Origin: Aurantiochytrium sp. KH105
Taxonomy: Eukaryota; Sar; Bigyra; Thraustochytrida; Thraustochytriidae
Reading direction: 5' to 3'
DNA: 64,000 nucleotides
NCBI GenBank assembly: GCA_003116975.1
Contig: BGKB01000043.1
Location: 1 to 64,000 of the forward strand
Shown in pieces: positions 1 to 64,000 of this stretch. The position numbers were made by a program, and so were the translations under genes. Each line of letters opens with the position of its first letter. Positions within the stretch are counted from its first letter, which is position 1. The notes under the pieces are model-generated. The model was not told the origin of the DNA. It saw only the letters and a list, made by a program, of their open reading frames with translations, and made no database searches.

Positions 1-336
1 CGCGTACAAGTTTGCCCCGGGTAATAAATCAGTGCTAAAAACGCACTTCAGAAATAAAGCCTGGAGTGGCGTGCTCGAGGTGTCTTTCCCGCACTCGAGG
101 TCGGTCTTTCATTTCCGTTCCCACACGTGGCGCGAATGTGGTGTGGCAGCGCGAAGGCGGCAGCGGCGGGTGCTCTTGCAACAGCAGATTGATTGCGCGC
201 TTTCATTCACGGCTGAGGACGTCACCCGGCAGACGGACGCCACCACTCTCTCTCGCTTCTTACCGCACTTGTCGCTCCGCCCCTCTTTATCTCTCGTTAT
301 GAAGATGAAATGGCCCTCGAGAAGTAACGAATCCTT

Positions 337-412
337 GCGTTCGTTCGTTCGTACGTTCGTTCGTTCGTTCGTTCGTTCGTTCGTTCGTCCGCTCGCTCGC
401 TCGCTCGCGCGC
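337..412. repeat. (CGTT)n / (CGCT)n microsatellite
   Basis: A tetranucleotide array of CGTT units grades into CGCT units, with a few single-base interruptions. Confidence 0.9.
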
Positions 413-766
413 TCCTTCTACTTGTGTTCTTGCCCAGTGCAACTCGTACACTGCAACTCTTGGTGGCTCGGCGACCAGCTAGAAGTAAGCCTCGAAAGCG
501 TGGTCTGGCTAACTGCCTCTCGAACGCGCGCGCTGGCTCGCTCTTGCGACTGTGACTGCCTGAGTTGAGTGGCTAGCTCCCGGCACGGCTGTCCCGTTGA
601 TTCGTGTGCAGCAGCAACTTCGCGCCTCGTACCCAAGGCACGCGGTTGCGAAGGAAGCAAGAAAAGAAAGAACCTTTTCAACAAACCGACGAAGCATCGA
701 CCGCCAAGTTTGAACGAAGTGTGAACCAAGGACAGATGAAAAATAATTCAAATTGACACACAGGAT

Positions 767-868
767 TGCTCGATCGATTGATTGCTCGATCGATTGATCG
801 ACAAATCGGTCGGTCATTCGGTCGGTCGGTCGGTCGGTCGATCGATCGATCGATCGATCGATCAATCC
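767..868. repeat. GATC/GATT/GGTC tetranucleotide array
   Basis: A compound tetranucleotide array in which GATC, GATT and GGTC units follow one another. The central GGTC block passes into a GATC block. Much of it is self-complementary and could form a hairpin. Confidence 0.85.
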
Positions 869-1094
869 CTCGCCGGGCCTTCATCTGAAGTTCCGCGCCT
901 GCGACATCATGCATGCATGGGTGGACCAAGCAAGCCGCACTGCCGACACCGCGCGCAGGCTCCGGGTCCAAGCTGGCGTCTGCTGCTGCCTGCACATCTT
1001 CCTCCCTCTCCGGGTGATCGGTGTGGTGGCAGCGACGCTGTCGGCATCTCCCGCGCCTCTTTCTGTAATTCTACTCTCAATCACATCCCCTCCC

Positions 1095-1210
1095 CGCTTT
1101 GCGTTGCGTTGCCTTGCGTTGCCTTGCGTTGCGTTGCCTTGCCTTTCCTTGCGAGGCGTCGCGTCGCGTCGCGTCGCGTCCGTGGCGCGGCGCGGCGCGT
1201 GACGTCGCGT
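1095..1210. repeat. Pentanucleotide array GTTGC/CTTGC/GTCGC
   Basis: A 5-bp periodic tract. GTTGC and CTTGC variants occupy the first half and GTCGC the second. It belongs to a recurring family of pentanucleotide arrays in this window. Confidence 0.85.
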
Positions 1211-1810
1211 CGCTGTGGAAATGCCATTTCCTGTGCAAGAATTCTGTGCCGGCCGCCTCCGCGCGCCCCCTCCCCCCCCCATGTGCGCAGTGAGCTTTTA
1301 CCGCCGCAGCCGCTCGCTCCGTGGGCCGTCGGAGCCGGACGCGAAAGCCCGCTCCGCCCGGCGCCAGCGCGTCAGCGGCGCGTCATGCTCGTGCCTGCTC
1401 GCTCTCCCTCGCCTGCCTCGCAAGGCCGCGCTCCTGACATGTGAATAGATGAATGGAAGGAAGGAAGCCAGGCGGGCGTCGCAGGCCGGCCTTCCTGCTT
1501 GGCCACTGGGGCCGCGGCGCGCCGCGCTCCAAGCTCTTCGGACTCGAACTATTTCTTCGGCCGGCGGACTCCAAGGTCTTCGGAGTCGAGCGCCGAGGCG
1601 TCGGTGCGAGCGCGGAGGCTTGCTCGCTTTTGCTCGCTTGGCCGCCTTCTTGCCGGCTGCGTGACGGGCGAGGCCGGCGCCGTGCTGCGCGCACGCCTCG
1701 GCTCGGCGGCGTGACTGGCGCGGGCGGAGGCCGCCAAACTCAACGCGCACGCACGCACGCACGCGGCCGAGGCGGGCTTCGCGACGGTTGATCGATTGAC
1801 GAACTCGCTT

Positions 1811-1848
1811 GGATTGATTGATTGATTAATTGATTGATTGATTGGCTG
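1811..1848. repeat. (GATT)n microsatellite
   Basis: Short GATT tetranucleotide array with one interruption. Confidence 0.85.
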
Positions 1849-2638
1849 GTTGCCCATGGCGGACTGTGAGAAATGAACAATCGGTGGAAATGTTTGCCAT
1901 TGATTGACCTGCGTGTCGCGCCGCCTCTGCAGCTCGTCGTGGCTGGCTCGCAGGAGGGGGCGTGGGATCTCGGCGTTCCAGTTCCTCGCGCCCTTCTTTC
2001 TCTTTCCCTCTCTCGCGCAGCCTTCTGCGACCTGGCTGGCCGTCGTGATCACGTTCCTGGGCGATGGAGCTGCTTGCCTGATCACCAACCCGTGGGAGGA
2101 GGAAGAAAGAGAGGAAAGAATACGAAATGCAAGTCACACCACCCGTAGCCATCATGATACTACTGTATAGCTATAGCTAATCCCTTTCTTTTCTATTCTA
2201 TTCTTTTCTATTCTTTTCTGTTCATTCTTTGAAACTATTTTTTTTGCGGTTGCAGCTCGTCATACGTAAGACGCTTCCCACAAAAGAATGCTTTTTTCTT
2301 TATTTATTCTAACCTTTTTCCTTTCTATTCTTCATCTGTTCTTTTTGATTTTAAATTTAATTTCTTTCAAGCCCTTCCCTCCCAAACAAAAAGAAAAAGA
2401 AGAAAAATAAAAGATTGTTTTGTAATTTTTCTCGAACATCTTTTACGGTTAATTTTCATCTTGTCCGCCCTCGATCCCACATCTTCCCCCAGTCGATTTC
2501 CCTCTTTCTCCTTTTAGTCTTGGCCCCAACGCTCTCCCCGCAGCGGTGTGGACCGGCGCGCCAATTTCCACTAGCCCATGCGGGCCTCTCCTCTGAACTC
2601 CGGCGCAAGAACTCAGGCTCAGGCGGGAAAACCAGGCT

Positions 2639-2667
2639 GGCTGGCAGGCAGGCAGGCAGGCAGGCAC
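2639..2667. repeat. (GGCA)n microsatellite
   Basis: Short GGCA array. The same motif recurs at about 9504, 13403 and 46420. Confidence 0.85.
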
Positions 2668-3841
2668 GCAAGCAGGCCGAAAGACTCGAAAGACCTCGCC
2701 GCACGCCAGCACAGCGCACCCGAGCGCTTTGCTTCGCCTCGCTCTGCCTCGCTGCGCCTCGCTGCGCCCGCGTGACCCCCCGCCGCGTCAAAAGTGAAAG
2801 GCCCGCTCCGCTTAACGTCGAAGCCGCGAGTTCGCGGGTCCGGCCCCGTTCTTCGCGAGACGCTGCCTGACGCCGGCCTGGCTGCCTGCCGGGTCGCCGC
2901 CCATCAATCTACCAACCAACCAGCAACCAATCAACCAGCCAGCAACCAACCCACCAACTGGCCTCTCGTTTTCGCAGCCTGCCTGTGCCGCCTCCCACGG
3001 TGGCGCGCGGCAGCGAGCTTCTGCTAGTTGCGGCCCCCGCGGGGCGCTTTGTGCCGTACTCCGCGCCTCCCTCCGCGCGGCGCAACGTCGGGTACCGCGC
3101 AGTCCCTAATGTAAAGAATGAAACTTTTAAGGCCACGGCACTCTCGCCCTCGTTCCCGCGGCCGCTGGCCGGGTCCGGCGTCCGTCGGACTTGATCCGGC
3201 CCCGCGGCGCGCGGGGCGGCGCTTTGTTCGGCGGCTGGCACAAGCTGCGTCGTTTTGTACTCGTGACGGACATCGCTGTCAGCTGTCGCGCACAGTGGCA
3301 TGCATGCAAACAGTGAGACTGGCAGTGACTGCTCAAAAGGAAAACCGTGGCCTCAAAGTCAAAGTCCCGCTGCTGCTGGAGGCGGCGGGCATGGCTCGAT
3401 CATGGACCGACCGATCGAGCTCCGTCCGGGAGTTGAGAGGACCCGCGCGCGGATCGCGGAGCGGAGCCGAGGGACGCTCGTGATGCTCGCTCGCCTGCTC
3501 GCTCGCGGAGACGCGGAAGCACGGAGCGCCGACGCGGTTTGGTTTTCTCACGAGCGCGGCGGCGGTTTGCTGCAAGTTGGTCGGGAAGAAGAAGATGAGA
3601 ATGGCGAGTGGAAGAAAGACCATCGCGACTGACCAAGGAAAAACTCGCCTCGTCTTGCCACGCATACCGCACCGGGTTCGAGAAAGAAAGACTTTCTCCT
3701 CGAGACGGCGAGCCGCGCAACCAACCGACCGTGCGACCGACAGAGCGAGCGACCAATTTCTTTTGTTCAAGTGAGTCACGCCGGCGGCGCCGCGCTTGCG
3801 GCAATTTCTCGTTCTAAACAGAAATTACAAAATGGCCAGTG

Positions 3842-3872
3842 CAGCATGGCATGGCATGGCATGGCATGGCAG
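3842..3872. repeat. (ATGGC)n pentanucleotide array
   Basis: About five tandem ATGGC units. Confidence 0.9.
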
Positions 3873-5076
3873 GCGAAGCAAGCGAGCAAGCACGCTAGCT
3901 TCCCGCGGCCGCCATGTAGAAAGAAACAAAGAACCGTGGCGGCCCAACAGGCTGACCAACTCACGGTCAGTGGCCGGCAAGAGCGCCACCAACGACGCTG
4001 GGGACGCCTCAGCCAACATGCACGCACGCACACACGCCGGCGCGCCGGCGCCGTGACGCCAGCCAGCACGCAAGTTCGCATGCATGTATCAGTCTCTCTC
4101 CGTGAGCACGAACTAGTCCCCGTCGCGTGCTGCGCGTGCGCGCGTGCATGCGTCTCCCGGATGCATACTCATGCACGCATTCGCATGCAAGAGCCGGGGT
4201 CTGGTCCGGCCCTCCTCACGCCGCCGGAGCAGGCCGCTAGAGCCAAAGCTAGCGGCAAAGCTAGATCTTATTACTGTTTAAGCCGAGCCAGCCTCCGAGT
4301 CCTTTCCCCAACACAGGAAAAGCGTCCCTGCGGCCAGACTTTTCCTCCGAAACGCAAACTGGCCGCGCTCGCATCAGCCAGCCGGCCGATTGCAAGAGCG
4401 CAGGAGGAGGCACGAAAGGACGCGGAAAAGGATGCCGCGGTCCATCGCAGGCACGAAGCTAGCTGCCTGCCTGCAGCTCGTGCCGCGTCGCCTCGCGTCG
4501 CGTGGCAGCTGTGCTGGACTTTGGGCGGCTTCCCAGCACCGCGGCCCGGCCGCAAAGCCGACGTACCGGCCGGCCTTCCCTCCTTCCCTGGCCGCCCCAT
4601 TGGCCCCGACGCGCGGAGCTGCCCCCCCCCCGCAGCCCCACCGCGCTACTGCTGGCACGGACGCTGCGGCGGGCTGCCCGGGCAGGCTATAACCGGGCTT
4701 CTTTGTGACGCTTTCCGATGGGGCACGGCCGCCCCACTGGCCACTGTGGCCGCGCAGACGTAAAGAAGATAGGATGCCTAGCACGCAGACAAAGCAGAAC
4801 TCGCTAAATACACGCGCGAGGCCGTGCAAAGGGGAAGGAAGCCACGCTCGGCGAGGGAGGTGGCTGCAGCCACCAGCCAGTGCAGAGGCAGCTGGCTCGT
4901 CAATCGTCTCACGCAGATTCGCTAGGGTGATCTATCTATCCAGCCTGATGGATTGTGGGCTGGCTGCTGCTGATCTTTCTCCTCGCCTGCGCGACTGCAC
5001 CTCGCCATGCCCGATTTCAGCCAGCCTGCGTAGCTCGACTGGCCGCACAGGACCTCGCTCGTCGATCGCATCGCGC

Positions 5077-5172
<96 letters not shown>
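5077..5172. repeat. (CTGT)n microsatellite, about 24 units
   Basis: An essentially perfect CTGT tetranucleotide array of about 96 bp, among the longest uninterrupted microsatellites in the window. Open frames through it read as a repeating Cys-Leu-Ser-Val peptide and are artefacts. Confidence 0.97.
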
Positions 5173-5883
5173 CCCCACGCCATGCTGTGTGCCCTGCCCG
5201 CCAGGCTGAAAGCGAGCGACGCGGCGGCTTGCCAGTTGCCACCGACAGCGAGCGCGCCCCGCGTCGTCAATCTTGGGCTCCGGCCGGCCGCCCAGCAGCC
5301 AGCAGCAAGCCATCCGGCCAGTGGCCGACCGCGCGAGACGGCGCGGTCGTGATCACGCTGCCTGCTCTGCTTTGCACTGCTCTGGCGACGAGTTCGCGCC
5401 TCGTTCGGCCGATCGGTCGATGAGTCGGTCGGGCGGTCGGTCGGTTGATCGGTTGGTCACGAGAGGACTCGGCGAAGCCGCAGCAGCAGCAGCCAGGAGA
5501 CACAAGCCGAGACGAGCCGGAGGAGGCGCTTGATCGCTCAATCAATCGATCGATCGACCGACAGATGCGAGCAAGAGGTCTTCCGATCAGTCGGAGAGAG
5601 GAGAAAAACGAAAGAACGAAAGAAACTTGTAAGAAAGAAACTTGAAAGGAAGAAAAATAGATAGGAAGGAAGGATGAACCAAGGAAGAAAAAGTTGAAAG
5701 AAGTGAAAGACTTCTCTCTCCCTCTTCCCCACCCATTCTCCAGTCTGCCGCCTTCGCTCCGCCTCCGCCTTGGCCGCCTGCCTGCCTGGCCGTAGGACTC
5801 CCCTCCCTCCTTCCCTTCCTCTCTCTGGGTCACCAGCCCTCTGCGTAGAGCTGGCTGGCGGGCAGCTCGCCGGCCAGCTCAGC

Positions 5884-5932
5884 TTCCCTCCCTTCCTCCC
5901 TCCCTCCCTCCCTCCCTCCCTCCCTCCCTCCT
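5884..5932. repeat. (CCCT)n microsatellite
   Basis: A polypyrimidine CCCT array of about 12 units. Confidence 0.93.
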
Positions 5933-6243
5933 CAGGGGTCCGCGTGCGCCCTGTTCGAGTCGCGCGTCTCCCCGCGCGAGCGTTCCGAGGCTCCGACCTC
6001 TGCGCAACGGCGGCCACGGTGTCCCGTCACGGTCTCGGCCGTTGCGGATTCCGGCCGCCCCCTCTCTCCCACTGGCACTCGTCTCGTTCGCGCCCGTCGC
6101 TCTTGCACCTCAGGCCTTCTCCTCCTGGCGGCTCGCCTCGGCTTGGCGCTTGCGGCTTGGCGCAGCGGGGCGTGACATGGCGTTGCGAGGCGCCTCGGCC
6201 GCAAGCTGCAGCTGCCAGCAGCCAGGGCAGCAAGACGGTGCGA

Positions 6244-6278
6244 AGCGGTGCGGTGCGGTGCGGTGCGGTGCGGTGCGG
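6244..6278. repeat. (GCGGT)n pentanucleotide array
   Basis: About seven tandem GCGGT units. Confidence 0.92.
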
Positions 6279-6425
6279 AGACCCTTTCGGGCAACCATGG
6301 ATGGCCGCCGGGGCGCCCTCGCGCACCTCGCCGTCGCGCGCAACACGACCGACCAGTGGAGACCCATCTCTGGCGTCCTGCGTCCTTGCGGCGCCCGCGT
6401 TCCTCTCGCCAAACAAGTCTGCACT

Positions 6426-6440
6426 CAGCCAGCCAGCCAG

Positions 6441-6492
<52 letters not shown>

Positions 6493-6493
6493 C
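6426..6493. repeat. (CCAG)n then (GCCT)n array
   Basis: A short CCAG block passes directly into about twelve GCCT units. Confidence 0.93.
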
Positions 6494-7194
6494 AGTCGCA
6501 GCGCGAAACGATCGTTGGCTCCTGCACCTTCTTTCATTTTCCTTTGTCTTTTTACTTTCCCTTGTTGCGTCTGCTCCCTCAGGTCTTTCAATCAAATTCG
6601 TGAGAAGGAGGGAAAGACGAAAGGGCGGCGGCGACTGTGGGCAGAGGGGCGACAAGGGGCCCGGCGACCCAGCTGGCCGGCCGCGCCGCCACTGCTACCC
6701 TCCATGCACTCACTGGCAGTCACTGTCAGTCAGTTAGACAGGCGGCCAGGTTGCTTGGCTGGCTGGCTGGCTGAGCGGCCGGGCCGGAGGGAGAGAGCCG
6801 CGGCGGCCGTTCCCGTGGTGGCCCCATGGCGGCCGGTGGGGTGCCGTTCAGAGCCTCCGCTTCCGCTTCCGCGCGAGCCCCTGATTCGGCTCTGCGCAGG
6901 GGCGCGTTGCTACCCCTTCTTTTCGCTGGCTGGACGCTGATTCGTTTTCGCTGCCAGTTGGGCCTTTCGTATCTTCACACTCTGCGTTCCTGCGCGCCCC
7001 GCTGTAATAATCGGTAGATACTTTGTACAAAAGAAAAAAGAAAAGAAAAGAAAAGAAATTTTAAAGTAAAGTAAAAATGAAAAATGAGGAAATTGAGGGG
7101 AACTGGAAAGCAGGAGATGCTTTCACTGCACTCATAATCGCGTAAATCTCAGCGAGAAAAAGGGACAGACTTGCGAAGCGAAAAGGAACGCAAG

Positions 7195-7625
7195 AGGCCT
7201 CAGTCGTCGTCGCCATAAGCCAAGTAAGCACTTCTCCTGTCTCTGATCTCTGCGTATTTCACCTTCGTTATTATTTTAAAAAATTAAAAATAGCTTGCTA
7301 GCGTAATTTGCGCGTCCCCACCAGGACCTTCCCTCACCATGGTCAAAGAAACTTTCACCAAGCTCGTCATAAGCTAAGCGCTTCTCTCGTCTCTTGTCCT
7401 TGCGTTCTTCAACTTCGTAACAGCCACCAGGAGCAGCAGGAGCTTGCTGGCGTAATTCGTGCGTCTCCACTAGGGATTCTTCTTCCCAAGAAGCTTTCGC
7501 CGAGCTCGCCATAAACTAGTAGGAAGCGCCTCTCTCATCTCTTATTTCCGACTTCTTCACGTCCGCAACAGCCTGCTGGCGTCATTTCCACGTCCAGCTT
7601 GGATTTTCACTACAAGGCCTATCAC
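7195..7625. repeat. Three diverged tandem copies of a ~145-bp unit
   Basis: Two anchors recur in the same order three times. The first is a CGYCATAARC-like core at 7211, 7365 and 7507. The second is a GCTTGCTRGCGT-like core at 7292, 7441 and 7570. Between them each copy has a similar CT-rich stretch. Copies are spaced 129-154 bp apart and differ by substitutions and indels. The first carries an A/T-rich insertion near 7270-7290. This is an old tandem duplication, not a microsatellite, and no coding frame spans it. Confidence 0.75.
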
Positions 7626-8658
7626 TTCTTCAAATTGTTTCTCGCCGCGACTCAGCCAATCTAACCTCGCTCCGGCACTCGTCCCGATGCGGCCTGTCGG
7701 CCCAAGAAGAGCGAGGCCGTCCCAAGTCGTCCCTCAATCTCGCGGTTCGGTGCTCAACGCGCTCCGTTCGCCCGGCCCGGGCCTCTCCGCACCCCTCGCG
7801 TGTCGCCACTCCGCTCCGCGCAACCTCTCTCCGGCCACTCCGACGCGCCTCTCGGACAGAGCCGTCTCGCTGCGTCCGCTTTTGTCCAAGCCGCCTCGCC
7901 GCCTCGCGTCGAGTCGCTGGACAAGACCCTCTATTGATTTACTACAGCGCGAGGGGTAAGTCCCCGTCCCTGCTCCGATCCCGCCGGCCTGCGGGACCAG
8001 ACTCGCACAGCGCAGAGCCCGTCGCAGCCACGGAGCGCAGACCTCGGCGCACTCGGCTGCGGGTGGCGCCTGCGCTCTCCGGCGGCTGCTCGAGCGCGCG
8101 CGCCGCGCCGCCTGGCCGCGTTGTCCCGGAGCACAGCACCGCAAGTCAGGCGCGGAACCCAGCCGGAGGCAAGCATATGGGACCTGGGCGCCCGAGCTAG
8201 CTAGCTCGCTCCGCAAGGCGCAAGGCCCCCGCAGAGCCCCCGCAGAGGCCCCGAAAGGCCTCGTGAGACCCGCAGCAGCCCGCAGCGGCGCGCGGAGTGT
8301 GCACTGTTCACGGCCGTTCGGTTGCGAGGCAGCGAGCGCAGGTCTTCCGCAGCGGCCCCGGGCAAGGAAGGGTCTGGGCACCGTCGCCTGGCCGGCGGGT
8401 GCAGCGCGGGTGGAGGGCGACGCCCCCGCGCCAAGCCTGGCTGGGGCTATCTTGCCCAGCTTCTTCCCTGCTTTGGGTTTCTTCCTTTGTTTTGAAATTC
8501 TTTCTTCCGTGGTGCGGCGCAGACGATTTGGGGAAAAGAAAGAAAACGCTCTGAAGAGGCCTCTCTCTGTGAGCGACACGAAGTTGGCCGGCTCATGAAA
8601 AGCGGCGAAGGTATGAAAGAAACGTCTTGCTCCGCCGCGGCCGCAGGCAACGAACCAA

Positions 8659-8703
8659 CCGCCGAGCCGAGCCGAGCCGAGCCAAGCCGAGCCAAGCCGA
8701 GCC
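8659..8703. repeat. (GCCGA/GCCAA)n pentanucleotide array
   Basis: About nine 5-bp units, mostly GCCGA with some GCCAA. Confidence 0.9.
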
Positions 8704-8878
8704 CCGCCTCCCCACGAGGACCCACAACGGCCTCGCGCTGCCAGCAGCAGCCAGCTGCCAATCCATTCCACCCAACCCTCAGGCGCACCATGCAGCGGGC
8801 TGGGCCTCCCGCGCTCGCCCGCGAAGACGCCCACGGAGACGCCCGCGGCGCGTCCTTTCGGCGCCGCGTCGAGTCATG

Positions 8879-8902
8879 TCAAGTCGAGTCGAGTCGAGTC
8901 GA
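8879..8902. repeat. (GTCGA)n pentanucleotide array
   Basis: About five GTCGA-type units, related by one base to the nearby GCCGA array. Confidence 0.88.
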
Positions 8903-9585
8903 CGGCGCGGGGCCTGGCGGGGTGGACGCAGCGCAGCGAGAAGGGCCTCGGAGCCATCGATTGGCGATCGAGCGCGCGCAGTCTTGGAGCCGCGCGCACA
9001 CGCAGCTACTATGCACGCACGCGCACACGCACACGCACACACCTCCCTTCCGCCCGCAGATACCTTCCTCCCGCAGCCGCCGGCCGGCGGCATGCATGGC
9101 CAACTTTGCTGCCACGCCCTGGCTGGCCGCACGGGTTGGCCAAAGATCGCTGGGTCGATGGATCGATGGACGCAGCTGTAGCACGGCGCGGGCCTTGGCG
9201 CGCGTCTGCGTCTCCATCGCGTCTTGGACTTGCGCTGCCCTCGCAGCTTGGCTCGCGCAGAGGCTCTTGAAAGAAGTGCGAGAAGACAGCCGAAGAAAGA
9301 CGGACGGGGAAGCAGAGGCGCCGCCAGTCGCCCCCCTCTGCTGCCCGCAGGAAGGAACGACCCAGACAGAGAGAGGGAGAGCGGGAGATGATGGTGGAAA
9401 GGGCAAGCTCGTGCGATGCGCTGCGATGGTGATTGGATGGAGAAATCTCACTCGTGCTCATCGAACGGTCGATCATTCCTAGATGCGAGAAAAAACAGGG
9501 AATGGCAGGCAGGCAGGCAGGCAGGACGCGAGCGCCATCGTTGGTTTGGCTGTTCGTAGTTTTGTTCGCGCGGAGGAACGAACGA

Positions 9586-9608
9586 TCAAGCGAGCGAGCG
9601 AGCGAGCG
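9586..9608. repeat. (GCGA)n microsatellite
   Basis: Short GCGA array followed by GATC/GGTC-type tetranucleotides. Confidence 0.8.
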
Positions 9609-10248
9609 CGCGATCGGTCGATTGATTCATCAATCGTTCGCGGGGGGTGCACAGCGAAGATCGTCAGACGCGGGACAGTCGTACAAAATGCTGCGGTAGG
9701 CAGGCTGTGCTGGTGAATGCTTGGATCCCGGCTGCGGTGGGGACTTGCAGAGAGATAGATCCTTGTGCCGTCCTGGCTGCAATGCATGCTGCCTGCTGGA
9801 CAGCAGTGGCACGCTGCTGCTGCATCCGGTCGTTCGCAGCGCGATGCCTTGCGTCGCATGGTCACGCGTCACAATGCCGGCCACTACACTGCACATCACC
9901 GTGGGCGCGGATGGCAAGCAAGCATGGTGCAACACAATCTAAAGGGGATTTCACTGATCTTTCAACGACCCATCCTTGCAAACCAACTTCAAACAAACGG
10001 ATTCAGACACCGAGCAAGCGATGCTGTGCAGTACGTATTCCACGTATACTACCCGTCTCATGTTCCATCTTCTGTGTTGCGCTGCAACTAACTGCAATCA
10101 GCGATGGGTCGACCCTTCTTTCGATCAATCGATCCGCGACCGCTTCTTCGCGGGCCGCCGCTTTTTCCTCGCCTCTGCGCCCGCCAGCCAGCCAGCCTGC
10201 CAGCCAGCCACGCCCGGCCTGCAACAGCCCGACAGCAGCCCGACAGCG

Positions 10249-10274
10249 GCGCGGGCGGGCGGGCGGGCGGGCGG
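10249..10274. repeat. (GGGC)n microsatellite
   Basis: About six GGGC units. Confidence 0.85.
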
Positions 10275-12741
10275 CCCATCCGCAGCTCGTATCGCCGTCT
10301 CTGAAAAAAAAAATCCGCGGCCTCGTCTCGACGACCCTTCTTCACTCCTCCCGATGCGCCTTCCTGCTGCAACCGCCGGCGGCGGGCAGCACTGCAGGCG
10401 CGCTGCTCGTGTGTGGTCTTCTCGGCCGTGGATGGATGGGTGGATGGTGGAGAACGATCGGCGGTTGGCTTGGGTCAAGCGGAGGTACGCTTGGGCGCAA
10501 CGTAGAAACGAGGAGGGGCAATTCAGCCAGGTGGAGTAAAGTCAACCAAGTCAGGTCAGGTCGAGTCAAGACTGCCCTCGAGAGGCCCACGTCGGGAGCG
10601 AAGCCCCGGTTGATGGATCGATTGATCGACCGACTGATTGGTCGGGCTAATCCTGAGAAGCGGTCGCTCGTGCGCGCAGCCACCGTTTTGGAACGCGCGG
10701 GCGCGATGCTGCCACCTTTGAAAGTCCCAGGGTTGATATGGTTGGAGGCAAAGACGGGCAGCGTCTTTCATTGCAACCGCGCTGCACACATCCCGTGCGC
10801 CGTTGCGCCGCTGGGAGTTGCGCGGTTGTGTTGGCGCGTCGCGGCGCGACTGGCAGCAGCCACTGCTCCCGCGGCCTGAAATGCCTGTGGCGTCGTCGCG
10901 CAACTGCGCCCGCCTCGCCCGCCCTCAGCTGCTTGCGGCTGCAGCTGCTGCTGCTGCTGCTGCCTGCGCGTGCTTCCCACGGATCGTGCGAAGACTCACG
11001 GGCTCGCGCAGCCACCAACGAAACCACGGGCGCGGCGCGATTGCAGTCGCGACCGTGAGAAGGGAAGAATGAAGGCACCCACGAGAGGAAGAAGCAAAGA
11101 AACAAAGAAAGATAGATCGATTGATCGATCGATAGATAGCTCGCGAGCGTGCGCCCATGTGAGCGTGCGCCAGCGCCACGACCCGAGGGAGGCATGTGCG
11201 AAAGGAAAGGGAAACGAGCTGCGAATTACGACGCCTCGCGCGGCGTCTCGGGAGCTCCCCTTTTCCGGCCGTTGCTTCACACAGTTGCCCTTGTATCGCC
11301 CGCGACCTCTACCCTCCCGGGACTCCCGCACTCGCAGCCGCCACAGACCACACAGCCAGTCAGACAGGGAAGGGGATGAGGGAGGGAGGGAGCCTTGCAA
11401 ATTGTGCACGCACGCACGCACGCGCGCACGCATGCACGCGCGCGCTCTTTTAGTCGGTCACTGTGCGAGTGTGTGTTTCTGTCTATCCCAAAGTATCTTA
11501 TTGTAGTATGTATACATAATTTACGTTTTCTTGTTTCGTTTTTTTTTCGATTCCACTAATTTTCCTTTTCTTTTTACTTTTTCTTTTTCGTTTCCTACTT
11601 TATCTTTCGTTTCGAAACCCATTTCTGCCACATGGTTCCTCTGCGTGTAAGAATCTCACGACGCCATCATGTAATTTCCAGGCTAGCGGGCCGGCTGGCT
11701 GGCTGGCTCGCTCGCTTGCATCTTCTATCAGCGTATCTACAGCTGCACGCACCACTGCAGCGCTTCGGCCCGTGGCTGGCGGACGCGTGCGGCCAGATCG
11801 TCGATCGATCGAAAAGGTCATGAACACATCACTTTGGCTTGCCTCTTGGCGTTCCTGCAACACAAGCACGCGACTCCATCCACCCGTCCATCCATCGCGC
11901 CGGCGTCTTTCACACCCTCGTCCTAAAGATCTTTCTTCTCGCGGCCGCCCATCAGTCAGCCAGGCCCGCGTCGGCCTCCTGACTGCTGTTCGTATCGTTG
12001 GGCCGGTCGCCCGTGCTGCTGCATCTTTCTTTCCATCTCGGGACTTGGCGTCCCGACTCTGTGGCCGTCCCCTCCATTCATGCATGCATCCAAGGCAGGC
12101 ACGCGGGCCGACCGCGAGGCCCCGGTGTTAGGAGCTTCGCGCGCCTGCAAACCGACGGACGTCGCGGGCTGGCCTGCCGGATCGCCAGCCTGCTTGCTAC
12201 CACGGCTGCTCGTCTCGGCGCGTATCGATCGAATCGCATCGATCGTATCGATCGTATCGATGCGCTGCCGGCCCCTTGCCGCTCGCAAGGGCTCCCGAGC
12301 CGAGCCCGGAAGAGCAGAGCAGAGCAGAGAGCAGAGCATAGGCGGACGCCGAGCCCGGGCAAGAAAGCCGCGGACGGAGGACGGCTTGGTCACTGAAGGT
12401 GGCGACAGGCAGGCGGCCGGCCTGGCAGCAGTCCGAGGCGGAGTCAAAGAGCGTCCTCGTCGCGCAGTGCAAGCTAAGCTGGCTACAGAGCAGGAAGGAA
12501 AGAAAAGAAAAGAAAACAAAAAAGAAAGGAAAGGAAGGAAAGAAAGGAAAGGAAGGAAACAAAGCCTGGAGTGCAAGGCTCGGACGAGGCCCTGCCCACC
12601 TTTATCCTGCTCGCTACGGCCTCCTCTGCTTCTTTCCTTTCCTTTCCTTTCCTGTCCTTTCTGCACCCACAGAACGACTTTCTGCGCGCCGCCCACAGGA
12701 GCTGCTGTTGTTATTGCATGCAGCAGTTCGGGTCTTTCACC

Positions 12742-12772
12742 CCCTTCAAATTCATTCATTCATTCATTCATT
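12742..12772. repeat. (ATTC)n microsatellite
   Basis: About five to seven ATTC-type units followed by a T-rich island. Confidence 0.85.
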
Positions 12773-13402
12773 CTTTCTTTTTTTTCGCTCTCCTAATTTT
12801 TTTATTTGTCTCCCCAAAACATTTTTCTTTTGTTCTTCTTTTACTCTTTTTTTAAATTATAACTGTGGGTCCCTTCCTTCCATCCTTCCTTCCATTCTTG
12901 CTCTGCTTCCCTTCACTTTCCGTGCCTGCTCCTTTCGGGGCGCACTATCTTGCTGCTGCTAGCCAGCCATGGCCAGCCAGTGGACGGCGGCCCCGCACGC
13001 CAGAATCCCGTTGCATCGTGAGCGGGCGACGTCGTCCGCGCTCGGAAAACCGCACCCGTTCACAGCCGCGACAGCCTGCACTGGCCGCGGCAGCACCGAC
13101 TCTGGCTGGCCGCACGAGCCCAGCCGGCGGGGACCTCTCTCTCTCGCTCTCTCTCTCTTTGCCGCTGTCAACGTCAAGCGCAAGCAGGACATGAAAACCA
13201 ACGGCCACCGGTCGCGACGGCCCGGCCCGCAACAGCAACCAATGGCACCGGCCAGGCGGGCCGCCCGCACGCACGCCCGCTCGAGCTCGAGTCCGCGAGC
13301 CACACCTTGCCTGCCCTCGACTCGCGCTGCCGCGCACTCGCTTGCTTTCCCGGCCTGTGGCCCTCGCTTGCCCAGGTTTGGTCAGCATCTCGCGCACACG
13401 CA

Positions 13403-13426
13403 CGCAGGCAGGCAGGCAGGCAGGCA
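13403..13426. repeat. (GGCA)n microsatellite
   Basis: About six GGCA units. Confidence 0.85.
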
Positions 13427-14052
13427 AGGGCAAACAAAGAAACAGAGAGGCATACCTACCTCGCCTCGAGGAATCCCAGGGGTGCGGCCCGCGGCCCGCC
13501 CACTGCTCGCTGCTGCTGCGTCGGCCGGCGAAAGACGCGGCGCATCGCCGGGCTCTTTGTCCCGACCGGACCCGTGGGCGGCCAGCCGCAACGGCAGCGG
13601 CGCCAAAGGCAGGCGCGGGCGCGGGCGCGGCTACAGCGCAGACGGCACGGTGCGCGGCTGCGGCTCGTGGTGGCGGCGCGCCTCGTGCGACCAGTAGGTG
13701 CTCATGGGCGGCGCGCGGAGGCGCGGAGCGTGCAGTGACGGGGAGCGCGGCAGGCGGGAGGTGAAAGACAGGCTGCAGTGGAGGGGGGATCCGTCCTGGA
13801 AGAAGCCCCAGCGGCGCGCAAAGCGGCCGCGGCGGGGCCACAGAGGCGAGGGGGGAAGGACGAGGGTCTTTCAGGCCCCGCAGCCGAGCCGCGCGCGAAC
13901 GGCGGAGGACAGACAGAAGGGAAGGAACTGGCATGGTGGCTGGTGCAGCGCGGAAAGCGCAAGGAGAAAGAAAGAAAAGAAGACGGATGGATAGATGAAT
14001 GATAGAAAGATGGGTGGCTTCGCGTGGTCTGCTTTGGCCTGGCCTAGCTTGC

Positions 14053-14116
14053 CTTGGCGTGGCGTTGCGTGGCGTGGCGTTGCGTTGCGTGGCGTTGCGT
14101 GGCGTTGCGTGGCATG
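14053..14116. repeat. GTGGC/GTTGC pentanucleotide array
   Basis: A 5-bp periodic tract in which GTGGC and GTTGC units alternate, so the array also has a 10-bp higher-order period. Confidence 0.88.
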
Positions 14117-14815
14117 GCTTCCGGATGGGCGGGCCGGCCTAAAGGTCGGCCCGCGGGACACGCACGCGTTGAGAGGAGGGCCCTAAAAGGAAAGGCCCAG
14201 CCAGGTTTTGAAAGAACCAAGGAGTTGGCCCTAAATTGGTCGGCTGAACGAACGAACGAAAGAGCCAACGAGCGAACGAGCGATCGATCAATCTCCAGGA
14301 CAGACGAAAGACTACCCGCATTGCAGTTGCCTGCCCGTCACAGCTGAATGCTGCCTTTTCTTCTTGGGGACAGACACAGTCCGCTCGCCCAGGCTTCGGC
14401 GGGCCCTGGCAGGCCGTGCGGCCAGACGCCTAGCCAGTGGCAGGCGGCTAGCTGGGCGTGGCTCTAGCGGCTTCAGCAGGGCGAGCTCGGGCCTTACAGT
14501 TAAGGGGTCGCATGGGCGCGCCGTTGCTTGCTGATGCCTGAAGCTGGCTATCCGGTCTGATGTGTGGCTGCAAAAAAGAATATGGATACGCTCTCGAGTG
14601 TTGAACACGCCACCGCTAGCCATTTTATTGCCCAAGGCGCATAAGTGTGGTGGGCCAAACAAAGCCGAGCGCGCAGTCACATTCACTGTCAAGGAAAGAT
14701 AAGTTGATTGACTGTGACTGTAAGAGATACATTGATTGAGAGCCAGATGCAATGGAATGAATGAGGAAACAGCTGCAGCTGCCAACGACAGATAAAGGGT
14801 CGGGCCATGTTAATG

Positions 14816-14842
14816 ATTGCTTGCTTGCTTGCTTGCTTGCTC
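14816..14842. repeat. (GCTT)n microsatellite
   Basis: About six GCTT units. Confidence 0.88.
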
Positions 14843-14973
14843 TTGGCCTCGCCTTCGCGCGCGCGATTCGAGGCGAACGCAAGCGGTTGCGTGACGGGCG
14901 GGCCTCCGCAGCTGCCTGGTAGCCGCCGCGGCGTCTCTCGATCTCACTCTGAGCAGGCAGCAGCTGCAGCCTT

Positions 14974-15016
14974 CCTTGCTTCCTTCCTTCCTTCCTTCCT
15001 TCCTTCCTTCCTTCCA
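14974..15016. repeat. (CTTC)n microsatellite
   Basis: About ten CTTC units. Confidence 0.9.
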
Positions 15017-15492
15017 GGGCGCGGGAGTTGGGCTTGTTTTGCTCTGCCGCTGCAGCTCCCTTCGCCACTGCGGCAGATATCCGACATGCAGCATGAGCGG
15101 CGACGGCTGCTTATTCTCCGGCTCCTACTGTCACATTGGCGGGTGGCGAAGAACCATGTCACCCGCGACGAATGAAGTAGAAGTCTTCGAGGCTAAAAAC
15201 CGGGTTCTTTCTGCCGTGCCGCTGCCTGCATGCTGCCACTGCGATCTGCGCGAAAAGCCAAGCTCGAAACGGGAGAATGTGGCCGGCAGGACCGCCCCGT
15301 CCCACTCCATTCCACTTCTCTGTCCGCGGAGGCTCCGGGGGCGGCCATGGCCATGGCGGCCGACCCGCCCGCCACACCATTGTCGAGCGTTGGCCGATCG
15401 ATCCATCGATCCATCCATGGCGAGGGACAGCCTGCTTGCTGCCTATCATCAGCGACCCTTCAAGACTCCCGTCGGTTGCGGGCGACGCATCG

Positions 15493-15500
15493 TTGATTGG

Positions 15501-15532
<32 letters not shown>

Positions 15533-15533
15533 G
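15493..15533. repeat. (GATT)n microsatellite
   Basis: About nine GATT units. Confidence 0.9.
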
Positions 15534-15770
15534 GTAAGAGCAAGGAGACAAAGCCGAGCCTAGGCCGACCAGCGAAATCTGAGGTGCGAAGAACCAGCAA
15601 CACAAGAGATCAGTCACAGATCAGTGGCGGATCTTCTATCTCCTATCATGATGGCCGCCAGGCGGGCGGGCGGCAGCGGGCGGGCGGGCTGGGAAGAATC
15701 GCGGTCAATCATGTCAGTCGGTCGGTCGGTTGGTCTCTCGCTCGCGAGCTAGCTTCGCTTCTGCGTGCTA

Positions 15771-15809
15771 GCTTTGCTTGCTTGCTTGCTTGTTTGCTTG
15801 CTTACTAGC
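15771..15809. repeat. (GCTT)n microsatellite
   Basis: GCTT units with one GTTT variant. Confidence 0.85.
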
Positions 15810-17188
15810 GAGCGAGGCCCGCGCCGGCCTGCGGCAAGAACCTTGTGGCCGCACCGGCCGCAGCTCCCCCCTCCCTGGCCGGTGACCACTCCGGCGTCGC
15901 GCCATTACGGGTCCGCGCGAGCGAGAGCGAGGGAGAGTCCGTCGAGAGAAAGAGCTCGCGAGCGCAAAGAGCTCGTCCTCGCTACAGCGAGGCTTCCTTC
16001 GCCAGCCGCTCGCGAGAGGCTGTCGCGCACGGCTGCGGCAGCGACTGCGGCTGGCTACCAGGACCGTCCCCAAGCGCGGCTCCAGGCTCGTCCGCGCCGT
16101 CCAAACGGGCGAGCCCAGGCAGGCAAGAAGGCCGGCAGGCAGAAGCGAGCGCGCAGGCCGTGGCCGTAAAGCAGAGCTGACCAGCCGACAGAAAGACAGA
16201 AGCGGGGACAAACAGGCAAGGCAGCTAGCTATCTTTCTTTTCCTTTCTTCTTGCCTTCTATTTCTTTCTTTCTCTGGCTGGCGGGGGGCTGGACGGTCTT
16301 TCATCCCGCTCTCTCCGCAGCTGCAGCGGCTGTGTGTCAGGACGTGAGTGCACGCCGCCCGCGCTGCGGGGGGGAGGGACCCCGAGGGGGAGGCGTGCTC
16401 GGCCGTGGCAGGCAGTGGCGGTTGGCATGCGTGGGCGGCGAGAGGGAGGAAGCAAGGAAAGGGAAGGAGGGAGGGAAGGGAGAAAGAGCGGGGCAGCAAG
16501 CAAGCAACTAAGCAAGCACGCGACAGCAAGCAGCGGGACTGCATGCGTTTGGGAGGAAAGGGAGGCAGGAGGAAGAGCGCGGCGCCTCCGGCCAAGAGAG
16601 ATGCAAAAAGGAACGCCGTGCGGCGGAGGAGACACATGTGGGGCGTCCAGCGGCCGGCCAGCTGCGGCGATCAATGGAGGGAAAGACGTGGAGCCGAGGA
16701 CAGTGGTCCGCGAGGGGTGCGCAGAGCACAGGGAGTCCTCGCGGGCGCCATCGTCGTGGCCGTCGGCCGTGGCGCGGCGGCGGAACGGAAGGGAGGGAGG
16801 GAGGGAACGGTGGCGGAAGGCGGGCAGGCACGATCGCTATCTGGCTGGCTGGTTGGCTGGCCCTGGCGGCTGGATTGCTGACATTAGTGCTAGCGACTTT
16901 TGTTCGTGCTTGATTGTGTTCTGCGGCACGGGCGTAGCGCTTCCGAAAGCTTCTTTCATTCTTGTGCTTGCCTTCTTTCTTGAATTTTCGAGGTTCGCTT
17001 CAAACAGCGCAGCGTGGAGAGGAGACGAGCGAAGAAGAGCAGCCGCTGCGGTCACGCACGCAAGAAGGAAAAAGAAAACAAGCACGCAAGCAAGCAAGCA
17101 AAAGCACGCCAGGTCGTGCTAGCTGTGCACGCGCCTCTCTCTCTCCATCCTTCCGCGGGACAGACGGTCAAAAAAATCAGTCAATCAG

Positions 17189-17250
17189 CCAGATATAGAC
17201 AGACTGACAGACAGACAGGCAGAGAAACAGAGAGACAAACAGACAGACAC
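17189..17250. repeat. Interrupted (CAGA)n microsatellite
   Basis: CAGA tetranucleotides with several substitutions, the imperfect complement-strand counterpart of the CTGT array at 5077. Confidence 0.75.
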
Positions 17251-17921
17251 GTCAGCTCGGGCCGGCCTAGCGTGGCTAGGCGTTGTGGCGAGGACGCGTG
17301 ATCGACGGTGATCGATCAATCTGTCGGTCCTTGCGGTGCGTGCGTGCTGTATGTGCCGTCGACCGTGTGAATGTGCGCTCCGCCACCCACCGCTGGCCGG
17401 GGGGGAGGGTGAGAGGCGCCACAGCAGCAGCCGCTGCGGAGAGGGCCGGGGGCTGGATAGACGTCCACCCCTTAGGCGAACCCCGCAGTGCGCCCGCATA
17501 TTTGGGTCGGGGAAGGGGACAGGAACTGCGGCGGCATACTAGTGTCGTGGGACGCCGCGGCGAACTGCGGGCGCAGGCGAGAATGACGGATGTGTCGAAA
17601 CGGGAGAAGTACGAGGATCAGCACGGGCAAGAAGCTGCGCGCGACTGCGGGTGGGAGGGACCTGCCTGTCTGCGCAAGGCAGCCAGCAAGAAGCCAATCA
17701 ATCATAATGGGATTATACCGCAAAACAGTGGAAAAAAAATCTGCTTTGTGGCTGGCTGGCTGGCAAACCGGCGCGCGTGTCTGACAGATCTGGTTAGTCC
17801 CCGGAAATCTTTCCTTCCAATTATCCCACCGAAAAAGAAAAGTTTTGAAAAAAGAAAGAAAGTTTCGGAAAAGTAAAAGAAAATTAAAAATAATTGTTTT
17901 GACATGAATAAAAAAGAAATG

Positions 17922-18235
17922 AAAAGAAAAGGAAAGGAAAGGAAAGGAAAGGAAAGGAAAGGAAAGGAAAGGAAAGGAAAGGAAAGGAAAGGAAAGGAAA
18001 GGAAAGGAAAGGAAAGGAAAGGAAAGGNNNNNNNNNNNNNNNNNNNNNNNNNAAAAAAAAAAAAAAGAAAAGAAAGGAAAGAAAAAGGAAAGAAAAGAAA
18101 GGAAAGGAAAGGAAAGGAAAGGAAAGGAAAGGAAAGGAAAGGAAAGGAAAGGAAAGGAAAGGAAAGGAAAGGAAAGGAAAGGAAAGGAAAGGAAAAGGAA
18201 AGAAAAGGGAAAGAAAAGGGAAAAGAAGAGGCAAG
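17922..18235. repeat. (GGAAA)n array interrupted by an assembly gap
   Basis: GGAAA pentanucleotides run on both sides of a run of N. The right side starts with a poly-A tract and degenerates into AAAGA-type units before resuming the perfect repeat. Reverse-strand frames read as a repeating Phe-Leu-Ser-Phe-Pro peptide and are artefacts. Confidence 0.95.
18028..18052. other. Assembly gap (25 N)
   Basis: 25 unresolved bases inside the GGAAA array. The true array length is therefore unknown, and the 25 N are probably a placeholder. Confidence 0.98.
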
Positions 18236-18922
18236 GGGAGAGCAGAGAAAAAGGAGGCAACGAGGCCGCAGCAAACCTGCAAAGCACCTCGGCCGTCGCA
18301 GCAGCTGCGAGCCCAAGGAGGCGAGGCAAGAAAGAAAGCAAGAAGAAAGCAAGGCACGGCGGAGAGAGAGAGAGTGAGCAACAGACGCGGGCGAGCGCAC
18401 GGGCGCGGCGCGGCGCATTGCTCCCTCGCTGGCCCCTCCCCTGTCTCCCTCCCTGGCCTTCTCCACGCGCACCTCGCGGACACAGAAAGGAGGGCGGCGG
18501 ATCCGTGGCGCGGATCCGCGGCGCGGATCCGGGCGGCCCACCTACCCGTAGGCTCCGTCCCAGTCCCTCCGCCTCCGTGCCTTGGCGACCTTGGCATTCA
18601 CGTCCAGCACAGCACGACACGGCGCCCCCGCCCGTGCCTCGCCGAAAGAACCGCGCGCCCGATCGCGGTGCTCGCGCGACCGGCCCAGGACCCGCGCGCG
18701 CGCCAACGCGAAAGCGATAGAGGGCGAGCGAACGCCACAGCCACTTGTGTCAGATCTTGGCGTGCGCCTAAACCTTCCCTTGCCTGTCTTGACGAGCTGC
18801 GGGCACGATCGACAGCTCGAGCTACCAGGCAAAAAGTAGAAAAGCCAAATCCGTAAAAGGGCAGAAGCGAGCGAGTGAGCAACGTGCACAGATCGAACTG
18901 CTCCACATTTACCATTGCCATC

Positions 18923-19094
18923 ATGACCATGAGGAGGACGAGCTCTGCTCATGCGGCCAACGCAGACCTACCTTCATCAGCACATCACGCTGCCGCGCTG
19001 CCGCGCATGGCACGAATTGTCAGGATGCTTGATCACGGGCGCAATGGCGTCGTCGCGCTCGCCACGTGGGCACCAGATAATAATAACAACAGCC

Positions 19095-19138
<44 letters not shown>

Positions 19139-20386
19139 CAAAATCACGATGTCGCTGCCGGTTTACATCGGGACTCCACCCGATACGTCTACACTAATGA
19201 CAACAACGACAACAACAACTCGTACCAATCCGGCACCGTTGTCAACGTCCCCGTGCAAAATGAACTCTCCCGAGGAACCGTCATCGATTCCTCCATCAGT
19301 GGTCACTTTGCCCTCAAAATTGTCAACGTCCTCCGAGCCAACGCAGACGAGGCTGGCAGCGCGGCGAATGATGCCGACAATGGCGTTCAACTTTCTGTCT
19401 CTGCTGCTGCTTCCTCCTCCTCCTCCTTCCCTTCAGCATCAGCCATGGCTGCTGCAGCAGCAGCACAAGATCAAGAAGAAAGTGACGAAACCCTCGCAGC
19501 AACCGCTGCGTCAATAGGTCGAGTCGCCGACGACTGCGTCACAAGGGAAATCTCCGTCCTGAGGCACCTGGGTAAGACCCCAGCCCGGAGTCCCTTTGTT
19601 ATCGACTTTTACTTTGCCAGCCAAGACGCAAACCGGTTTTTTATTGGCATGGAACCCTGTCTCGGTGGCGATCTCTTCACCCTCATGCAAGACGAGGAAC
19701 TCGCCTTTCCCGACATTCTCTTTTACGCAGTCGAAATTTCTCTTGGGCTACAATTTCTTCACGAGAACCACATCCTCCACGCCGACATCAAGCCAGAGAA
19801 CATTGGCCTCACCTCCTCAGGTCACGTTCGCATCCTCGACTTTGGGCTCTCCGTCGTCCTCGACCCCGAGGCCGACTTCAACGTAGAAACTGGCCGCCTC
19901 GAAGTTCGCACAAGCTCGGGCACTCTCGCATACGCCGCGCCCGAAGTCCTCCAGAGGGACAAGCACGGCTGCGAGTCCGACTGGTGGAGCCTCGGCGTTC
20001 TCATGTATGAAATGCTCTTTGGGGGATGGCCCTGGCACATACCGCATGACCCTCAAGAGACTTGCAATCTCATCTGTGTTGCCCCCCTTCAGCTCCCGCC
20101 AGAGCTGATGCTCTATGACGCCAATGATGACGATTCTGATGCTGATGATGACAACCACGAGCAAGTCTTCGCGCCGAACAACGCTCAAGCCGATACTGAA
20201 CATGACGACCTCGACTTGGCCGAGACTTCCGCTTTCGACCTTATCTCTCGCCTCCTTGTAAAAGAACCTTCGGCGCGCATGGGCTGGGCGAACGGCCTCG
20301 AAGACCTCAAGGCGCACCCCTTTTTCTACGGCATTGACTGGGACGTCGCAGCCCACCAGGGCTATGCGGCTCCTTTTGCCTCATGA
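18923..20386 (+). CDS. AGC-like serine/threonine protein kinase with N-lobe insertions
   Basis: Transfers phosphate from ATP to protein Ser/Thr; the target is unknown. The first in-frame ATG gives 487 residues. Visible landmarks: a glycine loop of the form HGRNGVV (about 38-44), a poly-Asn tract (about 53-74), the beta-3 lysine in ALKIV (K132), the catalytic loop HADIKPEN (D288), DFG (D306), an activation segment with SGTLAYAAPE (E341), and DWWSLGVLMYEM. The GT-x-x-Y-x-APE segment and the C-terminal FFYGIDW tail resemble AGC kinases. Oddities: about 70 residues, including the poly-Asn tract, separate the glycine loop from K132; a second Ser/Ala-rich insertion lies before helix C; and an Asp-rich insertion lies in the C-lobe. 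HRD is replaced by HAD. Catalytic Asp and Lys remain, so activity is plausible. The kinase call is firm; the AGC subfamily less so. Confidence 0.9.
19079..19140 (+). repeat. (AAC)n array encoding poly-Asn
   Basis: An in-frame AAC trinucleotide repeat within the kinase gene. It encodes an Asn run interrupted by Ser-His and then Gln, lying in the loop after the glycine-rich strand. Frame is preserved whatever the copy number. Confidence 0.93.
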
Positions 20387-21637
20387 GCCACACCTCAACT
20401 CATCCAATTTATTCTCGTCACCAGCTAGTCAATTGATTCTGTAATTCAGTCCATTTGTCGACTCGAAAGGTCGACCGATTCCGGCAGCAACTTCTTTCTC
20501 TCCCGCCACCCACCTCACCCTACCCCCAGACACAAAACAAAAAACAGTTGCTTGCCATTTTGCCAGTCACACTTCACCTTCAACGTAAACTCACCTTTCA
20601 ATTCATCGTATATCACCGACAAAAATAACTATTCTCTTCATACCATCCAATCACCAACTCAGACTCAAGTTGCACTTGTTGGCTCCTTGAAATGTGCACC
20701 GTGTCTAGCTGTCATTGCACCCGACAGACGAACGATGACGCTCGGCGAGCCTTTGGCAAGAATAAACTCGCCTCTTTGACCCGACAACATCTTGCATCTT
20801 CGCTGCGCGCGAACAACGTGTCTGTAAATCGAGGGAGCACAGTGTTTCTCCTGCATTTCGTAGAACACAGAGAAAATGCATGTCCTGCCTCTTGATGCAA
20901 AGGATCTTTAGTAGACGGCCTCACTGCGCGCCTCGAATCACGTTTCTCGGAAAGCGCCTGAACGCATCGCGTCTTCTTCTTCTTCTTCTTCTTCTCCTCC
21001 TCCTCCTCCTCCTCCTCCTCCTCCTCCTCCTCTTCTTGGTCATCATCATCTGACCTTTATCATCATGAGGGACAGGTGCAGCGATTAGTCATCACTGCCC
21101 ATAAACAGGGTCTGCTTTGTCGCCACTGCCACAGTTTCACGCGTTCATGATGCAAGAAGATGTGCGAGCGTCCGTGACTTCGGCTCCTCGGACCCTGTCC
21201 CGGTACCCGATCCCTGCGCTTGTCCGCCTGTCAATTGTACCAAAGCGAGAGTATTCTCAGTACAACTACAAAGTAGCACTATACTCCTTCTAGATCATCT
21301 CTAGGCCCAGGCTCACGCATCACCGCACATCAGTCTTTATGCAACCAATAGTTGACATCTTTGAAACGGACGCACACACCTACCTGTTCTCACAGTATGC
21401 AAAAATGGGTTGCGCGAACGCAGGACCGCACACACACTTTCCGGCGCGGGGTCAATCAACAGCTTGCAAAGCGCGAGGGGACGAGAGCAACAAGTGCAAC
21501 GACGACCGGCCTGCAAACCTGGCGAGCCCCCGCCCTCTACACGCACTGCGTGCGCGCGTACGCAAGCGACGGCGCGCGGAGCAGTCTCGCGCACCTCTGG
21601 ACGAGCGCCAGAAGGGAAAGCTCGCATTCGCAAGAGA
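20387..21637. other. Intergenic, kinase to TPPP-like gene
   Basis: About 1.25 kb with no supportable gene. It contains CTT, CTC and CAT trinucleotide runs around 20973-21055. The rest is unremarkable, and short frames show no recognisable motif. Confidence 0.6.
20973..21055. repeat. (TTC)n/(CTC)n/(TCA)n trinucleotide run
   Basis: Polypyrimidine trinucleotides: TTC units, then about eleven CTC units, then TTC and TCA units. Confidence 0.9.
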
Positions 21638-24274
21638 ATGGCTGACGAGTCTACGACAAGCGCGGATCAGAGGGTTGCTGCTCAGATGGACCCCGACGCC
21701 GCTCAACAAGGTCGGGATGAAGAGCAGCTGCACAAAGAACACTCTCTTGCAAGCACCGGGCACGACGCTACTACGAGTGCAGATGGTGCAGGAGAAAAAG
21801 AACAAGTTGCAGATCCTGCACTCGCAAGTTACGATCGCGACGATCACGCACTAGACTCCAGCCATCTCTCAAACGAGGTTGCTGCTGTCACTGCTACGGT
21901 TTCGAACGACGAGGCTTATGATAAATCGACGGTAGAGAAGAATGCCAGCAAGAGCGATATTACAACTATTGCCGCTCCACAGGATGCCAACTGCACGCCT
22001 GTCGCAGATCTTTCCAACAAAAATGAGGCAAGCGCTGCCGCCACTAGCATGGGGCATATGTCAAGCCTTGAGCGAGAGGACACTTCGACAAATCCCCAAT
22101 TCATCGACGATGCCGAGATGGACGACCAGCCTATTACGCCTTTGAACGCCAATGATGATGAACTTGCATCAACTCTCAAAGACGCCATCCATGGGAACAA
22201 CGATTCTGTTTCTCCTCTCGAACAGAACTCTCAGATCAACTCTCCGATGTCTAAAGAAGCCGACCAACTGCCTACACAAGTCAATTCTACCGCGTCCTCA
22301 ACAGCCAACGCTGCAGGGGCAGCATTAGCTGAAACAGCTTCTTTGCAGACAACGCCATCGGTCAAGTCCTGCAAGCGCAAATCATCTCGAAAAGTCCTTC
22401 ATGCAGAGTCATTCACCAAACTTGAGGATTCACCAGCGCACCAAATCGACTCGCGACCGCTATCGGAGACCACCTCTCAACCGCCATCAGAGACTGCCTC
22501 GCAATCGCCATCGGAGACCGTCTCGAGGCCGCCATCGACGACTAGCTCGCGATCGCCATCGGTCTCGGAGACCAACTCGCAATTGACTTTTGCAATCCAA
22601 GCAAAAGACACGACGCCATCGCCTGCTCCCTCGCCTTCTCCCAACGCGTACCACAAAGAAGAGAAGGCGATGGTGCGCCCTACACAGCCATCGCGGCAAC
22701 CGCAAGAGCCTGCAGCACCAGCGAGCGAAGAGAGCCAGCTTCAGGAACTCTTTCGTGTCTATGCGAGTGGTCTTGATCTCGTTTTTAGGCGGTATGCCTC
22801 AGCCGTCCTTGTGACAGGAACAACCTTTGAGCACATGGCTGTCGAGGCCGAATGCATGGATTTCGTCAAGTTCTATCGTATGTGCCGAGATTTTGGCGTT
22901 GCGCACGCAAAGGGGCTTTCCCAGGTACAGCTCAAGCATCTCTTTCTGCAAGTGTCTAAAAGAGGCCACGACTACAAAAAGATTGGCTTTCAGCAGTTTC
23001 GCCACGTGCTCGTACTCTGTGCAGAGACGCTTCTCAGTCGCGAGCCATTCGCAGTCCGCTACACGACCCTCGTCTCTCGTGCACGCGCGCTTTTTCACCG
23101 AATGGATCTTGGTGATGACCGACGTGCAATCCTCACCAAGCGCATGCTCGCCTTTGGGGGATTTCATTGCGGCGATGGCAAGCTTGGCGGTCACAAAGAG
23201 GCAGGCATTCCCTCCAAGAACTCCAAAGAGTTCACCTCCTTTGACTATCACCAAGACTTTAGGAGCGTCGACGAGCAGGGACGAACGCTCGGTCTCATTG
23301 ATCTCTTTGGTCGCCCTGGCGAACCTGATACGCCTCCAGCCCCAGCCAAAGGCACACGCAAGTCCCGTATCGCCACGAATGTGGCTAATACACGTGGGCT
23401 TACCATCGTGCAAAATCAGTTTCCTCAAGCGCACGCAACTCGAACAACGCGTCAGAGAATAACTCAATTCATGGAGCACAGACCCACTGTGCGCACGCGC
23501 TCGCACTACCAAGGTGGAGGCTCGCCATCTTTCCAACCCGCGAGTCCAGGTACAAGTCGCATCGACCCGCTTGCAAGAGATCAGAAGAAGCTTCACTGCA
23601 CCAATCCCTACCATCTCAATGCGCGTGAAAAGGCTGCATTGGCGTCTGCACTTGGAATCGCTGTAAATGATCCAGACCTGGAGCAATTCTCCCCTTTGCC
23701 TCAGCACAATCACGTGGACAGCACAGTCGACGAAAATCTTCATGCCCGTGATTACTTTGATGCGAGCAACGACGTGCTCTGGGATAATATTGATTCAGTT
23801 GAGGTACCACGTGGGCAGATTCTTTCCCCGCAAGAGCCATCAACGACACTTCGACCCGTTCTCCCCTTTGAACCACCAAAGCAGCAACCTCAAGACATCC
23901 AAAAGGCGCCCGTGCGTCGCGGGGCTGTATTGGCAACAAGAAAGCCCCGAGCGCCGCCCCCTCGCGCCGGAGCCAAGCCTGCGCCATCCCCTAAAGCGCG
24001 TACTCTTCGGCAGCATCAGCACAAGCACCTGCAGCCACGCAATCCGCAATCTCGTTTGCCCAACGATGGACGTCGAGACGTTCGCTCAAAGCAACGCCCA
24101 CATCAGCGCCAGCAAAAGCCCAAACAATACCAACATCAACCTCGCGCCATGATGCGTGGGAACCTTGCCAACGGCGCAAACTACTCGAGTGCACACATGG
24201 GAAAGGTGCCTTCACCGCTGAATCGTCGACGTCCAGAAACACTGAACAAACGTCGAGCAAATCAGGATGTCTAA
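21638..24274 (+). CDS. Large disordered protein with TPPP/p25-alpha-like domain
   Basis: Predicted 878 residues from the ATG that opens an acidic Ser/Thr/Asp-rich stretch. Upstream in-frame codons look non-coding. Residues about 1-360 are low-complexity and include an 8-residue repeat (S-x-x-P-S-E-T-x, about 270-315). Residues about 370-467 form the only folded-looking segment: an FRRYAS start, a FVKFYRMCRDFGV segment, and IGFQQFRHVLVL at its end. This order matches p25-alpha/TPPP domains, EF-hand-derived modules that bind tubulin in TPPP proteins. The similarity is by eye and moderate. The C-terminal 350 residues are Pro/Gln/Arg-rich and strongly basic, suiting a nucleic-acid or microtubule contact. 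It points towards the desaturase gene, with about 300 bp between the two stops. A cytoskeletal role is inference. Confidence 0.75.
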   Translation: MADESTTSADQRVAAQMDPDAAQQGRDEEQLHKEHSLASTGHDATTSADGAGEKEQVADPALASYDRDDHALDSSHLSNEVAAVTATVSNDEAYDKSTVEKNASKSDITTIAAPQDANCTPVADLSNKNEASAAATSMGHMSSLEREDTSTNPQFIDDAEMDDQPITPLNANDDELASTLKDAIHGNNDSVSPLEQNSQINSPMSKEADQLPTQVNSTASSTANAAGAALAETASLQTTPSVKSCKRKSSRKVLHAESFTKLEDSPAHQIDSRPLSETTSQPPSETASQSPSETVSRPPSTTSSRSPSVSETNSQLTFAIQAKDTTPSPAPSPSPNAYHKEEKAMVRPTQPSRQPQEPAAPASEESQLQELFRVYASGLDLVFRRYASAVLVTGTTFEHMAVEAECMDFVKFYRMCRDFGVAHAKGLSQVQLKHLFLQVSKRGHDYKKIGFQQFRHVLVLCAETLLSREPFAVRYTTLVSRARALFHRMDLGDDRRAILTKRMLAFGGFHCGDGKLGGHKEAGIPSKNSKEFTSFDYHQDFRSVDEQGRTLGLIDLFGRPGEPDTPPAPAKGTRKSRIATNVANTRGLTIVQNQFPQAHATRTTRQRITQFMEHRPTVRTRSHYQGGGSPSFQPASPGTSRIDPLARDQKKLHCTNPYHLNAREKAALASALGIAVNDPDLEQFSPLPQHNHVDSTVDENLHARDYFDASNDVLWDNIDSVEVPRGQILSPQEPSTTLRPVLPFEPPKQQPQDIQKAPVRRGAVLATRKPRAPPPRAGAKPAPSPKARTLRQHQHKHLQPRNPQSRLPNDGRRDVRSKQRPHQRQQKPKQYQHQPRAMMRGNLANGANYSSAHMGKVPSPLNRRRPETLNKRRANQDV
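22447..22580 (+). repeat. 24-bp coding tandem repeat
   Basis: About five degenerate 24-bp units encode 8-residue S-R/Q-x-P-S-E-T-x blocks inside the TPPP-like gene. The last unit carries a short in-frame insertion. Confidence 0.85.
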
Positions 24275-24577
24275 GCGCAGGCCAAAGGTCCATTGAAGAT
24301 CTGGGGCAGTTCTATACCGCTGTTGCGGTCCGGGCCAGAGTATATTACAACGCATGAGCGACTGGCATCTATTATTTGCATGCGATGCAAATGTCCGAAC
24401 GACTCGCAGCCCTTGTCGTGAGCCTTTCCAACAAGCGTTTGCTTGTCCTGTGTTGCACGTCTCGATGACACCGAGCAGACGCAAAGTCGCATGACGAAAA
24501 TGACCTTGGCACATGGCCGTTTAGTTGACGAGGACACAGAAATATTCATTTTCACAATAAGATTTAGACTTGTATTT
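24275..24577. other. Convergent intergenic spacer
   Basis: About 300 bp between the stop codons of the TPPP-like gene and the desaturase. It must hold both 3' ends. I see no other feature. Confidence 0.6.
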
Positions 24578-25951
24578 CTAGTCAACCTTGAGCGTCTTGT
24601 CAATGCCACCATTCTGAGCATAGTGGCGTCCAACCTCGTGAAGGTTTCCCAAGGTCATCTTCCATGCCGTCAAGTACGACACCTTCTCGTACTCGAGACC
24701 GTGCGTCTCGCAGAATTGGGTCAGACGGCGGGAAACCTCTGGCTGGTGAAACTGTGGCATCTGGGGCCACAAATGATGAATCACCTGGCAATTGAGGTAA
24801 CCCATGATCCAATCGACGGGCCAAAATCCAGGGTCAATGTCAACTGTATGCTCGAGCGCATAACGCAGCCACGACTTGTGCACGTCGCGCTCCACCACGT
24901 CCTTATGAGTGTGCGAGAGCGAAAAGTGCCCAAAGAGGTACATGCCGCTCACCCACATTGAAGCCCAGTAACCAATCATGTAGCTGCTCAGCAGACTCCA
25001 GCCAGTGCATTGCTGCACGAGCAGCGTGCGCACGATGTGCGAAGAAAGCATGTAGAGACCCTCTTCCCACAGGCCGTTGCGCAGAACATGACGGGGATGC
25101 AGCAAGCCCAACCAAAACCACATGACAAAGACGCCGCTGGTCAGCGGAAGAAAGGTAAAGGCCTGCACGCGCGCCCACATGGGCAGCATGGGTGTCCTGA
25201 ACTTGGACTTTTCGACAGCCGTCTTGAAGAACGAGACCACAGGCGCGGTGTCAATGTCCAAGTCGTGCCCCACCTTTTGCGTCGCACTGTGATGCTTGTT
25301 GTGCATGACACGCCACAGGTGACCAGAAGTTCCGAGGCCAAAGCCAATAAGCACGTGCTGAATGCGATGGCCGAGCCAGACGGAGTCGACGAGCGACCCG
25401 TGGCCGGCCTCGTGCTGGAGCCAGCCGCAACGTCCACCAAAAAGACCGTGCAACAGGACGGCTGTCACCGTGTATCCCTGCGAGAACGCGTACAGGCCGA
25501 GTACAAAGAGGACGACAAGCTCGGCTGCACGCATGAACGCATGCTTTTTGCTCGTCTGAAAAAAACCATCTGCCTTGAGCTGCTCTTCGAATTCGACAAA
25601 GGCACGATTGATTTTGCCTTCCTCGCTGTCCTCGGAAATGGACTGCCCAGGCTGAATCTTGCATTGCGGCTCGCGCTTTGGCAGCGACTTGAGGATCAGA
25701 TTGGCCTTTTTGCTTCGCAGGTGAAAGGCCTTGTACATTTCGGTCGCATCTGCTCCCGTGTTGGCCAGTCCGTATCGAATCACCGATCCTCCCGGATGCC
25801 TCCGCATAAAGTTCGTCACATCGTACTCGACGTTATCGATGAGCACCCACTGTTTCTCTTGCTCCTCGGCTTCCGCGCCGCCGACACCTCGGAGCTTCCC
25901 CGTCGCCGGTGTCGCCCCGCCGCGCTGGTCCTGCTGGGCGCCGCGCCCCAT
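24578..25951 (-). CDS. Cytochrome b5-fused front-end fatty acid desaturase, delta-6 type
   Basis: Membrane di-iron desaturase that introduces a cis double bond between an existing one and the carboxyl end in polyunsaturated fatty acid synthesis, using electrons from its own cytochrome b5 domain; expected in the ER. The chosen ATG gives 457 residues, a normal length. The b5 domain has HPGG at 52-55. Histidine boxes are HEAGH (180-184), HNKHH (217-221) and QVIHH (389-393). The first residue of the third box is Gln, as in front-end desaturases. QVIHH rather than QIEHH, together with the flanking YLNCQVIHHLWP and QPEVSRR segments, recalls the acyl-CoA-type delta-6 enzymes of Ostreococcus-like green algae. 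Hydrophobic spans lie near 143-175, 196-210, 262-285 and 303-345. Delta-6 regiospecificity is inferred from this resemblance; delta-5 or delta-8 remains possible. Confidence 0.93.
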   Translation of the reverse strand: MGRGAQQDQRGGATPATGKLRGVGGAEAEEQEKQWVLIDNVEYDVTNFMRRHPGGSVIRYGLANTGADATEMYKAFHLRSKKANLILKSLPKREPQCKIQPGQSISEDSEEGKINRAFVEFEEQLKADGFFQTSKKHAFMRAAELVVLFVLGLYAFSQGYTVTAVLLHGLFGGRCGWLQHEAGHGSLVDSVWLGHRIQHVLIGFGLGTSGHLWRVMHNKHHSATQKVGHDLDIDTAPVVSFFKTAVEKSKFRTPMLPMWARVQAFTFLPLTSGVFVMWFWLGLLHPRHVLRNGLWEEGLYMLSSHIVRTLLVQQCTGWSLLSSYMIGYWASMWVSGMYLFGHFSLSHTHKDVVERDVHKSWLRYALEHTVDIDPGFWPVDWIMGYLNCQVIHHLWPQMPQFHQPEVSRRLTQFCETHGLEYEKVSYLTAWKMTLGNLHEVGRHYAQNGGIDKTLKVD

Positions 25952-28480
25952 CTTTCTTCTTTCTGTTGCTTCTTCTCCTCCTCCTCGTCGCTTCGACACA
26001 ACCCCACCTAGCTCGCCTCGTGCGTTTGGCAAATTGTAGGTCTGCGTTTCTTCTTCTTCTCGAGCCCGTCCCTCGAGTGAGTCGAGCGCCCAAAGCGTTT
26101 TTGCCTCGCGCTCAATCAGTCGATCGAATCGTCGTGCCCGAGTTCTTCTGTTCGCCCCTCCCCCGTACGCGCCGGGACCTCGCGCGCGTGTCCCCTCCTC
26201 CGAGATCGATCGATCGAGTCGCCTCGCCTCGCGCGTGCATTCATACAAACATACGAATAATGTGAATGTGAAGTGACACCATCATCCATCCATCCACCTG
26301 TCCCTGCCTCCCGCTCCCTTAGACCGATCGATCCATCCGTCGATCAGTCAATCGATCAGTCCCCGTCGCACCCACCTTCTCTCGCGCCGCGTCTGAAGTA
26401 CCGCGGCGCGGGCCTCGCTCCCGGCGGCGCTGGGTGCGTCGCGCGCCGCGAAGGCTCGAGAAGCAGGGCCGCGCGGTGTCGGCCGCGGCCGCGCGCATTA
26501 CAGCGCGATGACGAAGCCGCTGATGTCATCGCCGCAGCCTGTGCTTTGCGCGCTCTTGGAACTTTGGCGGGCGCTTGCTTGCTTGCTGCTGCTGCTTGCT
26601 GACGTGAGCACACCCGGGCGGCAACAACCGAGTGCTCTTCGAGGTTTTGGCTTTGACGTCACATGTCAATGAATGAAGAAAAGCCAAGCTAGGCAGGGTT
26701 TGCGAGCGCCGGTAGGTGGGTGGGTGGATGGATGGACGCATGGATGGATGGGCCACCGAGGCGCGATGGCGGCTGCAACCTCGACTGCGAGCGAAGGCCG
26801 GCGCGACAGCGACATGCGAGCAGCACAGGAGTTGAGACGTCAGGGTTGGTCGGGTGAATCGAACGGAGAAGAAGGCTCAGCTACTCTTGGTTGACGTTAC
26901 GCGAGCGATTCTCGTGAGAAATAGGAGCGTATACAAACGCAAGCGAGCATGAGCGGGAGCAAACGTAGTGACAGGACCGCAGAGTGATTGTGTCCCGAAG
27001 GCGATGAAGAACTACACGCGAGCGACCGACAGACACATGAATGTCCGCGCCGGATTTGGCATCTCCGGCTCCTTCTCCGCCCGGCGTTTGAGAAGCTATG
27101 CTGTGGCCGGTACGAATCGGTGTGGTCGGTAAGAATCGCAGCTCCAAAGGAGTGACGGGACCAGGAGCGAAGACCTGAGCGCGGTCTGACCTGATCCAAA
27201 ATCGGAAGGATGTGTCGGAGCAGCCAGTCAGTAAGCATGCCATAGCACGCCGCCAGTGGTGATCATGAAAATTTCTCTCTGACGAGAGAAGCTGGCCATT
27301 GCGAAACATTTTTGCAGCTGGCTGCCTGCAGATGCTTCAAAATTAATAAAGGGGTGGGTGACTGCTAGTATAACACCCGAACTTCGCGTGCAGCCCCCCC
27401 TCCCTGTCCTTATTACACGACCCATTCGACCCTGCAGAACTTTTTGGCTCAATGCAGATGAGATGAGGAGAAGCCCACGCACGGTCTTACCTTGATGTTG
27501 CTGCACATTATATATGGCCTTGGATGACGATTGACGACTGACCAGAATTCGATCGTATGCTACCATCGTGATCCGTCATTTAGAGATGTAGAACTGGCGC
27601 ATTGCGTGGAAACGAGACTTGTGTCTTGAAAACCATTTTGTCTCGCGCCTTTGAATGCAAGCGACTAGCAAAGCATGGGCTGCTGATTTTCTCCGCGTCT
27701 ATCTGCAAAGAAGCAAAGTATGGGCTAGCGAATCTGCCTTCAAAGAAGCAAAGTTTGGGCTACCAGCAAACAAATGATGTGCCCATTTACGAATGCCTTG
27801 AAAAGCAACGCATTTGGCATCATAGAAACGGGAAAGTCTTGACCTTCAAAAGCAGCAAGGGTTTTCGAGGACAGAACAAAATAGATTTTTCACCCCTGCG
27901 AAGAACTGGAAAAAATGGAGGTGGAAAGTTCTGATACCATCTATCGCATCTGGACAGAGGAGTTTATCGAACGACGGTAGAATCAAGCTCATAATGCAAA
28001 AGCAAGCAACAGCGATCGCCCTTCGTCTATGCAGCGAATTCTTCTGCCAACGCACTCAATTTGCACAACAAGACCATAAAGGCTGGTTCCGTTGTTCCTC
28101 CAAGAAGGCTTTTCCTGCTCCTGTGCTGGCTAGCGCCGTGATGTCTCTCCTGAGAAACGAGCCCGCGCCCAGCCTTGGCTGACCCAGCGCTCGGCTTATT
28201 GTCGAGACAGCTCTCAGCTCCACCGGTGACGTGGCCATCTCGCCGCACGCCGCCACGCTCTTGGCGACGTTGTGAAGACCGTGCTCATAAAGGCAGGCAA
28301 ACAGAACCGGCTGCGCCTCACCAAGAAGCACAAGCTGGAGAAGGCGAGCAAAGACGCAAGAGACGGCGCAAGACGCGGGCCGACGGGGCTCGGCAGCACG
28401 CCCAAGAGCTGACGTTCGCTGTGGCGCGAAGCGAAGGCCGCCAGGTGAGCACGCGAAGCGAAAGAACGAGACAGGATAAC
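25952..28480. other. Divergent intergenic region, desaturase to DUF726 gene
   Basis: About 2.5 kb between divergent starts. It holds short GATC and CATC tetranucleotide runs (about 26195-26360), a GATG/GGTG run near 26715-26750, and a small 36-43-bp repeat at 27668. Many short frames exist, but none has a recognisable motif. A CAG/GTGAGC splice-donor-like sequence lies at about 28441-28449, so an upstream non-coding exon of the DUF726 gene is possible. Confidence 0.55.
27668..27762. repeat. Short direct repeat, three copies
   Basis: AGCAAAGYWTGGGCT-type sequence occurs at 27668, 27711 and 27747. The last two copies share a longer CAAAGAAGCAAAG lead-in. Confidence 0.75.
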
Positions 28481-30826
28481 ATGCGGCATGGCGAAAGCGA
28501 CGACGCCTACGCGTCCATGCCGTCTCGCGACGAAGACGACGTTTCGGGCGAGATGAATACCGCGGGTCCCATGAGCACGAGCCGACAAGACCCCGGAGCA
28601 GGCATCGATAATGATGACGATGACGAAGAGGAGCTCGTTTGGGAGGCAGACGCCCAAGGTCAGACTTCGACTGAAGCCACGTCTGCAGCCAAGTCCAACG
28701 CTGCCCCGCCTTCAGCCCCAGCGCCTCCAGCTTCTTCAACGCAGCAAGCACCGCAACCGGGTCCTAAAGCCTCGACTGTGCAGGCCGGCACAAGACGCGT
28801 GAGCATTGGATGGCTTCCTGAGCAAGATGATCGCATGAAGATCTCGCTCGCCGGCCTCGTGTCGTCCGTGGGTCTCAACCGTGACAAGATGCTCTCCACC
28901 AACGATGGCGGCCCCACCAAGGAAGACAACGAATGGCTTGACAAGTACCTCGACCTCGTCATCAGTCACGTGCTCACCCTCTCCAAAGACGTCAAACCTG
29001 GAATCCTTCCGCTTGCCGTCATCGACTCGGACCCGGCGCCTCTTGCCCAAGTGTGGAACGAAACGGTCGACGAAGCTGACCGTGAGAGAGCATTTGGCGA
29101 GCTATTTGCGCAGAGCATCCTCTTTATCGGCGCAGAGTCCAAGACTACTGCTCGTCGCTACGATGCGCGAACGCATCGCTGTCTGCGACTTGTGAGCAAG
29201 TATCTCAACCTCTCGCGCGCGTGCATTGACGAGTACGAGGAGATGATTGCCGGGCTGGTGACTGCCAGTGCCGAGCAAGAGGCCGAGGCAGCAAAGCAAA
29301 ACAAGGAACTCGACGAAGAGGCCAAAAAGGAAAAGTCTCGCGCCCGGACCTGGCGCAATATCAAGGTGGGCTCGGCAGCCGCACTCGGCGCAGTTGCTGT
29401 GGGTGTCACGGGCGGACTTGCGCTCCCGGCCATCGGGGCGAGTCTTGCTACGTTTGGCGGCGTGGCGGCCACCACTGGAGCCTTTGTGGCAAGCGCAAGC
29501 GGCACGGCCCTCTTTACGACGCTCTTTACCGCGCAAGGTCTTCGCATTACAGGCTACAAGATGTCAAAACGTATTGCAGCCAACCTTGATGAGTTCGAAT
29601 TCCGTGACGTCCCGCGTGAGGCTGGTGCTCGTCGCGCTGGCACAGGTCTTCACGTCTCAATTCTTGTGAGCGGATGGGCTGCGGACGAAGCGCGCGCCAT
29701 TAAACTCCGCGACAAGCGAAGAAACGAGGCTCTGGCACAGCAAGTTGAGAGTGCGACAGACACCAATGATCTTGCAAAGGACCTGGACGCTGTGGACATT
29801 TCCGAAAAGGCACCTGCTGCTGGAGTCGCCGCCGACGACATCACGCAAGAAGCGCAACCCGCTCCCAAAACAGACTCAGGTAAAGCCGCAAAGCCTGAGC
29901 AGCAAGAGCAGCAGCTGCAGCCCAACGAGGAGCAGCAGGCACCCGGCGACGACGCGGTTAGCGTGGCAGCCGCCGCGTCCAAAGCCGCTGCAGAGGCGGC
30001 CAAAGCCGCGGACGAAGGCGAAGCGACGCACCCCGACGCGGCCAGCGCACCCGTTCAAGAAGATGGCCCCATCGCCAAAGGCGAACTGCAGTCCGCAGAA
30101 TGGATTTCCGTGGCTGGCAAATTTCGCCCTGAGCTCGGCGAGACCTTTCACCTCGTGTGGGAGACCAAGATTCTCAAGGACGTGTCCACCTCGCTAAAGC
30201 GCTTCGCCATCGACAAGGCTGTAGGCAAGGCCGTTTCCGAGACACTTGCTCACACCACGCTCGCGGCTCTCATGTCGGCAATTGCCTGGCCCTCGTTCGT
30301 GGTCGGGGCAACCAACTACATTGACAACTCTTTTAGTGTTGCATCGAACCGAGCCAAGATCGCGGGCGAAGAGCTTGCGCGAGCCATTCTCAGTGGTGCT
30401 CACGGCCAGCGGCCTGTGACACTCGTTGGCTACTGTCTCGGCGGTCTCGTCATCTTTCACTGCCTGCAGTATCTGGTTGCCAAGAAAAAGTCGCTCATGC
30501 CCAACCGACCGCAGGTGGATGGTCTCGTGCTGGACGTTATCATTCTCGGGGCGCCCATCACGGCCGGTGCTGACCAGTGGCGGCAGATCCGCAGCATTGT
30601 TAGCGGCAATCTTGTGAATGGCTACAGCCCAAGCGACTGGATCCTTGCTGTGCTTTACCGCTCGACTTCCCTCTCCGTGTCCCGCATTTCGGGCTTGTAC
30701 ACTGTCGACTGTCCTGGCGTGACCAACATTGACGTCAGTAGCGTCGCCAAGACACAGGTCGACTACTATAGCCATCTGGACGAGTGCATGGACCTCATCA
30801 AAAAGTTCTCCTCGCCAACGCCCTGA
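28481..30826 (+). CDS. TMCO4/DUF726-family alpha/beta-hydrolase-like membrane protein
   Basis: Predicted 781 residues from the ATG opening an acidic N-terminus (MRHGES). The middle carries a Gly/Ala-rich hydrophobic segment (about 295-353), probably membrane-associated, as in TMCO4 and yeast Mil1 relatives. An Ala/Glu/Gln-rich linker follows (about 440-530). The C-terminal third has the family core: a VTLVGYCLGGLV elbow (about 647-658), DVIILGAP, VSGNLVNGYSPSDW, VLYRST, and a DYYSHLDECMDLI end. DUF726 relatives normally have Ser in the G-x-S-x-G elbow. Here it is Cys652, with the flanking glycines kept. Cys can act as a nucleophile in some alpha/beta hydrolases, so this may be a variant enzyme rather than a dead one. 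Substrate unknown; a lipid is plausible. Confidence 0.88.
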   Translation: MRHGESDDAYASMPSRDEDDVSGEMNTAGPMSTSRQDPGAGIDNDDDDEEELVWEADAQGQTSTEATSAAKSNAAPPSAPAPPASSTQQAPQPGPKASTVQAGTRRVSIGWLPEQDDRMKISLAGLVSSVGLNRDKMLSTNDGGPTKEDNEWLDKYLDLVISHVLTLSKDVKPGILPLAVIDSDPAPLAQVWNETVDEADRERAFGELFAQSILFIGAESKTTARRYDARTHRCLRLVSKYLNLSRACIDEYEEMIAGLVTASAEQEAEAAKQNKELDEEAKKEKSRARTWRNIKVGSAAALGAVAVGVTGGLALPAIGASLATFGGVAATTGAFVASASGTALFTTLFTAQGLRITGYKMSKRIAANLDEFEFRDVPREAGARRAGTGLHVSILVSGWAADEARAIKLRDKRRNEALAQQVESATDTNDLAKDLDAVDISEKAPAAGVAADDITQEAQPAPKTDSGKAAKPEQQEQQLQPNEEQQAPGDDAVSVAAAASKAAAEAAKAADEGEATHPDAASAPVQEDGPIAKGELQSAEWISVAGKFRPELGETFHLVWETKILKDVSTSLKRFAIDKAVGKAVSETLAHTTLAALMSAIAWPSFVVGATNYIDNSFSVASNRAKIAGEELARAILSGAHGQRPVTLVGYCLGGLVIFHCLQYLVAKKKSLMPNRPQVDGLVLDVIILGAPITAGADQWRQIRSIVSGNLVNGYSPSDWILAVLYRSTSLSVSRISGLYTVDCPGVTNIDVSSVAKTQVDYYSHLDECMDLIKKFSSPTP

Positions 30827-31236
30827 ACATCCTTATGTCTGCATGCCTTGTACTCACATCACATCACATCACATCACATCCCTCACTGTCAGTAGCAAAG
30901 CAACTAACTGATTGGCCGATTTTTTTAAAGAACAATTTGTGCTTCTTTTTCATCATCGTTGCCGTTACTTTCGTTCTTGTTTCCCCTTTACGTTCACGGC
31001 AAATCGGGACCATGTTTCAACACGTATTGCTGCTAGTTTGTGAAAACACGGTCGCTCTCCTCGATTCAAGATGCGAATTTCACGCTTCCATTTTTACATT
31101 TTTGCTGAGTGACAACGCCCTCTTTTCCCAGTACAATCAAATTCAGGTTTGCTGTCAAGCTTTTTGAAAGTCCACCTTTTCGACGACCAAGCAGACAGAC
31201 CCCACCGAAGCAAGATATTTTTTTTTACTATTATTA
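30827..31236. other. Convergent intergenic spacer
   Basis: About 410 bp between the stops of the DUF726 gene and the 4EHP-like gene. It is AT-richer than its flanks, with an (ACATC)n pentanucleotide run at about 30853-30881. No gene seen. Confidence 0.6.
30853..30881. repeat. (CATCA)n pentanucleotide array
   Basis: About five 5-bp units just downstream of the DUF726 gene stop codon. Confidence 0.88.
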
Positions 31237-31971
31237 TTAGATACGCCAGCCGCTACCGCCGCCTCCTCGAGAGCTGCCGGGCCCAGCAGATGGCACCGAA
31301 GGCCCGGGCTGCGATCCAGGCAGAGGAGGCCTCTCGCCATGGGAACGGTCACTATTATGGCTATTGTGGCTACCGCGATGATGGTCCCCACGATGCTCGC
31401 CGTTGCCGCCTCGCGAACGCATTCCTTTTGCGTGACTCTTGTACTCGAGGCGCACAAAGCCGGGCAGATCGAGGACGCGCTTGAGACCATCGCGAATGCG
31501 GTTCACCAAATGGGTGTCGTCGGCCGTTCGGTTCCAGATGGAGATGACGTCCTCGTGCGCGCGAATAGACAGCACAATGCCAGTGATCTCATCACCCACC
31601 TCAAACTGGTCACCAACTAGCGCAATGAGGAGCTGCTCCCAGATCAGGTTTGTGAGGCCCTTGACGAGACGCAGAATGACCTTGCCGCCGCGCTGATTGT
31701 CGCGCGCCTCCCAGATGGGCTTGATCATATTGCGAAAGAGGTGGATTTCGGTCGACACGGTGATGCTGCTCGGCTTGACGAGATAATTGTACACCTTGAA
31801 GAAGCCCTCGACGGTTTCAAAGGCCGCGATAGGCTTGATGCTCTTCTCGTACTCCTCCGCGGCCTGCGCCGTGCGGCTGTTCGCGTCGCGTTGCATGAAC
31901 CAAAAGCAAAACTTGCTCTGAAGGGCATGCTCGCCCGGGTACGGCGGCACTTGCACCGGAGTGGGGTCCAT
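31237..31971 (-). CDS. eIF4E2/4EHP-like cap-binding protein
   Basis: Binds the mRNA 5' cap. 4EHP-type members usually repress translation or take part in mRNA surveillance rather than initiation. The ATG chosen (MDPTPV) gives 244 residues and puts the core at about 18-185. Visible features: the EEYEKSIK segment with Tyr41 where canonical eIF4E has a cap-stacking Trp and 4EHP has Tyr; KPIWE with W87 and E88, the second cap-stacking Trp and the Glu that reads m7G; and ISIWN with W146. The dorsal-surface Trp of the VEDFW motif, used to bind YxxxxL-phi partners, is Phe58 here (VEGFF). The C-terminus is a Gly/His/Ser/Arg-rich tail absent from short family members. Family call firm; repressor role inferred. 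Confidence 0.92.
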   Translation of the reverse strand: MDPTPVQVPPYPGEHALQSKFCFWFMQRDANSRTAQAAEEYEKSIKPIAAFETVEGFFKVYNYLVKPSSITVSTEIHLFRNMIKPIWEARDNQRGGKVILRLVKGLTNLIWEQLLIALVGDQFEVGDEITGIVLSIRAHEDVISIWNRTADDTHLVNRIRDGLKRVLDLPGFVRLEYKSHAKGMRSRGGNGEHRGDHHRGSHNSHNSDRSHGERPPLPGSQPGPSVPSAGPGSSRGGGGSGWRI

Positions 31972-32941
31972 CGTTCCCGGTGTCTCTGCTCCGCCTTGTA
32001 CGCGGCCTCGCGCGCGCCGTGCTCCAGCAGCGAAGGAGGCAACGCTGTTGCGGGCTGGGCCCCTGCCGGATGCAAGCCGCTCGAGCTTGCGCGCGCTCGT
32101 TGACCACGAAATACAAGCAAGCAGAGAAGCGAAACAAGGTGCGCGGCAGGCCGTGCCTGCGCCGCGCCGCGCTGAAGGTCGGGTCCGGTCGCCGCGCCGC
32201 TGCGCCGCGCCGCGCTTCGTCAATCCAAAAAGTTACTAGTCAAACAATTGATCGATTGTTCGGGATTTGTTTGTTTGCTTATTTTTTATTTGGTGGCGAC
32301 TAGCAGTTTGTGGTCCTTTTCGCCTCCGTTTGCTCCTGTTGCCACCTCCTTTACTCGACTTGCACCTTTTCCCTCCCATCATTTTACAACACACAGAGCC
32401 TCCTCCTCCTCCTCCTTCACCATGGCTGCCATGACACGACGGCGAGCAAAAACAAAAGCTCGTGAGCTGCCAGCGAGCAAAGCTGCGGTTGTGATAAACC
32501 TTTTATGGAAAAACATGGTACGTATGATACGTAGATTGCAAAATACGATAAGAGAATGTGAATTGCTACAATGGGGGTAATTGGCGATGTGCGGCGAAAT
32601 CTTCTGACTCGCTCGCGACCCAAGCACGCGCGTACGCGTGCGTGGGCGTCGGAGACGATTTGATGTGATTTTGCCACATTGTGGTGAATTGGGAATGGGG
32701 CTCGCTCCACACTTGCGGAGACGAGCAGCACAACTTTCCTCCCGGACGCCTTGCTAAAGACAAAACCGGGGGAGTGCGCGGCAAATTATATGGGAAAAAG
32801 ACTAGTGCAGAGCAGGCGGTCTCTTACCTGACTGCCTACAGCTGACTGTCTGACTGTCTGTTTGTGTATACTTGTCTGTCTGACTGTAAATGTGAATGGA
32901 GTGTGGTGAGCGGGGGGTGGGGGGGCGCAAGTGAGATTGGC
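31972..32941. other. Intergenic, PP2C 3' end to 4EHP 5' end
   Basis: About 970 bp between two minus-strand genes. The part nearest the 4EHP start is GC-rich. 32240-32580 contains T-rich and TCC-repeat sequence. No supportable gene. Confidence 0.55.
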
Positions 32942-34855
32942 TTAGCCCCAATAGTGCATTTCGACCAATCGTGCCAGATCGACAACGATTACGCTAATGT
33001 CGTCATGCTTGGCACGGCGTGCGCGGCCGACCTTGAGAGCCTTGAGCTGGGCAACCGAGAGGTTGGCATTCTGCGCTGCGCGGCGCAGCGCCTCCTCAAC
33101 CAGTGCGTCGCTCGCTGTCTCGGGACTTCCGCCCTGACGTCGCAGCTCCTTACCTGCGAGATCGACAGCCTCCTGACTCGACATGACGTCCCACAGACCA
33201 TCCGTTGCCATGATGAGAAACTCGTCGACGCCCTTGCGCAACGTGCGAACCTGAACCTCGGGCGTGGCTGTGATGTAGGGTGGCGTGTAGGGTGGTGGGA
33301 CGTATCGCCCAGCTGCAGCGTCTTCCTCGGCGCCGCGCATGAACTCTGCATACTTGAGGTAAAAGTCTCCAAAAGCACGGGTGGGCTGCAATTTGCCCTT
33401 AATGTAGCACTGATCAGGATTGTTGACACGGCACACCACCACGTCCTTTTCATTGGGATGAGCGCGCTCCAAGAGCTCACGCTCGTGCGGCTCGCGGCAG
33501 TTGTGGTCGTTGCTCATGTCCAGAGCCACAAAAGAAGAATCGTGCTGAGGTCCCTCCTCGCTCGTCGGCTCGCCCGCGCGCATGTTTCCGCCGGTCAAAA
33601 GTCTCACGGCGTTGACGAAACGGTTGCTAGACTGGGCGCGAGATGAAGATCCGGACTCGCTGCTCGAGGAGGATTGGCCACTGGACGCCGCCTCTTTGGA
33701 AGCTTCTTCAGCGGCACCAGGGCGCGAGCGGTTCCGTTTGGCAAGGGCGGCAGCCTCCTTGACGAGGGTCTCTGTGTCGAGGTCCTCGGAAGGGAGATGG
33801 TCGTCGTCGTCGGCCTTGCCGGATTTGCGCATTTCGTAGATTTGGTTGAGAAGTTTGGCGCGCAAGGCTTCGGCCATAATAGGACTGAGGTTCTCCCCGA
33901 TGCTATCGCTGAGTGCGGCTGCGCCCATGAGCTCCTCAATGTTCCAGTCATGCATGTCGACTTCCGCCTCGGCCGACTGTTGGCCGCCGCCACGAGAGGA
34001 GGTGCGCTTGTGGAGCTGGGCTGCAGGGCTCGAGGTAGAGAGCTCAAAGCTCTCGCGGTTGACCGCTAGCACGGCGCGCGAATCACCTGCGTTGGCGACA
34101 AAGAGCATGCCGTCCACGACAAGCGTACCGAGTGCGCACGATCCGGCGCGCGTGTCGCGGCCGAAGCCGAGCTCAAAGGCACCAAACACTTTGACCATGT
34201 ACTGGCGATCGGTCCGCTCAAAGGCGGACTTGAGAGCGCGGGTGACGACGCGGCGGTCGACATGGCCCTCGTAGAGCTGGGGCTCGGACCCCGGGCGCTC
34301 GCCGAGATGGTTGCTGATTGCCTTTTCAACGTTGAGGTGCAGGTGCTTGCTGGCATAGTCGGAGCACTGCCAGCCGCCGTGGCCGTCAAAGACGGAGAAC
34401 CACCAGGCGCCGTTCGCAAAGCGCTCCATGTGGGTGCGGTCTTCGATGGGGCGGTTCGCCGGGTACTGCATGATGCTTGCGACGGAGCCGGGGCTGCGTT
34501 CGCGCGCCGAGACGGCCTTGGCCTGCGCCACGCTCCCGAGCGCCGCGCAGGCGAGGCCGCCGGCCGCCGCGAGAGTTGCAAACCGCTCGCGGCGCGACCA
34601 GGACCACGACGAGGACGACGACCCGCCGCTCCCGCCGCCGTGGCCTCCGTCCGCGAAGTCGCTCGCCGCGGCCGCTGCGCGCGGGACGCCGACCACCTCC
34701 ACGCGCTGCCCGCTCGCGTCCTGCGCGAAGAGCGCGCGCCGGCACTTGCCCTTGGGGTGCTGGCATCCATGCGCCACGGCGCCGCGCCTCGTGCACGGCC
34801 GCTTCGACAGCGCGCTCGCGGAGCACCTCCTCCCGGCCGTGCGGAACAGCGGCAT
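32942..34855 (-). CDS. PP2C-family phosphatase, pyruvate dehydrogenase phosphatase-like
   Basis: Mn/Mg-dependent Ser/Thr phosphatase. PDP members reactivate mitochondrial pyruvate dehydrogenase by dephosphorylation. The first in-frame ATG (MPLFRT) gives 637 residues. The first 30 are Arg/Ser-rich without acids, as in a mitochondrial presequence, and a hydrophobic Ala-rich stretch follows at about 86-105. PP2C landmarks: NRPIEDR (about 133), VFDGHGGW (about 155), [43 protein letters not shown] (about 550) and HDDISVIVV (about 617). Metal-binding Asp residues are in place. The DHN, LKYAEF and PPY-TPPY segments favour PDP over generic PP2C. A roughly 150-residue Ser/Glu/Asp-rich insertion splits the catalytic domain after the NAGDSR strand. 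Mitochondrial location and substrate are inferred. Confidence 0.9.
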
Positions 34856-34861
34856 CCTCTC

Positions 34862-34970
34862 CGCCACGCCACGCCACGCCACGCCACGCCACGCCACGCC
34901 ACGCCACGCCACGCCACGCCACGCCACGCCACGCCACGCCACGCCACGCCACGCCACGCCACGCCACGCA
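34862..34970. repeat. (CGCCA)n pentanucleotide array at a gene start
   Basis: About 21 nearly perfect 5-bp units, reading GGCGT on the minus strand. The array ends about 6 bp upstream of the PP2C ATG, so it lies in that gene's 5' leader or core promoter. The upstream in-frame extension has no ATG, so translation of the repeat is unlikely. Confidence 0.95.
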
Positions 34971-34972
34971 AC

Positions 34973-35017
34973 GCGCGTCGAGTCGCGTCGAGTCGCGTCG
35001 AGTCGCGTCGAGTCGAA
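34973..35017. repeat. 10-bp repeat (CGCGTCGAGT)n
   Basis: About four 10-bp units adjoining the CGCCA array. Confidence 0.9.
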
Positions 35018-35297
35018 CGAGCGCACGACCGACCGACCGGCCGGCCGTCCGGATGACCGACCGAGCGAACGAGCACTGACGAGCCTCGACGCCCGAGCGA
35101 GCGCGCGTGCGACCGCGACTCCGCCGCTCTCGCCGGGCCGCGCGCCGCTGCGCCCGTCGCCTCCGCGCGCGCGCCTGTCCGCCGCCGCTGCTGCTGCTCC
35201 GCCGCGGGTTGGCTGTCTGCCGTGCTCCTTCTTTCCTTCTTTCCTTCTTTCTTTCCTTCTATCCGTGATTTTGCTCCTTCTTTGCCGGACAGAGTCT

Positions 35298-35299
35298 TG

Positions 35300-35339
<40 letters not shown>

Positions 35340-35356
35340 TTCTTCTTCTTCTTTTA
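35298..35356. repeat. (TTTC)n then (TTC)n run
   Basis: About nine TTTC units followed by about six TTC units. Confidence 0.9.
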
Positions 35357-35734
35357 CCAACTCACAGGCAGGCGCCGGCACTCGCTCTTCCCCTGCCAGT
35401 TCGGCGCTTCTCCGTTTCTTGGACGAGTGAGTGGTGGTTGGTTTGTTTGTTGACTTGTTTGTTATTTGGGGTGTGTGTCCCTGCTTGTGTTTGTTTGTTT
35501 GCTTGTTTGTTGCAGTTGGTGGCGAGGCGGAGGCCGCTGCTTCCTTCCGAGGCACCTGCCTTCCTCCCGCCTCCAACTCGAAGGTGGCTGCTGCTTGCTT
35601 TCTTTCCGGTTTGCCGCACTTGCGCCGCGCTTTCGCCCACTTGCGCCGCCGCTTCCGCACTGTGCGAACGGCTGGCTGCCCCGCGCCATAGAACCCTCCG
35701 CCTCGCAGACGCGAGCTCGCGGGGTTTATCCCTG

Positions 35735-35798
35735 CCTGCCTGCCTGCCTGCCTGCCCACGGGCCGTGCCGCCTGCACTGCGAGCGTCGCGCTGCGCTC

Positions 35799-35831
<33 letters not shown>

Positions 35832-35832
35832 C
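35735..35832. repeat. Two (CCTG)n arrays
   Basis: CCTG arrays at about 35735-35757 and 35803-35832, separated by unrelated GC-rich sequence. Confidence 0.88.
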
Positions 35833-36093
35833 GCTGGCGCCGCTCGTCGTCGCGAGGCGGTCGGTGGCCACAGAGGACGGCGACCAGCACGCAAGAGCTG
35901 CTTCCGTTGCACAGAGTATAGCCTATCGGCGGGACCTCGATCGATACCTTCATCGTCATTCATCGACCAAGTCCATTCTTGTCGAGAATGTCGAGCATGC
36001 GCAACGCAATGCGAGGGGGGACAAGCTGCCAGCTGCTGGGCGCTGCCATGAGGAGAAAGCGCGCGGGGACACAAGTGCGGCGCGGCTCGAGTT

Positions 36094-36133
36094 GCTTTGG
36101 CTAGCTTTGGCTAGCTTTGGCTAGCTTTGGCTT
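36094..36133. repeat. 10-bp tandem repeat, four copies
   Basis: Four units of GCTTTGGCTA, the last ending in T. Confidence 0.92.
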
Positions 36134-36221
36134 GCTTGGAAGTGGGTGGATGGATGGGCATTCATTCATTGGTTCATTCATTCGTACGGCCATTCTTGTG
36201 CGCGGATGCAGATGGATGGAG

Positions 36222-36255
36222 GGAAGGATGGAGGGAGGGAGGGAGGGAGGGACGG
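36222..36255. repeat. (GGAG/GGGA)n microsatellite
   Basis: Purine-rich tetranucleotide run of about six units. Confidence 0.8.
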
Positions 36256-37116
36256 GAGGCACCTGCAGCTGCAGCTGCTCGCTCTCTACCAGCCAAGGGC
36301 ACGTGACGAAGTAGGACTACACGCGCACTTGGAAGCCGTCTGGCAAGTCTTGGCCCGAGTCCAGGCCGCTCGCGGGAATCATCAGCCATTCAAATAGACT
36401 TGGTAGAACCACGTGGCTACACCAGTCACTTGCGCCAGAAAGCCGCTCTGCGGAGCCAGATGCTCGTGTTGTTCGGGTGGAGCGAGAATTGAGAGCCGAG
36501 TGTAATTGGGTTTCGTATTCACACAAAGACTCGAGATGCGCACTTCTTGTCATCTGCCAGTGTTGCATGGTGATGACCCAAACATAAAATGAATGGTGGG
36601 CTTGCTCCTCGTTCGCCCATCTTCTTTCTTGTTGGACTTTTGCAGAAAGATGTCGCAACATGCAAGCTTCAAGCTTCGCTTCTTTATACATGACGACGAA
36701 CAATCGGACGAACGAGTGAATGTGCTTGCTTTCTGAGAAAGAAAGTCTCTTATTTTCTTATTGATAATCGCCTTGCTGGTTTTGGACTTGTGGTGGTGAG
36801 GAGGGAACGCGGGCTTGTTCCGCTTCTGCGTCGTGCAAAAGAGGGAAACCAAAGCAAAAGCAAAATCAAAATCAAAGAGAACCTTTGACATCGACACCGT
36901 TGTGAATCAAAGTTGTGAACATACAAATTATGTACGCAGCAGGCCGGCCTGTTGTTGAAATAAAAAAGACAAATGAAGCAAACCGTGCCGCCTGCTTGGG
37001 CGGGGCCAGGAGCTTGCTAATGGTCCTGCGCTTGTGATCCGCGATCGGATGCGCATGCCGTTCGTGCGTGTGTGCCGTCAAATGAACTCACCTATTTCCG
37101 CTCCTAAAAATCAAAG

Positions 37117-37137
37117 TAGGCCTAGGCCTAGGCCTAG
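37117..37137. repeat. Palindromic (TAGGCC)3 repeat
   Basis: Three TAGGCC units plus a terminal TAG form a perfectly self-complementary sequence about 210 bp upstream of the membrane-protein start codon. Confidence 0.9.
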
Positions 37138-37346
37138 CAAAAGGGACTACAGTAACTAGCGGAGTGCAAACCTTGTGCAAGGCGCGGAGCTGTCGGCTTT
37201 GCGCAGTACCGAGTGCGACCATCTGCCATCGATACTGCTCACCCTATCAGCGGGCATCTCGGTGAGACGCTCGCTCTGCGCCCGACCGCCGTCCTAACAA
37301 AGTGCTCATCTTGCGCTCGGTGTCTCGGAGGCCGGGCGACGCGAGC

Positions 37347-39161
37347 ATGTTCAAACGCGTGAACTCGCAGGCTGCCAGGGGCAGCAACGCCGATGGAGAG
37401 ACCACAACGCGCGCAGCGCGCAGCGGCAGCGGCGGCGGAACAGATGGACGTGGTGACTTCAAAGGCAGCTCTGGACCCGAGGACATTGCACCCCTGGGCA
37501 TTTCGTCGTCGTCGTCGTCGTCAGTGTCGGTGCCAGCGTCGTCGCCGCCGTCTTCACCCTTGACAAGCTCGCAAAATGCCTTTGCATCTTCAAGTGGAAA
37601 AGAACAGCACATTGGCGGACCAGCAGAACACGAGGAAATTGGTCTTCTCGAAAAGCTTGCTTCGCCCGTAGTGCACGATCACTCTTCCGGTGAAATCTCT
37701 CAACTGCATCTTCACCACCATGCACCTCTAAATCTCGGCGATGATCGGAGCACTGCAACGCGAAGCTGTCGCTGCTCTCCGGTAGGTATCCGATCGTGCG
37801 CCGAGGTATTCCGTGCCGAAGGCTTTTTGCTACGCAACGAAGACTTTCCACTCCAGGTCGAAATGTACCTCGTGTGCTCCGCCGTGACGATCCTCCTCAT
37901 TCGCGTCGGTTTGTACGCCACAGGGTATCCACAACTCGGCGGCAATGGCATTCACATCGCCCATATGCTCTGGGGAGGTCTTCTCATGTTTGCATCGCAA
38001 TTACTGAGCTTTGGGTTTCTCGGTCGTCGCGTGCAGCGCCTTGCAGCAATTCTGGGTGGAATTGGCTTCGGGACCTTTATTGACGAGCTTGGCAAGTTTA
38101 TCACCTCGGACAATGACTACTTTTTCAAGCCGACGCCTTTTATTTTGTATATTGGTTTCTGCGCGCTCTTTGTCGTGCTCAAAATTGTCGAACCCTTCTT
38201 TAGCCCTGAGCGCTTTACCACGTCAGAGAATTTGGCCAACGCCATGAACCTCATGAGTGTACACTCGACGGCGGGCCTGTCCAAGGAGAGTAGACTTGTT
38301 CTCATTGAGCTTCTCGAGGGATGTGACGCGAATCATCCATTGGTGCAACCTCTCCGCGAGTACGTGCATCTCCCGCACTCTGCCATGGGCATTCCACCTT
38401 CTCGCGAGCACTACTATCTCCAGTTCCGCAAGTGGATCTCCGCAAAGTACGCCGCCTTTACACGCAATCGCTGGGCTACCTACGTTGTCAATGGGTTCTT
38501 CATTCTGCAATGCCTCACGCAAATGTTTGATCTACTCTACCTATTGCTTGATGGCTCATACTATCGCAATATTGACCCCAAGACGGGCAACGTTGCCACT
38601 TCAGAAGACACTGGGGGTCAGCATTCAATTCCAGACGAGACGGACTTTGCAGACCATTTGCTTGTTTCGCCAGTGATGAAGTTTTTACGTGAAATCTCAA
38701 GCGGTAAGCTCTCGGACACGCTCTTGCTCGATGAAACCGACAAGGTCACGAAGCTCCACATTTTACAGCTCTTTGCCGTGAGCGTGTCTGCCTTTTGTGT
38801 TTTGTGCGGCGTATACTTTTTGTCTTCTTCGTGCCGGTGTCCCAATCCATTTCGTTGGCTTTGTGACCGCTGTCGTCTCTTTAGGAGATCAACCACACCC
38901 GCTACGCATTTTCGTTTCAGCGAAACATATTGGAATCGACGCAAGCGGGCTTTCATTTGGTTCCGAAGATCGATGCTCGTGCGCCTCTTTATTACAGACT
39001 CGCTTTCTCTTTATCACTCGCAGTTCATGGCTTTCGGGGACGTTGTTTTCACGCTCGCCATCGTCATGGCACTTAGCTTCATGGTGGCTCAAGAAGAATC
39101 TTCGGACCGCATGCGCCGATTGTCTGCAAGCGGCTCGCTCGATCTCGTCGGAGAGCCGTAG
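37347..39161 (+). CDS. Conserved multi-pass membrane protein, function unknown
   Basis: Predicted 604 residues from the first in-frame ATG (MFKRVN). The first ~150 residues are low-complexity, with a Ser run encoded by TCG repeats. Hydrophobic spans follow from FPLQVEMYLV onwards, at genomic positions about 37860, 37950, 38035, 38130, 38490, 38765 and 39040, suggesting six or seven membrane segments. Two blocks look conserved: HIAHMLWGG at the second span and GFGTFIDELGKFITSDNDYFF at the third, with a His in the membrane and several acidic residues in a loop. I have the impression of similar blocks in uncharacterised bacterial integral membrane proteins, but cannot confirm it. A Cys-rich SSCRCPNP...CDRCR stretch follows the sixth span. 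Two acidic loops face one side. No function assigned. Confidence 0.85.
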   Translation: MFKRVNSQAARGSNADGETTTRAARSGSGGGTDGRGDFKGSSGPEDIAPLGISSSSSSSVSVPASSPPSSPLTSSQNAFASSSGKEQHIGGPAEHEEIGLLEKLASPVVHDHSSGEISQLHLHHHAPLNLGDDRSTATRSCRCSPVGIRSCAEVFRAEGFLLRNEDFPLQVEMYLVCSAVTILLIRVGLYATGYPQLGGNGIHIAHMLWGGLLMFASQLLSFGFLGRRVQRLAAILGGIGFGTFIDELGKFITSDNDYFFKPTPFILYIGFCALFVVLKIVEPFFSPERFTTSENLANAMNLMSVHSTAGLSKESRLVLIELLEGCDANHPLVQPLREYVHLPHSAMGIPPSREHYYLQFRKWISAKYAAFTRNRWATYVVNGFFILQCLTQMFDLLYLLLDGSYYRNIDPKTGNVATSEDTGGQHSIPDETDFADHLLVSPVMKFLREISSGKLSDTLLLDETDKVTKLHILQLFAVSVSAFCVLCGVYFLSSSCRCPNPFRWLCDRCRLFRRSTTPATHFRFSETYWNRRKRAFIWFRRSMLVRLFITDSLSLYHSQFMAFGDVVFTLAIVMALSFMVAQEESSDRMRRLSASGSLDLVGEP

Positions 39162-39451
39162 TCTGGGTCCATATTGGAACAAGAGGACAACGAAAAGAAA
39201 GGACTTTGAAAAAAATGAAGAAGAAGAAAAGAAGAAGACGGATTGGGACCAAGCGATGTGAGTCGTTACAAGTCCATGCTCTTGAATCGTAGCTATACCT
39301 GCATGTTGAATTTTTACATCAACTGCTTGAGAGAATTAATTTATCAAAAGGGGATTTGGACTTTGCCGCGTCGCGTCGCGTCGCGTCGCGTCGCCTCGGC
39401 TCGGATCCACTCGCACAAGTACAGACGGGCAAAACTAGTCCTCTGGGGACA
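39162..39451. other. Convergent intergenic spacer
   Basis: About 290 bp between the stops of the membrane protein and the TMEM42-like gene. Contains a (GTCGC)n pentanucleotide array at 39366-39395. Confidence 0.6.
39366..39395. repeat. (GTCGC)n pentanucleotide array
   Basis: Six perfect 5-bp units in a 3' intergenic spacer. Confidence 0.93.
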
Positions 39452-39986
39452 TCATGCCACCTTTTCCTTTGCAGCATCTTCCGCGACCACGGCTCGCTGG
39501 ATGCAGGCGATGCCAACGACTGTAATGACTGCGCCGGCAAGCCACGTAGACCCGACCTGCTCTCCGAATAAGAGCTGGCCCAGAGCTGAAGATGCGAGCA
39601 CATTGACTGCAGTGTTCGTCACTGTGCCAACAAGTGTTCCGGATCGCGAAAGCGCTTGCACATAGAGCGAGATCATGGCACCATTAAGACCCAGCATGGT
39701 AGCCGCAAAGGCCGCGCGAACCATCCATGTTGTTTGTACGTTTATTGCTCTTGCTGTCGAGGAATCGACGAGAGTCTTGAGCAGCGACTCGCTCACGACT
39801 TCGGCATCTTCTCCAAAAGCGACCTGCTCCACTCAAGATCACCGCTGCTCTCGTCAGTTTGGAAGCAAAGAGCCAGGGGACTCTTTGTCGTTTCTCCTCG
39901 ACTTGCCCTATTTATCTCCCCAAACCTACCTTGCCGGCTGCTGCCGCCACCGCCGCGCACAGACCAGAGGCAACAGCCTCGCGCAT
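39452..39986 (-). CDS. TMEM42-like four-helix membrane protein, spliced
   Basis: Two exons join in frame. Exon 1 is 39986-39930 (ATG, 19 codons, Ala-rich). The intron is 39929-39824 (106 bp, GTAGGT...GAGCAG). Exon 2 is 39823-39452. The product is 142 residues. The splice restores one hydrophobic helix running into GKVAFGEDAE, matching the family's AKLAFG segment. Exon 2 then supplies MVRAAFAATMLGLNGAMISLYVQAL, a Thr/Ser/Asn-rich helix (GTVTNTAVNVLASSALGQLLFGE) and a last helix ending GIACIQR. This is the TMEM42 half of the EamA/DMT transporter superfamily, usually about 140-160 residues and of unknown function. Likely an endomembrane protein. The intron call rests on continuous homology across both sites and consensus GT/AG. 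Confidence 0.85.
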
Positions 39987-40411
39987 AATGTTTGTTCTTT
40001 TGATTGATTTGATCTTCGTTATGAGATTGAAAAATCCGGTGAAACAATTTTTTATTTTTATTTTTTTTATTTTTATAAAAATGACATCAGCAATGATCCC
40101 TTCGCTTTTGAGCCGTCAAAGAGAGCCAATTGAGGACAGGAACACGGTAAAGAAAGCATGCTGAATGCTAGTTCAAGTTTGTCTTGAGAAAAAGAATCCC
40201 AGCGTATCGTTTTATTTGTAAATATCGCTTGATCCTTGGGGGTTAGGTAGGTAGGTCGGTCTAGCAAACAAAAGTTGTCGCAAATTCGCCCACGCAATGC
40301 CGACCGCTTTGTTCTTCTCCTGCAGAGCGAGATACGAGTCCTGCGCACCCAGGTACTCGAGAACAAAAAGTAAACGAACAAAAGAAAATGGTTGGTATTG
40401 GAAACCAAGGT
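39987..40411. other. Intergenic, TMEM42-like start to PH-gene stop
   Basis: About 425 bp with an A/T-rich stretch at about 40040-40080. No gene seen. Confidence 0.55.
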
Positions 40412-41158
40412 TTACACAAGGTTGGACAAGACGGCGCGGCCGAGGGGCTTCTTGCCACTTTGGAAGGCGGAGCGGTCCTTGTAGTAGTTCCAGTTCACAG
40501 CGTCGACAAAGTAGTCCTTCTTGCCAATGCGCATAATGTAGCCTTCGACATCTTCGTCGGCGCCGTCATCAACGGCACTATCGGCATCATCGTCATCCAG
40601 TTCGTTATCCGTGCCGTCAAGCTCGTCTGGATAGTCCTCCATTTCGCTTGCAATCATGTCGTCTTCGGCGTCCTCTTCCTCGGTAGCACTGTCGTACGAT
40701 TCTGCTTTGGCTCCTTTGCGCGTGCCACGAAGGCGCCTCTCCATGGTGTCCTTGCGCGCACGATTGCCTGTGCCAAAAACGTCGCGTTTGACAAAAGCAC
40801 GGAGGTCCTCGCCTTGTTTGTGTTCGCGTCCATGGGCTTTCAGCTGGTTCGACCCGCCTGCCTTGATCACTTCCATGGCCTGGATCCAGCCCTCGGCGAC
40901 TTCCTGGCTCTCGGCCTGAAGATACATGGGCTCGTGGTCGGGTCCGGTGATACAGATTCCGCCTTCTTCGCCAAGCTCACGAAGCACACTAATGCTCGTG
41001 TGCTTGGTGATCTGGATGGATCCCTTGATGGGCGAGCCCTTTTTCTCGCAGAACTGCAACTCGCCATCGGTCGTAAGCATAAAGTAGCGACGTTTCCAGT
41101 TCTTACCACTCTGCATTGCCCGCTTCTTCAGGTAACCCTGAATCATGATGATCGCCAT
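40412..41158 (-). CDS. PH-domain protein with acidic C-terminal region
   Basis: Predicted 248 residues. A pleckstrin-homology domain fills about residues 5-100. It begins IQGYLKKRAMQSGKNWKRRYFML, with the Lys/Arg pattern of the beta1-beta2 loop that often contacts phosphoinositide phosphates. It ends with an amphipathic helix containing the family-typical Trp (EVAEGWIQAMEVI). A basic linker (about 110-155) and a very acidic Asp/Glu stretch (about 160-205) follow. The last 40 residues (EGYIMRIGKKDYFVDAVNWNYYKDR) form a separate compact segment I do not recognise. Likely a peripheral membrane adaptor; lipid preference is not predictable. The start is the first ATG before the PH fold. The coordinate follows frame arithmetic and could be off by one base. 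Confidence 0.85.
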   Translation of the reverse strand: MAIIMIQGYLKKRAMQSGKNWKRRYFMLTTDGELQFCEKKGSPIKGSIQITKHTSISVLRELGEEGGICITGPDHEPMYLQAESQEVAEGWIQAMEVIKAGGSNQLKAHGREHKQGEDLRAFVKRDVFGTGNRARKDTMERRLRGTRKGAKAESYDSATEEEDAEDDMIASEMEDYPDELDGTDNELDDDDADSAVDDGADEDVEGYIMRIGKKDYFVDAVNWNYYKDRSAFQSGKKPLGRAVLSNLV

Positions 41159-42020
41159 GGTGCCGTTTTCGTGGTGGCGTTCGCGGTGGCACCAGCCTTG
41201 CAAAAAGCTCGTCTTTTCTCTCGTGGCTCGTTGGCGTTCGTATTGTAAGCCTTGACTACGAACGACTGACTTCGCGTGCTGGCGTACGTGTATGTGTGTG
41301 CAGCTCGGTCGAGCTCTCGAGCTTGCTTACCCGCGCCTGCAGAACCGCTTTGCCCTGCGCAGCTCGCTCCTGCGCGCGTGCGCCCGCGCTTCGTCCCGCT
41401 TCGTCGCTCGCTCGTGTGCAGGTCGGCGCGTGCACGTCGTAGCGCGTGTACCAGCCCAGGACGAACGATGCGCCTGCTCCTCGGATCGATCGACCCCGTC
41501 CGCTGTCCACGCACCGCGTGTCCGGAGCCCGCGGGCGACCGCGCCCCTCCCCGCCTGCGCGTCTGCGCGCGTACTTCGTGCGCTCGCCCGGCGGTCTCGG
41601 TCTCCGTTCGTACTCTGCTCTGCTCTGCTGCTCTGCAGGGCGGCCCTGGACACGCGCGCCTCCTTCTTTCTAATCAGGCGCGCACACGTCTGCCTCCCTG
41701 CCCGCAGAACCGCGACGGAACCCGTACGTAACCCGCCACATTTTTTTATAAAATTTTAAATTTTTTTGGTCTCTCGTTCTGACCTCAGGCTGGGCTGTGA
41801 CCTAACGACCATCGAACCGCGGCCGGCAGCGAAGCAAACCCGGGTGGGGCGGCGAAGGGCGCGCGGCCGCGAGAGCGACGGAGGCGTGGACGCGCGCGCG
41901 GTGGGCAGCGAGGGAGCGAGGAGGGAGGGAGGGAGACGCAGGAAAACGCAGGAAGACGCAGGGAAACGTAGACCAGACGATACGGCAAGAGGCGAGGAAA
42001 CGAAGGGCCTGGAACGAAGG
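41159..42020. other. Divergent intergenic region, PH gene to PARP-like gene
   Basis: About 860 bp between two divergent starts, with mixed GC-rich sequence and a T/A-rich stretch at 41739-41770. It presumably holds both promoters. No separate gene supported. Confidence 0.55.
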
Positions 42021-43352
42021 ATGAGCTCCGAACGGGAAATGCTCAAGCACGTGGACGCGGCGCTGCGCGCGCTCGCGAGCGACCCGGACCAGATGCAGAG
42101 CATCAAGCTGGGACAGCTACCGGAGATTGCTCGAAAGGCCATGCCCAAGGACGTGGAGATGAATTTGACCAAGAAACAGCTCAAAAAGCGTCTGTTGCAG
42201 ATCTGCAGCGAGCTGGCGGCGGAGAGCGCGACGAGCAGCAGCGAAAGCGAGAGCGAGGCCGCGAGCGAGAATCCAGCCATGGAGGAAGCCAGCGAAGATG
42301 ATGAAGCAGAGCATTCACGATCAAGTACCAAGCGCAAAAAGAGAAAGCGTGGGCGGCAAATTGTGCGTCGCTCACGCGCCGGCGGCGCGACACACGAGCT
42401 CGCAAGAACCTCTCTTGCGAGGCTCGCACAAGACATTGGTACGCGCGAGACTCTTGCGCTTGCTGCTGCGAGTCTCAAGTTGAACTTGTCGAAAATGAGC
42501 ATCCAGTCGGTTTCTGATGCGGTACTGGATGAGGCGCTTGGCATTCTCGCCCGAATCCGCGTTACCCTAAGCCAGACCGCTCAGAAAAACGACCATCTCG
42601 AAGTAAACCGCACAGGATTTCTGGATCTCATGCGCTGTCGCTTTCACGAACTCATTGCGTGCACGAATGAGGATCTTACACTGCATACGATTAACGCTTT
42701 TTCGCAACGCTTTGAGGCCACATGGCGCCTCGACAACCTTCGAGACGTTGACGCCATCATAGCCCGCACGGAGGACAATCTCGAAGAGGTCGAAAGTGAA
42801 GTTCTTGCTCCCCTCCAGGTTGAAGAGACGACCTTGGACAGCAACGAGTGTGATCTGGCTGGACATTGGCAAGGTGTTTCGGACGAGATTGAGCTGGGCG
42901 ATGCGTTTGTGGTGAAGAAGCCTCTACGCGCGGCGGCCCACCAAATGTGGGCTGAATCCGGCCCGACTCACGTCGCCTTTGCTGTTCGGCCAGCAAGTGC
43001 AATGGTGAGCCTCCTGCGGCGCGGTGCGCAGCCGCCTCGTGCCAGTGCCGTTTCGTGCATTGGTCTTGAGGCTGGCGCTGTTTCTTTTTTCGACAGTGTT
43101 TCGCTCGCTCTCGAGCATCACAAAAAGACTTCTGTACTCACGCGAGCCAGTGGCCTGTACCTGGTCTGCTTTGACCTTGCTCTTGGCCCCCGCAAGCGGT
43201 GCGTGGACGTCAAGTCTGTGCCCCCTTCGCTTCCGACTGGGGCCAATGCTGCACGCATGTCGGTTACCTCGGCTTCGGGCCACGAGGGCAAGCGCTGGCT
43301 TGTTTTTAATGCGGGCCAGGCCCGACTCCACTCCTTTGCCAAGCTCATGTAG
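42021..43352 (+). CDS. PARP-family protein with degenerate catalytic domain
   Basis: Predicted 443 residues from the ATG beginning MSSEREM. Residues about 5-70 resemble a DEK-C/SAP-like helical DNA-binding module. A Ser/Glu linker and a KRKKRKRGR nuclear signal follow. Residues about 150-265 match the helical PARP regulatory domain: LSKMSIQSVSDA, LGILARIRVTL, and a following acidic helix. Residues about 300-443 follow the PARP catalytic fold: GLYLVCFDLALGPRKRCVD, LPTGANAARMSV, and the final strand RWLVFNAGQARLHSFAKL. The NAD-binding triad is lost: His of WHGS is Ala321, Tyr of GIYFAD is Ser355, and Glu of EYIVYD is Arg425. So the fold is retained without catalytic residues: probably a nuclear DNA-bound pseudoenzyme or scaffold. 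The reading frame is intact, which argues against a pseudogene. Confidence 0.75.
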   Translation: MSSEREMLKHVDAALRALASDPDQMQSIKLGQLPEIARKAMPKDVEMNLTKKQLKKRLLQICSELAAESATSSSESESEAASENPAMEEASEDDEAEHSRSSTKRKKRKRGRQIVRRSRAGGATHELARTSLARLAQDIGTRETLALAAASLKLNLSKMSIQSVSDAVLDEALGILARIRVTLSQTAQKNDHLEVNRTGFLDLMRCRFHELIACTNEDLTLHTINAFSQRFEATWRLDNLRDVDAIIARTEDNLEEVESEVLAPLQVEETTLDSNECDLAGHWQGVSDEIELGDAFVVKKPLRAAAHQMWAESGPTHVAFAVRPASAMVSLLRRGAQPPRASAVSCIGLEAGAVSFFDSVSLALEHHKKTSVLTRASGLYLVCFDLALGPRKRCVDVKSVPPSLPTGANAARMSVTSASGHEGKRWLVFNAGQARLHSFAKLM

Positions 43353-44955
43353 ACCACTGTAGACGATAGGGGGTGCATGCATGCATGCACGCTTCTTTCT
43401 TTTTTGTTGCCATCTACCTCGTAGCGTCTATTTTCCAAAAGTCATGTATCTTGCCCGCATAGCTTTTGCTCTTTTCTTGCTTCATGCATCACAAACAGCA
43501 AAGAGGATGTTCTGTTGAGTGCTGAAACTAACTTCGGGGTAGGAGTAGAAGAACACAGGCCCTTGACATTGAATTCTGAATGACTTGACCGACGATGAAG
43601 AGCCTTGGCGTCGAGACCTGGGACAGTACTAGAGTCTTCGTTTGGTGAAAGTAGGTCGCTTTTGCTCTTACGTTCAATAAGCTTTTTCCCTTTTTTCTCC
43701 AGCAATTATCAAACTGGTTGTCATGTGCTGAAAAGCGCTTTTACGCAACTAGTCTGAAACCTCTGTGTTGCGGGGTGGGGGGAGAGGGTTGGATCAGAGT
43801 GCAAGTCATTGAGTCATGAACAGCACAAGCAACTCCTTCCAAGACGCCCTTCTGACTGGCAAGCTTCGACGTCAAAGCTTGGGGCAAAGGGGTCCATCCT
43901 TGTTTTGCTTTGCTGAGAGAAAAAAAAAGAACATCTACTCCGTCTTGTTTTCGTCGAGATTTCGCCTTCCTTTCTCCTTGCTCCATCAAGAAGGATGAAA
44001 CATGGACAGAAGCGTCGAGGCAAGGCACCATGTGCTATAAAGCATAGAAACTGAGTCTGAATTGCATGTATCAGGAAGGGTAAAAAGGTAGAAAACAGGT
44101 GAAATGAATTATGTTGGTTTGTAAAGAGAACAGATTGGATTCTTCGTGGCCATGCTGCCCGGCAAGCTTCTGTGTCGAAACTCTTGAAGATGACATCTTC
44201 AGTAGTGAAGGATGTGCGTATTGAGAATGACACTCATTGCTTTTGTACAAATGGGAGAAGTTTCCGCGACGTGGCAGAAAACTATGCAGCCTTCTTCGAA
44301 GGACTTTTTTCACTTTTCAGTAGTTATGCGTGTTTTCTGAAGCGTCCCTTTGCCATTGCTCGAGCGTCTGTCTGTATGTGTGTGTGTTTAGATGTATGCG
44401 TTGCCTTGTTTGTGTGTTGCTTGCTTCACAAGAGCGGTAGCCTTGTTTACAATGTGATGTATGTACTATGGAACAGCACGGTAGCGTGTCTCCATCGTCT
44501 CACACGACTCGATAGGCTCTCCCTCCCAGGTCAAGCCATGCGTTTCATATGAGAGACTGCAGACAGTTCACAGGTTGGCGCGACTGCGCGCTTCCGCAAG
44601 CACGCTATCGGACGGCATGGGAAGCTCCTGCATGGCCCTGGTCCGCGGGCGCCAAGGCCGCGGCCGGGACCTGCGCTCGCAGTCCGCGACACGCGGCACA
44701 CGCACAAGGTCGCCGGCGGTGCGCCCAACGGCATCTTCGTTGTAGCCAGTATTGACGACGAGTCCTCTGGCGCCACAGCAGCTGCTCCCGGTGGTGGTCA
44801 TCTTGCTCTTGTGTGTCTTCTTGAGGAGTGCGGTTTCTCGGCTTGGTTCTGCTTGGCGCGGCGAGAGCGAGTTTGGTGTCTTGGTTGCGGGTTTGCCTTC
44901 CCGCGCGCTGCCGCCTCGCTAGCTTGCAAGCTTCCCGCTAGCCGGGACGGTCGAG

Positions 44956-44978
44956 ACGAGACGAGACGAGACGAGAGC
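44956..44978. repeat. (GAGAC)n pentanucleotide array
   Basis: About four 5-bp units. Confidence 0.88.
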
Positions 44979-45360
44979 GAATACGACGCTTCTTCCCCCC
45001 CCAAAGCTCGGGCGGGCGCCAGGGCGGGGCAGCGCAAACTACCAAAAAAGAAAGAAAAAACAAATGTTATAAAAAAAAAAAAGATGAAAAGATCGGCCAG
45101 CGGGTCGGGGCGATTCCCTGCGAAGAACAGCAAGCACAGCACGTCGTCGTACAAAGCAGAGAAAATGAATGAAGGAACAAACAAACGAACAAACAGACAG
45201 ACAGACAGTCACAGAAAAAACTGCTCCGCCGCCCCGGGCGGAGGAAAGGCCGCGATGGCTCATTGATCGATCGATTGAGAATCAATGATTGATGAGCCGG
45301 GGCGGTGCCCTCGATCGGCTCGGCTCCGTCGACCTGGCTGCTTGCCTGCTTACTTGCCTC

Positions 45361-45450
45361 GAGTGGCTCGAGTCGAGCCAACTCGTGTCGGGTCGAGCCG
45401 AGTCAAGTCGGGTCGAGCCGAGCCAAGCCGAGCCGAGCCGAGTCGGTCGG
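45361..45450. repeat. (GTCGA/GCCGA)n pentanucleotide array
   Basis: Interrupted 5-bp array mixing GTCGA, GTCAA, GCCGA and GCCAA variants, the same family as at 8659 and 8879. It runs into a GGTC tetranucleotide block. Confidence 0.85.
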
Positions 45451-45582
45451 TCGGTCGATTGCTCGGTCGGTCGGTCCAGCAGGCCGGTCTCGGCCGCGAG
45501 TGGAGGCGCCTGCCTGCCTCGCCTCGCCTTCACGGCCTCGCGGCGCGTCGTGCCGACCGGCTGCTGCCGATGCTGCTGCCGA

Positions 45583-45608
45583 TGCTGCTGCTGCTGCTGC
45601 TGCTGCAA
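45583..45608. repeat. (CTG)n trinucleotide run
   Basis: About eight CTG units, part of an imperfect CTG-rich stretch. Confidence 0.85.
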
Positions 45609-46417
45609 TCCTCGCTCGCAGTCGCTCGTCGCGCATGTGCGTGCATCGCTCGCTCTCTCTCTCCCTCTTGCATTCCTTTCTTTCTATCGCGTGTTTTTTT
45701 TCCTGCTCCACAGAAGCCGTGAGAAGGCAAGGCTCCTCCTCCTTTCTACTCCTTCTTGCCGGCCACGGCTGTCTATCCGTCAAGCTCGAGCAGCCTGCTT
45801 GCCTGCACGCCTTGCCGAGCGAGCACGGGCGACGCACGGCGGCCGGGCATGCAGCCAGCCGCCGCAATCCTGCGGCCGGCGCCTCCGCCCGCGTCGCTCG
45901 CCCTCTCTGGCTGCGCTCCGCCTGGCTCGCCTTTTCCCCCGTACCATGCATATTTACGTACCCCCATACATACCATACAACAGAGAGAGAGAAACACGCT
46001 CTCCCGCCCGCCCTCGCGCCGCGAGGCGGGGTGGGGCAGGGCGGCTGCGCGACCAGCCGGCGCCGGCGCCGGCGCTACGGCGCGGCGGCGCGGCGGCCAA
46101 ACATCCAGCCAGCCAGCAAGCAAGCAAGCAAACCAGCCAGCCCGCGGGCCGGCGCGTGCTCGCCGAGCTCGCTCTCGGCGCGCGCGCTCGAGCCGAGCCC
46201 TGCCCCTGATCGGCGAGCTCGGCCTGGCTCCGCCAATTTCTTTTTCCCTTTTATAGTTTTTTATTCTTTTTTCGTTTTTAACCTTTTTGCGCGATCGCAC
46301 ATCTGAGGCTCGAGGTGGAAGAGGACGCCCACAGTGTAGACGTCTTCCTCCACCGGCGCGGAGCCGGCGCCTTGGGACGGCTCCGCGGCCACCACGCAAG
46401 CAAGCAGCCTGTTGCGG

Positions 46418-46446
46418 CAGACAGGCAGGCAGGCAGGCAGGCAGGC
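46418..46446. repeat. (GGCA)n microsatellite
   Basis: About seven GGCA units. Confidence 0.88.
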
Positions 46447-47931
46447 CCTCATGTCAGCAATGCGCCGCGCCGTCGCGCGCGGGATGCCGCCGGGGAGGAA
46501 GGCGGCCGCGGCCCCAGGATCCATCCAACTGCTGGCCATGCCCGCATGCATGCATGCATACATACATGCACGCAATAGCTGGTTGGCTGGCAGCCAACAG
46601 ACCTGCGAGCGATAGGCGAGTAACCTAAGCCAAGTCGGGACGGACAGCGCTGACGCGGCGACAGCGCTGACCTTTTGCCCTATAAAAGCTATGATGTGAA
46701 GCAAGGGGGTCAACAAGGCAAATCAGCGTCCGCATGAGTGGCGACGGCGATGACTCGTTCAAATGCGAGTATTTTGGCCATCCAACAAAACCAGCGAGAC
46801 CAAGGTCGGCGTGCTTATTGGTCAACCTACCGCCGCGATGATGACCGGCAATTGGCATTGCGGTCAGGATGCCGAAATTTGTCCTCGAGCGCAGAGGTAG
46901 TTAGCAGCCTCTTGGCTCTGCAGCCATTCATGCTCAACGGCATGAAGAAACTCAAAGTCAGTGCTTGGGCCAAGAATAAAAAGCGTCCCGCACGAAACCG
47001 TCCCTTTCCTCGAATAGGCTCTCGTATCGTATAACCTTCCTTCTTTCTCTCTTTGGCATTGATTTATTCAACCAAATAAGCACACACGTTGCTTCAGCCA
47101 CCGACGCTGCTGCGTCGCGTCACATCTTTCGGATCAAGAGTGTCGCCGTTCTTGAATGGCAACTTTCTGCACCAAGCTTTGCCCGCTACGCCTTGACGGC
47201 CGGCTCACTTCATCCTTGCTAAATCGTGCTTTTGCTCGCAAGATGACCCTTGGCTCGATCAATCACAGCAAACAGCCAACCAACCTCGTTTCGAGTGCGC
47301 TCTAGCACGGTGTGATGTTGGGGTGGGAAGGGGAGGGGAGGGAGGGTTGCTTGGGAACCCTCACTTGTCTCTGCAATGTCTTGCCAATGGTGCAGCGCTG
47401 TTGCAGCTGCAGCGCTGCACCCACCATCGCCATGCCTGGGCAAAACCACCCATGCTGAGCCAGGCCCGCGTTACGCAGGCCGCGCCAATCCGCAAGCATG
47501 CTAGCCAGTATATTAGCTAGCGAGCAAGCAAGCAAGCGTCCCCGGGATGCGTGCATGCAGTCACGCGCGGAAATTCAGAGACCAACAACTATGACACGCT
47601 TCCTGTCCTCTCTCCGCTCTGGCGATCGAGCCCCGCACTGACCGATTGCTGCAGGCATTGCCGCCGCTCCGGGCGAGGCCAACTTCCCCAAACCATGCTG
47701 CAGCACGATTTCTCCACAGAATGGGCTTCGATTTCTTGACTTGAACTGCAAGCGCCCTTCCTCCCATCATATCATATTCTGCATGCCAAAACTTGCGAGG
47801 TGCGCTTTGGGTCCAGTGGGGCTTCTTGGGGGCGTCAAGCCTCGCAATCATAGATGCGCCGCTGCGTCGCCCCCCCGCCCCCACAGCTGACTGCGCGTGC
47901 TTCCCTGCGTCGTCGGAAGGGGACTTCCTTC

Positions 47932-47968
47932 CTTGCTTCCTCCCTTGCTTCCTCCCTTGCTTCCCTCC
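47932..47968. repeat. 12-bp tandem repeat, three copies
   Basis: Three units of CCTTGCTTCCTC-type sequence. Confidence 0.85.
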
Positions 47969-49865
47969 CTCTTGCAGCGCTGCTCCTGCGCAGGGTAGAC
48001 GCAGGAGAAGCGCGGTGCAGTGCACAAGCTGCTTGCTTCGCGCGTCTGCCGGGCTGCTTGTACTTCTCCCGCGCCGCGCGCACTCGCACTCGTTCCCGCG
48101 CCACCTTCTGCGGGGCTGCTGCGGCACGCGCGGGGGCAGGTCTTTCATTGTGCAGCGGCGCGGAGGGTGCCGCCCCGAACCAAATGAAAAGCTAGCTCGG
48201 CGAACGAGGCAAGCACGCGAGCCACCAAGGCGTGTGCCGCAACCGCATACATACGCTGCCTTCGCCGTCGTCACCGCATGGCGTCTTTCGCCTCTCGCTG
48301 ACATTTGCACACGCGCAAGAAGTGCGCCCATCCGAAAAATTGTGAATGAGGCCACCGGCCACCACGCCCGCGTCCAAAGGCAAGTAAGCTTGACTTTGCT
48401 CTCACGGTTTTCTCAGCCCAGACACCAGCGCAGAGATGGAAACCGTTCTCGCGGGGCCAATGCCCTTTGGGGGACCGGGGCGCGAACCAGAATAAAGGGT
48501 GGAAGAGGAAGAGGGGAGGGGGGGGGGGGGGCGGACGCGAGGGCCCGGCTGGGCTTGGGACCTCTGTCAAGAACCTGAGCCAAACCTCGAGTCCCTTTGG
48601 AAGATACGTGAACGACGGGTCCCCGGATTTTCGCGCGAACAGCCAGCAAAGTAAAAGTTCTCCGACTGACTCGTAGTAGGTTGAGCGGAAGCAGCAAGCA
48701 TTTATTGAATTCTTGAGCGCCCTCGGAGTTGAGTGCAGCTTCCAAGAGAGAATTCTGTCCAAATTGGCACGTCTGACCAAAATTTTCATTTCCAGAGGTG
48801 TCTCTTGCAGCCAATTTCTGTGGCCCGCTCTGACCGGACTTGCTCCCTGTCTCTGGCATGCCAACCCAACTGCCAGCTTCGGACTCGTGTTGCCTTTTCT
48901 AACAGAAAGCCAGCCAGCCCTTACTTCGTTGGCCAATCTTAGCTGGTTTGGCGGTTGAGCTTTGCGAAATCCATATGTCCCCAGCCCCGAGGGTTCTACG
49001 TATACGAATCCATCGGGCCGTGCGGACACGGACGCACGGACCGTGCCTCCGGCCACGAATTCAAGCTTCCCTTTTTCTTTCCTCTGTCACAGGTAGCTGT
49101 GAGCTGGACCTCGATGTCGGAGCCATGCCGTGCGAATCGCCGATTGGGACCTTTTCCTCGCCACCTGCCATGGCTGATGCATGGAGAGCCTAGGTCGAAG
49201 GGTATGGGAGAACGAGGGAAGGGGCTGGTTTTTGTGTCCTCGCCGGTGTCGCGGACGCTTCGCACGAAAGAAGGAAGGCCCCCAGGAAAAAATTCCGCAA
49301 GTCCGGGGACGCATGAGGTGCTATGACCGTTGCGGGGTGTGGGAGCCGTCTATGGCGGCTGCAGCGGCCGGAGGTCGGAAGCCGTCCGTCGTATCCGCGT
49401 CCGTAGACGCGAGCGAGGGCCAAATCAAAGTGCGAGCGCGGCTCGTTCGCAGCCGTGGACGAGCGAGCGACGCGCGCGCATGCATTCAATCAACTGCAGC
49501 GAAAGGCATTCCTGGCTGAGGTACCAGCTCGCTGCGTGGAGCCCGTTCTCGAGACCAACGTCATCCACCCGTGCGGCGGCCCCAGCGATCCGCAAGTGGC
49601 TCTCTTGCATCTGAGTCAACTCGTTCTTGGCCATCATACCGTCTCTCTACCTCAGTGCGATTGGCCTGTGAGGTGGGGCTGCTGTGCAAGCAACTGCAAG
49701 TAGCAAATAAGCAAGCAAGCAGACAATCCAAGAAGAGGTGTGGTAAAAATGAAGGGACAAGATCGGCCCAAGTGCGGCCGCATGGCGTCCTCGCGTCCGG
49801 CCAGCGGTGGCCAAAGGAATGCAGCCAGGCTCACACTGTGTATGCAACGGCAAGACAGAAAAGTG

Positions 49866-49905
49866 GCGAGCCGCGTCGCGTCGCGTGCCGTCGCGTCGCG
49901 AGACA
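49866..49905. repeat. (GTCGC)n pentanucleotide array, imperfect
   Basis: GTCGC units with one CGTGC interruption, the same motif as at 39366. Confidence 0.85.
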
Positions 49906-52900
49906 CCTTCTGACGCGAGCCAACTCATGTCGCGAGCCACGTGGCATGCTACCTAGGGGATCTTTGGGGGCGCCAGCCTTCGCAGGCCCACTCACCAACA
50001 TGCATGGCAGGGTGCCATAGTTGGTGGCTGCAACAAGTCAACTGACTTGGGAACGTCGGTACCTGCCTGCAGACATGCTGCGGAAGGGAAAATGAATCGC
50101 AAGCTTCTTTTTGGGAGGGGGGGGGGAGAGAGGGGTGCAGAGAGAGGGTATAGGTGGGTTGAGGAGGAAAAGAGGCAAGGGGAAGGAGGCGGCGAGAGAA
50201 ACGGTTGCTCTCGCTCAAGCGCGTGCCCCTTAGGAAGTTGATCTCCATTCCTGGTCTTCCAACGAGTCCCTTCCATCACAGGTGTCTCCCATGGCATGTC
50301 GTCCAAAAAAAAAGAAAAGAAAAATAACGATGGGAAACTGCCTCTTGTCCCTCGCGCTGGTCGAGTCGCGCGTTTGCGAGCCAGCCTTCATAGCCACGTC
50401 CCTGCTAGCTGGCAAGCATGGCAGGTTGCTTTATGAAGAAGCCTCGCCTTGAGTGAGGAATCTTTGGCATGATCGAGGCAGGTAAGATCAGGGGAGAGGG
50501 GCCAAATGAATAAATTTCCAGTCTCTGCGAGTCATGAATCCCATCAGCCTGACTCACAAAGGCTATCACAGCTCGTGACCCTGTGATTCTTCTGGCAAAG
50601 GCGGCTCTATTCCTGGGTCAACAACCCCCCCCCCCTCTTCTCCCGATGAGACAATCTTTCATCTTTCGCATTTCAACATTTGCGGCAAGCAGTTGGTGGT
50701 TACGTAGCAAATTGCTTTGAGAGAGATGCTAACTCGTCCTCCAAGCCTCAAGCTCGTCCTTTTCTGGCAATCGAGTATCATTTCTTCTCCGTTTCACAAT
50801 ATCTAAGGCTAGAACAGCCGTTGCGTGCCTTTGAAGTCTCGCACAATAATTCTTACTTTTAAAGCTCGCTCGCTCGCTCAAGCGCGACAGATGAGGAAGA
50901 CGACCTCATTAACTTTTTCCATCCATACGCTTCTGCGATAAGGATGGGCGTTATCAGTCCCTGCGTTGCCTGGCTGGATTTGCGTTGCCTGTCCTGAACG
51001 AGTCGACCGACCGTACTATAGCTCCAGGCTCGCACAAAGAAATTCAACCTTTCGGGCGTTGCAGACTGATGCTTTTCAATGACGTGTAGGTGCTGTGATG
51101 CGCGCATGGCGTGGCCCCGAAGGCTCGCGCGATAGGTAGAAAAGAGCTAGACAAAATTCAAATAGACGCTCAGTATAGAGAAAAGAAGTCGGCACCTACT
51201 CCATTTCCCCACACACATTTAGCCTTGATGCTTTGAAGTCGGCCCCGCCGGCCTCAGCCGGCCCAGACTCACGCAAATTGGCCCAAGTCGACAGTGTCAC
51301 GGCCGCAGATCCGCACAATCGGGCGCGCGCCTCGGAAAATGGTCTTACGTTTCCGAGGCGCGATGGCCGACAGTCATTCTCTTTTTTTTCGCGGCCCAAG
51401 CCTTGGCGAGGGATCCGAGAGACCTTCTGCAAGCGACAGCCGTAAACAAATGTTCTGTTGGCTACCTGAGCAGGCACGCAGGCAGACGTCTTGTGCTTAT
51501 ACACGCTTGGCCAAAACACTGCATGCCTTTTCTCAGCACCGACAGACATGCGATGCCGCTGGAAGCTCGCCCCTCCCCCCCCCCCCTTCTCACATAGACT
51601 CATGGCATTGCATTGCATAGGCGTACAGGCGATTGTTGCACGGCCAACTTGATTCATTATCCACCAGTGCCGTCCAGACGTCGCGGAGGATATCTGCCTC
51701 ATTTGACACTTGGCATTTCTTGCTCAGAATCTTTCGCAGGAGACTCCTCTTTGCACGGCGCGCGCGCCAATCTGCCTGTCTGCCCGCCCACCTGCCTGCA
51801 GCTGATTGCCTGTGAGGGGGGGAAAGCGCACTTGGCCTCGGCACCCTAATTGTTAGCCACGAAAGCTTTCTTGTTTTCTCCTTGCTAGCCCGAGGTCAAG
51901 GTGTGTATAAACAAAAAATGTGCTGGTCTAATGCGAGCCACCGGCGCTGCGAGAGCTGCTGTGCTGGCGCGTCAAGGTCTTGCTGCTTTTAGGAAGATCC
52001 TGGGGCCGCGCGCGCCGCGCAACCTCGATCGAGTACGCTCCCACAACGGCTTTTTCCATTTAGCTGCAGCACAGCGCGCGTCCCCAATCTCTTGCCTCAG
52101 CCTTTCGCGGCAGCCTGCCCGCCCGTCGAACGAGGTCGGAGATCTTGGTTAGCGAATTGGTGGGTATGGCTGCGTGCCTGGCTTTCTGCCTGACAAGTAA
52201 CAGTCATTTCGCCTCTTATGCATACTAGTAGCCGCTGCCGCTGCAAGTCGTACCAACAACGAGCGCCAGCCACGCCCTTCGAGCTGCCAATTGCAAAAGA
52301 ACCATCCAGGCACGCGCCGCAGCCGCCACTCGGCCACGGTGGCAAGCCCTGGACGCCTGCCCGGCGCGCGCGTTGCCATTCATTCCCCTTCCAGGCTTGG
52401 TCCTTCATGCGGGCGTGGGGCGAAAGCGCGTGAAAACCGACATTGACAGTGAGTTGGTCATGAAATGCGAGCCAAGGAAGCTCCTCGCGGCCGCTCGATC
52501 ATCAATAGTAGGCCTAGCTTAGCAGTAGCGGCGGCGTCCGACTGCAGCCAGCTGCACCTGAACCGCAGTTCCGAGGTCTCGCCTGCAGAGGCAGCGCCGC
52601 CGGAGCCTGGAGTGTCGCGTCGCCTCACGTCGCGTCGCCGCCTCCCGTCTCCTCTTGCCTTGCTGAGAGAGAAGGTAGTACTTACTTGCTCCAGCGCCAA
52701 GCGCGAGTGCAGGTGTCCACGGGCCGCGGCCCGGCCGCGCTTGCCTTGAGTTGGCACGGGCTGTGCTGCCTATCTGACTCGCGAAGCCCGACCGAGCCTG
52801 TAGTATCAGGAGAGAGATCGAGCCAAAGAACAAAAGAAAGAAGGTGAGAAAGAAAGCTAAATCGAAGGAGGGGAAGACGGTCCCCGCACTTGCCCTCGCA

Positions 52901-53576
52901 CAGAGGGCGCGTCGATCTTGCTTATCCCCCACACCTGCGAATCCCCGCAGAACTCCAAGCCCCGGGCTCGCTTTCCCCCGCCCAGGTCCCGATCGGTCTG
53001 GCGCGGCCGGCCGTGCCGGCGGGGCGGTGAGGGCGGCGCGGGGAGGAGGAGGGGGGCGGCATGGGGCGGGCCGTTGGAAGGAGCCGCAGCCTGCCAGCGG
53101 CTGCGGCGGCCATCGCGGCCATCGCGGCCCCAGCGTTAGTTAGACTCGCTCGACCGCGACCAAGCATTAGATATCGCGCAGTCGCCGGCGAACGAATGTT
53201 AGGGTGGGTGGCCGGGATTGGAGGTGGGGCGCGAGAGGGTGTGCGCGTCGAAGTCTCGAACGCCGGAGACCCCGATAAGAGGGAAAGGAAAGAAAAGAAG
53301 ATCATCGCGACGGCATTCACAAGGCCCACACACCGTTTATGTGCGCGCGCACCATGACGCATTGCATGATGCGCGTGCTGTCCCGACGTGATTTCTCGTT
53401 CACGGCCGACCTCGTGGAATGAAGACGTGACCGTGTTCGCCGAGCATTCATGCGGGTGTGCGCTTGCGACACATTGGCTCTCCTCGATTCAAGACCGCCC
53501 CGCGGTACTTACATGCGCCCTTTCTCCTTTATACTTTTCCGAGTCACGACAAATACAATTTTTTTTTAAAGTTGTT

Positions 53577-53712
53577 ATCGGATGGCGGAGTGAGACTGTA
53601 TTTCGCCCGAAAAATCATGCCCCCGGACACTTGTGATCGAATGGCGGAGCGACTGCATTTCGCCCGAGATATCATGCATCCAACAAACGATAGACGGCCC
53701 CCGGACACTTGA
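53577..53712. repeat. Duplicated segment overlapping the MCM8 3' end
   Basis: Two imperfect direct copies, about 53577-53634 and 53636-53712. Both contain ATGGCGGAG, then CATTTCGCCCGA or its variant TATTTCGCCCGA, then ATATCATG or its variant AAATCATG, and both end CCCCCGGACACTTG. The second copy has about 18 extra bases and carries the MCM8 stop codon (53672-53674) and last codons. Confidence 0.85.
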
Positions 53713-56386
53713 GAAGGTAACATTGCTGATTGAGCACTTCAATCAGCTCCTTGAAGTCGGGGATCTGATGCAAAATCTTGGCCTGTTGGGCCTCCGCCTT
53801 CATCTGCTCCACGGTGAAACGCGTTGACCCGCGCTGCCGTGCAACATTCTTGAGCTGCGCCACGAGCGCCTTGCAAAGCTTGGCCATGGACATGCCTCCA
53901 CTGCGTTGCAGGTCCACCACTCCAGAATCATCCGTAAAGGCATCCAGCAAGGATTCCTGCATGAGAGAGACAATGTCCTCCGCGTCCGCTTCCGTGACGA
54001 GGTCTCGCAACTCTAATCGTGCACGCGCCTGTGCAAGACGTACGAGCGACTCTAGTTGCCGCGTTGTGATGGGCGTTGACTCGCAGGAGCTCCCCTTCTC
54101 GCGCAGCTCCAAGTAAAATCCTTGCAAGACTCGGCACGCACCTAAACTCAGCTTGGGATGACAGTAATGCTTTGCGAATGCAAGGTACTTGCGGAGAAGC
54201 TCGGCCGGAAGAGGGTCCGTGCCCTCATAGGCCCGCACACGCTCATGCAAGAACGCTTGCACGGGCTGGGCTCGAGGCCGCGTTTGCTTTCGAGGCGGCG
54301 GTCGACCTCGCCGCACGCGTCGACGCTTGCTGGCTTGCGTTGCCGAAGACGAGGACGGCGTCCGCTGCGACGACCCTGCAACGCTATTGCCAGCCTCATT
54401 CTCATGTTGCAGGTGCATATCGACAACATATTCAGCAATATTGCCATCGTGGCGATCGTCCGGACGGTCCACCAAAATAAAGACCAGGTCAAAGCGAGAG
54501 AGCAATGGCGCGCTCATGCGCAAATTCTCCAGTACGGTACGATTTCGATTGTAACGGCCTCCTATTGGATTGGCTGCCGCGAGAATAGCCGTGCGCGCCG
54601 ACAATGTACATACAATTCCAGCCTTGGCTATCGAGATTGATTGCTGCTCCATTGTTTCGAGCAGTGCTGCCGAGTCGCATTGCATCTTATCAAATTCATC
54701 GATACAGCACACGCCACGATCGGCCAGCACCAACGCTCCAGCTTCCAAAGAGTGCTCGCCATTCTTATCCTTGGCCATCGTCACAGTGAGACCCGACTGC
54801 GATGCGGTGTTGCCACATACGTAGACGCCTCGAGGACTCACAGCAGCGGCAGCCTTGAGCATCTGACTTTTGCCCAAACCTGGATCACCGACAACAAGAA
54901 CATGAATGTCGCCCCGGATAGGTACAGAACTCTTTCGCCCGGCAACACCAGTTCCGCCCGCAAGACCCAGCAAAAGCCCAAACTTGACGTGCTCCTGTCC
55001 CAAAATGAGTGGACACAGACTATGCACCAGAAAGGAGTAGTCGAACTTTTCGGAAACCAGCTGGATCATGGCATAGTCCTTTTCGGTCAGGTTGGCAACA
55101 ATGTCATTCTTTTGCTTGGTGTCCTCTCCTCCGGCCATCACGTGCGGGGCTCGTTGAGTGCTTGCTGCTTCTTGACTTGTCAACCCTTGGCCTGCGCCAA
55201 GGTTCCGGGCCCGAATTTCACGCAAGAAGTCCAAAGCACTGTCCTGCGTCGAAGCTAGCCCGGGCAACGACCGCTGACTTGCGCCTTGAGATGGAGGTTT
55301 CAGTGGTGCCTTTCGCACTGGCGATTGTGACGGCGACTGCTCTTGAGCCCCTCTGTGGGTTGGAGACTGAGACTGTGACTGAGACTGGTTCTGCGCTTCA
55401 ACCCGAGCGCCCTGAGGCCGACTTGCAACGAGCGACTTGGTCTCAATCGAGTTCGCTTCGAGAATGAGAATGAGCAGGCTAGCCTCGCGATTCTTTCCCT
55501 TGGCGCGGGACCCCTTGCCGGTGAGACTCTCCGCATTCAAGGCCTTGACAATTCCGCAAATCGTGACCACATCGCCAGGAACAACGAGATCAACAAGATC
55601 CTCTGTTAGTTCCACGTCAATCGTGCGCGGCACGGCGCCGCCATTTGCAGTAGGATTAGCCGCCTCATCCGCTTCTTGCAAACGGACCAATTGAAAATCC
55701 ACCGTCACCGCAGACGCCTTGTCGGCCTTGAACACCTTGCCTTTGCAGTCTGCATTCTCGCAGTGTGTTGGCGGCGCAAATTTGCCGTCTGGCATGCTCT
55801 TGCAAATACTTTCCCCGCACTTTGGACATGCAAAATCCATTCGCTTCACCATTGGACGCACGCCCGACACGCGCACGACCGTGCCTCGCACAGCGACAAA
55901 CTTGCCCAAGTGGCTTGATTTGAGCGAACGAATGCTCGTGAGGGGTCTGTACGCCACAAAACGTGCGCTGATCCGGGTCAGCACAGGATTGAGTCCGTTG
56001 TCCGCCGATTGAAGTGCTCGCATGGAGCAAATCGCCAAGCCGAGGCAACTCAACGTCATTCTTGCGTTTGAACGGAGCGAAGCTGCAAACTTGGCAAGTG
56101 GGTCTGGTTCCGTGAGCAGGGAGCAGAATTGACGGAAATCAAAGACCACTTGTGTCGCCTTTTCCAGGTCGACGCCTTCGAGCAGCCCGGCGCCCTTGCC
56201 GGTTCCAGGCTTGAGGAAGGCCCGGAATAGCTTGACCGCACGAACCCACGCGTGCTCAGGATCAAAGTCATCAAAGGGAAAGAAGAGCTCCCAGTTCTCC
56301 TTAACCAACGCTTCTTCTTCGTTTAGTGCTCGTCCTCCATCGCGTCCTGCACCGCCGCCGCACTCGTCGTCTTCGTCGATCGCCAT
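53672..56386 (-). CDS. MCM8: MCM8 DNA helicase
   Basis: AAA+ helicase subunit that works with MCM9 in homologous recombination and crosslink repair, outside the MCM2-7 replicative ring. Predicted 904 residues from the first ATG (MAIDEDD). An N-terminal OB region carries a C4 zinc motif, CPKCGESIC...CENADC (about 187-213). A Gln/Ser-Pro-rich insertion follows at about 330-420. The ATPase core has Walker A GDPGLGKS (about 498-505), RGVCCIDEFDKM Walker B (about 559) and the arginine finger in LLSRFDLVF (about 628). GVYVCGNTASQSGLTVT, ALLETMEQQSISIAKAGIVC and AANPIGGRYN are closest to MCM8 among MCM paralogues. A basic, probably nuclear-targeting insertion lies at about 690-715, and a winged-helix-like end follows. 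All catalytic motifs are intact. No MCM9 is present in the window. Confidence 0.95.
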   Translation of the reverse strand: MAIDEDDECGGGAGRDGGRALNEEEALVKENWELFFPFDDFDPEHAWVRAVKLFRAFLKPGTGKGAGLLEGVDLEKATQVVFDFRQFCSLLTEPDPLAKFAASLRSNARMTLSCLGLAICSMRALQSADNGLNPVLTRISARFVAYRPLTSIRSLKSSHLGKFVAVRGTVVRVSGVRPMVKRMDFACPKCGESICKSMPDGKFAPPTHCENADCKGKVFKADKASAVTVDFQLVRLQEADEAANPTANGGAVPRTIDVELTEDLVDLVVPGDVVTICGIVKALNAESLTGKGSRAKGKNREASLLILILEANSIETKSLVASRPQGARVEAQNQSQSQSQSPTHRGAQEQSPSQSPVRKAPLKPPSQGASQRSLPGLASTQDSALDFLREIRARNLGAGQGLTSQEAASTQRAPHVMAGGEDTKQKNDIVANLTEKDYAMIQLVSEKFDYSFLVHSLCPLILGQEHVKFGLLLGLAGGTGVAGRKSSVPIRGDIHVLVVGDPGLGKSQMLKAAAAVSPRGVYVCGNTASQSGLTVTMAKDKNGEHSLEAGALVLADRGVCCIDEFDKMQCDSAALLETMEQQSISIAKAGIVCTLSARTAILAAANPIGGRYNRNRTVLENLRMSAPLLSRFDLVFILVDRPDDRHDGNIAEYVVDMHLQHENEAGNSVAGSSQRTPSSSSATQASKRRRVRRGRPPPRKQTRPRAQPVQAFLHERVRAYEGTDPLPAELLRKYLAFAKHYCHPKLSLGACRVLQGFYLELREKGSSCESTPITTRQLESLVRLAQARARLELRDLVTEADAEDIVSLMQESLLDAFTDDSGVVDLQRSGGMSMAKLCKALVAQLKNVARQRGSTRFTVEQMKAEAQQAKILHQIPDFKELIEVLNQQCYLLKCPGAVYRLLDA

Positions 56387-56910
56387 CACCGCGGATCCGC
56401 CAGGAGATCGCGGATGGTTGGGGGTAGTGGGCCTTCGGAACTAATCCTAGCTAGCACGCGCGCAGCACGCAAACGCACGCGCGCAAGACCGCCGAGACGG
56501 CACCCTTCTCCCTCGCCAACTGTCGCTCGCCCGTCCGCACCCAAAGGCTTTGTTTGGCGCGCAAGGCCGAGCCGGCGGCACGGCTCCGTCTTAACCGTAA
56601 TTACTCGCCTACGACTTTGCATTCCTTGTGACGATTCCTCGACAACGAAAAGAAAAAAGAAGGGCACATCAAGCCTGCCTCAAGCTCATGCAAAGCCCTT
56701 CGAAGAATTGCCGCAAGTGCCAACAACAATATGGAAAGACTTGGACAAGAGCAGGCGCATGCAGATCGCGCAAGTGTCGAGTACATTCACGGCAGGCGCG
56801 TGGAATCGCTTCACCAAAACAGAAAGCGAGAAAAGCAGATAACTCTCGCGTTATAAAAGCTAGAGCAAAACAAAGCAAAGCCAAATCTAAATTAGAAAAC
56901 AAAGTCAAAG
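56387..56910. other. Intergenic, MCM8 start to URI1 stop
   Basis: About 525 bp between two minus-strand genes. Short basic frames on the plus strand (for example 56414-56842) match no known family. Confidence 0.5.
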
Positions 56911-58106
56911 TCAAGTAGATTTGCCCGCTGCGAGATTCTTCTTGAATAGGGAAACCCGTTTCGGCTTTGCAGCAGACTCCGCGGAAGGCGCCGATCCCGA
57001 TGCTGTAGACGAAGAAGGGGCTCTAGGCGGCTCCAAAGACCCAGTCTCGCGCTCCATCACATGGCCCGAAAATGCAGAACTGCCCACGACTCCTCCACTG
57101 CCAGGGACGGCTGCCGCTTTACGCGCCATCTCGTCCGCCGCTTCGGATTTTGAAGACCTCCCACTTGCAGCCATGGGCGCTTCTTGCGGGGCGCCGCGGC
57201 CCTGGTTCAGAAAGTTGGCGTAAAATTCATCCATGGACATTTCTGCCTCGGCACGCTCGCGCTGCTCTTGAGCGTCCAAGGCAGCTTCAGCAGCAGCGAT
57301 CGCTTCCGGATCATTTTCCTCTTCGAGCTTGGCAAATTGATCCCAAATGGCTCGAGACTTTGCGCGTTCTTCCTCGGTCAGAGCACGTGGAGCTGAGCTC
57401 GTTGATGGCACTGCTTCGCGCGAAAGTGCTTCAGCCTCTTCGAGCGTTTCGCGCAACTCGACGAATCCGTTCGCATCCTCTTTCATAGAGTTGCCGCCAC
57501 GCGGCGCTTGCCTTTGCTGTGGTTGGCCCGATGATTTCATTGGTTCACTAGAAAATTTTCTGGGTTCACCCGATGCGGCAAGAGTCCCTCGCTGCGTACT
57601 GGACTTACCACCGCCATTTTGTGCGGCGAGGGCAGCTTTGACTTGCCGAATATCTGCCTGCACTGTTGCTTTACGACGTTCCAGCACCCCGCAAGCCTGA
57701 AAAGCAGACTGTTTGGCGAAAAGCCCGCCACCAAGATTCACGATGACTTCGTTGGTGCAGTCCAAAGTTCCACGCGTAAAAGCTAGCTGCGTCAAGGTCA
57801 AATCGTCACCATTTTCAAGAAGAGCTTGTTAGTTAGCCAGTTCCTTCATCTCTAGCAACAAGAGCGCCATGGCAGCAGCAGCAAGAGTCTGTCCATGCCA
57901 GAAAATAACGCGAAGAAACCTACCTTGCCGACCGGCACGGTCACCCTGTGCTTGAGGCTTTGCGGCAGCGACGTCAGAGTGGCCTGTACAGCCTCCAGGT
58001 CCGAGTACAGCGCAACGAGCTCCTGCGCCTTGTCCTCGAGCGCCTGCGCGCTGTATCGCGACGCCAGCGAAGAAGCCGACGATGACGCCGCCGTTGCTTG
58101 TGCCAT
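56911..58106 (-). CDS. URI1-like unconventional prefoldin, spliced
   Basis: URI is an alpha-type prefoldin of the R2TP/prefoldin-like complex that helps assemble RNA polymerases and binds RPB5. Exon 1 is 58106-57924 (61 codons). The intron is 57923-57787 (137 bp, GTAGGT...GACGCAG). Exon 2 is 57786-56911. The product is 352 residues. Joining gives HRVTVPVGK-LAFTRGTLDCTNEVIVNLG, the continuous prefoldin-alpha hairpin core split exactly at the intron. The helix SDLEAVQATLTSLPQSL precedes it and ERRKATVQADIRQVKAAL follows. The C-terminal two-thirds is disordered. It ends with AFSGHVMERE, then a Ser-rich linker and PKRVSLFK, the conserved C-terminal signature of URI proteins. Likely cytosolic and nuclear. 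Confidence 0.88.
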
Positions 58107-58711
58107 GGCGACGCGTGCTTCGGCCTCGCGAGGGCCTCCCCAATTCAGCCTGCGTGCGCACGCGCACGCGCCGTATCGCCTTTCTCGAACTGGGCTCTGC
58201 GTCGTCTCCAGCTCGGGTCGAGTCGAGCCACTGCTTTTATTATTTTATACCCCAAAAAAAGCTTTTCATCGCTTTTCGCTTTCCAAAATGGGAACACGGG
58301 TGCACACCTTGGGTACGCGAACGCACGAATCCGCGACCCACGACGTTGCAACGTGGGTCGAGTCTTGAAAAGGAAATCAGGAGAATGGACAGCGAGACCG
58401 CCGTGCCTCCCTGCGCCATGGCTGCCAAGACGAGAATGGATTAGAGGCTTCGCTCCAGCTGCTTGCTCTCTTGCTTACGTGCTTGCTGTCGTTTCACGTG
58501 AACAGTGCGCAGCTTGCAGCGCGGAAGCAGAGCAAAGCAAAGAAAGGAAGCAAAACCTCAAGCGGCTTGGTCTTGCGGACGGACTCTGAGCAACGCGCAC
58601 AAGGGCAAGAAAAGAGAAATAGGACCAAGAGGAGAGAGGGAAGAAAAGAATACTCGCGCTCTGCTGTTTGGCACGTGGTGGCCTTGCGTAGGACGCCTTA
58701 CATTTATCACG
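58107..58711. other. Divergent promoter region, URI1 and Sec14-GOLD
   Basis: About 600 bp between two divergent ATGs, with A/T-rich sequence at 58230-58290. No supportable gene. It presumably contains both promoters. Confidence 0.55.
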
Positions 58712-60235
58712 ATGGCGTCCTTCTTGCGACGTGGACCCAAGTCCCCCAAAGCTGCGGAAAGTCAAGAGGCCTTCACCTCCGGCAACCTTGGCTTGACTGT
58801 AGATGTCACCCCCAAGAATGGTCTGGCGCCGGCCAAGCAACAAGCGAGCGACGCCCTTTGCCTCAGTACGGTGGAGATTGAGTCCAAGGACAGCTTCGCA
58901 GATCTCCTGTCCCCGATGACGCCGTCGGCTCTGTCCCCTTCTTCGAGACGGTCAAAGTCGCGCTCTCGCTGGACAAAGCCCGAACGCGAAGCGCTGCAGT
59001 CGCTGGACTTTTTCAACGAGACGCAGCGCAAAGCCCTCGAAGAAATGCGAGAAAACTGTGCGAGCGATCTAGCGGCTGCCGGCTTGTCCATCGATGAAGG
59101 AGACGAAGCCGACATCGTCAATCTTCGCATGCTCCGCTTTCTGCGCGGACACAAGTTTGATATGAAGACAGCGTGTCAAATGTACACGGACATGGTGGCA
59201 TGGCGCAAGGCCGAAAGCATTGACGCAATCCGCGAAGAAATCAAGCAAAGCGAGCTTCGCCCCGCAGACTTTCCGCATCATGGCAGAATTGTTCGCTTCC
59301 TTCCTGTGCATCATGACCATGGCTTTGATCTCCAAGGGAGGCCCATTCAGATCGAGCTTCTCGGTCGCATTGACACCAAAAAGCTTCTCAGTAGCTTCAA
59401 TGAGAAGGAGTTTCTCCGCCACCACATTTACTCGATGGAATACACTTCAATGAAGATCGAGCGCTTGTCACAAGAGCGTCAAACTCTCGTTCGCACCGTG
59501 CTCATCTTCGACCTCGCCGGTCTCGGAATGAGCCACATGCACAAGCCAGCCATGGATCTCCTTCAAAAGGCACTAAAAATCACGCAGGACTACTACCCGG
59601 AGTCTATGCACTGTTGCTACATCATCAACGCGCCAAAGGTTTTCTCCGTCCTTTGGCAGGTCATCAAACCGCTGTTGGCGGAGCGCACTGTACGCAAGAT
59701 TCAAGTTCTTGGCAGCTCGTACACGAGCGAGCTCCTCAAGAGTATCCCACCCGATAGCATTCCAACCTCTCTCGGTGGAGCCCGCGCCGACGAGTGGCCC
59801 CTTGTATTCGACAAAGCCGAAGCGTCTCGCGTCAATGACGACTACGAGACACTTACGCTAGCCAAAGGAGAATCTCGGACCCTCAAGATTCTCGTAGCCA
59901 GCGACTCGTACGTTGCTTGGGGATTCTACGTTCACGCTGGCGACATTTCCTTTGCATGTGCGTTCAAGGAACACGCGTCATCATCACAAGACAAGAAGGA
60001 TTCTGCGTCCGCCAGAACCCAGAGCGAGCACAATGGCAAGCACGAATCGCTTGGAAATTCCTTCGATGCGCCGCGTCCGGGTACCTTGCTTCTCACCTTT
60101 GACAACTCATCGTCGTGGATAAAGGGCAAGACGATTTCGTACTACGTCTGTGTGGCACCAAGAGCTGTACGACACGAGCTCGATAGTCCTCGCAACGGTC
60201 GTCTTCGTCAGTTCTTTACCGACTCGATCAACTAA
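58712..60235 (+). CDS. Sec14-like CRAL-TRIO protein with GOLD domain
   Basis: Lipid-transfer or lipid-sensing protein of the Sec14 family, likely at Golgi or endosomal membranes. The ATG chosen (MASFLRRG) gives 507 residues. A Ser-rich N-terminus (about 1-85) precedes the CRAL-TRIO N helices (about 95-165, with IVNLRMLRFLRGHKFDMKTACQMY). The lipid-binding domain (about 175-350) shows LQGRPIQIELLGRID, TVLIFDLAGLGM, ITQDYYPESMHCCYIINAPKVFSVLWQVIKPLL and VLGSSYTSELLKSIPPDSIPTSLGG, all typical. A C-terminal GOLD beta-sandwich (about 365-500) has VAWGFYVHAGDISFACAF and ISYYVCVAP, interrupted by a Ser/Lys/His-rich loop. Architecture matches plant patellins and animal SEC14L proteins. Ligand not predictable. 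Confidence 0.93.
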   Translation: MASFLRRGPKSPKAAESQEAFTSGNLGLTVDVTPKNGLAPAKQQASDALCLSTVEIESKDSFADLLSPMTPSALSPSSRRSKSRSRWTKPEREALQSLDFFNETQRKALEEMRENCASDLAAAGLSIDEGDEADIVNLRMLRFLRGHKFDMKTACQMYTDMVAWRKAESIDAIREEIKQSELRPADFPHHGRIVRFLPVHHDHGFDLQGRPIQIELLGRIDTKKLLSSFNEKEFLRHHIYSMEYTSMKIERLSQERQTLVRTVLIFDLAGLGMSHMHKPAMDLLQKALKITQDYYPESMHCCYIINAPKVFSVLWQVIKPLLAERTVRKIQVLGSSYTSELLKSIPPDSIPTSLGGARADEWPLVFDKAEASRVNDDYETLTLAKGESRTLKILVASDSYVAWGFYVHAGDISFACAFKEHASSSQDKKDSASARTQSEHNGKHESLGNSFDAPRPGTLLLTFDNSSSWIKGKTISYYVCVAPRAVRHELDSPRNGRLRQFFTDSIN

Positions 60236-60522
60236 CAAGAGAAAAGGGGGGTCAAGAAAGAAAGAAAATGCGCGCTTTCCAATGGTGATGGTCAAAGGAG
60301 ACCAACAGAAAAATGTCTAGAGGCTGTTTTGGTGAAAGCTTGTCTCGTAGAGGTGACTTTCTAAACTGTCTTGTGCAAAGATCTAATCGAATCAGAAATC
60401 TTGACGCAATTTGTGAACATCGAGATCGTTCTTCGCCGCTTGAAACGACCCTAAAAAGACATGAACCATCTTTTTCCTACGGACGCAACATTTCGCACCA
60501 GCATCTTTTTTGAACAAAGAAG

Positions 60523-62865
60523 TCAATGAGCTGTCAATGACTGCTGGGCGAGGGCACGATTGAGCTCGGCAATCTTTGTGCTCATGACTTGCTCATGATC
60601 GTGCGTAATGCGCATGATGCGTTCGCTGGCTTTGGCACGTTCGTGTCCAAAACGCTGGTCCAAACGCCTCCGCTCCTTTTCTGATTTGGTCTTTTTCACG
60701 AGCGACTCGCGTCTTCGCTCGTTGGCTTGCTCCTCCTCAAGAATGCTAAGCAAATGCATATTCTGTTTCCGCTTGAGCGCCTTGATCTCCTCTTCAATTC
60801 GAGCGCGAGGATCTGACGGAGGCTTGGGAGCCGCAGACTTTTTCGTCTTCTTTTTCTTCGCCAAAGGCGAGGGCGATCGTTTCGACGCGCGCCATGCCTG
60901 GGAGGTCTGCTGCGAGTGAGACTTTCCTTTGCCCTGGGGATAGTCTGTGTTCGGAGCCCTTGGGTTTCGCTGCTGCTGCGTCAAAGGCGCAGCACCATCG
61001 CCTTCATCGATTCTCGACATATCCGCATCGAGGTTGTCAGACTGGCGTCCCGCACTAAGAAGTGAATCTTCGGAACGTTGAGAAGTATTCTGGCTCGCTG
61101 CAGCTTTTCGAGGTGCTGCAGGTGCACTCCGAGCGGCAGCCGAGGCTGGCCTCTTGCTTTGCCGTGGCACAGTCGTCAACGCGTTCTTGCTGCGATGAGT
61201 AGGCGTTCGCGAGGAGTGCACCTGCGGCAGCGAGGTAGGCGACGGCGTGCTGGCAAGACCGAGGTCCATGCCGCGCAACTCTTTGGGCAAGACGAGCTTC
61301 CCCGTGGCCCGCATGAGATCAAAGGTCTTGACGATCTCCTTTTTTTGCTTGTCGGCCTCAATACGCTGTTGTTTGCGCATGACAATAAGTTTCTCTCGCT
61401 GTTCTCGAATCTGGGCGGCCCGCTCGCCCTCGCGCTGAATCTTGTCCATGATTCGTTTGCGCTTGTGCTCCTCCATACGCCGTTTTCGCTCGATAAGCTC
61501 GACACGGTCCTGCTCGCGAAGTCGGGCGAGTTCTTCCTGAACTGCATTTGTAGTTTTCTCCCGTGCCTTGCGTCGAGCCACGGCGGCCTCTTTTTGCTGC
61601 CGCTTTCGGAAAATAGCATTGCACTTGGCTCGCTGTGCGTTCATCATTTGCTGGTAGGCGCGGCGGCGCGCATCGTCCCGCTCTCGAGACTCGCGAGCTT
61701 TTTGGCGGTTCTGGAATTCCTCATCCATTTTGCGACGCAAAAGGCGCTGAGCGGTTTGTTTTTCGAGGTCTTCGGCCCTTTGCCGCCGCTCCTCAGCGTG
61801 CTGCTCCATCTGCTGTCGTGTGCGCTCGATAAGAGCAGCCTTTTCGGCAGCACGATCCTGCGCTTCTTGGCGTTCTTGCTCCCGTCTGTTCTGAAAGGCC
61901 TCTTGTCTGGCTTCCGCGGATTTCTGCTTGCGCGCGTAGTCCTCGCGCTGTTCTTCAAGAATGCGTTCTTGGTTTTGCATGGCGGTTTTCACGCGCTGTG
62001 TCTGCTCCATTCGTTTGAGCTCGTTTTCATGCGCGAGAGCTGCCCGTTTGGCTTCGAGGGCGGCTTGGCGCTCTCGTTGCTTTCGGTCCATGTTCTTCTT
62101 CTTTTGCAAGAGCTCCTGTTGCTGCGCTTCGAAAATCTTGCGTGTTGCTTCCATCCGTCTTCGCTGTCGCTCGGCTTGCACCTCCTCACGTCGCCGAGCG
62201 TCTCGCCGTCGCTGAATTTCCTGCTGTTGCTCAAGTTCTGCCTGCAGTTTGGCCGCCTTGGCTTCTTTGGCAATAAGAATTCGCCGCTGCTTTTCCTCCT
62301 CGCGCTCACGTTCGAGCTTTTCTTGGTCCTTTTTGGCGCGACGCGCCTCGTCTTCGGCTTGTCGCTGACGTTTGAGCCGCTCCTTTTCACGTTTTGCAGC
62401 TGCTTCGCGCTCCATTTTGGCCTCATTTTCTTTGTGTTGCTGCGCCATGCGCATTTCGTATGCAAGCAGTTGTTGGATGTCCTGCTTTTGCCGCTCTTTG
62501 AGCCGCTCGAGCTGTGCTTGCTCTTTCCGCAGCAAGGCTGCGTCCCGCACGTCAGCGTCTTCTTCTTCGGCGGCCCCTGCGCGCTGCACGAGCTCTTGAG
62601 CGCGTACGCGCATCGCCTCCTCATGAATGATTTTTTCGTGCTCTTCCAACACAATGCGGATTTTCTCGCGTCGCTTTCGGACAAAGTGCTCATAGCGAAC
62701 CTCTTGCACGGCCGCCTCGAGGCCCTCCTCGGCAAATGATGCAAGACTTCTCCATTCGAGCTCCTCGGGCAACAGACCTGCGCGTGCGCACGCTTCAAGG
62801 GTCGTGTCGCCCTTCAAATCCAGCATCGGCGCATCGTCGAGCGCAGCGCTCGAGTGCTCTGTCAT
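60523..62865 (-). CDS. Long coiled-coil protein, Glu/Gln/Arg-rich
   Basis: Predicted 780 residues from the first ATG (MTEHSS); the upstream in-frame codon is TTG. After an acidic head (about 1-50), residues about 60-560 are an almost continuous charged coiled coil rich in Glu, Gln, Arg and Lys, resembling trichohyalin/plectin-homology-type proteins of cilia and basal bodies. Then come FDLMRATGKLVLPKELRGMDLG, a possible short conserved motif, a disordered Ser/Pro/Thr linker (about 565-680), a basic KKKKTKKS patch, and a second short coiled coil (about 690-775). No enzymatic motif. A ciliary or cytoskeletal role is inference from composition. The long plus-strand frame opposite it is the antisense shadow of the Glu/Arg-rich coil. 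Confidence 0.85.
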   Translation of the reverse strand: MTEHSSAALDDAPMLDLKGDTTLEACARAGLLPEELEWRSLASFAEEGLEAAVQEVRYEHFVRKRREKIRIVLEEHEKIIHEEAMRVRAQELVQRAGAAEEEDADVRDAALLRKEQAQLERLKERQKQDIQQLLAYEMRMAQQHKENEAKMEREAAAKREKERLKRQRQAEDEARRAKKDQEKLEREREEEKQRRILIAKEAKAAKLQAELEQQQEIQRRRDARRREEVQAERQRRRMEATRKIFEAQQQELLQKKKNMDRKQRERQAALEAKRAALAHENELKRMEQTQRVKTAMQNQERILEEQREDYARKQKSAEARQEAFQNRREQERQEAQDRAAEKAALIERTRQQMEQHAEERRQRAEDLEKQTAQRLLRRKMDEEFQNRQKARESRERDDARRRAYQQMMNAQRAKCNAIFRKRQQKEAAVARRKAREKTTNAVQEELARLREQDRVELIERKRRMEEHKRKRIMDKIQREGERAAQIREQREKLIVMRKQQRIEADKQKKEIVKTFDLMRATGKLVLPKELRGMDLGLASTPSPTSLPQVHSSRTPTHRSKNALTTVPRQSKRPASAAARSAPAAPRKAAASQNTSQRSEDSLLSAGRQSDNLDADMSRIDEGDGAAPLTQQQRNPRAPNTDYPQGKGKSHSQQTSQAWRASKRSPSPLAKKKKTKKSAAPKPPSDPRARIEEEIKALKRKQNMHLLSILEEEQANERRRESLVKKTKSEKERRRLDQRFGHERAKASERIMRITHDHEQVMSTKIAELNRALAQQSLTAH

Positions 62866-63618
62866 TTCTGCTCGCGAGCTGCTGCGCAATAATGGCCTCT
62901 TCGACGGACGATACTCCTCGCGAGCTGCTGCGCAATAATGGCCTCTACGACGGACGATACTCCTCGCGAGCTGCTGCGCAATAATGGCCTCTACGACGGA
63001 CGATACTCCTCGCTCGCAGAGAGGGCGAGCGCGACTCGATCAAGCAATGCTTCTCGCGCAGGCCTGCGGTCGTGAATTGCTCGGCTGCCACAGCCACGCG
63101 CTCGTCCGTGTGCCAAAGCCAGGCTGCCCGACCTTTTTGCACGAGAATAAAATTGACAGGTCGACCAATCGAACGATAGGTTCTACTCAAGCAGATTTCA
63201 TTCAATCAGCTTGTGTTTCTTCGCCTGCCTCTGTGCCTAGTAGAATGCACGTTCGCCCTCAAGCTGCCTTTTCTTTCACGCTTGCTTGTTCAAAAACAAA
63301 ACATCAGCCAGTTCAAAGTTCCTACAGACCGCGCGCGTGCCATGGTACACACCGCCCTTCACAAGGGGCGGCATCTTTACTCGCATGTCAATGTGGTGGT
63401 ACGAACTCTATTTGTCTCCGGACCCGAGACGCTCTCAATCTCGGACTTGGACTCGGAACTTCGGAAAGCCTCCCGTAACGGATCTTCTCCTTAGTGCACA
63501 CCTTCGACGCGGGGACCCCTTGCGAGGACCCCATCTCTTACTCGAGAGTGGTGGGCTTGCGCTTGGCTTGCTTGGTCTGGCAGAGCCAGAAGAAAAAGCC
63601 AAGACACACTGCGCGACC
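62866..63618. other. Divergent intergenic region, coiled-coil gene to GPN2-like gene
   Basis: About 750 bp containing the 46-bp triplication next to the coiled-coil start. A plus-strand frame beginning at the ATG in the second repeat copy (62938) reads about 40 codons before a stop. Another, ending at 63494, includes [22 protein letters not shown], which looks coding but is unrecognised. Confidence 0.55.
62871..63008. repeat. 46-bp tandem repeat, three copies
   Basis: Units start at 62871, 62917 and 62963. The second and third are identical and the first differs by one base. The array begins 6 bp upstream of the coiled-coil gene ATG. Each unit contains an ATG on the plus strand. Because 46 is not a multiple of 3, each copy shifts frame. 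Confidence 0.97.
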
Positions 63619-63740
63619 ATGACTCACGTAGAGGAGGATGAGGAGCTGATCGCGTGGGGCCAAGTCCTCGTGGGACCGCCGGGCTCGGGGAAGAGCACGT
63701 ACTGCCGCGGCATGAGGGACTTTCTCAGGGATATTGATAG
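63619..63740 (+). CDS. GPN2-like GPN-loop GTPase, first exon only (partial)
   Basis: GPN-loop GTPases help import and assemble RNA polymerase II and related complexes. Only the first exon lies in the window: 40 complete codons and two bases of the next. After a short acidic leader it reads [26 protein letters not shown], the P-loop (GPPGSGKS) and following helix typical of GPN2 rather than GPN1. It stops at an AG/GTAGGT donor at 63740-63741. No exon encoding the following VVNLDPAN segment is visible before 64000, so the intron exceeds about 260 bp or a small exon was missed. The GPN loop lies beyond the window. GPN3 is a less likely alternative. URI1, encoded about 5.5 kb away, acts in the same polymerase-assembly process. 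Confidence 0.8.
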
Positions 63741-64000
63741 GTAGGTCGGCGCGTATACTCTCTCTTTTTCCTGCATGATCATCAGACGGCCGGCCACCTT
63801 TCTTCTCGGCGCATGAACGCGCTGCGGTTCATGCGCTGTGGAATAAGGGAGTCGCGGACGGCGGGCCATCTCGCGAAGGAATCTGTGCTTCCATTCTCTC
63901 CAGCAGTCTGAGATGCAATGCGACCTCGGAATGCTCTGGAAAACTGACGACGCTAAATTGTGACGCATAATGCCCATCTTGATTGATGCGCCGTGGCACC
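63741..64000. other. Start of GPN2-like intron
   Basis: Begins GTAGGT and continues to the window edge with no matching second exon. Contains a perfect hairpin, with a 10-bp stem at 63809-63818 and 63827-63836 and an 8-base loop. Confidence 0.65.

Follow-up and report, generated by a model that had tools for sequence, protein, structure and literature searches.

The locus considered here raises the question of whether a thraustochytrid, Aurantiochytrium sp. KH105, carries a PARP-family gene whose product has abandoned NAD chemistry and, if so, what that product might still do. The gene lies in the window, by which we mean the whole 64,000-nucleotide stretch of DNA that was analysed (contig BGKB01000043.1), and the reading that we favour, with a probability of about 0.6, is that it encodes a nuclear, non-catalytic pseudo-PARP, most likely working as a scaffold or competitor. 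By window position, its parts are:

42021..43352, plus strand: putative pseudo-PARP gene, 443 aa, one uninterrupted open frame; dN/dS between the two genomic copies 0.21
42027..42236, plus strand: N-terminal helical domain, residues 3-72 (AF2 single-sequence model; no family matched)
42225..42314, plus strand: Ser/Glu-rich acidic linker, residues 69-98 (read in the sequence)
42330..42377, plus strand: basic, NLS-like stretch, residues 104-119 (read in the sequence; putative nuclear role)
42414..42779, plus strand: divergent PARP regulatory/helical domain (HD), residues about 132-253 (Pfam below cut-off; hhalign)
42885..43349, plus strand: candidate pseudo-ART domain, residues about 289-443 (profile score against controls; AF2 model and fold match)
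42981..42983, plus strand: Ala321 codon, in place of the catalytic His (MAFFT and profile alignments)
43083..43085, plus strand: Ser355 codon, in place of the catalytic Tyr (MAFFT and profile alignments)
43293..43295, plus strand: codon for Arg425, probably at the catalytic Glu position, with Glu422 a close alternative (MAFFT alignments)

The gene runs for 443 codons from the ATG at 42021 to a stop codon ending at 43352, and the intact frame described in an earlier, sequence-only reading of this DNA stands. A second genomic copy on contig C46 (L010, from 1501) is 96% identical and also open; the coding sequences of the two align without an internal indel, and both encode Ala, Ser and Arg at the three triad positions. 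Upstream of the ATG the same frame stays open back to 41766. There, the two copies are separated by 16 indels in 1200 bases, their translations do not keep register, and the nearest upstream gene found, a PH-domain gene at 40412-41203, faces in the opposite direction; for these reasons we take ATG 42021 as the start. Nothing seen there points to a further domain exon ahead of the gene. Some 10 kb downstream, the window also holds an MCM8-like helicase gene with a winged-helix domain (53672-56389, minus strand).

The genome (76.0 Mb in 367 contigs) contains at least 20 listed matches to the Pfam PARP catalytic domain (PF00644), which by score and frame length look like 10 pairs, so that most genes seem to be present in two copies. 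It also has four PfaD-family matches above the cut-off, which together with its large open frames would fit a thraustochytrid. The sequence-only reading had proposed to look for an active paralogue, and PARP paralogues with H-Y-E are present: H, Y and E motifs were read in all eight loci of the four best PF00644 pairs. These include a PARP1-like protein (L017/L022) with PADR1, BRCT, WGR, HD and ART; a PARP2-like protein (L015) with two WGR stretches, WWE, HD and ART; a PARP with HD that ends a frame of 3118-3124 codons (L005/L006, contigs C12/C166), WGR being found in L005; and the pair L007/L008 (contigs C25/C71). WGR was thus detected in three of the four own-genome PARPs scanned. In six further PARP loci read by eye, His is kept in all and Tyr in five, and none of the paralogues read has both replaced. 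The exception for Tyr, L148 (G000:C25:349300-351100), has FHGT together with SIHF at the expected Tyr motif, where His may replace Tyr. The PARP domains of L005/L006 and L007/L008 sit close to the ends of very long frames (3118-3567 codons), and L007 and L008 are diverging fast, with a dN/dS of 0.50 across the part of the frame compared. The genome gave no match to PARG_cat_C or HPF1 despite its PARP1-like genes; as no control responded, this is a lead only.

To obtain a better profile we drew on frames in two sequence collections scanned for the motif FGxG[IV]YFAD, 79 of 115 of which matched a PARP profile. Removal of short or cut frames left 73, including three own-genome PARPs, and removal of near-duplicates left 51: 48 prokaryotic or phage sequences and the three from this genome. 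H, Y and E are each present in all 51, Tyr having been part of the selection motif for the 48. The source contigs (L024-L138), bacterial, with several from the Spirosoma group, or from a viral collection, encode PARPs whose catalytic motif resembles that of PARP1, H-Y-E being found in the 48 kept.

Similarity to PARPs is shown for the HD. Pfam PARP_reg matches residues 132-253 at E 0.0054 (17.2 bits) in the whole protein and at E 2.8e-4 (21.4 bits) in the HD fragment, with E 2.1e-4 for the fragment from the C46 copy, and every HD match here falls below the curated cut-off of 26.8 bits. Aligned by hhalign with three own-genome PARPs, the HD reaches E 5.8e-4 and a score of 30.7, compared with 19.9 for the best of 200 shuffles. 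The 51-sequence profile gives a local match (10.2 bits; E 1.8e-5 when one sequence is searched) over residues 142-309, which extends past the HD into the beginning of the ART. The alignment-based AF2 model of the HD is poor (pLDDT 41-77). The protein therefore has a helical regulatory domain ahead of a catalytic-type domain, as in PARPs of the Clade 1 type, at sub-cut-off strength in Pfam.

Differences between the two copies indicate which parts of the protein are being maintained. The linker has a dN/dS of 0.06 and the HD one of 0.13, and the ART half stands at 0.51. Measured against a neutral simulation with 60% transitions, the HD (residues 126-257) is constrained, with 4 of 13 changes non-synonymous (neutral P about 0.002), and the same figures hold for the N-terminus and linker together (residues 1-125; 4/13, P about 0.002). 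In the latter segment the constraint stems from the linker; residues 1-65, with two non-synonymous changes and one synonymous, show no apparent constraint. The ART half (9/15 non-synonymous) is indistinguishable from neutral (P 0.26), and its contrast with the rest of the gene gives P 0.10. It has no frame-breaking indel, where the rates in the flanks, of which the upstream one includes some PH-gene coding DNA, would predict 4.5 to 7.4. The suggestion that selection keeps the fold thus holds for the HD, the linker and the frame of the ART half but does not extend to the substitutions in the latter, where the absence of frame-breaking indels is the one sign of upkeep and none is apparent at the residue level.

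These data bear directly on the most serious alternative, that of a decaying gene: a former PARP that has lost its active site, with the ART half drifting and the HD kept for now. In the pooled ARTs of three H-Y-E pairs 4 changes are non-synonymous and 32 synonymous, as opposed to 9 and 6 in the pseudo-ART (Fisher P 0.0007), and the divergence of the gene is extreme, its stem in the tree amounting to some 8 changes per column. However, the contrast is gone (P 0.16) once the fourth pair, L007/L008, is pooled, its ART having 25.5 non-synonymous to 13.5 synonymous changes, mostly in a long inserted tail (3:6 in the first part), so that rapid change in an ART does not by itself imply decay. The intact frame of the ART half also counts against it, and the persistence of a PARP signal through such divergence would speak for upkeep. 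We consider decay unlikely, if worth keeping in view.

We think it distinctly unlikely that the HD is the working part of the protein. In an active PARP the HD usually serves as an autoinhibitory lid; here it would act independently as a nuclear binding module, competing with the H-Y-E PARPs or tuning them, with the ART mainly as structural support. The signature expected of such an arrangement is a constrained HD beside a relaxed ART, and this proposal is weakened because constraint is not apparent in residues 1-65 and because the ART of L007/L008 is fast too.

A pseudo-PARP, as we favour, further requires that the C-terminal half be an ART. Here the methods diverge. Pfam PF00644 has no match in the protein up to E 10, the gene is not among the 20 PF00644 genome matches listed, and hhalign of the ART half with the three own-genome PARPs gives E 0.24 and a score of 15.2, below the best shuffles (23.7). 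The global score of residues 289-443 with the 51-sequence profile is -23.7, which none of the controls reaches. The best of 1000 shuffles scored -27.0, and 1000 segments taken from 307 other open frames, each of at least 320 codons and without WHG or YFAD, although some may not be real proteins, scored -27.2 at best. None of 300 shuffles reached the score of the ART half in a smaller run. The ART half of the C46 copy, at -27.1, is on the margin of the control scores: the top shuffle of the segment from the window narrowly exceeds it. C-terminal similarity to PARPs is accordingly found by the broad profile and not by Pfam or the three-sequence comparison, and the PARP-family layout that had been claimed, HD then ART, is upheld by hhalign for the HD and by the profile for the ART.

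The structural models are consistent with this assignment. The AF2 model was built on an alignment with the 48 PARPs, none from the own genome, and its ART half is biased by that alignment; its fold match to PARP1 ends with residue 443 paired to 1006. In the alignment-free model (pLDDT <50 throughout this half), helices 302-312 and 327-333 and strands 379-386 and 422-428 fall near elements of the aligned model, while strand 343-350 and helix 354-363 disagree with it. Taken together, model and fold match point to an ART fold, which we regard as supported but not proven. It is improbable, to our minds, that the C-terminal half is something other than a PARP ART, with PARP relationship confined to the HD-like helices or these themselves a chance helical match. 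The failures of Pfam and the three-PARP alignment, the sub-cut-off HD, the marginal C46 score and the bias of the model would all fit such a view, but no control reached the window score, the position and length of the segment suit an ART, and the alignment-free model partly matches the aligned one in spite of its two misfits and low pLDDT.

All three residues of the catalytic H-Y-E triad had been described as replaced, and for two of them the case is firm. Ala321, Ser355 and Arg425 fall in the H, Y and E columns of a MAFFT alignment with the own-genome PARPs, and again in one with the 48 prokaryotic or phage PARPs, in which these columns are H, Y and E in 48/48 each. The profile alignment agrees on Ala321 and Ser355, so that both stand in all three alignments, and they are 34 residues apart, equal to the spacing in human PARP1, whose catalytic His and Tyr we take to be residues 862 and 896. 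The Glu column is less certain because the profile alignment places it on Glu422, by 0.5 bit over Arg425, and because the stretch directly before Arg425 has a pLDDT of only 62-65 in the alignment-based model; in the structural match Arg425 would correspond to PARP1 988, if that match is ungapped up to its final pair. Replacement of Glu by Arg425 is thus probable rather than certain. Across the alignment with the 48 PARPs, 31 columns show conservation of 90% or more, and of these the protein changes 22 and keeps nine (I212, L254, V298, F356, D358, G389, S414, G420 and Q433). That the protein is a diverged transferase still active through different residues, such as Glu422 and a nearby His, is very improbable, since the 0.5-bit preference for Glu422 three residues ahead of Arg425 in one alignment is set against three alignments that show neither His nor Tyr at positions 321 and 355, and against the 22 changed columns. 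On the modelled fold, the replaced catalytic residues would place the protein in the pseudo-PARP class.

The N-terminal third is less easily named. In the single-sequence AF2 model residues 1-70 have a pLDDT of about 82-94, with helices at 3-20, 22-27, 30-40 and 51-72. The DEK-C/SAP-like module previously suggested here was not borne out by profiles, as neither DEK_C (PF08766) nor SAP has a Pfam match in the N-terminus. A DEK_C search of the genome up to E 10 placed none of its nine listed matches at the gene or its C46 copy, and the N-terminal domain has no similarity to the DEK_C peptide of locus L141, 107 of 200 shuffles aligning equally well. The whole 443-aa frame has no Pfam match up to E 10 to WGR, BRCT or zinc-finger domains, and nothing beyond composition supports the claim of DNA-break binding. 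Of the claimed nuclear signal, the basic stretch 104-119 is present, and a nuclear role may follow from it.

Within the pseudo-PARP that we favour, the N-terminal helical domain, acidic linker and NLS-like stretch would lead into a degenerate PARP module of HD and ART. From the ART the catalytic His and Tyr are gone, as probably is the Glu, together with the majority of the other conserved motif residues. Given these losses, no ADP-ribose transfer would be expected from it. The predicted product would most likely bind proteins as a scaffold or competitor, in chromatin or in the ADP-ribosylation pathways of the H-Y-E PARPs of the same cell.

Pseudo-PARPs known outside plants belong mostly to clades without a helical regulatory domain. 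PARP13/ZAP, PARP9 and plant RCD1 come from other PARP clades and differ from the present protein in having other accessory domains and no HD. The genome's own PARP1-like and PARP2-like proteins share the order of HD and ART, at 18-20% identity over the two, but have H-Y-E motifs and WGR, with BRCT as well in the PARP1-like protein, none of which is found in the pseudo-PARP.

Two systems described elsewhere make a non-catalytic scaffold plausible by analogy. The pseudo-PARP domain of TASOR (DUF3715, HUSH complex), in the part of PMC7532188 that describes it, has an ART fold, has lost all but one key residue and functions without catalysis; the likeness to our gene is one of description, and no HD is described there, whereas one is present here. 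Plant PARP3, Clade 1D of Citarelli et al. 2010 (PMC2964712), resembles the gene in having an HD ahead of an ART with an altered triad: as reported in the relevant sections of PMC6701155, AtPARP3 has the triad C-V-E, is inactive and does not bind NAD. AtPARP1 changed to C-V-E was inactive yet still bound NAD (same sections of PMC6701155), so the loss of NAD binding that may apply here does not follow from loss of the triad alone. Plant PARP3 keeps BRCT, WGR and the Glu, whereas our frame has no Pfam match to BRCT or WGR ahead of the HD up to E 10 and its Glu is probably replaced. In the sections of PMC2964712 concerned, some plant members have an N-terminal SAP domain, and altered triads within Clade 1 of that set occur in land plants only, with Glu kept. 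A word search of the main text of Perina et al. (PMC4245714) gave no thraustochytrids or labyrinthulids, and open-licence titles and the beginnings of abstracts no protist pseudo-PARP of this layout, which is weak evidence of absence. Pseudo-PARPs are a small known group, of which this protist gene is an unusual example keeping a PARP1-type HD. Because it bears an HD, has lost two triad residues or more (probably all three) and occurs beside PARP1-like and PARP2-like proteins with H-Y-E motifs, it is a natural setting in which to ask what role an HD and an emptied ART can have when there is no catalysis.
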